NCBI RefSeq assembly: GCF_000006405.1
Contig: NW_003210538.1
Span: forward strand, 153,110 to 217,109
Source: Perkinsus marinus ATCC 50983
Taxonomy: Eukaryota > Perkinsozoa > Perkinsida > Perkinsidae
DNA length: 64,000 bases
Direction of reading: 5' to 3'
Positions within the stretch are counted from its first letter, which is position 1, and each line of letters begins with the position of its first letter. Position numbers and translations under genes: made by a program. Under the pieces are notes generated by a model. It worked only from the letters and a program-made list of their open reading frames with translations. It searched no databases and was not told the origin of the DNA. Below are positions 1-64,000 of the stretch, piece by piece.

Positions 1-1502
1 TGGCGTCATATTGCGGTCGGCTATGAAGGCCCAAAGCAAGGGCATCAAGTCGATTACTCCTGGGCAGCCAGCTGGGGGGTCTAAGGCAAGCAAAGCGGCA
101 GCAGGAGGAACAGCTGGTGTGGAGGCGGTGCGTCAACTGTATAGTGTATGCTATGTGAGAAGCTCTGCGGTGTGGGTTGCTGCTATGGAACGCCTACCGG
201 AGCAGTTAAAGGACTTGGTAGTGGACTGGAGGGGCGACTTGTTACGAGTTGTTGTTGGTGTAGTTGCACCCGCTAATGGTGATACTGTTGTCTGCGGCTA
301 AGTCCAAGGAAGGCCACACTGTCTATTTGCCCTTCATGCTGCATATGCTGGAGCTCGCCAACTCTCTAGCCGAAAAGGCTAATGTCTTCGCTCCGCTCAC
401 TTCCCTTCTGGTATGGCGCTGGTGATGTACAAGAGCGTTGGTGATCATCTTCTCCAGCTCCGAGGGTTGTCGAACTTAGCGGCTAAGGAAAAGCAGCAGA
501 CCAGTACTAGGCGACCAGCCACTGCCTCTACTGACCTGAAGCCGACTCAGGTAAGGCGCTTCGCTCCGCCGCCATTTTCGATGTTTCTGCGTCTTAGGTG
601 GACCTCGTTGTGAGGGTGTCCGAGAGGCAACTTGACAACCGTCCAACTAGCCAGGCTTTGCGGAAGTAAGCTTCTCCTGAACTCTGTGTGTATTCACGAC
701 AGTGTACATATGGTCTCTTTAGGTACCTCCTATTTGTCCTCACACACCACTTGGCCTTGCTGGCCCGCAGCCCGTCCTATCCCGAGATCACTACTCCGTT
801 GATGACACATCTCAAGAGGCTACAGAAGTCCAACCTAGCAGTCAAACATGAGGTAAACACCAAGTCGCTGATCACTCGTCGGGCTGTGGGAGTTGGACTA
901 GGATTGGCAGGGCGTGGTTGCGATTTTAGTTGAAGCCGTTGATTGCCTTGTCGGAGGAGACTTCAGCCCAAGTCACCCGCATGAGGAGCTCTCTGAAGTC
1001 CCCACCAGAGCAGTTCATGATGTAGGGGCGTTGGCGCTCTTCTGCTCTACAGCGGCAGTGACGATCGTTTCAGTTACACCTATACCGATACTGCTATGGG
1101 GAAGGCCTATCTACAGCAGCAGAAGCAGAGGGAGGAGGAGGAGAAGAGCAAGATAGAGGCGATGATGAAGGGCGATAAGGAGATCGAACAGCGGCTAAAA
1201 CGCCAAAGGGTAGTGTAGGGGTATGCTGGGGTCCTTTGGAGCGGACTACGTGTTAGGCCGAGGAGACTGGCGAGACTGAGGAGGGCCCGGCTAGGAGTAA
1301 GCGGTCTCTGAAGCGTCAGAGGCAGAAGGAGAAGAAGAGACGTAAGGACTTGTTGGGTATTGGGGTAATTTTATGGCGCGCGACGTTGTGTTTAGAAGCA
1401 TGGTTGGCCGCCCAGACTGCTGCAGCTGAGGCTATTGGAGAGGCAGCTCAGCAGGATAGTGTACATGAGATGACCTTTTCGGATTCGGAAGGAGAAGACT
1501 GA
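1..1502 (+). CDS. NOC2-like nucleolar complex protein, 3' part (5' end outside window)
   Basis: NOC2 family proteins form nucleolar complexes that escort pre-60S ribosomal particles. The reading frame has to be joined across several short introns. Around 295-415 it reads YLPFMLHMLELANSLAEKAN, around 600-840 LVVRVSERQLDNRP followed by HLALLARSPSYPEITTPL and LKRLQKSNLAVKHEV. This order resembles the conserved C-terminal block of NOC2 (a helix ending in SR, a serine-rich stretch, PEL..P, then a LRK-type helix). A DFSP motif near 955 and lysine/glutamate-rich coils (1090-1360) follow. The acidic end, MTFSDSEGED, stops at 1500-1502. The start lies upstream of the window. The family call rests on remembered consensus, not a search; another nucleolar HEAT-repeat protein is possible. 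Confidence 0.5.
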
Positions 1503-1512
1503 GGGGACCTTC

Positions 1513-1856
1513 ATGTCTACTACTGCGACAGCAGCAACGTTATCCATTGCTCGGCAGAGGTTTCATCTTACCAACGTCGGAACGTTTCTTGTAAGGAGAG
1601 GGTGGAGTTGAAGTGCTTACAATGACGGTTTCGCGACTTGACGTCAGTTTCATGATTTTGATGCATATAGAGAGATATGAAGATGATGCCGAACGACTAG
1701 CCTTGTTAGAGAGAATGCTCGCTAAGGGTGGCGCACTGGTGACGGCGGAAATTTGCTCCTTTCTGGACAGCATGAGTGTTGGCAATTTCATAGCTACCTC
1801 GCGTAGCGTGGAGCAGATCTTGTGGGAGGAAGTGCCGGCTGAGTGGAAGAGAGCAG

Positions 1857-1887
<31 letters not shown>

Positions 1888-2945
1888 GGTATGGTAGTCA
1901 GCAATATGGCGGGTTAATACGGTAGGTGTTGAGTACCGTTCTTTCTTACTCACACATGGTTTTCATTTTATAACTTTCGGCCGTTCATTTTTTTGATCGG
2001 ATAGGGATCATCCCCATAAGAAGAATTGTATGCAGTTTCTGTCAGGACGATGTAATCAGCAGTGCTTCTGGACTATGCATCTGATAGCTACCCCTGCTAC
2101 GTGTGGTCGTCTTTGCTGTGCTGGACGCTATTTAAGTCCTATGCTATGGAGTTTACGTCTAGAGGCTCAGCCAGAACAGCCACTGCGCCACGCCCTGTTG
2201 AGGTCACCAATCACGAGGTCGTTACGACGGCTGGAAGTGAACTGTGGGAATGTTGATATTAACCCATTACTGCCTGTGCTGAGAGAGTGCTGCTTGGAGG
2301 AGCTGGAGATGGAGAACGTAAGCAGGGTGGTAGCTATTGCTCGATAAATGATGTTATTGAAGTTTCACCCGGGATATGGAAAACACTGCATGGTGTGAAT
2401 ATCGGGTTTTTCACCACTTCACGTAAAACGGGTTGTGAAACTCCAATATCAGATCGACGATTTTGAGATGGTGCAGCCATTGCTGAAGACATCTTTAAAG
2501 GAGATAAGACTGTCTGCTGCACGGGAATGCCGCTGTTCCGAGCTGGAGTTTCCGCCTGGGATGACTTGTCTGAGAGAGATACAGCTCAATTCGGCCCGAA
2601 GGGGTAGGCTGTGGGGGGAGGGGTCGGGTCTTGAAGGCTGCCTCTTAGGCGTTTGCCATGTACCTTCCCGCTCGCTACGGAACGTTCTTGAGGCGGCAGC
2701 GAATCTACGTTGGTGTTCTTTGACAGGAGCTACTACAGACAATGATGAGGTGATGGCGCTCGGACGTGACCGTGGTGCCCATACCACTCCATTCCAAATT
2801 CGTCCCTCCTGTTCAGGACCTTATCTGTGCTCTATTTGTACTATCATTCCTCGACGACCTACAACTTTTTGATGTTTCCTTTAACCCGAGTCACGGATGG
2901 GGCATGGACCCTTACCGTTTATATCAGCTACGCCGCAGACTGTAA
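1513..2945 (+). CDS. F-box/leucine-rich-repeat-like protein
   Basis: The gene starts 11 bases after the NOC2-like stop. An early exon (about 1613-1855) carries an F-box-like helix pair, EICSFLDSMSVGNFIATSR, followed by a serine run encoded by a TAG/AGT microsatellite at 1857-1887. Later exons show leucine-rich segments such as LRRLEVNCGNVDINPLLPVL, LEELEMEN, SLKEIRLSAARE and CLREIQLNSARR. The end reads LFDVSFNPSHGWGMDPYRLY and stops at 2943-2945. Intron 2318-2452 joins EMEN to IDDFEMVQPLL in frame and is largely a small inverted-repeat element. F-box/LRR proteins generally select substrates for SCF ubiquitin ligases. The F-box is weak, so the LRR character is surer than the ligase role. Confidence 0.5.
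1857..1887. repeat. Trinucleotide microsatellite (AGT)n
   Basis: About ten uninterrupted AGT/TAG triplets. On the plus strand they encode a serine run in the F-box/LRR-like gene; length variation would change only the number of serines. Confidence 0.9.
2350..2448. mobile_element. Small inverted-repeat element (MITE-like, family B) inside an intron
   Basis: The ends are GAAGTTTCACCC (near 2357) and TGTGAAACTCCAATA (near 2434), which are inverted copies of each other. The interior stretch CACTTCACGTAAAACGGG also occurs in a second copy at 55503-55634, which has the same ends GGAGTTTCACC and GGTGAAACTCC. No coding capacity is seen. The copy fills most of the 135-bp intron 2318-2452 and its right end lies next to the splice acceptor ATATCAG. 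Confidence 0.7.
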
Positions 2946-3013
2946 GTAGTGGGGGGAATGGTATTCAGAGTTTATAGTGCGTTACATGAGCATGTTCACT
3001 GCCCCGAGTGAAG

Positions 3014-3182
3014 AGCAGTGTTGGAATATATGTTCGCTTTCCTCAGCTGAGCTCAGGAGTTTCCTCACTAATTATAGGAGTTTATATATAAATCAGAATA
3101 GAAATGTTCAGAAGCTACCAAGAATTTCGCAAAATTTTCACCTGACTTTCACAAGGTAGTTGGCCATGTGCATATTTCTTCA
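3014..3182. mobile_element. Small dispersed element (MITE-like, family A), copy 1
   Basis: Begins with GTGTTGGAATATATGTTCGC and ends near CCATGTGCATATTTCTTC. Closely related copies lie at 3553-3779, 5574-5745, about 21886-22010 and 23061-23238. Shared inner words include GGAGTTTCCTCACTAATT and AAAATTTTCACC. This copy sits between the F-box/LRR-like gene and the next open frame. It carries no open frame of its own that looks real. Confidence 0.65.
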
Positions 3183-3187
3183 CACTG

Positions 3188-4085
3188 GTGGAGCGCTTCT
3201 TTTCGAATCAGTCAATAACAATAAAGCGGGGGTACAACCCCCCTATTGGAAGTTCCTCTCCCGTCTTGTTGAAGTGCATGGGTTTGGGCGTATTGTTGTG
3301 TTCTTTTTTTAGTTTCCCGAGCTACCCAATATTCTGCGCTAACGAAGAAGCCTCTGCTATATGTGTATGTAGGGGTCTAGGGTCAGCACCAGTAGAGAGA
3401 CTACGTGAGAGCTATCTTACTTGCCTCTGGTCCCGTAGTGGATGGACACCAGAACGCCTAGCCTGTTGTGAAGTTGGAGTTGATAAACTGGAGTGTCGGG
3501 AGTGCGAAGAGGTAAACACATGTTGAGGTCATTTGCTCACCTCTTTGAGCCAGCGTGGGAATATATGCGCATGGTCAACTACGAGGTTTCCTCATAGTTT
3601 CCGTATTTTCACCAACACATGTAGTTACTACATGTGTTGGTAAAACTCGAGTAAATAGTCGTTGGTTTTTGTATACTTTTACCCATACATATTCCCAAGT
3701 CATGTATGGATTTTCAAAATGTAGTGAGGAAACTTACACAGGAGCTCAATTTAGGAAACCAAACAAATATTCCCACACCGCTTTAAACGGTATTGTCGAA
3801 GCATGAGAATGATAGGTTTCTACGGTGGTCTTCAGATACTAAATTGGTACTCATCCAGTAGTGTGGTCCCTACAGTTTCTCATGTAGTTGAGAGGGCAGT
3901 ATGTGGGCGTTCCCCTCCGCCCATCGTCCGCAGCTGTGCTGAAGCCAGGCACCAGGCCCTTGCTGTCCGTCCCTGCCGATCGGCGGCGCCTCCTTCACGA
4001 CTTTGGAGGAGCATCGCTACCTTCTTTGGTCTGTAGACAGCCCTTTACTCTGACTCGGTCCATCGATTCTGAACCGCTTGTATGA
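3188..4085 (+). CDS. Possible small gene, function unknown
   Basis: Two open stretches could be joined. The first (3188-3510) encodes FCANEEASAICVCRGLG and CLWSRSGWTPERLACCEVG, a cysteine-rich, hydrophobic segment that ends at a possible donor, GTAAACAC. The second (about 3886-4085) encodes RGQYVGVPLRPSSAAVLKPG and stops at 4083-4085. The proposed intron would contain the family A element at 3553-3779. I do not recognise the product and the join is not secured by homology, so this may be non-coding. Confidence 0.22.
3553..3779. mobile_element. MITE-like family A, copy 2, with central palindrome
   Basis: The outer ends are GTGGGAATATATGCGCATGG and its near-inverse CAAATATTCCCACACC. The middle has a perfect hairpin: ACCAACACATGTAGT (3611-3625), one base, then its exact reverse complement (3627-3641). 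The copy is longer than the others and looks like two elements joined or folded back. Confidence 0.7.
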
Positions 4086-4308
4086 TTTATAGTTTTTCAA
4101 AGTCTATTAGCAAAGCCTCCCTCTGCAATGTCAAGTGGGACGGAGGTATTAAGTACGCGGTAGCTGGTATCTTTTTCACTGCCTTAGCTGTCGCCTCAGT
4201 GGTTTGCCTTACGTCAGCCGAGTCACGGCGTTGGTGGTGATTGACTTGCCCTTGTGTTCTTGGGAGTGTCGCTATGTTGTTCTCTGTGTGTGAGTTACTG
4301 TCCCTCTG

Positions 4309-5315
4309 ATGTCCCTTCGGCAGAGTCATCGGCTTCTGGCTGCCCTGCCTAGCAACACTGCGAGGGCGCATAAGCGTTTTTATGATGTGGTGAAGGTAGC
4401 GCGGAATGGCATTGACGAGGGAGGAGGATGGACGGTCCTTTTGGACGGCAAGTAGGACGGTGGGTAGTGAGGAGACTGAAAAGACTATGTGACCTCAGAC
4501 GATTGTCTACTCCAGCTAAGCACCGACTGGCACTCCCTTCTGAGGGGCTCGCCTTTGCAGTAGCAGAGGAGTGGGCCGAACAGGACAAGTTCATACGGCC
4601 ACAGTAAGTGAAGACAGTACGGTTGGTTGTAGTGAGGCTTGGTAGCTTCATGCCGTTGATGGCGTTGGCAGCGACAACTATTGACTTGACAGCGAAGGAT
4701 ATGAGCGCAGTGGTTGAGAGGAATCTCCACTACTTGAACACCGACTTGACTTGCTATGGGGAATACCCTGAGTGGGGCGAATACAGGAGGTGACACCTTT
4801 CCTGACGTTATCAGTCACCGTGGGCTCAGTTTCGTGTCCAAGGAATTCGACTGCAAGATAGCCTCATGTAGGGGCATATCACTGCCGAAACACTCAGAAG
4901 GAGCGGTACTAGTGAGAGCTTTGTTATTCGATTAATGGGCTATATAGGATGCGGCACTGAGAGCGTATTTGAGTACCCTTACCCCATGGGAGCTCACAGC
5001 CTTTGATGAGATGAGCAGAACGGCGAAGTCTGTTGTGATCGCCCTCAACTACTACCTCGGAAATACCTCTCTAGAGGAGGTACTATCCTCTGTTGCATGA
5101 GAATAGGCGATTGCTGATCATGTGCTAGGCATGTAGGGCTTCGGTTTTGGAGGAGTTGGAGAATAGAGGCAAATGGGGAACGTAAGTTTGGTATTTGGTG
5201 GTGATATATGCCCTCTCGCTGCAGTGTGGAAGGAGACCATGACGTGTCGGACCGGACGTTGAGGATGGCGATGGGGGCAGCGAAGTTCTTTGCAGAGGAA
5301 AGCCGCGCCGATTGA
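4309..5315 (+). CDS. ATP synthase F1 assembly factor ATP12 (ATPAF2), mitochondrial
   Basis: ATP12 is a mitochondrial matrix chaperone that binds the F1 alpha subunit during ATP synthase assembly. The ATG at 4309 gives a short basic leader, MSLRQSHRLLAALPSNTARA, then KRFYDVVKVA and GGGWTVLLDGK. Removing an intron (about 4451-4499) continues the frame as RLSTPAKHRLALPSEGLA, FAVAEEWAEQDKFIRP and, after another intron, FMPLMALAATTIDLTAKD. The family block LHYLNTDLTCY follows, then YLSTLTPWELTAFDEMSRTA, KSVVIALNYYLGNTSLEEVL and, near the end, VSDRTLRMAMGAAKFFAEES, with the stop at 5313-5315. The order matches the whole ATP12 family, so the protein looks complete and intact. Confidence 0.85.
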
Positions 5316-5573
5316 CGACTCCTCAATGCCTTAGTTTCTCCCTTGATAACTCTGCGTTTGCCTGTTACGGAATTAGGGAGTTGTTGTTGTTGTTGTTTAG
5401 GCTTGTTGTTGTTGTTGGGATGTCCTCATTCCGTCCTCATGGGCCCTTCGGTCCTCTCGTCCCTGCAGTCACATCTAGTGAGTGGCTGAAGAGGAAGCCT
5501 CTGGGGTATAAAGACCCCGCTGAAAAGGATTCTTCTGAGAAAGATGTAATAGCAAGGTCTCTCCCTTTCAGTG

Positions 5574-5745
5574 TTGGGAAATATGTACATGGTCGACCAC
5601 ATGTGTTGGTAGCATTATGAAAATTTCGAGGAAATTTTCTCGTTGGTTATTGTACACTTCTACTCGAATTCACATATAAACTTGTATATAAGTGAGGAAA
5701 TTTCTGAGCTCAGTTGAGCAAAGCGATCATGTTTCTCATTACTGC
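5574..5745. mobile_element. MITE-like family A, copy 3
   Basis: Starts TGTTGGGAAATATGTACATG, contains CACATGTGTTGGTAGCATTA and GAGGAAATTTCTGAGCTCAG. It lies in the gap between ATP12 and the RPA12-like gene. An open frame starting at 5420 runs into it; I see no family for that frame. Confidence 0.6.
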
Positions 5746-5790
5746 TCCCTTCGGCTCTCAGCGCGAGGGGTCATCAATCGTGGTGTTCAG

Positions 5791-6371
5791 ATGGAACTGT
5801 GCGCTGACGAGTCAGAGTTGCCTGAGTGGGCTAAGGTCTCCAAGGAGGAGTACTTCAAATACGAGAATATGTTCTGTGGATGTACGGGAATAGTAGTCGT
5901 ATGAGAGTTGTTGATATCATGAATAATCTCAGACTGTGGTTCTTTCTACGACCAAAGACAGCGGGGTCAGTACTCGGTCTGCTCTAGATGTGGGGCTAAG
6001 CGGGATCGTAAGCTCTAGGATCTCGCCGAGGAGTGGTATGAGTCGCATCAGGATTCGTCACTGGACCGCTGATGGAGTCCCATGCCGTGTTGGACTATGG
6101 TGAGATGAAGGTGTGGATGAAGAACATCATTGATGAGGAGGAGGGCAAGGAGAAAAAGGACGATAAAAAGATGGCTTTAGTAAGATTCCTAAACGCTTCT
6201 GGCTTCAAGGCAGCTGCTCATCGGTATCGCTCTTAGGTGGATGAGGAGTGCCCGAAGTGCAAGAATCCCCGTATGGCCTTCTGGACTCAGCAGTTGAGGA
6301 GTGCCGATGAGGGCCAAACGGTGTTCTACGAATGCCAGAAATGCGGCTACCGTTTTAACGTCAATACTTAA
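5791..6371 (+). CDS. RNA polymerase I subunit RPA12-like (two zinc ribbons)
   Basis: RPA12/A12.2 is the Pol I subunit that supports RNA cleavage and termination; its C-terminal ribbon is TFIIS-like. From the ATG at 5791 the frame reads to FCG; removing intron 5882-5932 gives FCGYCGSFYDQRQRGQYSVC and SRCGAKRD, a CxxC...CxxC N-terminal ribbon. After an acidic/lysine linker (EEEGKEKKDDKKMAL) and an intron starting GTAAGATTCC, the C-terminal ribbon reads VDEECPKCKNPRMAFWTQQL, RSADEGQTVFYECQKCGYRF, stop 6369-6371. The RSADEG..F..C..C signature is the TFIIS-type ribbon. TFIIS or RPB9 are alternatives, but the two-ribbon layout and short length fit RPA12 best. The linker exon is only roughly placed. 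Confidence 0.72.
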
Positions 6372-6988
6372 CCCCCTTTCTCCTCCTCACTACCAGCGTT
6401 GTTGCTTCCTCGATTACGTCAACGTATACTGCCGTTGTGGTCGCTGTAGTGTTTGTTAAGGGCAGGGCCTCACCTAGGGGTGATGGGATAAGTTATGAAG
6501 GCCCATGCATGGCTGTCCACTCAAGGTTTTTCCTCTCTTTTATCACAGCTGAAGTATAGTAGCGTTGCTGTGGATGAGCTGAGAATAATATGCAACATTG
6601 ACGTTTTCCCTCATGTGGACGCTAGGAATTCCAATACTACAATGCTAGTTCTGCACTCGGGCAAAATCGTTCAGCGCGTCTTTGGTTGAGTTGAATTGAA
6701 AACTCTCAAATAGAGTCGTAAGAATATTAGTTTGGTATTCCACAGAAACCTTGGGTAAAATATCAACCAAGAGAGTGAAGCATTATATGATGGGGTATAA
6801 CGTTATTCAAAAGTTATTAAAAAGTTAAAATTTCCGGTAAAAAATTCGAGTCGACCTGGAAATGGTGTAGTGTTAGAATTTCCATCGCGACCTCCACCTT
6901 CCACGGAGTCCAGGTGTGTCCTTTCGTTCGGTAGTATCATATTGTTGGAATCCTCACTAATCGTCAGGAAGTTTTCCCATTTGCGTTA
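6372..6988 (+). other. Gene-poor interval with one small open frame
   Basis: An uninterrupted frame at 6495-6689 encodes 64 residues, including LLSQLKYSSVAVDELRIICN and TMLVLHSGKIVQRVFG. I do not recognise it. The rest is AT-richer and probably holds the 3' end of the RPA12-like gene and the promoter and 5' untranslated region of the dihydrolipoamide dehydrogenase gene. Confidence 0.3.
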
Positions 6989-9062
<2,074 letters not shown>

Positions 9063-9454
9063 GCATTCGAGTAACTTTGCTTTTTATGTTTCGCTCTATT
9101 ATTGATATAGCGGCGTTACCATATCACATTGTTGCGTATACTCAGTGGGAGAGAATACCTGTACTTTGATGATGAATATCTGGTATGGTTAGTGAGGCAG
9201 GCGATGATCTCTCGAACATAACATTATGTTAACATAATCATAACATATACGTATTTTCTGCTTCAGCAGCATCTACGTTATTACCATAGGTGCTGTTGAT
9301 GTAGGAAGTATATGTAACAGGATGATTGACATGGACAGTTGCCTAGCTGGACGTTGTCGGGAAGCTCTCCGAGGGCTTAACTGTACATTGTCATGTCGAG
9401 TGTCATGTCTCATCTACATCTCGTACATCTACATCTCTACATCTACCGTAGCTG

Positions 9455-9554
9455 NNNNNNNNNNNNNNNNNNNNNNNNNNNNNNNNNNNNNNNNNNNNNN
9501 NNNNNNNNNNNNNNNNNNNNNNNNNNNNNNNNNNNNNNNNNNNNNNNNNNNNNN
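9455..9554. other. Assembly gap (100 N)
   Basis: Exactly 100 undetermined bases, a conventional placeholder for a gap of unknown size. The sequence on both sides contains ACCGTAGCT, so the assembly probably broke on a repeat. Confidence 0.98.
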
Positions 9555-9610
9555 ATCGACCGTAGCTTGCCTTTATCTCTTCACGGAGATAAAGGCCAGC
9601 TACGGTCGAT
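9555..9610. repeat. Long hairpin at the gap edge
   Basis: Arms are ATCGACCGTAGCT + GCCTTTATCTC (9555-9579) and their exact reverse complements (9586-9610), with one mismatched pair and a 6-base loop TTCACG. The left flank of the gap ends in CTACCGTAGCTG, another copy of the outer arm. Confidence 0.9.
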
Positions 9611-9848
9611 AGATTCTCAGAATTCACAGACTGCGAAATCATGGAGAAGCAGTCGCATTCGATATCATAATCAGTCGAAATCATATGTTTAATCTCTCGA
9701 CTGCCTCTGGAACCGGAGTAGTCTGTACTCTCAAAGGGTGGAGAAAATGAGACTGCATTCGTTTGTTGTCGAAATCGTCCTAGGGACGCAGATCAGGTAA
9801 GTTATATTTAGCCTCACAAGCTGCCCGACCAGCTCAGGCACTTCAAAA

Positions 9849-9887
9849 AGCAGGCACTTCAGTTCAGGTTGAACTGAAGTGCCTGCT
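9849..9887. repeat. Perfect 18-bp hairpin
   Basis: AGCAGGCACTTCAGTTCA (9849-9866), loop GGT, then its exact reverse complement (9870-9887). A partial third copy, CAGGCACTTCA, lies just upstream at about 9835. Confidence 0.92.
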
Positions 9888-11116
9888 CTTTAGGGAAAAT
9901 AGTCCGATTACAATACTTCAAATAGATGCTTTCTTTACACTCTGATATCATCCAAAAAGGCGTCATTTGGGGGCTCACTGTAGGGGCTGTCCTCATGTTG
10001 CCACTGATCGCCCTCATAGTCAACCCAACACTTAGTAATTGTGCTTATGGTAGCGGAGATAACAAAGGGGTCAACAGAATGTTAATGCACCGTCTATATT
10101 GTACTTGCGTGCCACCGCTAATGTAGCATACCCAATCCGCGTCCAGCAACACTCATTCACGCGCAGACTCGGCGCTCGATTTGTATCGCACCCCAGAAAT
10201 ATCCCTCTGGGTAACATCATGAGTGAACGTTCTCTGATATAGGATCTTTGAGCCTCGATTAAAGAACCTCCCCCCTGCACTCCATTCCACTACTGTTGTC
10301 TTCGGATGTCTACCTCAGACAATCGCGAATCGCGATGATGAGACACGTGTAGGTTGGCACGTAAACCTACACACACGAAGAAAGGTAGCAGGCCATGGCA
10401 GAGCACTATAAACTCGGAGGACAACAAGAAACGCAACGTTCTGTGGAACACTTGATCTCAAACATCCTCTAGTAATGTTGACAACATTATGCTGATGTCA
10501 TTCAGTCACTGCTTGTGGTTCGCAATGCACTGCGCAGTACGTGGGAAGGAAGCCTGCGCTTCGTCCATGAGAACAATGGAATCCTTGGAGCCTGAAAAGA
10601 AAAAACTTGGAATCAAGTAGTGTTGCGTTGAACTGCATAGCAACTGCCACGCGAAGGACGCCAGCTGCTCCCCGTTCAAGTTTGGAATAGCAGCTTTACC
10701 TTGTGATAGCGGTTTATCTCTGCTAGTGACATGTCACCCCTATCACTCACGCTCTTCAGCAGGGGCATTAATAGGTATTAAAAACGCTCTACTACAATAC
10801 ATGTGCGTTAACTGCATAGACTACCTAGCTCATGTTCTTTCGCCTCTTTACCGTTGTTGTAGATGCCCGTAAAACTGTGCTTAACACAAGAGCACAGTTG
10901 AGCCGAGAGGCAGTATTGTACTTGCGTACACGGCAATAAGGAGAAGCTGTGGTAAATAGATCATTCACGTGCGCACAAGTGGCGCAGTACAACCTATAAC
11001 GGTATATGCGTCGCAGAATCTATGGAGGCATAGCAATACCGTCTCTTCACTTTGCCCCTCGCCTATTTACAGACAGTAACGATGGCTAACTTATTCCTGA
11101 TCCTATCGCATCAGGT

Positions 11117-11530
11117 ATGAAATCCTTTTTAATGGCCATTATCTCTGTCGTTACCGGTCTCCTAGCAACGAGCGTTCTACTGAGTGCTGCGCCATCTGGT
11201 AGCTACTGTGCGGCTCCTCACACCGAATTCGGCAATGGCTCGGTCAACCTCACCATAACAAGCTCGAGAACCTTCGACATCAGAGCTTCGTATCGTCCTC
11301 GTCATGGTCCTAGAGCTTGGGGGAGTAAGACCGGCGTTCCTTACGAGTACATTCCATCAACCGGCGAATTCAAGCTCACAGACATCACCAAGCTGCTAGC
11401 CCTGGCCAGTAACATTGCCGCGCCATTCGCCCCCCCGATACTCACCAACTTGACATTCGACGGGGCCATACGGGTCAACCTGAGCGGCTTTGACCTTGGC
11501 ATTTATCCTCTCTATTCATGCAGACGTTGA
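11117..11530 (+). CDS. Small secreted protein, unknown family
   Basis: A single 137-residue open frame. The N-terminus MKSFLMAIISVVTGLLATSV then LLSAAPSG is a clear signal peptide. The mature part has several N-glycosylation sequons (NGSV, NLTI, NLTF, NLSG), only two cysteines in the mature part (SYCAAP and YSCRR, one near each end) that could pair, and ends YPLYSCRR. No transmembrane segment follows, so it is probably secreted or held at the surface. I do not recognise the family. The ATG follows directly on a CAG that could be a trans-splice or intron acceptor (CATCAGGT). Confidence 0.55.
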   Translation: MKSFLMAIISVVTGLLATSVLLSAAPSGSYCAAPHTEFGNGSVNLTITSSRTFDIRASYRPRHGPRAWGSKTGVPYEYIPSTGEFKLTDITKLLALASNIAAPFAPPILTNLTFDGAIRVNLSGFDLGIYPLYSCRR

Positions 11531-12104
11531 GGCACGCCCCTCCCTGTGTGGAGTGTCGCGATTAATTTTCGAGAAGTCGTAATATTTACCTTTCCCATTC
11601 GCACGAGCTTTTACACGCTTTGTCTCTGAAAGCTCGCATTCAATCAGCCCTTGTATCCAAGCCAATCGCCTGTTGTGCTCAGTATGCCAGCGAGACATCC
11701 ATGATCTCCGTATCGGGGGGAGTTTCTAGAAGAGGCTCGATTTTTCCCCTGTGAGTCGAAGCCTGTGAGTTCCCTCCTCATGTGAGAATTCCTCATCTAG
11801 TTATGAGGATTTTTTTATAGGGCTGTACAAACGTCACATCTACCAACCATGACGTGCACACGCTTGACAACTACTGAGAGGAATCATTTGTGAGTTCACC
11901 CTACGTGTTTGTGGAACTGTGTCTTTTACTCGTTTTCTTTCTAGCTTCACCCTTATAATTCTGCTGCCACGGGATCACTCGATCCCAGCAGAATGATACT
12001 GTATCTCTGTATTATGATACGATCAGTACTCACGCACATCCTTTCGCGTCTATACACGTCGCACACGAGCATACAGAGACATGAGTATACTAGATAGAGC
12101 GTAG
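11531..12104. other. Short intergenic interval
   Basis: Lies between two convergent genes, the secreted protein (+) and the kinesin (-). It must hold both 3' untranslated regions. No repeats or structures stand out. Confidence 0.5.
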
Positions 12105-15100
12105 CTACTGAGCAGCCCGAACCTCCGGCGCGGGAGGAATCGCCATACCATAAGCCCAGGCACGAGCACACGTAATGGCGTAGGCGAAGTCCTGCATGAA
12201 CATAGAGAGAGACATGTAAAACCTCACTTACCTGCACTATCAGGAGGCCCTTGTCCCCTTGGTCAAGATTGGCGAAAAGCGCCTCGTCATCACAGCCAAA
12301 TAGAGTATCAAGGGCGGCGTGCCCTCGTCCTGTAGGAGGTTTCGAGTGAACGCTTTATCGATGCAATACAACTCACCCCTGGGAGTCATTATCCAGTCTC
12401 GCTTCGTCGCAGCCGCCAACAGGCGTGCGAAATCAGAATACTTTACCTATACAAGTACACGGCGATCATTCTTCGGAGAAAAAACTGAATGCCCTACATA
12501 TCCTCGTCTGCGAGGATCGAAATAAGCCATGGCTTGTGCTGGACCACCGAAGAGGGAGTTCACCAATTGCCCGAAAGAGGCCAATGATACCTAAAGTGAC
12601 CTCAGCCCGCGGGACCTCCAGTCAACTGCCAATACCTCTCTCTGAGACCTTATACCCCGAGGGACCAAGCCCACGGGATGCACTTGTACTGACACTAAGC
12701 GGGGCTCGTGCTTTTTTCCCTCAGCAGTTGGAGGACGGCTTTCCACTGCCGGCTGTGGCACGCCACTTCTAACGGTTTTACTTCCGAACAAATTCGGCGA
12801 GGAGCTCGACGAGAATAGCGTTTGGGACGAAAGCCTCGTCATTTGCGTTAGAGGCGGAAGGCCAGGGGGAGGTCCTTGACTTTGGACATCCTTCGTTGGT
12901 AACTCGAGAGATCTGCTATTAAGCTTGGTTCCTGAGCACGATGATCGCGCTCTCACTCAACAAGCTATGACTTACTGTATCGCGAGGGCGGCCCGGCGTT
13001 CGACGCTGATGGTGGTACCAATAGTTCGCCACTTGTAGTCTTCGGATGCTCCTCTACTGGAGGATGTACAGACTGAGGTACTCCATCGAATAAGGTCGGC
13101 AACAGCCTTGAGATTGCCACGTCTGCCAAGACTGTGTGTGAGCTCGTCCTCTCAGGAGAGACTGCCATGTCGGTCCAACTGTTCGAGCGTGGCAACGCTT
13201 CGGGTCCTGCGAGGGGCTGCTCATGTGGAGACTGTGACGACGTGGTTTTCAGTGATAGTAACTAAGCCAATGTCGAGATGGACCACAACTTACAGCCACA
13301 GTAGAGATACCTCTCGCAAGTGCCTGTTCTCTTCCTCCAACGACGCCCTCAATGCCTTCAACTCCTCATTTTTCCTCATAAGATGCTTATACTCTGGCGA
13401 CTGTTGAGACGCTCTTCTGGCCGTCGGTGCGCTAACAGCCTGAACCACAGAGAATCGGCAACTCCTAAATGACCCGGGGAACAGACCGCAGCAGGAGGTT
13501 CCTTCCCACCCTCAGGCGACGATAGCACTATAGCTTGCGTCGTCCCCGTGACACTGTGTAGGAGCTGCATAGGAATACGCAAGTCCCTCTTTAGACGTTT
13601 GAGGATCTCACCGTTGATCTTCTGCGACGAGTATTGTTGGTAGCAGGCGTGTTGTCGATTGAACCCTTCAGTTGTTCGATCTCCTTGTTTAATGAGGCTC
13701 TGGTGGAGAACTCCGTTAATGTTCTGATAAAGACTTGACGAGGTTGCTCTACCATCAGATTTCTCACTTCACATCAGCCGGCTCGTCACTCCACGCATCC
13801 AATAAGCGACCCTCCATAGTGTTGAAGAAGCTACCAGTTCGGACCTCTGACGGTGTGAACCCGCGCTGCATGGCAAGGCGATGAGGCAATGATTCTCACC
13901 ATGACGTTCCACGGTATCCATCTGTACACGGTGATAGAGATCTCGCATCACGTCGAGTTGGTGACGGAACCTCTGGGCACTCCAATAACACAGGACCTGT
14001 GGGACTCTCAGTGGCAGCAGGCCGCCGCCCCTTCCACCGCCCCACCGTAGCATGGATGCCGTTGTCCTCTTCCTCAGAGTCGTGAAACTGGAGTAGCCGA
14101 ATAACGACCAAGTCCCGTGCTGGTGAGTTGTATACGTCCCAGATGAGTTCCACTTCGAACCTAGTCGCAGAAAGTCCCCCCTGGTCACGACATATGCAAT
14201 TGACCTCAAGTTCGCATCTGGCCGCAATTCGCTTGTCATATCGTTGGCCTCATCCACCAGAGGGCAGATGCTTCTAAGGACCTGATCGCTCAGGTACTCC
14301 CAGCGAGATCGGTCACAAGCGATACCACACCTCGAGAAACTCTTCCATCCGCTCCTCATCCAGCTTGTTCCTGACCTCCTCAATGTAGTAACGGAGCTCC
14401 TACAGTATGCAGTACTGCGGCTTGTCGTACTGAAACTCACCTGGAAGGCCTCACTGGAGTCATCGTGGATCATCTCCCTGGCGAAATCATCGAATCGAGC
14501 ACCTTGGGCATCAGCATTCTCAGTCTGAAAGAACCCAGTATGCTCGCTCGGTCCGCCACCGCCCGGCTGGCCTTATTCGCTTCTGGTGAGTTCGGGAGTA
14601 TGAAATTCATGCAGTGGACGCGGCCGAATATGACCCTGTCGAGGTGGCGTAAACGTCGTGGTGGGTCCTCAGGACGAAGGACCTGAGTCGAGCCCCATTT
14701 AAGGATCCCTTATAGTAGGAGGTCCACTTTGCCGTTGACGAGGACTCGGCCTCCCGCCTCGACCCCGCTGGCCGTTAGTGCTATGGTGAGCCTCTGATTG
14801 GCATGGTTGACCACTTGGCAAAGTGAAGAGGGCAGGCCGATACCCTTGAGGACCATTTGACACTCAGCAGAAGAGCTTCCTATAACAGTAACCTGACAAA
14901 GAGGGTCGACTTATGGACAATTCACCGCAGGGGGTCTTACAGTGTCGGGTTGGAAGTAGTAGATGAGAGAGGCCGACAGCATCGGGTCCTGTGACACATT
15001 GAGCATGTACGGTGTGTCATCACCAACACCGAACACGGCATTGATCTCAGATGAGGAGAGGCCTCTGTCAGCTAGGGCCGATTCACGCAGTCGCAACATT

Positions 15101-17172
15101 TCCTTGGACGCTGCCAGCTGAGAGGAAACTGGTATTTGGTTATAGTGGGCAGGAAGTGTTCAACCCACTTGGCTCGCGTGACTCCTCCTGAGGTCAGTCA
15201 CGAGCCGCTCTCTTTCCTGTAACTCTTCATTCAACATCGCCACCTCGGATGATAAGCTCTTAGACTCCTGCGACTGCAACTGGCGACGTAGGCTACCGAT
15301 CTGTCGAGGCAAATGGTACTTCGTCACGCGCTACGCAATTGTCACCTCTTGTTGCAAATCTTTGAGCAGCTGTTCGTTCCTGTCGATGTTGACCTTGGCG
15401 GGGACCCGTACCTCCTGCACGGCAGCAGCGAAGCGCAGAGTGGAAACGCTCTCGTCGAGCTCAGTTCTATCGGAACCACTACTGACCCAGCCAGGTGAGC
15501 TCCTCACCGTGATGGGCTTATGCAGGCTATCATAAAGGTCTTGGAGTTGCCCGCGAGAGAATCCTTAAGGAGGAAGGTCAGTTTAGAGGAGCGGAATGGA
15601 ATCCACGACGATGCAGCAGCATTATGCGAACCTTATTAAAAATGTTTGCTCCCTAGAGAAAGAACGACTAGATATCCCACCTTTGCTGGAGGCACCAGGG
15701 CCGCGCTCCGTCAGATGCTTTATGACCATACCCAGTGTACTCAAGCTCTGATTTATCGAGTTGGCCTCTCTGAATGGGCAGTAATGTTAACCTCAACTGC
15801 TGTGAGATTCCGAGGAATCTTACCTCAGTACAGAGCCCGTACTGTTGGTTTTCTGTTGTCTTTCACTGCCAGCTAGATCGATTAAATTAATGCATGAGCG
15901 CAGCTTAGGCCCGTCCTCTGACGGACGACACTGAGATGAACGACTTTAGCTTTCTGTAAGCTCTGGTGTAGAAGCCACCTCCAAGCGAATCCTGCAAACT
16001 GCGTGGCTACGACTCGAGTGCGGGTTCATGCAAGTGACCGACTCCGCCCGGCGTCTGCTACCAACTGACCAAGCGGTGAATCGCCTCAATCGGTTCTTCT
16101 CGTGAACGTACGCTGGAGTAGCTTTTCGAGTTCCACCGGAGTCTGCAGCAGAATCTCTGTGAGATCTCTGACGTAGACCCCCAAGCCCGGATGCTCCATA
16201 ACGGTGAGGTCTCGATTACTGAAGGAGACAAGAAAGGCCTTTTCGAGGCAGTTGCAGAAAGAGGCTACTCGTCTTCCACAGCCAGAAGATCTCTGAGGTG
16301 CTCGTTGTAGATCTCGAGATACGACATCCACACCCTCAGCTGAGAGAAGGAAAAATTCGAAACTTGCCCAGGACCAAAGATTCAAAACATGCCCAGGACC
16401 AAAGATTCAAAACATGCCCAGGACCAAAGATTCGAACTATGCTCCGGAACAAATACTCAAGAGCATGTCACCCAGGCAGGGCACCCTCAACGTTCACTCA
16501 GCATTATGTAACACATCAGTTGGTTTTTATACAACGATGACGTTTAGGGCTGGCGAGCTGTCGACACAAGTCTTGCATGGACACGGAACAGGATTCTCGG
16601 ACGAAGCAATTACATCACTCCCACCTACGTCTTTGACTGAGCTTTGCCCAGCAGTGAATAGGCTCTCACTGAGCCTAGGTATAATACCACGATACTCTCT
16701 CGAGTACTTAACAGGATCACCATGCATGGTATACGACTTGCCGGAGCCCGTCTGGCCATATGCGAACAGGCAGCCATTAAAGCCTCGTAGACCTATAAGC
16801 GATCGTCATCGCGCTGATCCGGGGTCAACTCTTACTGTTTTGAAGAATCCTGGTTCCAATATTTGAGAAGATGGCCTCCTGACTCGCCAAGGTGGCATTA
16901 GACAGCTCGCTGTTGTCAAAGACCTGGTGCACTGTAAAGCTTTTGACGCTACTGTGTCTGCCAGCCTTAGCCTGAACAGAGCCCCCCAATGCGTTTCCAA
17001 GCGACAACCAGGATCCGCCGCCTACTGCAATAACTATAGTATTATCTCCCTCTCGCCCGATGCAAGGCTCGCCCGGTTGGTTCCCTGGCCATGACCGGAT
17101 ACGTACGACGACACTGATGTTGCCGGCCTCGGCACTCTCCGATGTGGACTCGAGTACCTCAGCGTCAGACAT
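12105..17172 (-). CDS. Kinesin-3 family motor with FHA domain
   Basis: Kinesin-3 proteins carry membrane cargo toward microtubule plus ends. The ATG at 17172 ([10 protein letters not shown]) precedes [13 protein letters not shown]. The motor is spread over many exons: P-loop [19 protein letters not shown] (about 16760-16720), [14 protein letters not shown], switch [12 protein letters not shown], switch [39 protein letters not shown], and neck region [15 protein letters not shown]. Beyond the motor are coils, then an FHA-type block [20 protein letters not shown] with [17 protein letters not shown], and a kinesin-3 stalk block ([27 protein letters not shown]). These place it in kinesin-3 (KIF1/Unc-104). 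The tail has further coils ([20 protein letters not shown]) and a serine/proline-rich stretch. The stop is read at 12105-12107 after [16 protein letters not shown]. In the motor, the usual PYRDSKLT is [10 protein letters not shown]-terminal PH domain is possible but not clear; tail exon joins are uncertain. Confidence 0.87.
16362..16437. repeat. Three-copy 25-bp minisatellite in a kinesin intron
   Basis: Three head-to-tail copies of a unit containing TGCCCAGGACCAAAGATTCA. They lie between the exon encoding SYLEIYNEH and the exon encoding the P-loop, so they are intronic on the minus strand. Confidence 0.85.
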
Positions 17173-17352
17173 GTGGCGATGTTCAGAAATATAGTCGGGG
17201 CCACTGCAACTGATAACCCTCCCTGGCCGTAGAGATTGGAAACTCGGCAACTGTCGCGGTATTTGGTAAATCTACCGTGCTGTATCACATGTAAAGATGA
17301 GGCTGACAACTAAGTACATCAGGGAGGGCCAACCTCCGCTCGCACAGCGTGT

Positions 17353-19815
17353 TCATTCGGGTATCTCAAGACTAACTACAGGTCCTGGTGCCGGGCCGAG
17401 AGTCGCCGCGAGCATGCTGCGTTTGCTCCAGTCGAACGCGTCGGATTTGAAGCGTTCGAGTGGTAGGTCACGCGTTGCTGACGAACGACTCTTGCTGCAT
17501 TCCGTCGGTTTCAGCAGTGAACATCGGCTCGGCATCTGTCGATCTGATGAGCTCGAACGAACGCGTCTAGTCCTAGTCGGGCGCGGTGTCACGGTTTTCC
17601 ACCGAGACCAACCGCCACCACGAATGCTAGCAGCTGAGGGCCAAATGGTTTGCACCGGTTTCACAGGCTCCCGAGAGCGCGCCCTCGGCGATGATAACAG
17701 CTTCCGCAAGCTCTGCTCGGTCGTCTCTGGTCGCGGAACTCTCACTTTTGTCCGTGGACTTAGGTAGGATAGATCGATCTCCGTAGTCTCATTTCCAACC
17801 ATTGGATATCCCCGCGGCGGGTCCAAAGTTTGCCACCGAGGGGGCTTAGATGATAGTAGCGGCTTTGCTGGAGGTGTTCTCGCTGGCTCTTTCAAACGCG
17901 GGCTTCTAGTTCGGAGTAATTGCAACAGGCTCGGTTGGTCGTAGTAAACCGTTGATAAATTGCCTCTGATTTTATCGTAATCAAATGTGAGCATTTCTTC
18001 GTGCGCCTTACTCGCGTGCTTTCGTCTTACGCTCGCCTTACCCTCGTCCTTTCGTTCTTCGCTCGCTTCCCGCTTCTCGCGCTCAGGTTTCTGTGGGGGA
18101 TCGCCTGAGATCTTCAACAGTGGGATGGTTGGTAGCGGCTCTTTCGGCGGTGGAATCGCAGGAGGCGGCCGAGGACTGCCAGGGGGCAGCTCAAGACGCA
18201 TGCCGCTGTTCTTGAAGACACCAGAGAAATCTCTACCAGCTTGGACACCTTTCGTCAACTTTCGATAACCAAAGACACCTCTACGACTGAGTAGACCTCC
18301 TTGCAAGTCCTAACGGATAAGCAAATGCCTTCGATTAGTCGTTCGAAGACTACTTCACGGGGTATGCGGGTTTCCGCGTGGATTTTCTTCGGTGTACCAC
18401 GCAACTGGGTCCACAACTTGGCTGAATTCCGCAACATGAGGATGGCGACCTTAGCACGGGTCCAATGGGAGCCACTATCAATAGCGGCATCGATCTCGGC
18501 ATCACTGAGCGGTGACCTCCAACACACCAAAGGTCATACTTGTCCTTTACCTTTGTTGGATGTTCAACTTGGCCATCACGAATCGGCACCGACGGTGGCA
18601 TCGCTCCAGCTCCTTCTGGGCTTCTGACATTTGCCTCGAGTGATTTGCGACAGCCTGGCCGTATTTCGACTGAATGGACACAACAATGTTAACAAGCGAA
18701 CGATTCTATCCCACCTTGAACTCTGTGGACGCCTGTTGTATTGCCAACTCCACCATGCGTGCCGCATTCTCAGGGAGTTCAGATTCCGAATAACTTTCGA
18801 CCTTCACCGTGGATGTGTCCTCCACACTGCTAGTCGTCGTAGCCGTCCTAGCATAACAACAGCTAGACTGATTCCATCAATGAGGATATGAGTGTCAATA
18901 TCATAGCCAAGCCGGGCTGGCAAGCGACTCACTTAGTCGAATGAACTTCGCCCTTCCACGCAGCTGTCTTGGTAGTGATGTCCTCTTTCAGGTCAGTCAG
19001 TGTCTCGTCCTCGAAGGTGCTCCCGATGGCCTCTAGCTGCTCATGCAGTTTCTTGCTAGTTGCGGTAATCAGGTCACAAACCTAACAACAGCGCCTAGCC
19101 GCACAGAGCTGATGATACCACACCTCGGCCATTTTCGCATCGGGTACTTTACACTGCAGAGTCGATCCGGCGCCAACGGCAGGGACGGCGATCCTATTAA
19201 GAGTTCGATAAGAGTCATGACTCTCATTAGGGTGTACCCACCTCACTATCAAGCTGTGATCTACCGAAGGGGTCTCCATCATCTTTACGGAAACTCAGCT
19301 GGCTACTTTTTCGATTACTTACAAATTGACGAACACAGAATCGCGACATATGTTAAAGAGAAATACTCGCATTAGCATCACGCACACAATCGTTGGTAGC
19401 AGGACGGTTCCGTCCCAAGACCTCGGCATAAGTATAATACTCCTTAGATCGGTATCTTTGGGAAGTATGCCCACTCCGGCATCCCACTTGCCCTCGACAG
19501 TCGCGGAGTTCTTCAGGTGAAGATCTGTACAAGTCCAACTGAAACATAGTGTAGCTGTCCAAATAAGGAACAACCTTCCTTGTCTGAAGCATCCTGAAGG
19601 TAACAGTGTTCGACAGCTGAGTAGACGTAGTAGGGCCTCCATGGCAAATCAAAGTGATATCCAAGCGACACCAATGCAACCAACCACTGCTGTGCCGACC
19701 CGCTGGGCATGGAAGGGACGGCAGCCTTCTTACTCTTGAGAGACCAAATACTTGCCCGCTTCGTCGTCGATGTAATGAGCCAGGACGAACTGCTACGAAT
19801 CTCCGTCAATACCAT
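17353..19815 (-). CDS. Coiled and basic/proline-rich protein, unknown
   Basis: The last exon (about 18300-17353) is long and open. It encodes a proline-rich segment (PPGSPRPPPAIPPPKEPLP), a charged segment (KPEREKREASEERKDEGK) and an Arg/Ser/Pro-rich end, VVSLEIPE. Upstream exons join in frame across short introns. One reads ELPENAARMVELAIQQAS, then SKYGQAVANHSRQMSEAQKE, PLSDAEIDAAIDSGSHWTRA and KVAILMLRNSAKLW; a coil, KKLHEQLEAIGSTFEDETL, precedes these. The chain probably starts with MVLTEIRSSSSWLIT at 19815. The low-complexity basic tail suggests binding to an acidic partner such as microtubules or nucleic acid, but that is a guess. It ends about 180 bp before the kinesin start on the same strand, so it could in principle be an N-terminal part of the kinesin if an intron were missed; the in-frame stop at 17353 argues against this. 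Confidence 0.5.
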
Positions 19816-20481
19816 GAGCTAATTTCAGTGTCGATACCCCCCCCTCCTGGACCATTCCCAAGAGCTCACTCACCGAGCCGAGAAGAGCTAGCCTGCAATT
19901 GAGAAGAGCTCCGATGGGTGGGGTGTTAGAAGATACCTCCTTCCTCACCTGCTCAACATCTGGCCCTTATAGATGATATCCTGACGGTTCCGGTAAGGCG
20001 TGAATAGTAATAGTATTTTTACGGATGGACCAAGTCTGCCAACTCTCTCGCATGCCCACCAATTTCAGCTTACTCTTCCTATGCAGATACGACAGTTATC
20101 ACAGCAAAATACGATGAGAGCCGCTTTAACTAACGACACTGGTGGTAATGGAATTTTGGTTGTTCGAGCGGGGCTAGGCTACCGGAGGCTGGTTCACCGT
20201 TATTTGAAGGTGTACTATCGTTGCTGGTTGCCGATCGGCTGTGCATCCCCGCTCGTAGCTACCTCTAATAGATTGCCATAAAGGGTTATGGCAAATGACA
20301 ACCTGTCATTGACAAGGGTTGGAAATGGTTGGAAATGATGATAACAAAACGATTTTACACGTGTGAAAACGTCCAAATGGCAGAGGTTTTGACTCATCTT
20401 TAATCGTCGCGCTCAAACTCGTTTGGGAACGACCGAACTACAAACTGGGTGAGTTGTACCAGTTCATCCTATTTACTCTGA
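19816..20481. other. Divergent promoter interval
   Basis: Lies between the 5' ends of a minus-strand gene (19815) and a plus-strand gene (20482), so it probably carries both promoters. No motif is distinctive. A 93-residue frame at 20000-20281 shows no family signal. Confidence 0.45.
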
Positions 20482-21907
20482 ATGACCGATAAGACACCAG
20501 AATTCTTCCGTGTGCGTGTCAGCGATTTGGGCTCTCGAGAGAAGACTGAATTCGTCCGTTCCGCAGCGGACATCGTCTACGCCCAAACCCTGGCCGATCG
20601 GAGTAAGCAGTTCTCGAAGGCCTCCGAGGAGTTTACTGGGGCTATGAAGCAGATCTTGGACCGGCGGTTTGGGGAGGACTGGAATGTTTGCGTCGGGTTT
20701 AAGGTAATAAGCTCACTTTGAAGTAGTCGTCACTATTCTGAAAATTTGGCGATAATTTTGGTGGAACTGTATCCCACCACTTCTGGAATTGCTCCTGAAA
20801 TTACTTTTTCATGAACGACTCAGGTCACAGCGGCGGCCATGTCCGCATAAGAAAGTCAAATTTTACTTTGTGATTTTGTTTGCGGGCTGTTTATGCGTTT
20901 TGTTCATAGACAGTCGTTCATGTAACATAGTGAACTCCCCGAGAGCTCCTATAATCATTAATGTTGTGCATTGCTCTACATGGTTCGAGGCTGATCCTCG
21001 TCCTGAAAATCGGTCGCCAGAATCGTTATAGCTTCTACCTTAGCAAGGACGTATGAGACCTGTCTATTACTTCTCCAAAAATTGAGTCGGGAGCCCAGGC
21101 GCTGCAAGACTACTTCGCTAATTTCCCTCTCCCTGCGTCCATTTCTAACGTATAATATTTCGCGGAATAATTTACGCACGGTTTAAACCTGATAACTCCA
21201 TCGTCGTCAGTAGTAGTTATTAACAATCTCAGGCCGGCTACGCCCTCAAGTCCCGTAAGAAGGAGTCGGCTATCGTCCTCCGGAGCAAAACCAAGGATGC
21301 ATCACAGCTGCTAGTTGTATGCTGGCGGAGTCCAGCGTTCGAGATACTCGACCGTGAAGTGAGATTTGCCAGAAGAGTGGTACGTCAGGATTGGATTTCA
21401 CAGGTTGTCCGTCTGCAAGCCAGCAAACAGATCGAGGCCGAGGAGGGCATAGTCGCTGAAGTGAAGGGTGGTGACTCAAATAGAAAGGTGAAGATCTTGC
21501 AGCAACCCAAGGTCGTACCACGCCATTTCCAACACGGCTCGAAATCATGACCACCCTCCCAGGTCGACGATCCGACCTATAGTCCCGACACCGCGGTCGT
21601 CATCGAGGAGGTCACCAAGTTAGCTCAGTCAGATGAGCTCTGGCCTAGTGACAAGCAGGACCTAGCGATAACGATACGCCAGCACCTTGGTGCCCGTTTC
21701 GGTGAGGATAACACTCCTGAGGTTCGCCTGGAGTGCATTCTAGGTCCGTGCTGGCACGTGCTGACCAGCGATGGTGAGATTATGCTGCGTACGGCGGATA
21801 AGGGGGTTGATGCTAGCCTTACACTCCAAGTTGGCAAGACAAAGTACTTCTTATATGGTCTAGGATTCACATCCACTACTCTAAGGCATCAGCTCATATG
21901 TTGGTGA
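20482..21907 (+). CDS. Possible protein with two dynein light chain (LC8)-like domains
   Basis: Starts MTDKTPEFFRVRVSDLGSRE. The first domain reads VYAQTLADRSKQFSKASEEF, then MKQILDRRFGEDWNVCVGFK. Removing an intron gives AGYALKSRKKESAIVLR. This has the LC8 layout (helix, F/LD(K/R)(K/R)(Y/F), W..(C/I)VG..., GxxV, beta strand). After a coil, a second related unit appears: LAITIRQHLGARFGEDNTPE, LECILGPCWHVLTSDGEIML, TLQVGKTKYFLYGLG. Both units contain RFGED followed by a C-(V/I)-(L/G)-G strand, which supports an internal duplication. LC8-type proteins are hub subunits of dynein and other complexes. Identity is weak and based on pattern only. The 3' end (21907) runs into a family A repeat, so the last residues are uncertain. 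Confidence 0.38.
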
Positions 21908-22010
21908 CAATATGAAAATTCTAAGAAAATTTCGCAAAATTGTAATTGGTTCGTGTGCATTTCTACCAGCATTCGTACGTGAACTTCTTGTATGGTTAGT
22001 AAGGTTACCT
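21886..22010. mobile_element. MITE-like family A, partial copy
   Basis: Shares the words TGTTGGT, TATGAAAATT and AAATTTCGCAAAATT with the copies at 3014-3182 and 5574-5745. The ends are eroded. Confidence 0.45.
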
Positions 22011-22221
22011 TTGAGTATTATGTTCATGGTTCTAATTTTTAGGATTATTATTTTCCGTCACACCCAAGCGTCCACTGGTCTGCTGTCCTCCCTCACTCCC
22101 TCGACTTTGGCCGAGGCAATGCCGACCATTATGATGGTCTTGCTGGCACTGGTCTACATATACCATAGAGGAGTCTGCTCCAACCCTACGATTGCCGCAC
22201 TCCTACCAGATGTAAACCTCT

Positions 22222-22251
22222 AGGTCCCGGGTTCGATTCCCAGCGAGGGCA
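22222..22251 (+). tRNA. tRNA-like 3' end only (degenerate or split tRNA)
   Basis: A T-arm and 3' acceptor strand are present (GGTCCCGGGTTCGATTCC then CAGCGAGGGCA), followed by a T7 run that would terminate RNA polymerase III. No matching 5' acceptor strand (GCCCTCG) lies at the expected distance. TCCCTCG occurs about 150 bases upstream and would pair except at the first position, but the D-arm is not convincing. Best read as a tRNA remnant or a tRNA with an unrecognised insertion. Confidence 0.35.
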
Positions 22252-22641
22252 TTTTTTTCTAGGCCGCGCTTGCTTTGTGCCCTTCTGATGACGCCTGGTT
22301 CACCGGCGTACTCTATCAAGTTGCAGGCAGGTCTCAACTCTCCTATTCTATTATAACTATTGCTTCTCAGGCGCAGTATTCATCCTAAGTGTAGTACGGA
22401 AGGTTATGAAGGTCGTGGGCCAGGCCACAGGTCGCCGTCGAGAGCTTCACCAGATGAGAGAACACCAAGAGTAACTTGATCGGATCAACGTATCGAAATC
22501 TACACCCTTGTCTCCCTGGTTTCTCATCAAACGAGTATTGTGCTGTCAATGTAGTCGAGGTTAGTTGTATCCCGTCGAGGACGATTCTATCGTCACGATC
22601 AAAAGTCAACCGTCACTCTTCTAGTTGAGGTCATCTACCGA
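22252..22641. other. Intergenic interval, nothing recognised
   Basis: Sits between the tRNA-like sequence and the Mei2-like gene. Presumably it carries the Mei2-like promoter; no motif or frame stands out. Confidence 0.4.
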
Positions 22642-24561
22642 ATGTACAATAAGACTCCCCCACATAGGCGGCCTCCTAGTGGTCCCTATAGTAGTACAGT
22701 AGCACCTTATGGTCTACCACAGAGGCTGCCTCGTTACTCCAACAAGTCCTTGGTCATCATCAACCCACCCAATGGAGGGGTTTCGGCTAGTCCTCTTAGC
22801 CGTACTCCTCCCTCACAAGACGCTAGTAACAGGTCACAGCAGAGTGGCCCTGCCCGGCCCTTGTTGCTACCTGGGGTGATGCCCAGGGAAGGGGTTATTA
22901 CCCCTCCTGAGTTCGACGAGGATAAGGTACCCCCCGCTCACTTGAGGGGAAGATCATTCCTCTGTTCAGGCGGCTAACATGGACAACGTCGACTTTGGTC
23001 TTCACGACGTCTTGGGATACTACGCAAGGCAAATGTCCAAGATCAGTGAGTCTCCTGGCCAGTGTTGGAATATATTTTCGCTTCCCTCAACCGAGCTTGG
23101 GAGTTTCCTCACTAATTTTAGTAGTGTATACGAACTCCAAGGTAGAAGTGTACAGAAACCAACAATATTCAAATAACAATCTCCTCAGAATTTTCAACAC
23201 GTGTAGTTGACCATGTGCATATTTTCCCAACCCCCCACTGTTGCTGGCCATCATCAATATGACTGTAGGGACAGACATGCTGGCTGTGAGCGCATCCCAG
23301 GCGGTCATTGATGCGTCCCAAACTGAGACGGACGTCTCCCCGATGTCGATCGATCCACCAACGCCCTCTGCTACCACAACTGAGGTGCCCGGCTCGCTGA
23401 TTCTGATTTGTCCTCGCTGAGCGGTTCATCGCAGACTCCGAGTCGCTACAGTAATTTGACATGGACGCCCAAGCAAGGCAGTCAGAGTAACACCTCTGCT
23501 ACATCCCGAGTATCAGTTCAGGGGGATCACACTGGTCGTAGCTGGTGAGTCTCCGGCCATCTTGTCGAACTGTTATGGTGGACTCAGGGACCAGGGAGGA
23601 TGGGGAGGAGGCAGTGGGAGGAAGAATCATCGTGGCGGACCGGCAACCCCTGGTTCGAGGCAGTCAGCACGTTTACCCTCGGCTAAGATGGCATTCAATC
23701 CTAATGAAAAACGTAGGCCATCCAGGAGGGTTGATTTGGTTAGCCGATTTGGTGTGGCTAATGCCAGGGACTACGTTACTGATGAGAAATGTGCCTAACG
23801 ATCTCAACCAAGAAGGCCTGGTCGACCTTATCCTCAAAATATGCAAGCAACGAGGAAAAAGTACATCACTTGAGCTCATCTGAATATTCCAGAATCCACT
23901 TTAGGAATTCGAGTGAACTTTTTCTATGCTCCGATGGACTCTGGTACCCGACGAAATCTGGGATATTGTTTCGTTAACTTGCAGGAATCCATGATGGCCA
24001 AAGACTTCGAGGAGAGTACCAATTTATGGTTCGCCATGCACCTGCTGTGAATATTCTTCCCTCAGTATTCACGGGCTTGGAACTCCGAGGGGCCGGTCGA
24101 AAGCGAGTAGACTGCCAATGGGCAGTTCTACAAGGCTTCACTGAGAACGTCCGCCATTATAAGAATTCCTCGACTGTTATGGACAAGGATAGCTCCTACT
24201 GGTCGGGCCAGACTTCTAAAGATGCTTTCAAAAGCCTGTGACCGGCTTTCACTATACGCGATGAAATTCTGCTTGTCATCTAGTGTCATTAAGTTCATTG
24301 TAGGCCTCTGATATTTGGTCCAGATCAGCGTCGACAGACCTTCCCACCGATTATGCCAGAAGTGTTGGACTCTACCCCCTCGAAGCAGTCCTATCCGGGC
24401 AACAACGGCGCTCCAATGACTCCAGCTAGACCCAAGGGGTGGGTCGTCCATAGAGAACAGAGGAGTTATTCATTGCTCGCTACAGACGCATTCCAGCTCC
24501 ACAGTCAATCCGTATTGTGGGGCCGCCTGACGCTTTGAAGCCGGGGCCTATTCTGATGTAA
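22642..24561 (+). CDS. Mei2-like RNA-binding protein
   Basis: Mei2-type proteins bind RNA through a divergent C-terminal RRM; in fission yeast the prototype drives entry into meiosis. The N-terminus is proline/serine-rich (MYNKTPPHRRPPSGPYSSTV). Middle exons read NVDFGLHDVLGYYARQMSKI and SQAVIDASQTETDVSPMSID, then a glycine-rich stretch (GGWGGGSGRKNHRGG). The RRM follows: TTLLMRNVPNDLNQEGLVDL (RNP2), NFFYAPMDSGTRRN, LGYCFVNLQ (RNP1), then KRVDCQWAVLQGFTENVRHY and KNSSTVMD. The signature RN(V/I)PN, FFY.P.D, GY.F(V/I)N and the Q-G..H(F/Y).NSS end are those of Mei2 RRM3, not an ordinary RRM. The C-terminus ends IVGPPDALKPGPILM with the stop at 24559-24561. Only one RRM is seen, whereas plant and yeast Mei2 have three. 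Confidence 0.82.
23061..23238. mobile_element. MITE-like family A copy inside a Mei2-like intron
   Basis: Starts AGTGTTGGAATATATTTTCG and ends CATGTGCATATTTTCCCAAC, nearly the inverse of the start. It fills most of the intron that begins GTGAGTCTCC after the exon encoding YARQMSKI and ends near 23266 (GACTGTAG). Confidence 0.72.
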
Positions 24562-25413
24562 GTCGTAAATGCTCCTGCCGGGATTCGAACCTGCGATCTC
24601 CGCAGGTATCTTTGCAAATTCGGGGAAGTTCGGGAACTTAATTCACAGAACGAGATTATCGTATGAATCATGCTTGACAAGCATTGCTTGTATCAACACA
24701 CAGTTCCCTTTTCTCTCATTAGATAGATGACGACGGCCATAGCTATTCGGTGGCCGACTGCAGTTTTGGGGACTCCACTACAGCCGAGCGTATCCTATCA
24801 CAACGGAAGCACTTCATTAACGGCCTCCGTGTTAGAATCGAGTAAATTCTATAACACATCATCACCCTCCACTAACACTTTGTTGTTCAGGCGATCGATC
24901 TTGCCGGATACTCGAAGAATGTTCTACTAGTATGCTACTTTGAACATGTCTTCTCATATTCGAGCTTTCCTCGAGTGGCCGTTGCACTGCCCTATACTTG
25001 TGTTACCGTAGTGACCACGAAACAGGAAAATGTTATCGCCGACTTGACGAACATGTGGGCTCTGCAAATTTCTCTCAACTTCGCATGAAATGCGGTATCA
25101 AACATGACACGATCCGTGAGAAGGGAACATTTCCCCTTTTCATCGAGTATTCGAAGATTGTACATTTAACCCTAGCGCACCAACGATTTTACATTGAATT
25201 ATCGTCATACGATTCCGCCACGTATCAGCAGCGCGCGCATTGACTTTCCAAAGGTTCTCTCCCTGCTTTGATAAAGAAATTAACCGTTCAAGTATAACCG
25301 TATCAATATACTCGGCAACTCAATACCAAGGTCATCATGTTACACTGACATGGCGGCATGCTACTGTTGATTCACAACACAACGTACCAGCTTTTCCTGC
25401 TGTTCAGCATCGC
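24562..25413. other. Interval between convergent genes
   Basis: Apart from the tRNA-like stretch at its start there is no supported gene. Open frames at 24998-25243 and 25240-25446 show no motif. The 3' ends of the Mei2-like (+) and dynein intermediate chain (-) genes must lie here. Confidence 0.45.
24569..24604 (-). tRNA. tRNA-like B-box/3' end remnant
   Basis: On the minus strand it reads GCAGGTTCGAATCCCGGC then AGGAGCA, a perfect internal B box (GGTTCGAATCC) with an acceptor-like 3' end. No D-arm or matching 5' acceptor strand exists upstream, and the T-stem has two mismatches. Probably a remnant, or a B box used without a tRNA. Confidence 0.3.
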
Positions 25414-28400
25414 TCATCTGAGGAACCTAATAGAGAACAAAACTGAACCTTGGTGAACCATCGACACGCTCACTTCGCAATTGTGCAGTCGCATGACTTC
25501 TACCCTTCCCGTGCTATCCCCTGCTACCAGCACAGGAGAAGTGGGGGCGAACCCGACTGACACTGCGCGATGCCAACGATCGTGTCCGAGGTCATTGACA
25601 GGATAATGCACCTTAAAAAATGATAGGTAGCTGCACTAAGCTGGACAGAAGCTCACTATGATGGGGTCCAATGGGCTCCTGTGTATATCCCACAGCTCCA
25701 CTCTGCCATCATCCATCACTCCGGCAAAGCACGTAGAGTTGTGGGGGCACCAAGAGATATCATTGACCTAAGCTGAGAAAGTCCCATAGTGTACTCACAG
25801 CGAAGAATACCGCATCGCAAAGATCCGTTGATTGATAGTTCTGTAAGGGAGTATTTGTGGCTATTCCAATTCTTTCAAAGGCGGCCGAGTCAGCGCGTTT
25901 GACCATATAACTGCTGCTACCTATGCGGAGGGGTCCGAGGTGATAACAGGAAATTAATGGTCCCACTACCACGACGCGCTTCCATCGGTATGGACTTGGT
26001 GGACCATAGCTTCATGGTCCAATCAGCACTACAGGTGAGGAAGGCCGGCAGCCAGAAGGGATTACATCGCACCTGCACGCATGCTCAGGGCCTCCTAGGA
26101 GATACAGTGCAACCTTATAAACAGCAGCTGCATGGCCGTGGTAGGTCTCCAGGTAGTGTTCGTTATAGCTCGTAGAGCAGCGATGGACCAGCCCATCACT
26201 AGTCCCGACCAAATACATAGACGGATCTTGCTTCAAAAAGTCCACACAGAAGCCGCAGCTTTGCCTAACTTGAGCTCATCACTCACACTCCAACTCCGCT
26301 CACCTGAATGCCAGTCCGTCCTGACGACTCCTCCCCCCGCTGTCCTGCGCCCCCGTATTGAGGACGTTGGTAGCGAGATCTGGGTTGGCCGATCGCTTCA
26401 GCGACATAAGCACTGCCCGTTCTAGTCCCTAGCAGAGAAAGGATGCATTACAGACCCTCTACAGGTGCCCGGAGATGATCTACTGATAGGAGCCTAAGAT
26501 TGCCAGCCGTCTCACCTTCCGCATGTCCCATTGTATAACCTTACCATCAGCCCCGACCGATATAAGGTTCTCCCTCGGGAACTTATCAGGCCCCCTATCA
26601 ACCTGGGAGCGGCACTGTAGTGATGCTACACTAAAGCCAATGACTGTACCCATTGTATGTCCCACACCACATCAGTATGCCTGCTCGCTACGTTCGATAT
26701 CGGACCTCCGCCCTGCTGATGCTGACCACCACTACCCCGTTGCTGGGCTCCTCCAGCCGACGCTCCAGATTGCGTCGCGGAACTGAGTATCTACATAGCA
26801 CCACTCTCCTCGAGGTACGTAGTAGGATTATAAGCTGACAGGTGAGTCGGCTTTCTGACGGAGGTCCCAAATTGCAAGGCCGCCATCCTGCATACCAACT
26901 GCTAGCAAGTTGGGGTACGTATCGCTGAATGCCACAGATGAGACCTGATGAATAAATAGGAAGGACGGTATCACTAGATAAATGTGTATCTACCCCGGCT
27001 GTGGTCTTGAGGGCACGTTCCGGGTAGAAGGGGTTTTTGAGACTCCAGAACAGTACTGCTCCACCGCCGGAGGCTTTCCATGTGGTATCACAGTTCCCTG
27101 GAGAGAAGCCGGGCATCGCGAATCATTACTCTGTATCCAGTCACGAACCATAGGATGCACAGAGGAGGTCCTGGTTGAACTGATGCCACTTGAGATTGGT
27201 TACGGATAACCCATGAGTTAGGGACGTTGCTTCGAAAGTGAAGAGATGCTGAGGGCGATAGTAAGCAGGCGTCGTCTTAGGGAGGCTACCATCACCTCCA
27301 TGCTGGACTTAACGTCACCATCCTGCTCAGTGTCATCCTCTTCCTGCTCGGTCTCTTCAGGAGTCACATCTGGCTTGACCTCAGATTGTTCAGGAGTTGC
27401 GCTCTCTCGGCGAGATGGAACTTGCAACTGGTTCGGATCTTGGGCGCCTCTGAAGCGGTTTCACCATTGTGAGCATCAGCGCACATTTCGGCGAAACCAT
27501 TGATCTCGCCCGAATCACTCTGCGCGGAATCGAATCTGATTATCGAGGGGCTCACTTGTTAGATAGGGCAGATGACCTTCGACTGGCCGAAGGGTCAACA
27601 GCGTTAGAAAGAGGGAAGCTATCGATAAACTTCTGTTCTCTCTCGGCCAGTTGGGCGAGTGTTGGATAATTACGGTATCTAACGGCCGATTGGAAAACCG
27701 TCTATGCTAGAATGTCTACAGAAGATGGGCGTTGTGATATTCGTTTTGGCTTAGAGTTCTCTCCATCACCCTGGCCGCTTCCCGTAGCTCGATAGGTATC
27801 AATAGGTTGCTGCCCATAACCCATCGTAGGGCAGGGGCATCCTCCTGAGTAGCCGCAGTCATCGCATGCACTGCGAGTATCAGCGTACCCGCTCCGTTTC
27901 CACTGCTTGCTTATCTTCGACGGCCCCTCCTGAAATCACGTCATTCTCAAACACGTCAGGCGGATCCACGAACCATCTTGATCTCTACGGAGGAGTGCGC
28001 TCTCTTCGACTAGCTTCTCAGAGTTGCCTGCTCCCATGCCTCGAGTCAACTTCTTGGGCGAACTAGATCGATTGCCCTGCCCACCGAGGCATGCTATCGT
28101 CCACATCACGTAGTTGCGTAGTTACCCCCTTCGTGGAGCTGCCCTTCTTAGATTGAGCAGCAGTGGTCCTCGAGGTCTCCTTGGCAACATGGGAGAGGAT
28201 TGCCTCAGAGGAGGTCTCGAGTAGACATCCAGGCTTGGCTAGAGATTCCGTGGACTGAGAATCGGAATGTGATCGTGCTCACGCCGTGATGGAGGTCGTA
28301 CGGTCTCCTCAACATTCCGTTGACATTCGATCTGGATCTGCAAGTCGGTCGGAACAAGCTCTTCTCTGAAGCTGTCATGTATATCCCAAACAGATGCATT

Positions 28401-29483
28401 AACTCCGAGCGACGAGGTTGCTAAAATGAAAAAATACTGGAACCGAGAATCGAACTCGGGACCTACTGCGTGTTAGGCAGTCGTCATAACCAACTAGACC
28501 ATTCCAGCGATGCTCAAAAACGAAATAAACAAGTGAGAACGAGATGAACAGTCATGTGCCCTCATATCGACAATGTCAACTCACACTGGCCGATCACAAC
28601 TCCCTCACCTGGTGGATCCGTGAAGGTCTCCTTCATCTTCTGAGGATAGTTCAGAGTTTGCGCATGCTGGCCTCGGAACTGATCAGGTGCGTTCTGCTTG
28701 CGGTTCAACAGAGCCTCGTAGTTCTCATTCTCGGCGATTATCTGGACACAACCAGGACTTTCCAATTACCGTGCTGAATGACTTACCTTGTCGTACGTCT
28801 CCTGTCCTTCACTTGCCGCGACGCTGGGTATATCAATAAGAACTGTCGTTGGCGTCTCCGTAAGTCTTATCTCTATCATCCGCTCTTCCCGGGATTTGAC
28901 CTGATACGAGAGATTCAAGACTTGCAACAAGTCGTTCTCAGCAGCTCCTCAGAGCGTTGCCTACGCGCCCAATGAGAATGGAGATTTACCTGTGCTCTTT
29001 GGAGGGAATGCGATCCCAACGATATGTTCTTGGGGGTATCCCTGATATACCCATCAATGAGCTTCACCTCAATACAAAAGCTCTCTACGATGAATGCCGC
29101 TTTCGTTCTTCCACTTGTCTAAGTTCCTCCTTCAACTCTTCCATCACTTTCCGTGGCATTGTCTTCAGTACGGTCTCCTGTTGATCCTCCTGCTGTGGTG
29201 CGCTCAGAGGTTTCGGCGTAACGTCGCGACTGCACATATAATCGTATCAACGTAGTTGAAGCCACCAATTACCCATCTAAAACGACGTAAGTACTCGTTG
29301 GTCGCTCTGGAGTACGTGTAGTAGTCTTATTAATAAGGCCCGTGAAGAGGTGTTGGTGTACCTATTATAAAGCCGTACGTTTCTACCACCATATGGAGAT
29401 CTCAGAGTCACCTGCTTGGTTCCACCAGCATTCAGACGCTTAGATTCAACAGGCCGTGTTTTGGTGGATATAGCTGATCGCAT
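25414..29483 (-). CDS. Axonemal dynein intermediate chain (WD40; DNAI1/DNAI4-type)
   Basis: Intermediate chains anchor dynein arms to axonemal doublets and bind light chains. The start is taken at MRSAISTKTRPVESKRLNAG (29483). N-terminal exons read MPRKVMEELKEELRQVEERK, RMIEIRLTETPTTVLIDIPS, NYEALLNRKQNAP and HAQTLNYPQKMKETFTDPP. After an intron holding tRNA-Val comes LGVNASVWDIHDSFREELVP. The WD40 part has VLFWSLKNPFYPERALKTTA, FSDTYPNLLAVGMQDGGLAI then WDLRQKA, MYLVGTSDGLVHRCSTSYNE followed by HYLETYHGHAAAVYKV, and WCPHNSTCFAGVMDDGRVEL then WDIHRSPLDPI. The phrase VGT.(D/E)G..H(R/K)CS.SYNE..L.TY.GH is diagnostic of axonemal intermediate chains. The N-terminal blocks look closest to DNAI4/WDR78, but DNAI1 is not excluded. 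The stop is placed at 25414. Confidence 0.87.
28436..28507 (-). tRNA. tRNA-Val (AAC)
   Basis: Full cloverleaf on the minus strand. Acceptor CTGGAAT pairs with GTTCCAG, with a T discriminator; the D-arm is GGTCTAGTTGGTTATGAC; anticodon arm CTGC-CTAACAC-GCAG carries anticodon AAC. The T-arm is CCGAG-TTCGATT-CTCGG. A T-run follows the 3' end. It lies inside an intron of the dynein intermediate chain gene, on the same strand. The flanking exons join in frame (FTDPP|ATSSLGVNASVWD). Confidence 0.92.
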
Positions 29484-32400
29484 AGTCGGGCATACAAATA
29501 CTTTCCCTAATAGTGATAACTGCTCAGCTCCAACAACCAACATAACATCAGCGATCACCATCGACCCGAGCAGCGTCTACCTTCCGCAGTACATCCAGTA
29601 TTAACAACCCAATACGGCCAAGGCAAGGGAGAAACACAAAATGAAGACCCAGGCGGAATGCTCATCAAGAGCATCCCTGGGAAGACCCTGATTTAATAAT
29701 GCATTCAACATGCGAGGTAGCGCTCATCATTCAAGTCGACTGTTACACGACCGCGTCTAGTGAACTCATCACTAAAATTACAGTACTACAACTGGCCTCC
29801 GGTACCAGCTGGTAAGCCGCGACCTCCAATACGAACTAGCTAGATGCCGCAGGTCTCTAGGTCTTGTTCACGGTTGGACATTCCTACTATTTGCCTCCAT
29901 GGCTCCCGCGACGTGGATCTCAGCTCCCAAAGATGCTTGAGGAGCCGGGGGCTTGCTGCTCGGGGCAACCACTAGTGTGTCACCGACAAGGTATCACCAA
30001 TTCTCATATGATACTTCGCTATAAATTCCAACCGTCCATCTGTCGCTCGAGATGGTACAACCCGAGCTTCTTTAAATGCTGCACATCTAGCTTGTTCTAG
30101 TAAACTGCGTCTCACCATAATAGTAGCGTGGCTCTCGATCTTCGTAGAGAGCTCTCCCCCTCTGTCACGCTTATCATGCGGTAGGAGAGTGTAATTCCTC
30201 AGACAAGGCGTTTCCGTATTCAAAGAGATATCGGAGAGTAACGAACCTCACGTGGCGAATGTGCCTACATGCAGGAGCGCATCTTGGTTACAGACCGCAC
30301 CATTTGTCACGCTGGAAGGTTCGAAAGCAACGATAGTCGCCTTAATGCTGTGTTGATTCTCGCAATGCCTCAATGCATAATGTCAACTGAAAGAAGAGGA
30401 TAAGTCAGGGCTTGGGGAGTCCAGGGGTCCAGGGGCGGACGATACGAGTGAGAGAGGAATGGGAATAGGCTTCACAGGAGAGAGGATAGAAACCTGGAAA
30501 CTAGAAGGTGAAGATAATCGCGCAGTGGAAAAATGAAAATGGCAAACGAAAATTTATCCGCAGCGGAGCGAAGTTACCGAGAAGTCGAGCGATCTTCACA
30601 TCCACTTCCGTTCCAGAAGTTTCGCAATCAACTTTTTCTCTTGCGAGGTGCTCTGTTGTTTGTCCATATGTGTGTTCGTCTTTTCAATAGGGCACCGAAA
30701 AGTTGTGATTGTCCTTGGCTCTCAACCGCTATAACCTTTAGTATGAAGGCCATCTATGCTGGTGGATATATCCATGCCGACCTCTTCCTGGCAAGTCAAT
30801 ATTCGCTATTCTCTTTATGGGATGTTCTACACACTTGCATCATAGCATCCAGCGAGCACTACATGTGTCTTGGTTAGGATACATGCGGTGCTCGCGACTC
30901 GGAGTGGACGACTACTCTGCGTGAGGGCGCAATATCAGCACTGATGGGTGTATTTCTCCTTCTTTCGCCTCAACTCGCTTCGTTGTAGCTGAAAGCATTT
31001 GTAAAATCGCCATGAGGTGATGGGAGTCAATGGTGGATCAAAATGGACGATGTTGGGTCCGAGATAGTTTACATTCTCACTGCGTCATTGATAAAGTAAG
31101 AGCCCTGTCATGGAACTTATACGTGTTCAGCGATTTGCCTTACAGCAGTTCGGAAAATATACGTTATACGATCCACGTTGGTGTTGTTTTGTTCTAGTCT
31201 TCAATGTGAGGGAAACGTAAATATAGAGGATTTCCTGTATCGTCTGACTGGCTTCAACTGGGCGAACTAACACGCAATACTTTTTGCAGGCTTCTTGCAC
31301 TCGTACCAGTCTTGTTCATGATGACGGTGATGATGCCCTCGACGATGATCCGCTAGCAGGTCAGCTGAGGGGGTTGATCTCGGTAGTAGGGCTGGGTAGT
31401 AATTCAGGCCTTGGAGGGCCAGGTGGAGCCCGGGGGCTACGTCGTTGTCAAAGTGTTTAGTTTTGTTGCCCTTGGGTCGCTCATGACTCTCGTAGTGCAG
31501 CTCCCAATGAAGTCATTGTGTTGAGTATCACTCAACGAGTAAGTTCGCTACTTATGTCATGGGTATGATAGTAGCGAGGAGAAGCTCGTGCTCCCTTGAC
31601 ACGACCGGGAAATCCAGCTTTGAACGCAAAATAATCTTCACCTCAGCGTCATCTCCTTCTACAGCAGTCATACTGTGAAGGAAGTGGTGTAGCTGGTTCC
31701 AGGAGCGGTCAGGCCTCGAGTTGAGGCTCTTGTGTACGGACGACAACATCATCGTCAAGACGTCGGGACGCCATAAGTAGCAGTCAACTGTTCTCTATGA
31801 GATGGAACAGGTGAGAAGAGTGTTGGTGGTGGAGAGTATGAGGAATGCGGGATACATACTGTTATAAAGCGCCTCGTACCACTGTGCTATTCAGAAATTC
31901 ACCTGCGAATAGGGACACTATACCCTTGCAGAAGAATTTTCCATGCACGAGTAATGAACGTATTTTAATTGTTTGGATGCACATAAATGCTTTGGGTAAG
32001 CGGAAAGAGGATCGTTTAGTTCGGTCCCCAAGTGGCGATTTCAATTTCACGGGTAAGGAATACAATTTCGTGAATTTTTCGTGATGGACTTTGCCCGTCT
32101 GGAGATGCCAGAGTGTGTGATTGCAGCGTTCAGATGGAATGCCGTGATCGAGTTTAAAGAGAGCATAAAAGAATTGAGAGGGCAAGACACAGCTGTTGTG
32201 GAGGGCTGGGGACCTCACAAATATGGTACGGAATCCCCATCAACTTACGCACGAGATCACCATTGTGGGCAGACAACATCACAAAATCTTGCCGTGTGAC
32301 GGTCGGGTATTGTCTCCTGAAGCCGATATGAAATTCTGATAGATTTTAAGATTACCAAATTGAGAAGGTAAATCGTATGTAAGACATCCTCCAGCACTTC

Positions 32401-32805
32401 GGGCGAGCGAGATTTGAATTATCATGTAAGTTGGAAGCATCCACAGACCTGAAAGCATTATCGAGAATGAGCTAAGCATGATACGTGAAATGGTGCAAGC
32501 ATTATCGAGGAAGTTTTTAAGTGGCAATAGGCGAGAATGGTTATGTCTCGCTGAGTTACTTGATGAAAAGTTGAGCATTTGTAAGTTGGGCAAGTCGCGC
32601 CCGATCTTTGGTCCATTTCATATATCCAACCCTGGTCTCGTCTCGTTTGTCAATTAGACTGTATCATTCATCTCTCTCGGTGGAGCCCCTTCTATCGAAG
32701 TCTATGCCCTACAAGGCTAGACTAGGGGGTTCGGTCGCCTTCTAGTACCGCTGTGACAGGTTGTCGCTGGCAATGCTCTCCTTAGTTTGTCCAGATAGCT
32801 ACTGA
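29484..32805. other. Long interval without a convincing gene
   Basis: One open stretch on the minus strand (29972-30223) encodes NTETPCLRNYTLLPHDKRDR and YHMRIGDTLSVT. It looks like a possible exon and could belong to an unrecognised gene or to the 5' end of the dynein chain. Frames at 30533-30877 (+) and 31862-32218 (-) show no motif. The 31-32.7 kb part has no repeats that I can see. The right end must carry the promoter of the large repeat protein. Confidence 0.35.
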
Positions 32806-35800
32806 ATGCATAGCATACTAACGGGATCAATTCGCTCTACATTAATCGTCTTTGGGAGTCTCATTTTCGTTACTGGGGGTGTGCAAAGGGGAAGTTCCAC
32901 ACAGGACAGGGTACGCTGTGATGAAGTGACGGACGAGTGGTATGAGTTTTGCGCTCAGACCGCGGACGCTCTCGCAGATCAATGCACCGGTATCGTGATC
33001 AAGGGGAGACACTTGACGAAAAGTCATCTGTCTAAGGCGATGTCCACGCGGGACTACCCCTACACTCTATGGGTAACTAGGACTACGTAGAGAGCTTCGA
33101 CGATCCTATCTCGTAGACCGTTGGGGAAGCCCGTGGAACCTTTACGAAACACTCTTGTGAGCAAGTGAAGACCTCCCCGAGAAGGAACAAGGAGCTGCAG
33201 TATGAAGTGCAAACTAAATGCGATGGTCTGCCAACGACACTCTACTTCAATGACGAGGAGGCCGCCGTAGACTTTGCCGTGCGATGGGGTCATCTCCAGA
33301 CGGTAAATACATAATCAACCTTCGAGTCATTTCTGACGGCCCTTCCCCAGTATGAAGTGGATCCGGCGGTGCTGCGCGATGGCTGGGTCAGCAAGAACCC
33401 CTTCGCGCGATTCGCTGTTTTCAAGAAGAAGTTGACTGCTGCTCATGTGAACTTCGACAGAAGTTGGAGGCCGGTTGAGAGATACCTAAAGGTGCCTCTG
33501 ATGGCTGTTCATTCTGTTGGTCGAAGTGGATCTCGTTCAGATTGGCAGCAAGACATATGTCTACTGTGAAGGGGTGTCCTCTGGACCTAGTAGTAAGAGT
33601 GACAAGTGGAAACTCCGTGTGACTTGCACTAAGGAGAATTCTAAAAAGACGAGAGCGTTCGATATAGAGTTCAAGAACAAGGACAGTGCGACGAGTTTCG
33701 CCACAATATGGGGAGCGTATACGACGGAGGTGAGCAATTTCGTGGCGCAGTGACGGTAAATCCCCGGTATTGTCCTCGTTCAGGTGCCGATACCTGCGAG
33801 AATGATCAAAGACTCGACCATCCAGGCGGCCGAGGTCCTCGTCAGTCCCGCCACTGGACGAGCAAGGAAGAGAGTTCTTCGCGTAGGCTACTTGAAAGAA
33901 ATGCGACACTGGAGTCGTGTTTCAGCTCGGAGATAAGAAACCGAGAATCTGTCGCGGCGTAGCTGACGTCTTGTATAAGGGTGATGCCGCTGATGTCGTT
34001 GCGGAGTGCGATAAGCAGCTACTGACGATACCATTCGGTGCCTACCAACGTGCAGAGAAGTTCGCTGCCGTTTGGGGTGGTTTCAAGAAGGTCTGCGTCT
34101 TCTCTCCCTATCAATGTTAGATGCCAGTGGTCATCGTTCAGGTGGATGCGGATATTGTCGAGAAGTGTTCCAAGATGGAGATAGCTGGTCATCCCGACGA
34201 TATCGTCAGAGCAACGTCAGACGTCGTGTCGCTGGGCAGGAAGATCGCCGCGGGCCGCCTGGAGGTAGCCATTGGCTTTCATTCTCGCGCAGGACTTCGC
34301 TCCGCTACCCCTAGAACTACGTTGTTGGCCTTGTCAGCTTGGGATTAGAAAACAGGTGTACTGTTTTACTCAGACCAGTGATGGCTCGATGCTACGCTGT
34401 GCGCGCGTGAGTGAGCCGGTATCATACGAGGGAGGCATCGACAAGTACGTGGTGAAGACCAAGTGCCAGGGCCGCACTACTAAGGTTATCTGCGATGACG
34501 AGGATGCTGCCTGGAGATTCTCAGCCCAGTGGTCACATTTCCGTGCGGGAGTAAGTCACACTATTTTCACTCTCATACAACAACTTAGCTTCAAATTGCT
34601 CGATCCTTCAACACCTGTCATAATGGAATCTTGTCATTGTCGTAATAGGTCTCTACTAACCTCGGTCTAGTGAGTGCCTCCAAGCGTGTTGATGTCCACC
34701 ACAATGGCAAACGCTTACCGTTCACGCTTGTCACGGCTAACATCGAGAGCCACGTGACCTCGCAGAACGTTCGGATGCGCTGGCTTGGGGTAAGAGCCTC
34801 TCCTTCCGACTCCTTTAAACTCTCATCTCAGCTTCGCTATGCTGGCACATCCATTAAGGACGATTTGGATCTATCTCGACAATGGTTCGTCTGCTCCAGG
34901 GTGAAGAATATCAAAGAGACTGATGGCGGTATGACCATCTCCCCTCATTTTAGTCATGAAGAGTGTTTCTGCTATTCAGGCGAATTCCACGTCGTCACCA
35001 CCTGTGGCCTGTCAATTCGCAATCGCATCCCCACTCCTGAACACAGTGACAACGAGGTGGACGTTGTCTTTACTAAGAGGGACGAGGCATACGACTTCGC
35101 CATGCAGTGGGGTCAATACAATCCGGTGGGTCTATCCTGTATCTGTGATTGCTTTGATCATTGGTATGATGCCAGGTGAATGCTCGTGACGTCGGGGTGA
35201 TGTATGCAACTGAACCCGTGGTAGATCTGGTCACTGCAGGCTTCTACCGCGATACGTTTTCTGGGAAACTGACGGGGAGGGTGTTCACAGTAAGATGGCG
35301 CTTCTAATGGAGCTCTGATTCACGGCATGTCTGCAGACTCGGGACACTAACTTCGAATGCGGTGCAATATCTGCTCTGGAACAGCAGACCAACGGTGATG
35401 TTCATATTCGGACTGAGTGCTCGGCCGAGCGGAAAAGGGAATATCTCCCTTCGGCTGACGTAGGATGCCGATTTCCAATCGTCCAAGAGGCAGATGGTCT
35501 TCTCGTTCTCAGACAACACTGGCGATGAAGCGGGCTGAGGCAGCTGTGAAATGGGCTGTCAAGTGGGGAGATGTTGCCAATCCTGAGGTGGGTGTTAATA
35601 GCATTGTCGGGTCGCAGTTGAACTTCACTGGCTTACATCACCGTAGCAGAACTCTCGAATTATGGGTTGTCAGATCCACATGGCTGCGGCTATGGTATCT
35701 GGCGCTAGTGCGAACGTTGAGGGCCAGGTCACAGGGACTGTGAGCATCGCCAAGTTGGTCTATGCCCCGACGGGAGCTCTGCATAGTAGGGTTATCGAGG

Positions 35801-38800
35801 TGAGGTCGACTGTAGATGGACAAGCTCGAATTCACAATGGATATCTTGTCTCAGATCAATGACGACAGCGACAAAGTGTTCGTCTATAACTGTGAAGGCG
35901 TCTCATCGGACATCGCCGTTCAAGGCACTTCGTACACCGTCAAGGCAAGGCCTCGGCGCATCGGGTCTCTCGATAACCCTCCCTTATTGAACTATCAACA
36001 CCCTCAAAGGCCATCGAATTATCTATACAGGTTTTGTGTGGAACTTCCACTGTTCACGTAACCTTTCCCAGCCAAGAACTTGGAGTTGCTTTCGCTCGCT
36101 ATTTCGGCGGCATGCACAACGCTAATGTAAGCATAAGAACATTTATGCAATCACTAGGCGAGTCTAGCTACCACTGCTGCGCGGTATCACAGAAAATCAT
36201 CACAGTATGTTATCATGCAGATTGAATCTGATGCGGAGTTCATCGGATCGTGTCCGAGTGCCGTCATTGGCACCGGTGGTGTTCACGAGTTGAAACACGC
36301 TCGGCTGCGAGAAGAGACAGGCACCGGTGAAGTGAAGAGGATTCTTGTTGTGAGACACTTCCAAGCACGTTTGAGTCTTGCGGAATTTCAACCTTGTGAG
36401 GTTCACGGAGAAGAGAAAGAGCTCAGCTGTTCTAACATTGTGAACCCTCCACAGTTCGATGACGGTGTGTACAAGATATCAGTCATTTGTGAATCGAAGC
36501 CTGTCACGATCACTTGCACGGACTCCGATCCAGCTGTGCTCCTCGCCACTAGATGGGGTGCATATCCTCGTTCGGAGGTCAGTTTTCTAACCGAGAGGCT
36601 GGGGGGCATTAGTTACGATGTTTCTATTCAGCTCGGAGTTGAGCTCTATCCTGGAGTGTGTTCGAGCGCTCGACTGGGGAATGACGAAGGTTGGACTGTC
36701 ACACGACAGACCGTCACCATGACAGGAGCAAGCAGGAGTTTCGTGGTAGGTCTACATTAAAGTGGCAACATAACTTTTTCGGAGCGCCTTGGTTACTCTC
36801 GCACTCTTGCACAGCTCCGGTGGCTCAATCGGATAGAGCGTTGGACTTCTAATCCAAAGGTTGCGGGTTCAAGTCCCGCCCGGAGTATTTTTTCTGTTCA
36901 TCCTCTATCCTCGAGTTGCAGGTTGAGAAGGCTGGAACTTCCACCCAAGTCACTTGCGACGGGCTGCAGCAAAATCCACAAATCGTATCTGATGGAGTCG
37001 AAATAAGCATTGACTGCCGTGAGGGAAGTTCTGGAACCCCTAAGAAGGTGAGATGTGGGTAGACAAACGGGGAACTTGATTTTTTGTGGTGATTTATTTT
37101 ACTTTTACGACTGAATGCGTAGTGATACGAATATTTCAGTTGGAACTGCTCTGCAGTACTCCGTTCGACGCTATCAGGGTATGCAAAGGACCTCTGTTTG
37201 AGAAACAAGATGCTGTGGTGAGTCTAGGTGTATCCTTTCCTGTGGGTACCTGTCATCAGGTGGAAGTCGGCAGCAGAGTTCGCAGCGCCTGCGACACTGT
37301 CACAGTCTCTGGTCAGTCGACATCGATGCACCTGACATCAGCAAGCATACAGGGCACGACTGTGGTCGTCGATGTAGGGTATCGGCTCATTCTCTTCTGG
37401 CTACTTCCCATCTCTAGGTTGCGGCTGCTGATGAGTCGAACGCACAACAGTTCTCTTGCACACATTTCTTTGGATCTCCCGAGGCCACTGATCATCAGAC
37501 TCTCGTTCTCCGTGCGCAGTGCGGAGAGGAGGTGGATCATACGAAACCAGGAAGATCCTAACTGGCAACCACCTCCCTTAGATATTAAACTTTGAATGCA
37601 AGGACACGGCTGCGGCGCTGCAGCTAGCTACGTTTGGGCAGATCGACCAGCCAGCAGTAAGTCGATCGTGTACGTTAGGAAAGTCACAGTCTATATTGTA
37701 GATCGCCCTCCAGCAAGGATTGATCAACTCTTGCGCTGAGGTGAAACAGGAAGGTATTTCGAATGCATTCACTCTATCAAAGGTGACACGTGAGTTGGAA
37801 TCTGTCGAGTTGTATGTTAAACTGGTAGGCTACGTACCGGCCTAGCTTCGTGAAGACATCGGGTTACTCCTTCGTCATTGGCTCGGAGCAGGATCTTAAA
37901 AGATGGTTAACGGTACGGAGGCCATGTTCCCGGGGATGAGACCGATTTCGACAGATTACACTGAGAAACGATGACGAGCCGGGTTACGAAGACTCTGACT
38001 TTTTGCTCTCCTGCAACGCCGTGGGCTCTTCACCAGAGCCACTCTCCGCCCTTGATAGGAGCGCTGACAAGTACAAAGTAACCGTGGACTGTGAAAGCGC
38101 TCGAGGAACGGGTGGGAACACCAAAGTAGAGGTAGGTGCGGTAACTATCACCATTTTGTTGGATAAATTGAACATCAGGTGTTATGTGATGATTTCCATA
38201 ACGCCATGCAACTTGCTACAGTTTGGGGCTCTCTGGATAGTTCACAACCGGTAGGTTCCGCTACATCAACGCTCCATCTGTCGCACTTCCAATCTGTAGG
38301 CGAATATAGAGTTGAAAAGCCTGCATACTCATCTGAAGGCAGCATGGCTTGACACTACGAAAGTGGAACCCGATACGGTTCGCATGTTCGTCGCGCGCCC
38401 CGAGGGAGAAAAGGACGAGGGAAGCATCCTTCAGGCAAGTCTAGAAGCCGTGGAGAGGAGAGACTCTTTCCTTTTTTAGATTCGCTCAAGCTCCTACAAG
38501 TGCGACCCTAATGCAGCGCACCGCGTTTACTTCAAGCAATTCTTCTACTATGTTACTATGCATTGTAACGAGCTTTCACAGGATAAGGTCACCCTGGGGG
38601 AGCCACACAAGGTGACGCTCATTGCCAACAATGAAGAGGCTGCGCTCACTATCGCGCGAGCCTTTGCTAAGATACCTGTTGACAAGGTAAGAACTATTCG
38701 TTATTGTTGAACTCCCACTGTCAAGTGTGCCTTGCTGAAAATCGTCCATGGCAGGTGTGGATTGATCACACGCTGTACTTCGCTGGCGAGGAAGGAGCTA

Positions 38801-39675
38801 CTATGATCGGCGATACCCAGACTGCTTTGACGGAGGCATACGTGAAGGTCTTCCCGAGAGAGTACCTACTGGATGTAAGGACTCTATAGCGTTGTGGAGA
38901 ATTGAAGCTTGGCTCGCTTATTAGTTCAGCGGCGCGTTCCAGTACAGCTGCAATGAAGCCTCGCAGGCTCCGAAGTACACGTCAGACAATAGGTATGAAG
39001 TTACGCTAACATGTGGCAAGCGTGACGATGATGATGAGCCGGAGCAAAAAGATCAAGTCGTGACCATCGCCTTCTCCACGGATTCCAAGGCCATTGGTTT
39101 CTCTAATGCATTTGGAGGCCTACTGTACCACGAGGTGAGGAATGACTCAGCCGGTCGAGGAGTCTATCCAGTAGCTTTGTCATCAGGTTGAGTTCGATTC
39201 CACTATCCTTCATACTGTGGACTACATCTCACTCGTAGCAGAACAGCATATGCAAAGGGAAGAGATATACCCACTCAAGAGAGCTACCGTGGAGTTCGAT
39301 CTCAATGGTCGTCTCACTTCTCGTCGTATCGAGGTGAGCTGATGCCCAGCTTGTGGCCGCGCCCTCATCTTCCTTTCTCAGTTTTTACGTGCGGATGAGC
39401 ATTACGGAGGTGGCAACGGCAAACGCACTTATCACCCCGTTAAATTCGAGTGCGATGAGGAGCTCCTCCTTGACCGCAAGGCTGATACATCTGGTCGCAT
39501 CATCGCCGCGACAGTAACTGCGACATGTGTTGAGACCTATGGTGGATTCCATCAGCAACATAGCGATAAGATTAAGGTTGCTATGGCCTTCCGGAGATCC
39601 CCTGATGCTGCGGAACCTTTCATGAACTGGTGGCGCGGAAACTTTAAAGTTGTTGATAATAAAGAGGTGTTATAG
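32806..39675 (+). CDS. Large secreted multi-repeat protein, unrecognised domain
   Basis: The ATG at 32806 starts a signal peptide (STLIVFGSLIFVTGGVQ). The first intron (33073-33116) joins in frame to TVGEARGTFTKHSCEQVK. The rest is a series of about 12-14 diverged units of roughly 110-140 residues, each split over two or more exons. Each unit ends with the same pattern: V-x-x-x-C, then a strand, then A..(F/L)A..(W/F)G. Examples: YEVQTKCDG...AVDFAVRWGHLQ; LRVTCTKEN...TSFATIWGAYT; VVKTKCQGR...WRFSAQWSHF; VVTTCGLSI...YDFAMQWGQY; ISVICESKP...VLLATRWGAYP; VTLTCGKRD...IGFSNAFGGL. It stops at 39673-39675 after NWWRGNFKVVDNKEVL. No transmembrane segment is seen at the end, so it is probably secreted or surface-associated. 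I do not recognise the domain; a beta-sandwich fold is a guess. One intron contains a tRNA-Arg. It might be two adjacent genes, but I see no internal stop plus new signal peptide. Confidence 0.75.
36814..36887 (+). tRNA. tRNA-Arg (TCT)
   Basis: Acceptor GCTCCGG pairs with CCGGAGT, A discriminator at 36887. The D-arm is GGCTCAATCGGATAGAGC; anticodon arm TTGGA-CTTCTAA-TCCAA gives TCT. The T-arm is GCGGG-TTCAAGT-CCCGC. A T6 run follows. It lies in intron 36746-36921 of the multi-repeat gene, whose flanking exons join in phase 0 (SRSFV|VEKAGTST). Confidence 0.95.
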
Positions 39676-40019
39676 GCCAATGAGGCTTGAGCTACGATGT
39701 TAAAGTATTTTACTTGTTATTTAATAAAGGCTTGTGGGAATTGTGCTTCAGCATGATGTTTTTATGTACTTCGTGTAATGTACCGAGATGCGTGTTTATC
39801 AGTTGTTATGGTCGTCAAATCTGTTGCGTTGGTCAGTAGAAGAGTCGCAGTAAGCAAGTGACCATTAGGACGAGACCGTGGGATAATGAAATTGGGCACA
39901 CGCCGTTTAGATCTCAAACGACGATTCATGAAAGTGTGACATGCATCTCCGATGTCCTCATTACTACACCTTTTCAATCTCAAATTCAACAAGTGGGAGG
40001 ACAAATTAGATAGATGAAA

Positions 40020-40170
40020 TTTGATTTTTGACGAGTGAAAGGAGTTTTCACGAAATGAAAGTTCAAATTCGAAATGAAAGTTCGATTTTCGTAGACCGGT
40101 TGAAAGTGAAAGTTCAAATTCGTAAATGAAATTTATGAATTCGGAAACGCAAGTTCAAATTCGTCGAACA
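40020..40170. repeat. Degenerate short tandem repeat
   Basis: Repeated occurrences of GAAATGAAAGTTC and AAGTTCAAATTCG, irregularly spaced. No open frame crosses it. Confidence 0.65.
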
Positions 40171-40196
40171 CAAGACCAATTTCGACCAATGAAAGC

Positions 40197-40224
40197 TCAC
40201 GAATCCATACTTATGGATTCGTGA
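40197..40224. repeat. Perfect 13-bp hairpin
   Basis: TCACGAATCCATA (40197-40209), two-base loop CT, exact reverse complement (40212-40224). It sits just after the degenerate repeat. Confidence 0.9.
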
Positions 40225-41542
40225 TGAAAAAGCATTCGTCGGGACAGCGGTTGTGACAGGGAAATGTTTCGCTCTGTTATCATCGTGAGAGCGCCGTTAA
40301 TGAGGTTATCCGCATAAGCAGCCTTTCGTAGGCTGACGAGAATGTGGCTTTGCCTCTCTCCTTTGCGATGTACTGTAGCGGTGCATGCAAAGCACAGGAG
40401 TCCTCGGCCTGCATGCCAGTATATGATGCCACGTTGAAATCACATTTGTAGCAGAAGATTGTCATCGATAGACGGAATGGAGCGTCCCCTTGCTAAGGCT
40501 ATTAACTTTTAGATTGCCGTGATCTCTTGGCAGCCTCCTGATGGGTGTTGCGAATGCAATCGCCGTAGAGATCGCACGGCGCAATGGATGCATTTGACTG
40601 ATGCCGCCTCCACCTCACACTCCGAGCATGCACTGTTCGATGAGCACTCTGAATGGTCCACTCTATAGTATGTTGAATGCACTGCGACCATACACGCATC
40701 GCGGAAAATGTGATGGCAACTACCGCTCACCCAGCACCCCTTCGCACTCGATATAGCAACTGTGGAAGACCGACTCCAATAAAAGTACGGTCACTGCTTA
40801 GGATTGGCCTGAATCATGACGTTCGACGAAAGCAATGTGCAGATATCACGTCACGAATATTCCACTGTCGAACCATGTAGAACAAAATAGCTCAGAATGA
40901 GCGGGATAAGACACTACCCCCCACTTCCTGAGCTGTTTCTACGTTATATATGCATCTCTCTCCCATTCCGCGTCACTCATTTCCTATTTCTGGGAGTCCT
41001 GGATTCGAATCGACTTTACCCAATCGTTGAGCTCATCAGGGCAGTCTATACTGTATACATGGCCAACCCCCAACGTGACCTCCATCCATGCTGGGCTTCC
41101 CTCGTCAACTCTTGTGACAACCCTCCACTCCCAACGATGTCTACCTGAAACTCGCAATTCAACTTGTGCAGTCGATAGACATGTAGGTCATCTACGATCT
41201 CCGTGTCGAGCTTCTATCCACCCCTACATGAGAGGCATGCGGAAGCCATCACAATAGAGAGATTCCCAGGCAGCAATGAAACCTGTTTCACCAATACGGC
41301 TCCGGTGATGCAAGGCGAAACTTTACTGTTGAATTTCGGTGATATCGTACGGCATTGACTAACTTCCCAACTCAACAATTGTGTCGAAATCACCTTTCAA
41401 AAGTGCTATCGACAATGCTAAGCAACCTCGCCTTAATCGTCTCTAGAGGTTCTCACATTAGAGCTACACTCCGTGAGACTTTGTAAACAACCCACTAGTC
41501 TTAATCAGTGGCCTCCTCAGCGCCACCAGTACTGCTAGCCAC

Positions 41543-41642
41543 NNNNNNNNNNNNNNNNNNNNNNNNNNNNNNNNNNNNNNNNNNNNNNNNNNNNNNNNNN
41601 NNNNNNNNNNNNNNNNNNNNNNNNNNNNNNNNNNNNNNNNNN
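41543..41642. other. Assembly gap (100 N)
   Basis: Exactly 100 undetermined bases. It interrupts a possible minus-strand gene (next entry). Confidence 0.98.
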
Positions 41643-41795
41643 GTTGCTTACCCTTCTTCCCGATGCAGGGGCGGCCTTCTGACTACTACCAACGTTCCTC
41701 CTATGCAGAAGGTTTGTACGAGCGCCACCCACAGTCTGCGCAGGGGAGGCACCGTTGGGGGGAGTGTTCATGGTGGTTTCGGATCCCTTGGTCAT
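41643..41795 (-). CDS. Possible Sec61-beta-like N-terminus, cut by the gap
   Basis: The frame begins MTKGSETTMNTPPNGASPAQ and continues TVGGARTNLLHRRNVGSSQK then AAPASGRR before the N run. A low-complexity Ser/Ala/Gly-rich lead with a basic R-RRN segment resembles the cytosolic N-terminus of Sec61 beta, a small tail-anchored subunit of the ER translocon. The diagnostic part (the YTDD-PGLK-like motif and single membrane helix) would lie in or beyond the gap and is not visible. Sequence beyond the gap encodes VASSTGGAEEATD and a stop, which does not confirm it. Confidence 0.28.
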
Positions 41796-41821
41796 TTTAA
41801 AGAAAAATGTATCGTACTAAC

Positions 41822-41895
41822 CTAGTAGCAACTGAGCCAATGTCATTAGACCTAAATCGAAGACCTAACCCGCTCAGCCATAGGGCCACAACATA
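41822..41895 (-). tRNA. Leu-type tRNA-like sequence, degenerate
   Basis: The minus strand begins GGCCCTATGGCTGAGCGGGT, typical of the 5' half and D-arm of a tRNA-Leu. No clear T-arm or complementary 3' acceptor strand follows, and the anticodon stem is poor. Probably a pseudogene or an interrupted copy. Confidence 0.25.
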
Positions 41896-42188
41896 TCGAT
41901 AATTAAGGAAGGCGTGGTATGAAATTCTAGCCATCGACCACCACGAAAGCAAGAGAGAAATCGATTGCACGGGCGCGCGCTAAAACATCTTACCACTCCA
42001 CTCCGAAATCACGATCGACACCGGATCAACTCAACGCCCTATGGTGAGAGACACGTTCCGCTTGTTAGGAGCAAACGATGCACTTTATCGCTGAGGTTTT
42101 CCCCGTCCGTTATCAGAGAGAATACAACTTATAGTAAAGGGCGAATCTTTAATTTACCAAACCCAAGGCAGTCCAAGTCAGAGAAACG

Positions 42189-43301
42189 TCATTCTGTAGG
42201 ATAATAAGGTTTAGGTAAGCTCACAACCTCCCCGGGCCGTATCGGCAAGTCGTCCACTCTCGATGCATGCAGCTGCATCGCCGGCGCTGTGAACTTTCCG
42301 CAGCTACACTTAAGTCCATACCAATTCCAACTGCCCAGCTTGGCCCCACAGGTACACAGGAGCGTCTGCGTGCTGACAAACTCCGCTCCGCTGTTGGTCG
42401 ACTTAATAACGTCTACCATCCATTCCATAACTTCTATGAAGTAGCTGGTGCACTCCTTTCCACCATGAACAATGTTCATATCACCACACAGTGTTCGCGA
42501 ACACCGGCCACATCGCAGTCGTCGTCTCGTCCCCCTCCCAGGTCGTAAAGCAAGGATTGCCTCTCGCACTGCTTGCGGTCGGCTTTCGAATGAAAGACTA
42601 TATTTCCGACAGATACGTAGGTAAAGCACATGCGGCTCTTCAGCGTTCACCACCTTACTAAGGAGGAAGTTCACTTTCTCCTCAGGCCTCTCCTCCCCGA
42701 CCTCATCCCTATACAACTCGAGGAGAGCCCCCCGCCAGTCGAACCCCTCCTGCTTCGGCTCTTCAATCACAGCCCCCTCGGCAGTTGAATCAGCCAATCT
42801 TCTGCCTGCCCAATACTGCCGGTGCTCCTCTGTGTCGAGACTCATGTCAAACTTGTACGTGCTTCCCCACTGCCTCAGCTGCTGCCTGAAATTCTCTGAT
42901 ACCTCAATGCCCTCCTCCTTCTCATGGACCATCCCTTCGACCAGGTCGAAGTCGAGACCCCATGCCTTCATCAGATACGCGCAAATCACAGCCGCACTAC
43001 GGCACCTGCCAGCCTGGCAATGGACCAGCACTTTGCCATGGTGGTCGAGACAATACTTCATGAACCCCACAGCCTTATCGACATGCGGGAGGATGTCGTC
43101 CTTACCATCATCCCATAGCGGCACATATTCGAAAGCGATCCCCTCAGGAGCCTCTGCCAAGGTTTCCCCTTCAACTACAGCGTTGCATCTTAGTATTGCC
43201 GTGATGCCCCGTTTGCTGCGGAGACGGGACCTCTTCAAACAGGCATCAGCCGCCTCTTGATCTCCAATGAAGATTCCAGGGAAGATCTCATGTAGAATCA
43301 T
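42189..43301 (-). CDS. Dual-specificity phosphatase YVH1/DUSP12 with C-terminal zinc finger
   Basis: YVH1/DUSP12 dephosphorylates proteins and, in yeast, releases Mrt4 during late 60S ribosome assembly through its zinc-binding tail. This is a single exon of 370 residues. It begins MILHEIFPGIFIGDQEAA, the usual DSP entry strand. The catalytic loop VHCQAGRCRSAAVICAYLM has the HCx5R residues H94, C95 and R101, and the general-acid aspartate is likely within PLWDDGKDD (62-69). The C-terminal third has RLRCGRCSRTLCGD, then LLCTCGAKLGSWNWYGLKCS and CGKFTAPAMQLHASRVDDLP, the characteristic zinc finger of this family. The length is close to other YVH1 proteins. The ATG at 43301 is the natural start. 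Catalytic and zinc-binding residues are intact. Confidence 0.92.
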   Translation of the reverse strand: MILHEIFPGIFIGDQEAADACLKRSRLRSKRGITAILRCNAVVEGETLAEAPEGIAFEYVPLWDDGKDDILPHVDKAVGFMKYCLDHHGKVLVHCQAGRCRSAAVICAYLMKAWGLDFDLVEGMVHEKEEGIEVSENFRQQLRQWGSTYKFDMSLDTEEHRQYWAGRRLADSTAEGAVIEEPKQEGFDWRGALLELYRDEVGEERPEEKVNFLLSKVVNAEEPHVLYLRICRKYSLSFESRPQAVREAILALRPGRGTRRRLRCGRCSRTLCGDMNIVHGGKECTSYFIEVMEWMVDVIKSTNSGAEFVSTQTLLCTCGAKLGSWNWYGLKCSCGKFTAPAMQLHASRVDDLPIRPGEVVSLPKPYYPTE

Positions 43302-43390
43302 CTCAAAGCTGACCGATTAGCGACAATCGTTACCACCCTTCACTCAACAGAGGGAACATCAAACAGAAACTCTGCATGACAAATAACTGT

Positions 43391-44093
43391 TCACAGACTA
43401 CCGTTCTCGCTCTTCGAATCTTCATCGTCATCAACTTCCACGATTTCCCACTCCTCTAGCAGTTCCTGCTCCCTTTTTATCTGCTGCAAGACTTTCGCTA
43501 TGCGGTCCTCCGATCCCTCGCGCCATTCCTGAGAAACTCCACTGTCCCCGAGTCCTGACGATAGCATATTAGACCTGCAGCATCTTATTCTGATACGTGT
43601 TGTGCAAGGCGGCAGTCTCCTGACGAGACGTTCGCTCATCCTGATGTCGCTGCATCCTCTGCTGGGGAGTCTCGGGTATTCTCTCCCGCCTCTTGAAATT
43701 GAGATTCTTATACTGACCAAACATAAATGAGCGGAGCGAAGCACTTCCAAAACTAATTACCGCGGCATATATGTAGTAGAGTACAAGGGAAAATACTGCG
43801 AGCCTTAGAGCTGAGTCCCACTTGTAGAAAGTCTTCACATCATGCGTTAGCAGCCACCAGAAGCCGGCCCCGATGGGGGTGTGCTTGGGCTCGTCGAACC
43901 ACTGATATGTGCGATTCATACGGTCCTTCCATCGTTCAGCAAACGGTTTCTTTTCTCCATCTGGATCTGCTGAGATCCACTGACGCAGCTTTAGTCTGAC
44001 TGAGGATACGCCACGCTGCTGTATGAGCGCACACGGCGGTCGAGAGAAGGCGGGGAACGTGAAGGAAGCAGCCAAAAGCCGCAAGCCTGGCAT
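43391..44093 (-). CDS. Mitochondrial membrane protein, unknown family
   Basis: The N-terminus MPGLRLLAASFTFPAFSRPP, followed by a basic stretch, looks like a mitochondrial presequence. One membrane helix is clear (LRLAVFSLVLYYIYAAVISF), preceded by GAGFWWLLTHDVKTFYKWDS. Then comes a charged tail: KNLNFKRRERIPETPQQRM. A short intron starting GTCTAATATG joins NKMLQ in frame to EWREGSEDRIAKVLQQIKRE, and the protein ends EDSKSENGSL at 43391. The layout (presequence, one helix, charged coiled tail) suits a small inner-membrane or respiratory-complex accessory subunit, but I do not recognise it. Confidence 0.62.
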
Positions 44094-44250
44094 GGCGGGG
44101 GAACACCAACCTCAACTCACGAAAGTCTGTAACAGAGCGAGCCCGAGCAGCGCTCCGTCAAAAATCCCAAGATTATGTGTAGGGCTCTTCAGTTGCCTCC
44201 ACTTCACATCAACAGAGGCAGCCTCGTTGAGATGAAACATTACAGTTGAA

Positions 44251-44968
44251 TCATTCGAGCAGATACGAGGAGACTCTGCTACCGACGGCTCTGGCCATAT
44301 GCCGACCATAAGGCACATAGGAAAGAGCATACCAAATCACTGCACAGCACTGGGTAATCACTAACAGGATGATCAGCAACCGCTGCTCAGGCCATTTGAA
44401 GCAGATCACCAGGGTAATGACCATCGAGATCAAGTATCTAAGGCGCTTCCTATTGGAATCTGGGCCTGACCTCTCCGCTCACATTGAAGCTGCCCAGGCC
44501 CGATGCTTCTGACTCATGTTACGCCATTGCCTTTCTGGGCCCACTAGAAAAACAGTAGAACCTAGCTCACAGAGATTCCCGATTGTGTAACTGAGATCAT
44601 CAGTCTTGATGACCAGTAGTGAATGTCGAGCTCAAGCCCTCCATACGCGAGTGCGAATCGCAGCGGTTTTCCCAGCATTAACCACTTTAAAGAGCCCATT
44701 GAGGCTATCGTCGTTAGCAACCCGAATGAAAAGCATACGGCCCATCCTATAACCTGAGTTACATCCCTGCACTACCAACACAGATTATCCACGAACAGAC
44801 CCTCTGCTTCAAGCTCAGTCCTGGGCAAAGGCAAGCGATCATTCCACTATCGTCTTCGGCAGCCTCGGGACTCTCGGAGAGGCTGGCGGACAACCATGGT
44901 AAGTTGAAGTTGGGCCGCCAGTCAGTCGAGACCACACCTGAGTTCACTGGTTCGCTAGGCATGGTCAA
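44251..44968 (-). CDS. SFT2-like Golgi transport membrane protein
   Basis: SFT2 proteins are four-helix Golgi proteins linked to retrograde endosome-to-Golgi traffic and t-SNARE function. The start MTMPSEPVNSGV (44968) precedes an acidic stretch and CLCPGLSLKQRVCSWIICV, matching the family's C.SLS...R..GF entry to helix 1. After introns comes the block YTIGNLCELGSTVFLVGPER then QWRNM, matching the TLGN...FL.GP..Q...M signature. The last exon has MVITLVICFKW and LLIILLVITQCCAVIWYALS, then YVPYGR, matching the closing helices and Y(I/V)P.G. The stop is at 44251-44253. The middle exon edges are approximate. Confidence 0.78.
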
Positions 44969-45630
44969 ACTAGGAGTTCTCTAGAAGAGCATAGTTATAC
45001 ATGTCTGGCGTTGTGGATGATACCAGTCATGAGCAAAATGGTGATTGATCTCAATTCGCCTGTCGAATCGAGCCTTGAGTAGATCGCCGGCGACTAGAAA
45101 ATTCGTGCATCTGCAGGAATAAAGTTGTGACGATGGCGTGGCAGAAGAAAGTAAGTTGACCGACATTGTGGCACACTGTGCCTTTACGTGTGCCTTGCAC
45201 AGTGTTACCGGTTGTACATGATCCGCCGTACTTTGTCTTCGGAACGATAACGGCAGGTCGAACGTGTCTGACCTTTTCATAGTTCTCGTTACCGGCCTGA
45301 GCAGTGTGATGCTGTGCGCCGAAGACCATTTGACTCACAGTGTTACATTGCCGACTGTAACGAAGTTGGAAAGAATGCAGGGAGAGCCCCGAAGCCGTTG
45401 GAGACGTACAGGCAAAGGTGGGCGCGGCTAGAGAGCATTTGAGGTAGCTTCTCTGTGGACTTTCCTATAGTAGATATAGGCGATCCTAGACAGGAAAGAT
45501 AGCGTTTTCTGATAGCAAAAACTATTTTATATGGATGGACACCGCTTGTCCGCTCCTGCACAGAGAACCACGCATCAGCCGGGAAGGAAGTTCCTTCCCG
45601 GCGCGTATGTTTATTAACGCATGTGCAATA
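44969..45630. other. Interval with unrecognised open frames
   Basis: Minus-strand frames at 45051-45338 and 45343-45561 have no identifiable domains, start context or splice support. The promoter of the SFT2-like gene should lie here. Confidence 0.35.
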
Positions 45631-46200
45631 CTAATCCTCTGGCATAACTGCCCCATTCACCCAAAACACTTCCGACATGTGGCTCTTATGTGAAACCAAG
45701 CATCGAATCAGTGTTATTACCAGCGTTCGTATCATCCTAATCCTCTGGCATAACTGCCCCATTCACCCAAAACACTTCCGACATGTGGCTCTTATGTGAA
45801 ACCAAGCATCGAATCAGTGTTATTACCAGCGTTCGTATCATCCTAATCCTCTGGCGTAACTGCCCCATTCACCCAAAACACTTCCGACATGTGGCTCTTA
45901 TGTGAAACCAAGCATCGAATCAATGTTATTACCAGCGTTTGGATCATCCTAATCTACTGGCATAACTGCCCCATTCACCCAAAACACTTCCGACATGTGG
46001 CTCTTATGTGAAACCAAGCATCGAATCAATGTTATTACCAGCGTTTGTATCATCCTAATCTACTGGCATAACTGCCCCATTCACCTGAACGACTACTGAT
46101 ATGATTGAAACCAAGCATCAAATCGGTGTTTATTATCAGCGCTTGTATCATTATTATTCACTGGCATAACTGCCCCATCCACCTGAACGACTTCTGATAT
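45631..46200. repeat. Tandem array, about 5.5 copies of a 106-bp unit
   Basis: Unit starts at 45631, 45737, 45843, 45949 and 46055, each exactly 106 bp apart, with a sixth diverged and shorter start near 46153. The unit contains CTCTGGCATAACTGCCCCAT and CTCTTATGTGAAACCAAGCA. Copies 1-3 are almost identical and copies 4-6 diverge progressively toward the EF-1alpha gene. The array lies just downstream of that gene's 3' end (46357). Confidence 0.95.
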
Positions 46201-46356
46201 AATCCTCTCATGGGTAGTTCACAGGCAAATTGCCTCCCACCGAATAAACCGGTTATTCTAAACTTTGCACTTACTAACAACACAACAGTTGGCTGCTCAC
46301 GAATGCACAACGATCGGTAGAAAGTATACCAAACAACAGAAGAAACCTCTTGACAA

Positions 46357-47769
46357 TTATTTGACCTCCTTAGGGGTTGTGGCAACACACTTACCGAGCA
46401 TAACAACACCATTACCTTCCATAAGGGCAACACGAGAGAGACCCTCACAATGCTTGAAGGTATCAACCACGAGATGCTGAAGAGGTTCGAAGACGACCTC
46501 GGCCATCTCATTAGACTTCAAGGAGTGGGGATCCTCCATTTTCTTACCACCGGTCTCCTTGCCGACCTTCCAGTTGATCTTGGTAAGCTTGCAAGCGGAA
46601 CGGCCAGTACGGACGAAGGCGATGGGAGAGTAGCCGACCTTCAATTCACCAGGGACATCCAGAATCTGGACCTGGGCAGTGAAGGTACCAATGTGTTGAA
46701 GAGTCTTATCAGCCTTGGAGATCATGCAATCGCCAACGCGGGGCATGTTATCCTTGTTGAGACCCTTGACGTTGAGACCGACGTTATCACCAGGATAAGC
46801 CTCTTGCTCACGCTTGTGATGCATCTCAATGGTGAAGACCTTGCCGCCGCAGGGGGTAGCGGGGGTATGAGTGGGCATGAAGATGACATCCTCGTTGGGC
46901 TTGACAACACCCTGCTCAACGCGGCCAGTTAGAACATCACCGACACCCTTGATCTTATAGATACCGGAAAGGGGAACACGCATGGGAGCATCGGTAACAC
47001 GCTTAGGGACAGTAGCGAACTTCTCAAGAGCATCGTACAAGGTTTCAACATGAATCTTCTCGGTCTCCTTGACAGTACGCTGGACATCCATACCCTTCCA
47101 CCAGGCCATCTTGTCGGACTTCTTGATAAGGTTATCACCGCACCAGCCAGAGATGGGAAGAATGGGGACGCACTTCTCAACGAAGTCCTTCTTCCAGCCA
47201 ACACGGCCGAGCATGTTCTTCATCTCATCACGGATCTCGGTGTAACGAGCCTCCTTGTAGCCGGCAACATCGGAATCCATCTTGTTGACACCAACAATCA
47301 ACTGCTTAACGCCCAACAAGTTAATAAGACGGGCATGCTGACGGGTCTGACCCTGGATCTCACCAGCCTTGTGGTTACCACGGGCAATGGCGGTACCGAA
47401 GTTACCATCAGCGGGAACCATGAGGAGGGCAACATCAGCCTGAGAGGCACCGGTGATCATGTTCTTGATGAAATCCCTATGGCCGGGGGCATCAATAACG
47501 GTATAATGCCAAGTCTCAGTGAAGAACTCCTTGGTAGTGCAAGCAATGGTAACACCACGCTCACGCTCCTCCTTTTGGCGATCCATATAGAAGGCGAAGG
47601 CGAAGGAGGACTTGCCAAGACGGTCGGCTTCGGCCTTAAGCTTCTCCATCTCTCTCTCGGAGACACCGCCGAGTTCGAACAACAAACGACCGGTGGTGGT
47701 CGACTTGCCGGAATCAACGTGACCGCAGATCACGATGGACATATGAGTCTTCTCTCCAGTGGCAGCCAT
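46357..47769 (-). CDS. Translation elongation factor 1-alpha, copy 1
   Basis: EF-1alpha delivers aminoacyl-tRNA to the ribosome as a GTP complex. One intact exon of 470 residues, starting MAATGEKTHMSIVICG. The GTPase motifs are present: GHVDSGKST (G1), DAPGHRDF (G3), NKMD (G4). The end reads LGKCVATTPKEVK. It has the usual three-domain length and no intron, in contrast to most neighbours. It differs from copy 2 at scattered C-terminal positions (for example KIHVETLYDA vs KFHVDTLYDA, EQEAYPGDNV vs EEQALPGDNV, ATTPKEVK vs ATSAKDVK). The 5' two-fifths are nearly identical at DNA level. A 106-bp tandem array follows its 3' end. Confidence 0.97.
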   Translation of the reverse strand: MAATGEKTHMSIVICGHVDSGKSTTTGRLLFELGGVSEREMEKLKAEADRLGKSSFAFAFYMDRQKEERERGVTIACTTKEFFTETWHYTVIDAPGHRDFIKNMITGASQADVALLMVPADGNFGTAIARGNHKAGEIQGQTRQHARLINLLGVKQLIVGVNKMDSDVAGYKEARYTEIRDEMKNMLGRVGWKKDFVEKCVPILPISGWCGDNLIKKSDKMAWWKGMDVQRTVKETEKIHVETLYDALEKFATVPKRVTDAPMRVPLSGIYKIKGVGDVLTGRVEQGVVKPNEDVIFMPTHTPATPCGGKVFTIEMHHKREQEAYPGDNVGLNVKGLNKDNMPRVGDCMISKADKTLQHIGTFTAQVQILDVPGELKVGYSPIAFVRTGRSACKLTKINWKVGKETGGKKMEDPHSLKSNEMAEVVFEPLQHLVVDTFKHCEGLSRVALMEGNGVVMLGKCVATTPKEVK

Positions 47770-48107
47770 GGTTGTGAAGTTTCTGGGAAAAAATCTCCAA
47801 TCAATCTACAAACATGAACATAAAGGTACACGACCGAAAAACTACACAGAAAGGGCAACATTCGACTCTCCACAACATCCTCGCAGGAAACGTATAGCGA
47901 AGCTAAAGATTCTCTTCAGCGAACACTATTGTGTCCAATCTGGAGTATGGAACTCATTTGCTCCTTCGATATCATATGCTCTTGTAGGGACATGTCTCTA
48001 TGTGCTAAGCTTAACTTTCGCTGCAGTATCACAACACATCTTATCTTGCTCGGTGGATCCCGCGCCGGTTTCGCCAAGAAACCCAACCCAACGCCTTAAC
48101 AAAATTG

Positions 48108-48144
48108 CGCGCGCTGGGGTGGGGGCCCCGGGCGCGCGCTAAAA
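48108..48144. repeat. GC-rich palindromic motif, copy 1
   Basis: GCGCGCGCTGGGG, then GGGGGCCCCGGGCGCGCGC and TAAAAT. The core GGGGCCCC is palindromic and the flanks GCGCGCGC pair with each other. A near-identical copy is at 49154-49190, and shortened forms (CGGGCGCGCGCTAAAA near 41970; GGGCGAGCGCTAAAA near 50378) occur. Confidence 0.8.
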
Positions 48145-48324
48145 TCAAACCGGCATTACCTGCGGCTAGAGTATATAGGCAAAATGAAGCCGTCTTCTCG
48201 CGACCTAGCCGTTCAATTTCGTTGAGTTTTAAATAGCATACGTAGCAGCCCGACACAGGTTGAGCACGCACTACTCTGCACAAATGTAACACAACAGTTT
48301 CGACAAGGAGCCGATTTAAAATGA

Positions 48325-48352
48325 CCGCAAGTTCGAATCCCAGGCCCGACAA
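48325..48352 (+). tRNA. Orphan B-box / tRNA-like remnant
   Basis: CGCAAGTTCGAATCCCAGG followed by CCCGACA and an AATTTT. The B-box consensus is perfect (GTTCGAATCC), but there is no A box, anticodon arm or matching 5' strand. Confidence 0.25.
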
Positions 48353-48450
48353 TTTTAAATCTTTTATACAAGTCACAAAAACCTAGCGGAGCGATGCAGT
48401 CCGGCAAGATTCACGCCATTGTGCTGTCTCTGAAAGTCGTCTCCGCCCGA

Positions 48451-48523
48451 TTCGTGCAGCTCAGTTGGTAGAGCGCCCGCCCATCATGCGAGATTGCGCA
48501 GGTTCGATTCCCACGGACCACGT
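48451..48523 (+). tRNA. tRNA-like gene, near-complete cloverleaf
   Basis: Acceptor GATTCGT pairs with ACGGACC (one mismatch, one G-U). The D-arm is good (AGCTCAGTTGGTAGAGC). Anticodon arm CCCGC-CCATCAT-GCGAG has one mismatch; by position the anticodon reads ATC, but base 33 is C instead of the invariant U. The T-arm contains CAGGTTCGATTCCCA. A T5 run follows. It is either a tRNA with damaged anticodon loop or a pseudogene. Confidence 0.5.
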
Positions 48524-48781
48524 TTTTCTTGCAACCTCGTAAAACGTGTGTGTAATGTTGGATTGCTAACTTCAGTACGATTTTGTCTTCTACCGTTTGT
48601 ATACAACGATTACTAACGTCGGATGATGTATATTTGTGTCGATATTAGCTCGATATTTTGTCAAGAAAAACGTTGCGTCAGAACACCGTGCGATGTTTTG
48701 AGAGGCATCCATTTCCACGATTGCTAATTTCTCGTGTGTATCCAAAACGTGCCGAACATTTTCTTGAGATAAGTATGTAAT

Positions 48782-49122
48782 AAAATACACTTAGTAAGTC
48801 TCGTTGGTAACCTATTATATCTGATATCACTTTTTCTCTAGCCCACCACGCTTGTACACTTACTTCAAGTAAGTTACTTGGCGGTTCGGACAGATTTTCT
48901 GGCCGAACCGCCCCAGCAGCAGTAATGCCTTTATTTGCTTTTCCTCTTCGTCCGTTTCTTTCATCATATGAGAAGTACTGCTCCATAGGCGTCTAAGATT
49001 GAAATGTGCATCACAAGTTAATTGCTATCACGGCCGTGCCGTTTTGGCTTCGAAGAAGCACGCTTGTGGCTCTCATTTTTCACCTAGCGTCCTCATATCT
49101 TCTCGCACCGGACCCTTGGTGG
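48782..49122. repeat. Duplicated segment, copy 1
   Basis: About 90-95% identical to 50964-51288, same orientation. It includes a hairpin, GGCGGTTCGG (48880-48889) with CCGAACCGCC (48903-48912). This copy has 14 extra bases (TTCAAGTAAGTTAC) just before the hairpin, which create a second small palindrome. Both copies end abruptly after CCGGACCCTTGGTG. Confidence 0.93.
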
Positions 49123-49151
49123 ATGGAGCGCTCCTCCCTTTTCGCCTCTTT

Positions 49152-49190
49152 TTGCGCGCTGGGGGAGGGGCCCCGGGCGCGCGCATTATA
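49152..49190. repeat. GC-rich palindromic motif, copy 2
   Basis: TGCGCGCTGGGGG, then AGGGGCCCCGGGCGCGCGC and ATTATAG. Same layout as 48108-48144. It begins 30 bases after the end of duplicated segment copy 1. Confidence 0.8.
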
Positions 49191-49417
49191 GCCGGTAGGA
49201 ATTCACAGCAAAAAAGACCGAGTACGAAGCCGATTTCGTTAATGACAGTAAGGATTGCCCTGAAAATAGGTGCAATCGACTCCTCTCGTCGAGCTGAGTA
49301 ATAATATGGCAAAATTTTTCAAATATTATGAGCCGTTTACGAGAAATAACCGATTTAGTCTTTTCCCACTCAATGTAGGGAGGCATGACATGGGAGTACT
49401 GTATCAACAATCAGTCT

Positions 49418-49487
49418 AGTCCAGCAGGTAATGGGCGTGCGCTGTCACACGGGAGACCCAAGTTCGAATCTGGGTTGAGGTATATTC
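49418..49487 (+). tRNA. tRNA-Asp-like sequence, degenerate
   Basis: The anticodon-arm region GCTGTCACACGGGAGACCC and T-loop AGTTCGAATC match a tRNA-Asp(GTC). The D-arm is altered and the acceptor strands do not pair. Probably a pseudogene. Confidence 0.35.
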
Positions 49488-49657
49488 CGGAATAAATCCC
49501 CGTACTCAGAGTAGGTCAGTGGGTTGGGTGTTACAGCGATAAGTGCAACGGCAATCAGTAGGATAGTGTCCGTGGGGTCGCGGATGACCACCCACCAGTG
49601 TACAAGTAGGTCTGAACTAGTCTGAGCATCAAGCGTTATTATTGAAGCATCATATTT

Positions 49658-49735
49658 TATATAGGTAGTTTGGTCTAATGGTTAGTCTTCAGGTTGGTCA
49701 TACGGATGATCCAGGTTCGAATCCTGGATATATAA
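49658..49735 (+). tRNA. tRNA-Asp-like (GTC by position)
   Basis: Acceptor TATATAG pairs with ATATATA except at the last pair. D-arm region GTTTGGTCTAATGGTTAGTC; T-arm CCAGG-TTCGAAT-CCTGG is perfect. The anticodon-loop region GTTGGTCAT reads GTC but lacks U33, and the stem is weak. At 78 nt it is slightly long. A TTTT run follows nearby. Functional status is uncertain. Confidence 0.45.
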
Positions 49736-49913
49736 ATTTTATAATTTTGTCAGTGATGGTTGTCCAGCCACTCTATTGAGTAGTATTGTTTGTACTTGGC
49801 TCAGTGTAGTGCTCAGCATCATTATCTATGTCGACTCCAGGTAGTGGGCTTATCTAACATTGCATAGCACATTAGAGCCTGACGACTTCCAATGAACAAC
49901 AATAAATTGAACT

Positions 49914-49985
49914 CGACGATAGTGTAGTGGTTAGTACTCATGTCTCTCATTCCCGAGATCTAAGGTTCGAATCCCAGAAGGTCCG
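49914..49985 (+). tRNA. tRNA-Glu-like (CTC by position)
   Basis: GATAGTGTAGTGGTTAGTAC is a good A-box/D-arm for tRNA-Glu. The loop CTCTCAT gives anticodon CTC with U33 intact, and AAGGTTCGAATCCCAG is a B box. The anticodon stem and acceptor stem hardly pair, so this is probably a decayed copy. A strong hairpin starts where the tRNA would end. Confidence 0.4.
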
Positions 49986-50018
49986 TGCGGGGCCCCACGC
50001 CAGTGGGGTGCACGGACC
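49980..50018. repeat. Strong GC hairpin
   Basis: Outer arms GGTCCGTGC (49980-49988) and GCACGGACC (50010-50018); inner arms CCCCAC (49993-49998) and GTGGGG (50003-50008); loop GCCA. It overlaps the 3' end of the tRNA-Glu-like sequence. Confidence 0.9.
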
Positions 50019-50125
50019 CCTCAGTGCCTACAGCCTTGCGATTCCCCCTGATGAGACTAAGTAACGCGCGACAGCGCAACCAACTGCAGTACCCTGACCA
50101 ACTCAACCAACAGTAGTGGAGACGG

Positions 50126-50163
50126 CGCAACCATCGGAGCAGACAGTACGGCCGATGGTTGCG
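50126..50163. repeat. 12-bp hairpin
   Basis: CGCAACCATCGG (50126-50137) and its exact reverse complement (50152-50163), loop of 14 bases. Confidence 0.9.
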
Positions 50164-50357
50164 AGGACAACACCGACAAGGAGGACTAGCCAGCACTAAT
50201 GACGAGTCTCACAATAGCGTACCAGAATGTGAAAAGTCGGGCTGCTGCTGCTGCTAGCATGGTGCCAACGCAGTGCACCGATCAGGCACCACACCGGTGC
50301 TAGGTGGATAGGCGACGGGTCTCGCCAGAGACAGTAACAATCGCGGTAGCACTCAAG

Positions 50358-50382
50358 CGAGCCCCGGTATTTTCCGGGGCGA
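50358..50382. repeat. GC hairpin beside a GC-motif variant
   Basis: GCCCCGG, loop TATTTT, CCGGGGC, followed by GAGCGCTAAAA, which resembles the 3' flank of the palindromic motif at 48108-48144. Confidence 0.8.
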
Positions 50383-50639
50383 GCGCTAAAAGCCCGGCGC
50401 CAGCCAGCCATAAGACAAGGTAGGGCCGAAAAAGTGGTCTTTTTTTCAGTTACCCATTCAATTTCGTTCAAACTTCTCAGATCGGTGCAAAATGTGCTAA
50501 TTTGAATAGCACGCGAACATTTCAGTCAGTTGAAGCCCTCGTTCGCGAGATATGACTTATTTTTTAAAACGCGTATGCGCACAATTATAACATGTGCACG
50601 CATGCTCACGCGACATCTGCGCAAGATGAGGCTGTCTCC

Positions 50640-50712
50640 ACGCACAATCACCAGTTCAGTGAACAGAGCGCTCGATCGTCATCCAGATGACCTCGGGTTC
50701 GAATGTCGTTTT
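50640..50712 (+). tRNA. tRNA-like remnant with B box
   Basis: CCAGTTCAGTGAACAGAGCG resembles a D-arm; TCGGGTTCGAATG is a B-box match, followed by a T5 run (GTCGTTTTT). The acceptor strands do not pair. Probably a decayed copy of the kind at 48451. Confidence 0.3.
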
Positions 50713-50963
50713 TCTGTCATTGCGTAAGTTCAATTATCTACACGACTTCGTTCAAATTTCTCAAATCAGTGCGGAATGTCTCAATTAGAGTAGCACGCAT
50801 GCGCTGATGACAAGAAATCATTCGCGAGAAATGTCATGAAACTGTTCGTGACGTGGAGCATTCGTGCCGAGCCATTTTTATGCGATCTTTCGCGAGATAT
50901 AGTTAGTTCAGTAGCGAGGTTGATTTGTTTCACTAATTTCTGTAACTGTTCAGCGTATGAAAC

Positions 50964-51288
50964 AAAATATATTTAGTAAGTCTTGTTGGTAACCTATTAT
51001 ATCTGATATCACTTTTTCTCTAGCTCACCACGCCTGTACACTTACTTGGCGGTTCGGACAGATTTTCTGGCCGAACCGCCCCAGCAGCAGTAATGCCTTT
51101 ATTTGTTTTTCCTCTTCGTTCGTTTCTTTCATCATATGAAAGTACTGCTCCATAGGCCTCTAAGATTGAAATGTGCATCACAAGTTAGTTGCTATCACGG
51201 CAGTGCCGTTTTGGCTTCGACGAAGCACGCTTGTGGCTCTCATTTTTCACCTAGCGTCCTCATATCTTCTCGCACCGGACCCTTGGTG
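50964..51288. repeat. Duplicated segment, copy 2
   Basis: Second copy of 48782-49122, with the same hairpin (51048-51057 and 51071-51080) but without the 14-base insertion. Sequence after CCTTGGTG is unrelated to copy 1, so the duplication ends sharply. Confidence 0.93.
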
Positions 51289-52396
51289 ATTGCGTCGGAG
51301 TTCACGAAATGTGTGCCTTGCTATCAACTCAGCTCAATCGCGCAAGGTGATTCTTCTCGGAACATGTAGAACTTGTGTCTCTGTCGATCACGGCATTGTT
51401 TTGGGCCAGGCTATTCGTCACTCATAGTTGGGTTATCTGAGATAACCCATCTGAAATAACTTATCTCACCAGGCTTGACGCCCAGGTTACATATCTTACG
51501 GCCAATATTCATGGCACATTGTTGATGTAACAATCTGTCCCGTGATCAGTCTGGGCTTGAATGACCTATATGATTCTTAAAGTTTCATCGGTTTCTAGGA
51601 TGAAATACGTTTCGCGAGTTCCCTCTATCGATGTGCAATGCTCGTCGGGGTCAGTAATCTCGTGCTGAAGTATGCGGAAGGTTATTCAGCACGAGACACA
51701 TTCGCAGAACTCCCTAACACTCAATCCTACATCGACGGAGAGTTCGATTATTTCTTTTATGAGTTTACTTAGTGTCACATCCATGTTGCAGGACCAACCA
51801 TTTTTTTGCAACTCGGAGCTTACGCATATCTTCTCCCGATATACTAAGTACACTGGCTTTCCCATCGTTAAACATAGTAAATCTCATCGTGAAATGTTAG
51901 TTGTTGAATTCACACACACGAGCACTTGAAGAACAAGTAATACAAGATGAAATCATTGTGCAATTGAGTCAGACATTGAATAGGGTTTTCCACAACGGCG
52001 AGCGAGGCTTGCGGGGGTTCAACCGCAACAACACGAACGCTCAGAATATATATTCAAAATATCATCATATTGTATTCATGAAGATGTGCAACCCAAATTC
52101 ACTGAGCACTCCAGAACAGTGTGATCAGATAACCCTGCGGGTCGCTTATTTTAGCAGTTGGCACAACTAATACAGCTATTTTGAAACAAGCTGACAGCTG
52201 TCAATAACTGCAAGGCCCAAACTCTTACACTTAATTGACAAGCAAGACACCTGCCATATGGCGGTCTTCCGCTGAAAGAATCCGAGTTTATAATAAGCGA
52301 GTCTTAGCACCACCTATATAATCAAGAGGATCTTTCTCATAGCTACTGGACAATGGTGAACTTTTTTACTGGTAATCAACTGATCCACGTTAGTTC

Positions 52397-53809
52397 TTAC
52401 TTGACATCCTTGGCGCTAGTGGCGACACACTTACCAAGCATGACAACACCGTTACCCTCCATAAGAGCAACACGAGAGAGACCCTCGCAGTGCTTGAAGG
52501 AGTCGACAACAAGGTGCTGAAGAGGCTCGAAGACGACCTCGGCCATCTCGTTAGACTTCAAGGAGTGGGGATCCTCCATCTTCTTGCCACCGGTCTCCTT
52601 ACCGACCTTCCAGTTGATCTTGGTAAGCTTGCAAGCGGAACGGCCAGTACGGACGAAGGCGATGGGAGAGTAACCGACCTTGATCTCACCGGGGACATCC
52701 AAGATCTGGACCTGGGCGGTGAAGTTACCGACGTGCTGAAGAGTCTTATCAGCCTTGGAGATCATGCAATCACCAACACGGGGCATGTTATCCTTGTTGA
52801 GACCCTTGACGTTGAGACCGACGTTATCACCGGGAAGAGCTTGCTCCTCGCGCTTGTGATGCATCTCAATGGTGAAGACCTTGCCGCTGCAGGGAGTAGC
52901 GGGGGTATGAGTGGGCATGAAGATGACATCCTCGTTGGGCTTGACAACACCCTGCTCAACGCGGCCAGTGAGAACATCACCGACACCCTTGATCTTGTAG
53001 ATACCGGAGAGGGGAACACGCATGGGAGCATCGACGACACGCGCGGGGACAGTAGCGAACTTCTCAAGAGCATCATACAAGGTATCCACGTGGAACTTCT
53101 CGGTCTCCTTGACAGTTCGCTGGACATCCATACCCTTCCACCAGGCCATCTTGTCGGACTTCTTGATAAGGTTATCACCGCACCAGCCAGAGATGGGAAG
53201 AATGGGGACGCACTTCTCAACGAAGTCCTTCTTCCAGCCAACACGGCCGAGCATGTTCTTCATCTCATCACGGATCTCGGTGTAACGAGCCTCCTTGTAG
53301 CCGGCAACATCGGAATCCATCTTGTTGACACCAACAATCAACTGCTTGACGCCCAACAAGTTAATAAGACGGGCATGCTGACGGGTCTGACCCTGGATCT
53401 CACCAGCCTTGTGGTTACCACGGGCAATGGCGGTACCGAAGTTACCATCAGCGGGAACCATGAGGAGGGCGACATCAGCCTGAGAGGCACCGGTGATCAT
53501 GTTCTTGATGAAATCCCTATGGCCGGGGGCATCAATAACGGTGTAATGCCAAGTCTCAGTGAAGAACTCCTTGGTAGTGCAAGCAATGGTAACACCACGC
53601 TCACGCTCCTCCTTTTGGCGATCCATATAGAAGGCGAAGGCGAAGGAGGACTTGCCAAGACGGTCGGCCTCGGCCTTGAGCTTCTCCATCTCTCTCTCGG
53701 AGACACCGCCGAGTTCGAACAACAAACGACCGGTGGTGGTCGACTTGCCGGAATCGACGTGACCGCAGATCACGATGGACATATGAGTTTTCTCTCCAGT
53801 GGCAGCCAT
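52397..53809 (-). CDS. Translation elongation factor 1-alpha, copy 2
   Basis: Intact, intronless, 470 residues, same strand as copy 1 and exactly 6040 bp upstream of it in start position. G1 GHVDSGKST, G3 DAPGHRDF and G4 NKMD are present. The end reads LGKCVATSAKDVK. Compared with copy 1, the first 660 coding bases differ at about eight positions, apparently all synonymous, while amino-acid changes cluster in the last 60%. The upstream and downstream flanks differ from copy 1, so each gene has its own promoter. Both frames are open and both look functional. Confidence 0.97.
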   Translation of the reverse strand: MAATGEKTHMSIVICGHVDSGKSTTTGRLLFELGGVSEREMEKLKAEADRLGKSSFAFAFYMDRQKEERERGVTIACTTKEFFTETWHYTVIDAPGHRDFIKNMITGASQADVALLMVPADGNFGTAIARGNHKAGEIQGQTRQHARLINLLGVKQLIVGVNKMDSDVAGYKEARYTEIRDEMKNMLGRVGWKKDFVEKCVPILPISGWCGDNLIKKSDKMAWWKGMDVQRTVKETEKFHVDTLYDALEKFATVPARVVDAPMRVPLSGIYKIKGVGDVLTGRVEQGVVKPNEDVIFMPTHTPATPCSGKVFTIEMHHKREEQALPGDNVGLNVKGLNKDNMPRVGDCMISKADKTLQHVGNFTAQVQILDVPGEIKVGYSPIAFVRTGRSACKLTKINWKVGKETGGKKMEDPHSLKSNEMAEVVFEPLQHLVVDSFKHCEGLSRVALMEGNGVVMLGKCVATSAKDVK

Positions 53810-55825
53810 GGTTTTGCGCGGAAAACGTGTAAAGCCTGCAAGAACAACATCAAGGGTTACCCCAAAGGACTCCTAATCTCAAGCGACACGACCTCAATTC
53901 TTGTGGCATTCACCAAATCATGAAGGGCTAACGAGAAACTTGTCTGTCGTTCGAACCGTAGCTTCGCTGCTATACCAAAATCGATCACGCTTTGTGCACG
54001 CGTTCAAATACCAGCGCATGTTCATTGTGTTGGGCGTCTACTTCGTAAGCAGCCGTTCGTTTTCTTTCCGATTCGACTAGGCATAGGATTGACTACATAT
54101 CCTCTCTTCCACAGCTCCATTCCTACGAATTGCGTCTACCAAATGTGGAAATAACTACACCAAATACCTCAAAATTACCTTCTTCAGTACTACAAGCCTT
54201 CACCCGACGAGTCCGCTGCTTTGTGTCACGTGTCCCTAACTAAGAACGACTCTCAGTGGCAATAAATAACCCAACCATAAAGATATCGAAATGTCATATG
54301 TGCTTAGTCGGTGATATTAACTACTGCTACTGAAAACGATGACATCTCTGAGATTCATCTAAATATGAAATAATATACTTTCCACACTTCCCTACTCTTA
54401 CCTTACCAGTTTGATCCCATCAAAACTAACTAATCCTAACAACTATCCATAGTCAGCTTTGTGTCGCCCGCAGCTGCTAGAAGTATCTTCTCATAGATTG
54501 TGTCCATGTCCGACACAAAGGATTCCTGCAACTGCGTCTGTGGTGCAAGTCGTTTCAGCGCACTTGCACACAATGGTAGCGTGTGTGTAAACTATTAATC
54601 TGTATTTTCATACCAACATTATTACATACACGTACAATTATTACATATTACGTACAATCTACCATGTCAAACGTGTATAATTTAGTTTCCACAAAAAAAT
54701 ACCACCATTATTGTTCTGTCCTGATACTAAGTGACATAAACTATATAAATAGTACGATATAATATACTTTAATATGATATAATAGCAGTATTACTAATAT
54801 GATGACTTGTGAAATTTAATTATATATTATTTTGATATAGTTTATACTGTATTGTATCTATTAGTGAGAATATAAGGTATATATATCTGTTAACAGACAG
54901 GGAGGGCTATAGATGAGGATATTTCTAACAATATCAATAGTGGGTTAAAATAATATACGATTATCCGAGCAAGGTGGCATGCTTCTTTATAGTCTAGCTT
55001 GTAGTTCTTTTACCTGGCTTGGTATATTAAGCCGTGGGAAAACTATTTCTGTGATAGAATATCACTCAAACCGCTCGGGAGGGATGGGTAATGTATGCTT
55101 GCGAACGATAGTTCTTGCTTCCAGTTGTGGAATACATCGGTTTATGCACCGTTCTGTAACATTGGGAAGGTTGCTCACGTAAGTGTGGTATTGTGAGTTT
55201 TATTAGGAGTTGTCTATTGCTTTCTGCATGAGCCATCATTGGAAGCTCCTTCGGCTGCTACTCTTCGTGTTTCTGGTAGTATGCTGGGGTTGTGAATCCG
55301 TCCTGTGGGACAAATTGTTTTAAGCGCATATCCATTTTATCAATTGATCTTCGGATGTTTCTGTCGGATTTAATCATGGTAGAGCGTAGTGATGCGAGCA
55401 ATTATATATATAATTATATATCATTTAATATAGCATTTAATTATATATATTTCTAATGTTGGTAATACGTAATGTAATATAGATAATGTCACATGATAAT
55501 AATGGAGTTTCACCACCCTAGTGATATGAAAAACACTAGTGAAAAACATATTTCACGACTACTGCATGGCGCAAATTTCAGGGTTTTCACCGAGTTTTAC
55601 GCCACTTCACGTAAAACGGGTGAAACTCCAATATACAATAAATATATATTAATACATCTATAGCCACCATATATGTATTTATACGGATATCCATATTAAT
55701 AATAAATTAGATGATAATAATAGCATTGAAAATCTTTCCGTTCACTTCGAAAATGAGTTGTCAAGGAAGAGTCATCGTCACCACGTAGGGAGCTAGGCAG
55801 ACCTATTCACCCATCCTGAACCTAT
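53810..55825. other. AT-rich intergenic region
   Basis: The first 700 bases have ordinary composition and would hold the EF-1alpha copy 2 promoter. From about 54580 to 55740 the sequence becomes strongly AT-rich, with many TATATA/AATATA stretches, unlike the rest of the window. No coding frame is supported; the frame at 54979-55182 has no motif. A family B element lies at 55503-55634. Confidence 0.6.
55503..55634. mobile_element. MITE-like family B, second copy
   Basis: Ends GGAGTTTCACC and GGTGAAACTCC are inverted repeats. The interior includes GTGATATGAAAAACACTAGT and CACTTCACGTAAAACGGG. About 130 bp, non-coding. It matches the intronic copy at 2350-2448. Confidence 0.85.
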
Positions 55826-58800
55826 TTGCAGGCTATCGTAGCTGGCGCGGTTGCTGAGAAGCAGGATGCACGTGGACAGCCCAAGCCGGATAAATTCCCT
55901 TTCTTTGTTCCTGTCCAAGTCGTGAAGCCCTCTAAAGATCACAATAACCTACAAGTAGAAGAGTTCAATACCGTCACAATGAGAATCTACTCGAACCTTG
56001 GTAGTAGGTTGTACCAGAGTCTATAAATCTCCTTCGATCCGCATCACAACGTCGTCCTATTTCCGTGATATCGGTCGTTGGGCCCTACCATTCTGGCAAG
56101 AGCTTCTTATTGAACTCCCTACTCCAAAAGCCATCAACATTCTCTGTTGGTAATACCATAAATTGCGATCATCATCTCCTGCGATTGCCACTTGGACAGG
56201 TCCTAAGACCTCCCCGCAGACCCTAGGCATCTGGATGTGCCGTACAGACCTTAGCGCTCCTGATGGGTCCGAGATATGGCTCATGGATTCTGAGGGTTTC
56301 TTCGGCCCTCAGGTAGTAGGCGGCTCTTCTCAACTAGGGATGGTCGTTGTGTAGGTGACCGAGACTTACGACGCTAAAATTTTCACAGTAGCCACCCTGC
56401 TGGGCAGCCACTTGGTCTACAACACGGTTAAGGTTATCGATCAACAAGCGGTGAACCTTTTGGGTGAGCAAAAAGCGCCTCATCCCATCGCACAATGTTG
56501 TGAACTTTACTTAGAAATGTTGGCTCGTCGTGCCCAACTCTTCCGAGTGCGCTCCTTGGCACCCTCTGCAGTAGCTGAGGATCACGAGAAGAGCGTAGCA
56601 GAGGCGTCGGCGGCTGAGATACCAGTGTTCCTATCAGCGAAGACCTTCCCACCCCTCACATGGTATAGCCTACATAAACTGTTGATATGTATTGGATTTC
56701 CCTTGTAGGGTGGTTGAAGATTTCGTACAGGACATGGCTGCATCACAAACTGGTGCTGGAGCCTCAACTATGACCAACGACTCGGCCATCGCAACGGAGT
56801 GGCTCAAATCGTAATACTTGTATGGGAGGAGGGCTCTTAGTTATCCGTGGTAGATACCTGAGCGGAGGAAGCAAGGGCTTTGACGGATCTGAGGGTAGTA
56901 GGAGGGGCCGATGAACATGAACCTAGAACTCACCATCTATGTTGGGGAAATTGTCTCCCACGGCTGCATTGCTTGTCTCTGTAACTTCTCTGAATGGTAT
57001 TTTATAAGAAAGTACGATTATCATTAACCATGAAGTTGCATGTTTCTCAGATTCGTATGATGAATCTGATCGTGCCTATCTAGCCCGGCTCTTCCCCTCG
57101 TTGACTGTCCATACGCTCTTTCTTCCGGCTACCACCAAATCACAGTTGAAGGATCTCAGCCAGTAACGAGGCCAGCCGTAGATGATTGTAAGGAGCCCTC
57201 TGATTAGATTGAGTTGGACTGAGCTTACCGATGAGTTCCGTAAAGAAGTCACAGCCTTGCGCGGGGAGCTCTTCACCACGGTCAGATCAAAGGTGGGCTG
57301 ACGGGCGCACTTCATTGGAGCACTACGTCGTTGGGGTGGGGGGCAGGGAACTCGTATAGGTTGGAATAGGTTAGTATTAGTTTGCCTGTAGGAGCTCTAT
57401 GAAGAATCGCCTGAGGATGATGATGTGCTCTCTTCCCCTGAGGACGGTATGATGACAGCGGAAGGCTTCGCGAGTGCTTTGAACTTCATAGTTAAGGCTT
57501 TGCAAAAGGGTAATGGAGCCTGTGGGGCCCGACGGTTCCCGAGAGGGAAGCTAACCGGCTGGGTTGAGGGATTCTCTTTGCATAGGTTTCTTCCCGGAGT
57601 TGCCATCCTTATGGGCATCGTGGAGAGCTCAGGTTGGTGAAGTGTCCCTGAAGGACTCGTAATATAACAGTAACCACAAAGACTGTAGAGGATTACAGTT
57701 GGCAGATACGAGCTCTTCGAAGCCACCCTAAGTGAGGGGGTATCACCCCGGCCCACAGGAGAGGCTGTTTCTGCAGCTGAGTTCGACAAGGCCTCGGCAG
57801 ATGCCCGGGACAAGGCGGTGGAGTTCTACACTAACTTGGTATTGTTTTGAGCTTCGAACTTTGATGACCTATTGTTTACATGGTAGGTTGCGGATTTTGG
57901 CCTACCTACACGTAACGATGATCTCGAGATGAAAATGCGCGACTCGCAAAGGTAAGATCCACCGTTGGTCAACGTGTTGTTAGCGTGATGAGGTTTTAGG
58001 AAAGCGCACGCCTTATGGCTGGAACAAGTTCAGAATTACATCGCTCGGGTTCGATCTGATTTGGTGACGGATATCGAGCAGAAGCTCCTGAACGTAGTAG
58101 AAGGGAACTGCTGGAGGGCTTCTTATACGGGATGGATTATCTAAGCATTGGTGAATGCTTAGATATCTTTGCCCTGTGAGCCTGATACTCTGGAGCAAAT
58201 TGGGAGAGAGGCGACTAGTTTCGAGGTTATCAAGTACGACTGGACGGGCCAGTACCATCCCTCGAACGCATTTGACAGATATAAAGGAATATTGAAGGAG
58301 TATGAACAGCAGCAGCAGCCCCAACAGAAGAGGCTACTGTCCGCCGACTGGGTGGGTTTGCTGGCAGATTCACATGGGGATGGCTTTGGGAGAAATGTTG
58401 GCTCAGATGGTTGGACGTTTACCTGAGTTCGATGAGGACCCGGTTCAAGAGTTGACGAAGAGTGCTGATGCGCTGTTGGTTCGCTTCAAATACGAGAATG
58501 ACAGGCAATGCTTGTTTCGCTGGTGGCCTGTCAGGCTCGAACTTTGATCTTGTTCAGAGCGATCTCGAGTTTGATCCGAGTGGCTCTGGAGACAAGTATA
58601 AACGCGTGTGATGCCGCTGTTGACGAGGCCAACACTAGGCTGGTCGGAGATGCGGTCCTGCAGGATTGGGCTAAGGGTGTTATGGCTGAGACCATCGAAT
58701 CTTTTACTAAAAGATGCACCAGAGAGTAGGCGGAGCGTAGCTGTTGTGGCGACGACCTTTTCTGATTAGGTATCCCTGGATTGCCTCCCAGCCTGAGTTC

Positions 58801-59992
58801 CGTTCGAATAAGGCATTGTTGATACAGGAAGTGAAGGATCGTATTGATACCTGTACATCGAAACATGCAGTCCGACTCGCTGAGCATTTGAGGCAAGAGG
58901 TACTACCACAGTGGAATACTAGGGCCGTATACAGCGCGTGGTTGCTCGCATCCAATTATGGATCGTCGATATTGTGTGTGTGCTTGGTGGTGCTTCACTT
59001 TCGTACTCATTTGATTGGACTAATTCTTCCGGCGGTGGAGGAACTTGAGTTCCGATCGTTCCTGAGCCTTTCTTGACCTGTCTTCACCTTTTACAGGTTG
59101 AGACACTGATGGGGGAGTATAGAGCGGAGAAGAGGAAGCTTGAGATGACCGCATTGCCGGCTGATGAGGCTGTTCTTAGACGGGACCACACTGCTATCAC
59201 TCAGGATGTGTTGGACCGGTTCGACAGCGATGAGGAAGCGTAGGAGCCCCACGACTGGTAGCCCAACAAGGCAATGTTGGTGTCTCCGCAGGGTCGCCGA
59301 TTCGGCTGCATATAAGGACTTCCGCTCGCAGCTGGACCATAGTATGGGGACGGAGTGGGACAGACTACGCAAGAAGAATATCGAGCTATGGAAGGTTTAT
59401 TCCGATGATGCTACTGCATGTGCTCTTGAGATGAACCGGAAGTAAGGAAACTCCAAAATTTTATGATGTGCCGACGGTCGTATCAGATATGTGAAGGAGT
59501 CCTGTCCCCAAGGGTGGATGTGCTTGTTCAAGCTGTGGCCGACTTCTCATGCTGGGCGTGTTAAGGCTAATCTGGACGAGTGTTTCGAAACCAAGGTGAA
59601 GAGACATCTTGTGACTCTTCTTCTTCTTCTTCTGGTGGTGGTGGTGGGATGTGCTGCTTTTTTGCAGTCGAGTGTGAAGATGCCGATCTCGATGCGTCAG
59701 GCCGTATTTGATAGCTGGTATGAGAAGGAGTTGGGCAAAGAGGCCGCTGAGGTATGTGCTTTGGAGACCGTGATGCGCCTGTCGTTGATCCACCGCGGTA
59801 GGCTTGGTCATCGTTCCATCATTAGGTGAGACAGAATCTGATGGTACTCCTCTTCACGCTGACTCTGCCTGTGGTTTGGATAAGTTGGTTGACGACCCGA
59901 TCCCGAAAAATATTATGATGATGATTGTTAGTTGTAGTAGAATAATGTTGCCAATGAAATGCCGAGGAGTCTACTATTATATTCGCGAGTAA
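55826..59992 (+). CDS. Guanylate-binding-protein/atlastin-type large GTPase
   Basis: GBP and atlastin proteins are dynamin-superfamily GTPases that act on membranes. The first clear exon has FFVPVQVVKPSKDHNNLQVE. The G domain follows: ISVVGPYHSGKSFLLNSLL (P-loop), SVGNT, then TLGIWMCRTDLS (switch I threonine) and WLMDSEGFFG (switch II). Next comes ETYDAKIFTVATLLGSHLVY then NTVKVIDQQAVNLL, a GBP/atlastin signature. FPPLTWVVEDFVQDM, YLARLFPSLTVHTLFLP and a long helical C-terminal region over many exons (ARDKAVEFYTNL, AHALWLEQVQNYIARVRSDL, ALLIQEVKDRIDTCTSKHAV, SQLDHSMGTEWDRLRKKNIE) complete it. A T/GTG-rich hydrophobic stretch at 59610-59670 is better explained as an intron than as a membrane helix. 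No CaaX end or membrane hairpin is evident. The first exon and the last one are uncertain. Confidence 0.78.
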
Positions 59993-60117
59993 CAATATGG
60001 ATCATTCACTGTGTGCCTCCTCTCTCACGCGGAGTTTCAGCTAAGTTTTGTGTTGCGTGGAGTCCACTTTGACAGGGAACGTTATGGACTTTAGTTTCAT
60101 CCTCATTATCTTATTAA

Positions 60118-61131
60118 ATGAGAGGATACAATTGCATTGCACTACTCCCTCTATTAGAGGTGGTAGTACGAGCTGAGAAGCCTGGCAGCACTAGTAGTGT
60201 AGTTTCCCAAGAGAATGGTGAAGGAGTGCCGTCTGATGACGTATTCGGCGCTCCGTTCAACGTAGATTTCGGAAAAGGCATGGGTTCTGGTATGATTATT
60301 CCTATGGGGGGAATCTCTTTTGTACCGATGGGTGAGATATACGACTCGATCGATGATGTTCATGAGCTTGCTGGTGGAGACAAAGCTGTGGTTGCTCAAT
60401 CGCAGCAGCAGCAGCCAAAGCGCTCCGCCATGGAATGGTCCCTTTGGCGAACCTGTTAATGGAGTAATCGGGCAAATGTTGAATCAGATGATGACGGGCT
60501 CCTTGGGAGGGATAGAAGGCGAGTCTACCTTCACTATGAACACTACGACCAGTGAAGTTGTTATTGCTGGTCAGCTTCCGAAGCAGACTTTACGAACTGA
60601 GCTCGGTGAAGAAGATAACGGTATCACTGTGAAGCAAGTCGGTAAAGGTATTGTACTGCAAGTGAGGAAGACCAATGGCCCGATGGTGACGGATATGCAA
60701 AGATACTATCCGATGTCGGACGACTGCTTGCTGGATAAGACCAAGGTCGTTTATGATCAGAACAGTGGCAAGCTCCGAGTGACTGTTCCTCGGAACCCAG
60801 GCATGTCTGCTACTGGTGGTAAAGCGCGGAATTCTGGAACTAATTCGGACGAAATCAAGAGACAACTAGACGAGGAAGCTCAGAAGGATGGTGTGAAGAT
60901 TCGCTTCGGCGATGACGATACTCTGACCGTTATTGTCCCGATGTCACTTGGCCGAATCGCTACGTTTAATGGGAGCCGCATAGAGTTGGAGAGTGGTAGG
61001 GTTGTGACAATACCCGTTGAGATTGAGACGCTATTGGACGAGTATGAGGCGGATGAAGAAAAGATGAGAGAGTATACATTCAGAAGTTCAGAGGTCTCGA
61101 AGAACATTCCGATCACCAATGATGAACTATG
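60118..61131 (+). CDS. Secreted HSP20/alpha-crystallin-like protein, with apparent frame break
   Basis: The N-terminus MRGYNCIALLPLLEVVVRAE looks like a signal peptide. Then comes a Gly/Met-rich part (GKGMGSGMIIPMGG). The second half contains SEVVIAGQLPKQTLRTELGE and GIVLQVRKTNG, then MQRYYPMSDDCLLDKTKVVY and DQNSGKLRVTVPRNP. This matches the alpha-crystallin domain pattern (V.G.LP..., I....R, F.LP...D...(V/I)....G.L.(V/I).VP). HSP20 proteins are holdase chaperones; a secretory-pathway form is unusual. The frame changes by one base near the CAG run at 60402-60417 (QQQQPKRSA in one frame, SAPPWNGPFGEP in the next). I find no intron with matching phase, so this is a real frameshift, an unusual intron, or an indel in the repeat. 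The stop is at 61129-61131 after IPITNDEL; that NDEL end resembles an ER retention signal (KDEL type). Confidence 0.62.
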
Positions 61132-61829
61132 AGGAAGATATTATGCATCATTAAGTTCTGTCTTTCTCGCCGCACTCCGTGAAGCGAGGTGCGCTTTTAT
61201 TATAAAATATGTGATGCCTTCCTGCTTGTTGAGTTCAGTTGAGGGTACGATCCAGTCGTTTAGAACGACGATAAAGTGATAAATGTCGTTCACTGCCCAT
61301 CGCAACCGGCGAGGCTGTAGTGGTTTGTACGTAGTACGTAGCTAGGCTCAGAGTATGTACGTCGAGTTGGCAATTGTTCGAGTGTGTGGTTAGATGTGTT
61401 TGAAGATGGCAAGTAAGCTCTGAAATTCATGATTCAGTCAATTGCAGCGTGCCTGTATAATGTGCTATGTGTCGTGTGCGGGAGAAAAATTCATGTTAGA
61501 GTTGGCAGTGCCAACTCCAACATAAGTTTTTACTTGCCAACTTGGCGCGTTCCTGCATTTTCCTCACACGTAACCCCCCGAAGACCAAACTTCAAACCCA
61601 ACAGCAACAAGGATTCACCACCAATCATTACACAGCTGATGTACCAGCTGAACTGACAGAAGTTATCGCGGAGAAGCAAAGAGATTGACTCCATACTAAT
61701 ACCGACTTATAACTGACACGTCCAACCCTGTAGACCCTGGAAGCGCTAGAACTAGTCAAGGCACCAGCACTTACGTCTACAATGGTACAACCACAGGATC
61801 AGAATGATGGAAAGCATGACGAGAGGTAA
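61132..61829. other. Interval between convergent genes
   Basis: Lies between the HSP20-like (+) and beta-tubulin (-) genes and must hold both 3' untranslated regions. A small inverted pair near 61485-61525 (GTTAGAGTTGGCAGTGCCAA, with TTGGCACTGCCAA-like complementarity) is the only structure noted. Confidence 0.4.
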
Positions 61830-63176
<1,347 letters not shown>

Positions 63177-63366
63177 TTAGAATATTAAATGAAGCTGACC
63201 AGGATGAGCATTCCTACGAAAAGGAGGTTCAACAATAAACAATATTCACAACCCAACAAATAAGAGAATGCGCAAAATCATACCGGATGCTTCCATGATG
63301 GAGTTGCTTGTGCAGTAGGTCTCCACATACCGATACAATAGTTGCTTGTTCACATATCAAATGCAC

Positions 63367-64000
<634 letters not shown>

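What the first reader, a model, noticed from the sequence alone, without database searches (positions are those of the whole stretch)
32806..39675. Undescribed repeat domain in a large secreted protein
Directly seen: a signal peptide followed by about 12-14 diverged units that share V-x-x-x-C ... A-x-x-(F/L)-A-x-x-(W/F)-G, each split across exons with similar breaks. WG-type ends occur near 33283, 33709, 34071, 34528, 35105, 35562, 36553, 38221 and elsewhere. I do not recognise the domain. Inference: exon-unit duplication built a modular surface or secreted protein, possibly for adhesion, host contact or ligand binding. This is my best candidate for a new protein family in the window.
Basis: partly seen in the sequence, partly recalled or inferred. 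Interest (0 to 1): 0.75.

Follow-up and report, generated by a model that had tools for sequence, protein, structure and literature searches.

The report
Secreted fourteen-domain repeat protein of Perkinsus
This looks like a real gene of the oyster parasite Perkinsus marinus for a large, apparently secreted protein built from fourteen copies of one undescribed cysteine-bearing domain, whose predicted shape resembles pleckstrin-homology domains that normally work inside cells.

Summary
A 36-exon gene model (32806-39675, +) encodes 1586 aa: a signal-peptide-like start and 14 units, each normally a linker exon plus a C...C...A..FA..WG exon. The model reads open in all four copies found in the genome (two loci, two near-identical copies each), and annotated P. 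olseni and P. chesapeaki proteins align along nearly all of it. Thirteen of 14 units are recognised by profiles of the others far above shuffles; unit 14 only weakly. Two cysteines are present in all 14 units of six sequences. 34 of 35 introns are phase 0.

No Pfam or PDB sequence match; three protein-database searches found only copies or pieces of this gene. AlphaFold models of two units, weak overall, both resemble the PH-like superfold (48 of 50 rows in each structural list, by my classification). N-glycosylation sequons are depleted (0 versus about 7 expected in P. marinus). Both loci are under purifying selection, while a neighbouring SRP54 seems to have decayed at one.

Best reading: a secretory, PH-like-fold array, known only from Perkinsus, acting as a conserved multivalent scaffold rather than a variable host adhesin. 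Fold is likely but unproven; function is inference; expression untested.

The parts
32806..32910 (+). Exon 1: start codon and hydrophobic signal-peptide-like segment
   Evidence: model; ATG follows an in-frame stop; best 19-residue hydropathy mean of the protein starts at residue 4. No signal-peptide predictor was run
32959..33302 (+). Unit 1 (exons 2-3)
   Evidence: 47.1 bits against profile of the other units, 0 of 2000 shuffles
33351..33729 (+). Unit 2 (exons 4-5)
   Evidence: 43.1 bits, 0 of 2000 shuffles
33784..34090 (+). Unit 3 (exons 6-7)
   Evidence: 22.1 bits, 0 of 2000 shuffles
34142..34550 (+). Unit 4 (exons 8-9), with the second cysteine pair
   Evidence: 37.8 bits, 0 of 2000; Cys counts
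34649..35125 (+). Unit 5 (exons 10-12)
   Evidence: 40.9 bits, 0 of 2000; holds the only phase-1 intron
35176..35587 (+). Unit 6 (exons 13-15)
   Evidence: 23.9 bits, 0 of 2000
35674..36126 (+). Unit 7 (exons 16-18)
   Evidence: 26.7 bits, 0 of 2000
36221..36577 (+). Unit 8 (exons 19-20), with the second cysteine pair; the stretch whose fold was predicted
   Evidence: 44.5 bits, 0 of 2000; AlphaFold model
36632..37217 (+). Unit 9 (exons 21-23), divergent helix end, second cysteine pair and a fifth cysteine
   Evidence: 18.9 bits, 0 of 2000; Cys counts
37260..37656 (+). Unit 10 (exons 24-26), second cysteine pair
   Evidence: 20.9 bits, 0 of 2000
37702..38250 (+). Unit 11 (exons 27-30), second cysteine pair
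   Evidence: 44.2 bits, 0 of 2000
38300..38686 (+). Unit 12 (exons 31-32)
   Evidence: 18.7 bits, 0 of 2000
38755..39134 (+). Unit 13 (exons 33-34)
   Evidence: 40.7 bits, 0 of 2000
39187..39675 (+). Unit 14 (exons 35-36) and stop codon; weakest member
   Evidence: 4.8 bits, 5 of 2000 shuffles as good; keeps both core cysteines
35945..36030 (+). Intron 17, GC-AG in all four copies
36746..36921 (+). Intron 21, host of a tRNA gene
36814..36887 (+). tRNA-Arg (TCT) inside intron 21, identical in all four copies
   Evidence: ARAGORN; Rfam 74.7 bits; identity

Best explanation
The gene encodes a secretory-pathway protein made of a signal peptide and a string of 14 small domains of about 100 residues. 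Each domain is most likely a seven-stranded beta barrel closed by a C-terminal helix (PH-like superfold), stapled by a disulphide between two cysteines found in every unit and, in five units, by a second one between the linker exon and the last strand. The string arose by tandem duplication of a phase 0-0 exon pair before the Perkinsus species sampled here split. I think it works as a soluble or matrix-bound multivalent scaffold: a long rod whose domains bind peptides or other ligands in the manner of the non-lipid-binding PH-like modules (EVH1, PTB), as a conserved part of a secretory compartment or wall of the parasite rather than as a variable host adhesin. Shown: gene model, units, cysteine pattern, selection, lineage restriction in the databases searched. 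Supported but not shown: secretion, fold, disulphides. Inferred only: scaffold function and place.
For: Gene and units. Both core cysteines in 14 of 14 units in each of six sequences (columns picked by eye in the window protein, then read across the alignment). The second pair goes together: five units have both the linker and last-strand cysteine, one the linker cysteine only, none the last-strand cysteine only, eight neither (Fisher p = 0.003), which argues that the two exons form one domain (the P. olseni database protein lacks the exon with the unit 9 linker cysteine, so that cell is a gap). Secretory pathway: hydrophobic start; 0 N-X-S/T sequons in all four P. marinus copies against 7.3-7.5 expected by shuffling (0 to 2 of 2000 shuffles as low), 2 in P. 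olseni (26 of 2000) and 2 in P. chesapeaki (39 of 2000), while two related motifs are not depleted in this way; loss of sequons from buried sites is described as a signature of secretory proteins (PMC5562741, abstract and two passages seen). Fold: the best unit 8 model has strands and then a helix in PH order; Foldseek's first two rows are USP37 PH chains, prob 0.98 and 0.90; 48 of the 50 VIA rows are PH-like superfold proteins by my classification. A different unit (unit 1, database protein P0007) with a different alignment gives a confident C-terminal half (pLDDT about 94 in residues 81-120), and 48 of its 50 VIA rows are again PH, PTB, FERM or GRAM-type domains by my classification. Function conserved: dN/dS about 0.13 between loci; both loci kept open while the SRP54 next to one seems to have decayed.
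Confidence: 0.5

Rival explanations
1. A surface or secreted adhesin or host-contact protein: the repeated domains bind host ligands.
For: Signal-peptide-like start, repeated cysteine-bearing modules and a parasitic organism; basic units 2-3 (net charge +9, +8) and acidic later units (down to -11) could bind charged ligands.
Against: No membrane segment by hydropathy; purifying selection; no unit less than 56% identical to either other species; only one protein cluster each for P. olseni and P. chesapeaki, though the P. olseni cluster holds 13 sequences and its copy number is not known.
Confidence: 0.25
2. The units are another small beta barrel plus helix (for example a shortened lipocalin-like or a new beta fold); the PH resemblance is a by-product of poor models.
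Against: Two different units modelled from different alignments give the same PH-like majority; units of about 100 residues are short for a lipocalin (general knowledge).
Confidence: 0.3
3. Not a real single gene: a run of unrelated or decayed exons joined by chance.
For: No RNA data here; the database models disagree in places with mine (intron 18 kept in P0001, exons skipped or missing in P0001-P0003).
Against: Same 36-exon model open in four copies, exon/intron contrast in divergence, annotated proteins spanning every junction, dN/dS about 0.13.
Confidence: 0.02

Closest known systems
PH-like superfold (PH, PTB, EVH1, Ran-binding, FERM-F3 domains)
   Same: Predicted order of strands and final helix, domain length of about 100 residues, structural neighbours in two models
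   Different: No sequence-profile match; signal-peptide-like start, invariant cysteine pair and tandem array of 14, whereas PH domains usually stand singly inside cells (general knowledge)
Perkinsus hypothetical proteins PMAR020114, PMAR019671 (P. marinus), FOZ63_018940 (P. olseni), FOL47_009933 (P. chesapeaki)
   Same: Same gene family, 66-97% identical over 52-100% of the query in the best local alignment
   Different: Annotated without function; models differ from mine at 1 to 6 junctions each, and the P. chesapeaki one is merged with SRP54 and papain-family domains
Tandem cysteine-domain surface proteins of other parasites (for example apicomplexan 6-Cys and SRS proteins; recalled)
   Same: Secreted strings of small disulphide domains
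   Different: Those have beta-sandwich domains with other cysteine patterns (recalled); no such Pfam family was listed here

Membership tests
PH domain family (Pfam PH clan) | Match to a PH-type sequence profile | tested here: not met
   No PH-type family listed for the whole protein or for any of 21 units at E up to 10; the filters drop most matches above about 0.1
PH domain family (Pfam PH clan) | Seven-stranded barrel capped by a C-terminal helix | tested here: inconclusive
PH domain family (Pfam PH clan) | Conserved tryptophan in the C-terminal helix (recalled) | tested here: inconclusive
   W in 9 of 14 units, F in 4, neither in unit 9, read from the sequences; position seems one turn later than in PH domains, from recall
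PH domain family (Pfam PH clan) | Binding of phosphoinositides or peptides | not testable with these tools
   Needs biochemistry
   No such family listed at E up to 10; the filters drop most matches above about 0.1
   I saw none among the 50 rows shown in each, but the models are weak and the lists capped
Secreted proteins | Cleavable signal peptide and no membrane segment | tested here: inconclusive
   Hydropathy only: peak 1.81 for the window starting at residue 4, at most 1.04 for windows starting after residue 40; no predictor available

The most novel reading that the evidence does not exclude
A lineage of parasites moved a PH-like domain into the secretory pathway, stapled it with disulphides, purged its N-glycosylation sites and multiplied it into a 14-domain extracellular array: the first secreted PH-superfold array that I know of, specific to Perkinsus.
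Probability: 0.45. Interest if true: 0.65.

Novelty: new variant of a known kind. Interest (0 to 1): 0.45.

Why it matters
If the fold holds, it shows that a module known mainly from intracellular signalling can be rebuilt as an extracellular, disulphide-stabilised building block, and gives a conserved, genus-specific secreted protein in a group of mollusc parasites. The family is also a clear case of exon-pair duplication (34 of 35 introns phase 0) and of sequon depletion, both testable on existing data. If the fold does not hold, it remains a new domain family known only from one genus.

Tried and rejected
Known families: Pfam on the whole protein gave one chance match (ATP-grasp_3, E 0.12, below its cut-off), on 21 units nine families with one member each, best E 0.026; PDB by profile one chance match, E 1.3.

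Other members: three searches of the protein database, with the whole protein (4 hits at E 1 among 7728 candidates, all this gene in Perkinsus), with an alignment of units 2-6 (none at E 1 among the 7998 candidates scored, the list being capped) and with an alignment of unit pairs (4 hits at E 10 among 2815 candidates, all pieces of this gene: one named P. marinus, one the window itself, two from sources without an organism name that match the PMAR019671 copy). So no second gene with the unit was found, but the search needs shared 5-residue words and a fixed length range. A six-frame search of the genome for further copies of the unit could not be completed because the machine was busy; an earlier one with a single 61-residue piece found the four known copies only.

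Structure: I aligned linker exons of the units with C-exons, but MAFFT laid linkers on C-exons, so that alignment was not used; a C-exon alignment for unit 8 was made and not folded.

Gene model: my first model had a wrong acceptor for one intron and missed an intron in exon 1, and was out of frame; both were corrected from the four-copy alignment before anything else was counted.

Literature: searches for the gene names (0 papers), for PH plus signal peptide plus secreted plus Perkinsus (0), for Perkinsus repeats, secretome, introns with tRNA, and genomes (listings only) and for secreted PH-like folds (listings only) showed me nothing on this protein; the library lacks most subscription journals. 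(sequon selection) led to PMC5562741, of which I saw the abstract and two passages. In PMC2868825 I saw one passage.

Full report
What it comes from. The window is very probably a scaffold of Perkinsus marinus ATCC 50983: it is G000:C229:153110-217109, the gene matches protein PMAR020114 at 97% over 91%, and the related protein PMAR019671 lies on a contig of the same length, 180977, as our C223. The contig length given for PMAR020114 (229957) is not that of the held C229 (217109); I did not resolve this.

The gene. Four copies were found in the searched genome: the window (C229), C70 (96% identical DNA over the gene), and C223 and C267 (97% to each other, 74% to the window). From their alignment I built one model: 36 exons, 35 introns of 42-176 bases in the window, 1586 residues. 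It is open in all four copies. Exons differ by 21% and introns by 38% between the two loci, with 6 against 355 gap columns. P. olseni and P. chesapeaki proteins annotated by others align along it (70% identity over 100% and 66% over 99% of the query), and between the four database proteins each of the 35 junctions is spanned without a gap at least once. The database models skip or retain a few pieces; P0001, for instance, reads through intron 18. RNA evidence was not available.

The units. Exon 1 carries the hydrophobic start; exons 2-36 form 14 units, each a linker region followed by a C-exon region, with extra introns in seven places. Thirty-four of 35 introns are phase 0. If half of introns were phase 0 by chance this would have probability 1e-9, if 60% were, 4e-7; I do not know the true rate in Perkinsus. 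Leave-one-unit-out profiles recognise units 1-13 at 18.7-47.1 bits with 0 of 2000 shuffles as good, while unit 14 gets 4.8 bits with 5 of 2000 as good, so I count unit 14 on its place and cysteines rather than on its score. With a profile of all units, 35 controls (reversed units and pieces of three other proteins of the window) reach at most 3.3 bits.

Cysteines. Both core cysteines are present in 14 of 14 units in each of six sequences, 19-26 residues apart in the window protein (I picked the columns by eye in that protein). A linker cysteine occurs in six units and a cysteine at the end of the last strand in five, and these five are all among the six (Fisher p = 0.003). Unit 1 has the linker cysteine alone; unit 9 has a fifth cysteine. 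I read the pairing as a second disulphide that ties the linker exon to the C-exon in one domain; it is inference.

Secretion. Among windows starting after residue 40 no 19-residue stretch has a hydropathy mean above 1.04, while the start peaks at 1.81, so there is a signal-peptide-like start and no sign of a membrane anchor. The four P. marinus copies have no N-X-S/T sequon in 1586 residues; shuffles of the same residues have 7.3-7.5 on average and 0 to 2 of 2000 shuffles are as low. P. olseni and P. chesapeaki have 2 each (26 and 39 of 2000 as low). The reversed motif (8-11) and a shifted motif (4-8) are not depleted in this way. Four other ORFs of the window have 1 (expected 1.7), 3 (2.5), 1 (0.6) and 0 (0.7), too few for more than a sanity check. 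Purging of sequons that would be buried is reported as a signature of secretory proteins (PMC5562741; abstract and two passages seen). This supports passage through the ER in an organism that glycosylates, but the copies are related and not independent.

Selection and history. dN/dS is about 0.13 between the two loci (dS about 1) and 0.17-0.20 between near-identical copies. The tree joins the two loci within P. marinus, apart from P. olseni and P. chesapeaki, with 100/100 support (six sequences, rooted at the midpoint). Upstream of C223 and C267 lie extended matches to the SRP54 part of the P. chesapeaki protein, whereas at the window and C70 only scraps of about 25 codons were found in the 10-11 kb examined. 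I infer that a segment with SRP54 and this gene was duplicated, that the second SRP54 decayed, and that the array gene was kept in both places, which would mean that both copies matter.

Function. Committed reading: a secreted multivalent scaffold. The array is conserved along its whole length in three species (unit identities 56-84% between the window copy and the other two species), and no large or variable family showed up in the databases searched, which fits a structural or matrix role better than a variable adhesin. Units 2-3 are strongly basic and several late units acidic, which could serve head-to-tail packing or binding of a charged partner. This is inference without any localisation or binding data; I give the scaffold role itself about 0.35-0.4.

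Known or new. The gene names occur in 0 papers of the library. It is therefore a new domain family, so far known only from one genus; if the fold is right, a new variant of the PH-like superfold in an unusual place.

Noticed in passing
window 36814-36887 (+), in intron 21 (36746-36921): A tRNA-Arg(TCT) gene sits inside an intron of the array gene and is identical in all four copies, while the rest of that intron is only 50% identical between the two loci: a nested tRNA kept through the duplication.
   Followed up: partly
window 31742-31813 and 32181-32255 (+); L018, L019, L020: Scraps similar to SRP54 upstream of the array gene at the window (E 0.04 and 2e-5) and C70 loci; extended SRP54 matches stand there at C223 and C267, and the P. 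chesapeaki database protein is merged with SRP54. It looks like one-sided decay after segmental duplication.
   Followed up: partly
window 35945-36030 and 38435-38479: GC-AG introns: intron 17 in all four copies; intron 31 is GC-AG in the window and C70 but GT-AG in C223 and C267, a donor change between the loci.
   Followed up: no
window 46357-47805 (-) and 52397-53872 (-): Two very similar single-frame ORFs with EF-Tu/eEF1A domains, probably EF-like (EFL) GTPase genes (name recalled), each with a long open frame on the opposite strand.
   Followed up: partly
window 61830-63176 (-) and 63367-63999 (-): Beta-tubulin-like gene (Pfam tubulin; 'beta' is my reading) next to the 3' part of what looks like alpha-tubulin (my reading of the sequence), which runs off the window.
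   Followed up: partly
window 42189-43316 (-): Single-frame dual-specificity phosphatase with a cysteine-rich C-terminal part that looks like a zinc ribbon (my reading).
   Followed up: partly
window 32806-39675: Charge runs along the array: units 2 and 3 carry +9 and +8, units 6-11 and 13-14 are negative, down to -11 in unit 13.
   Followed up: no
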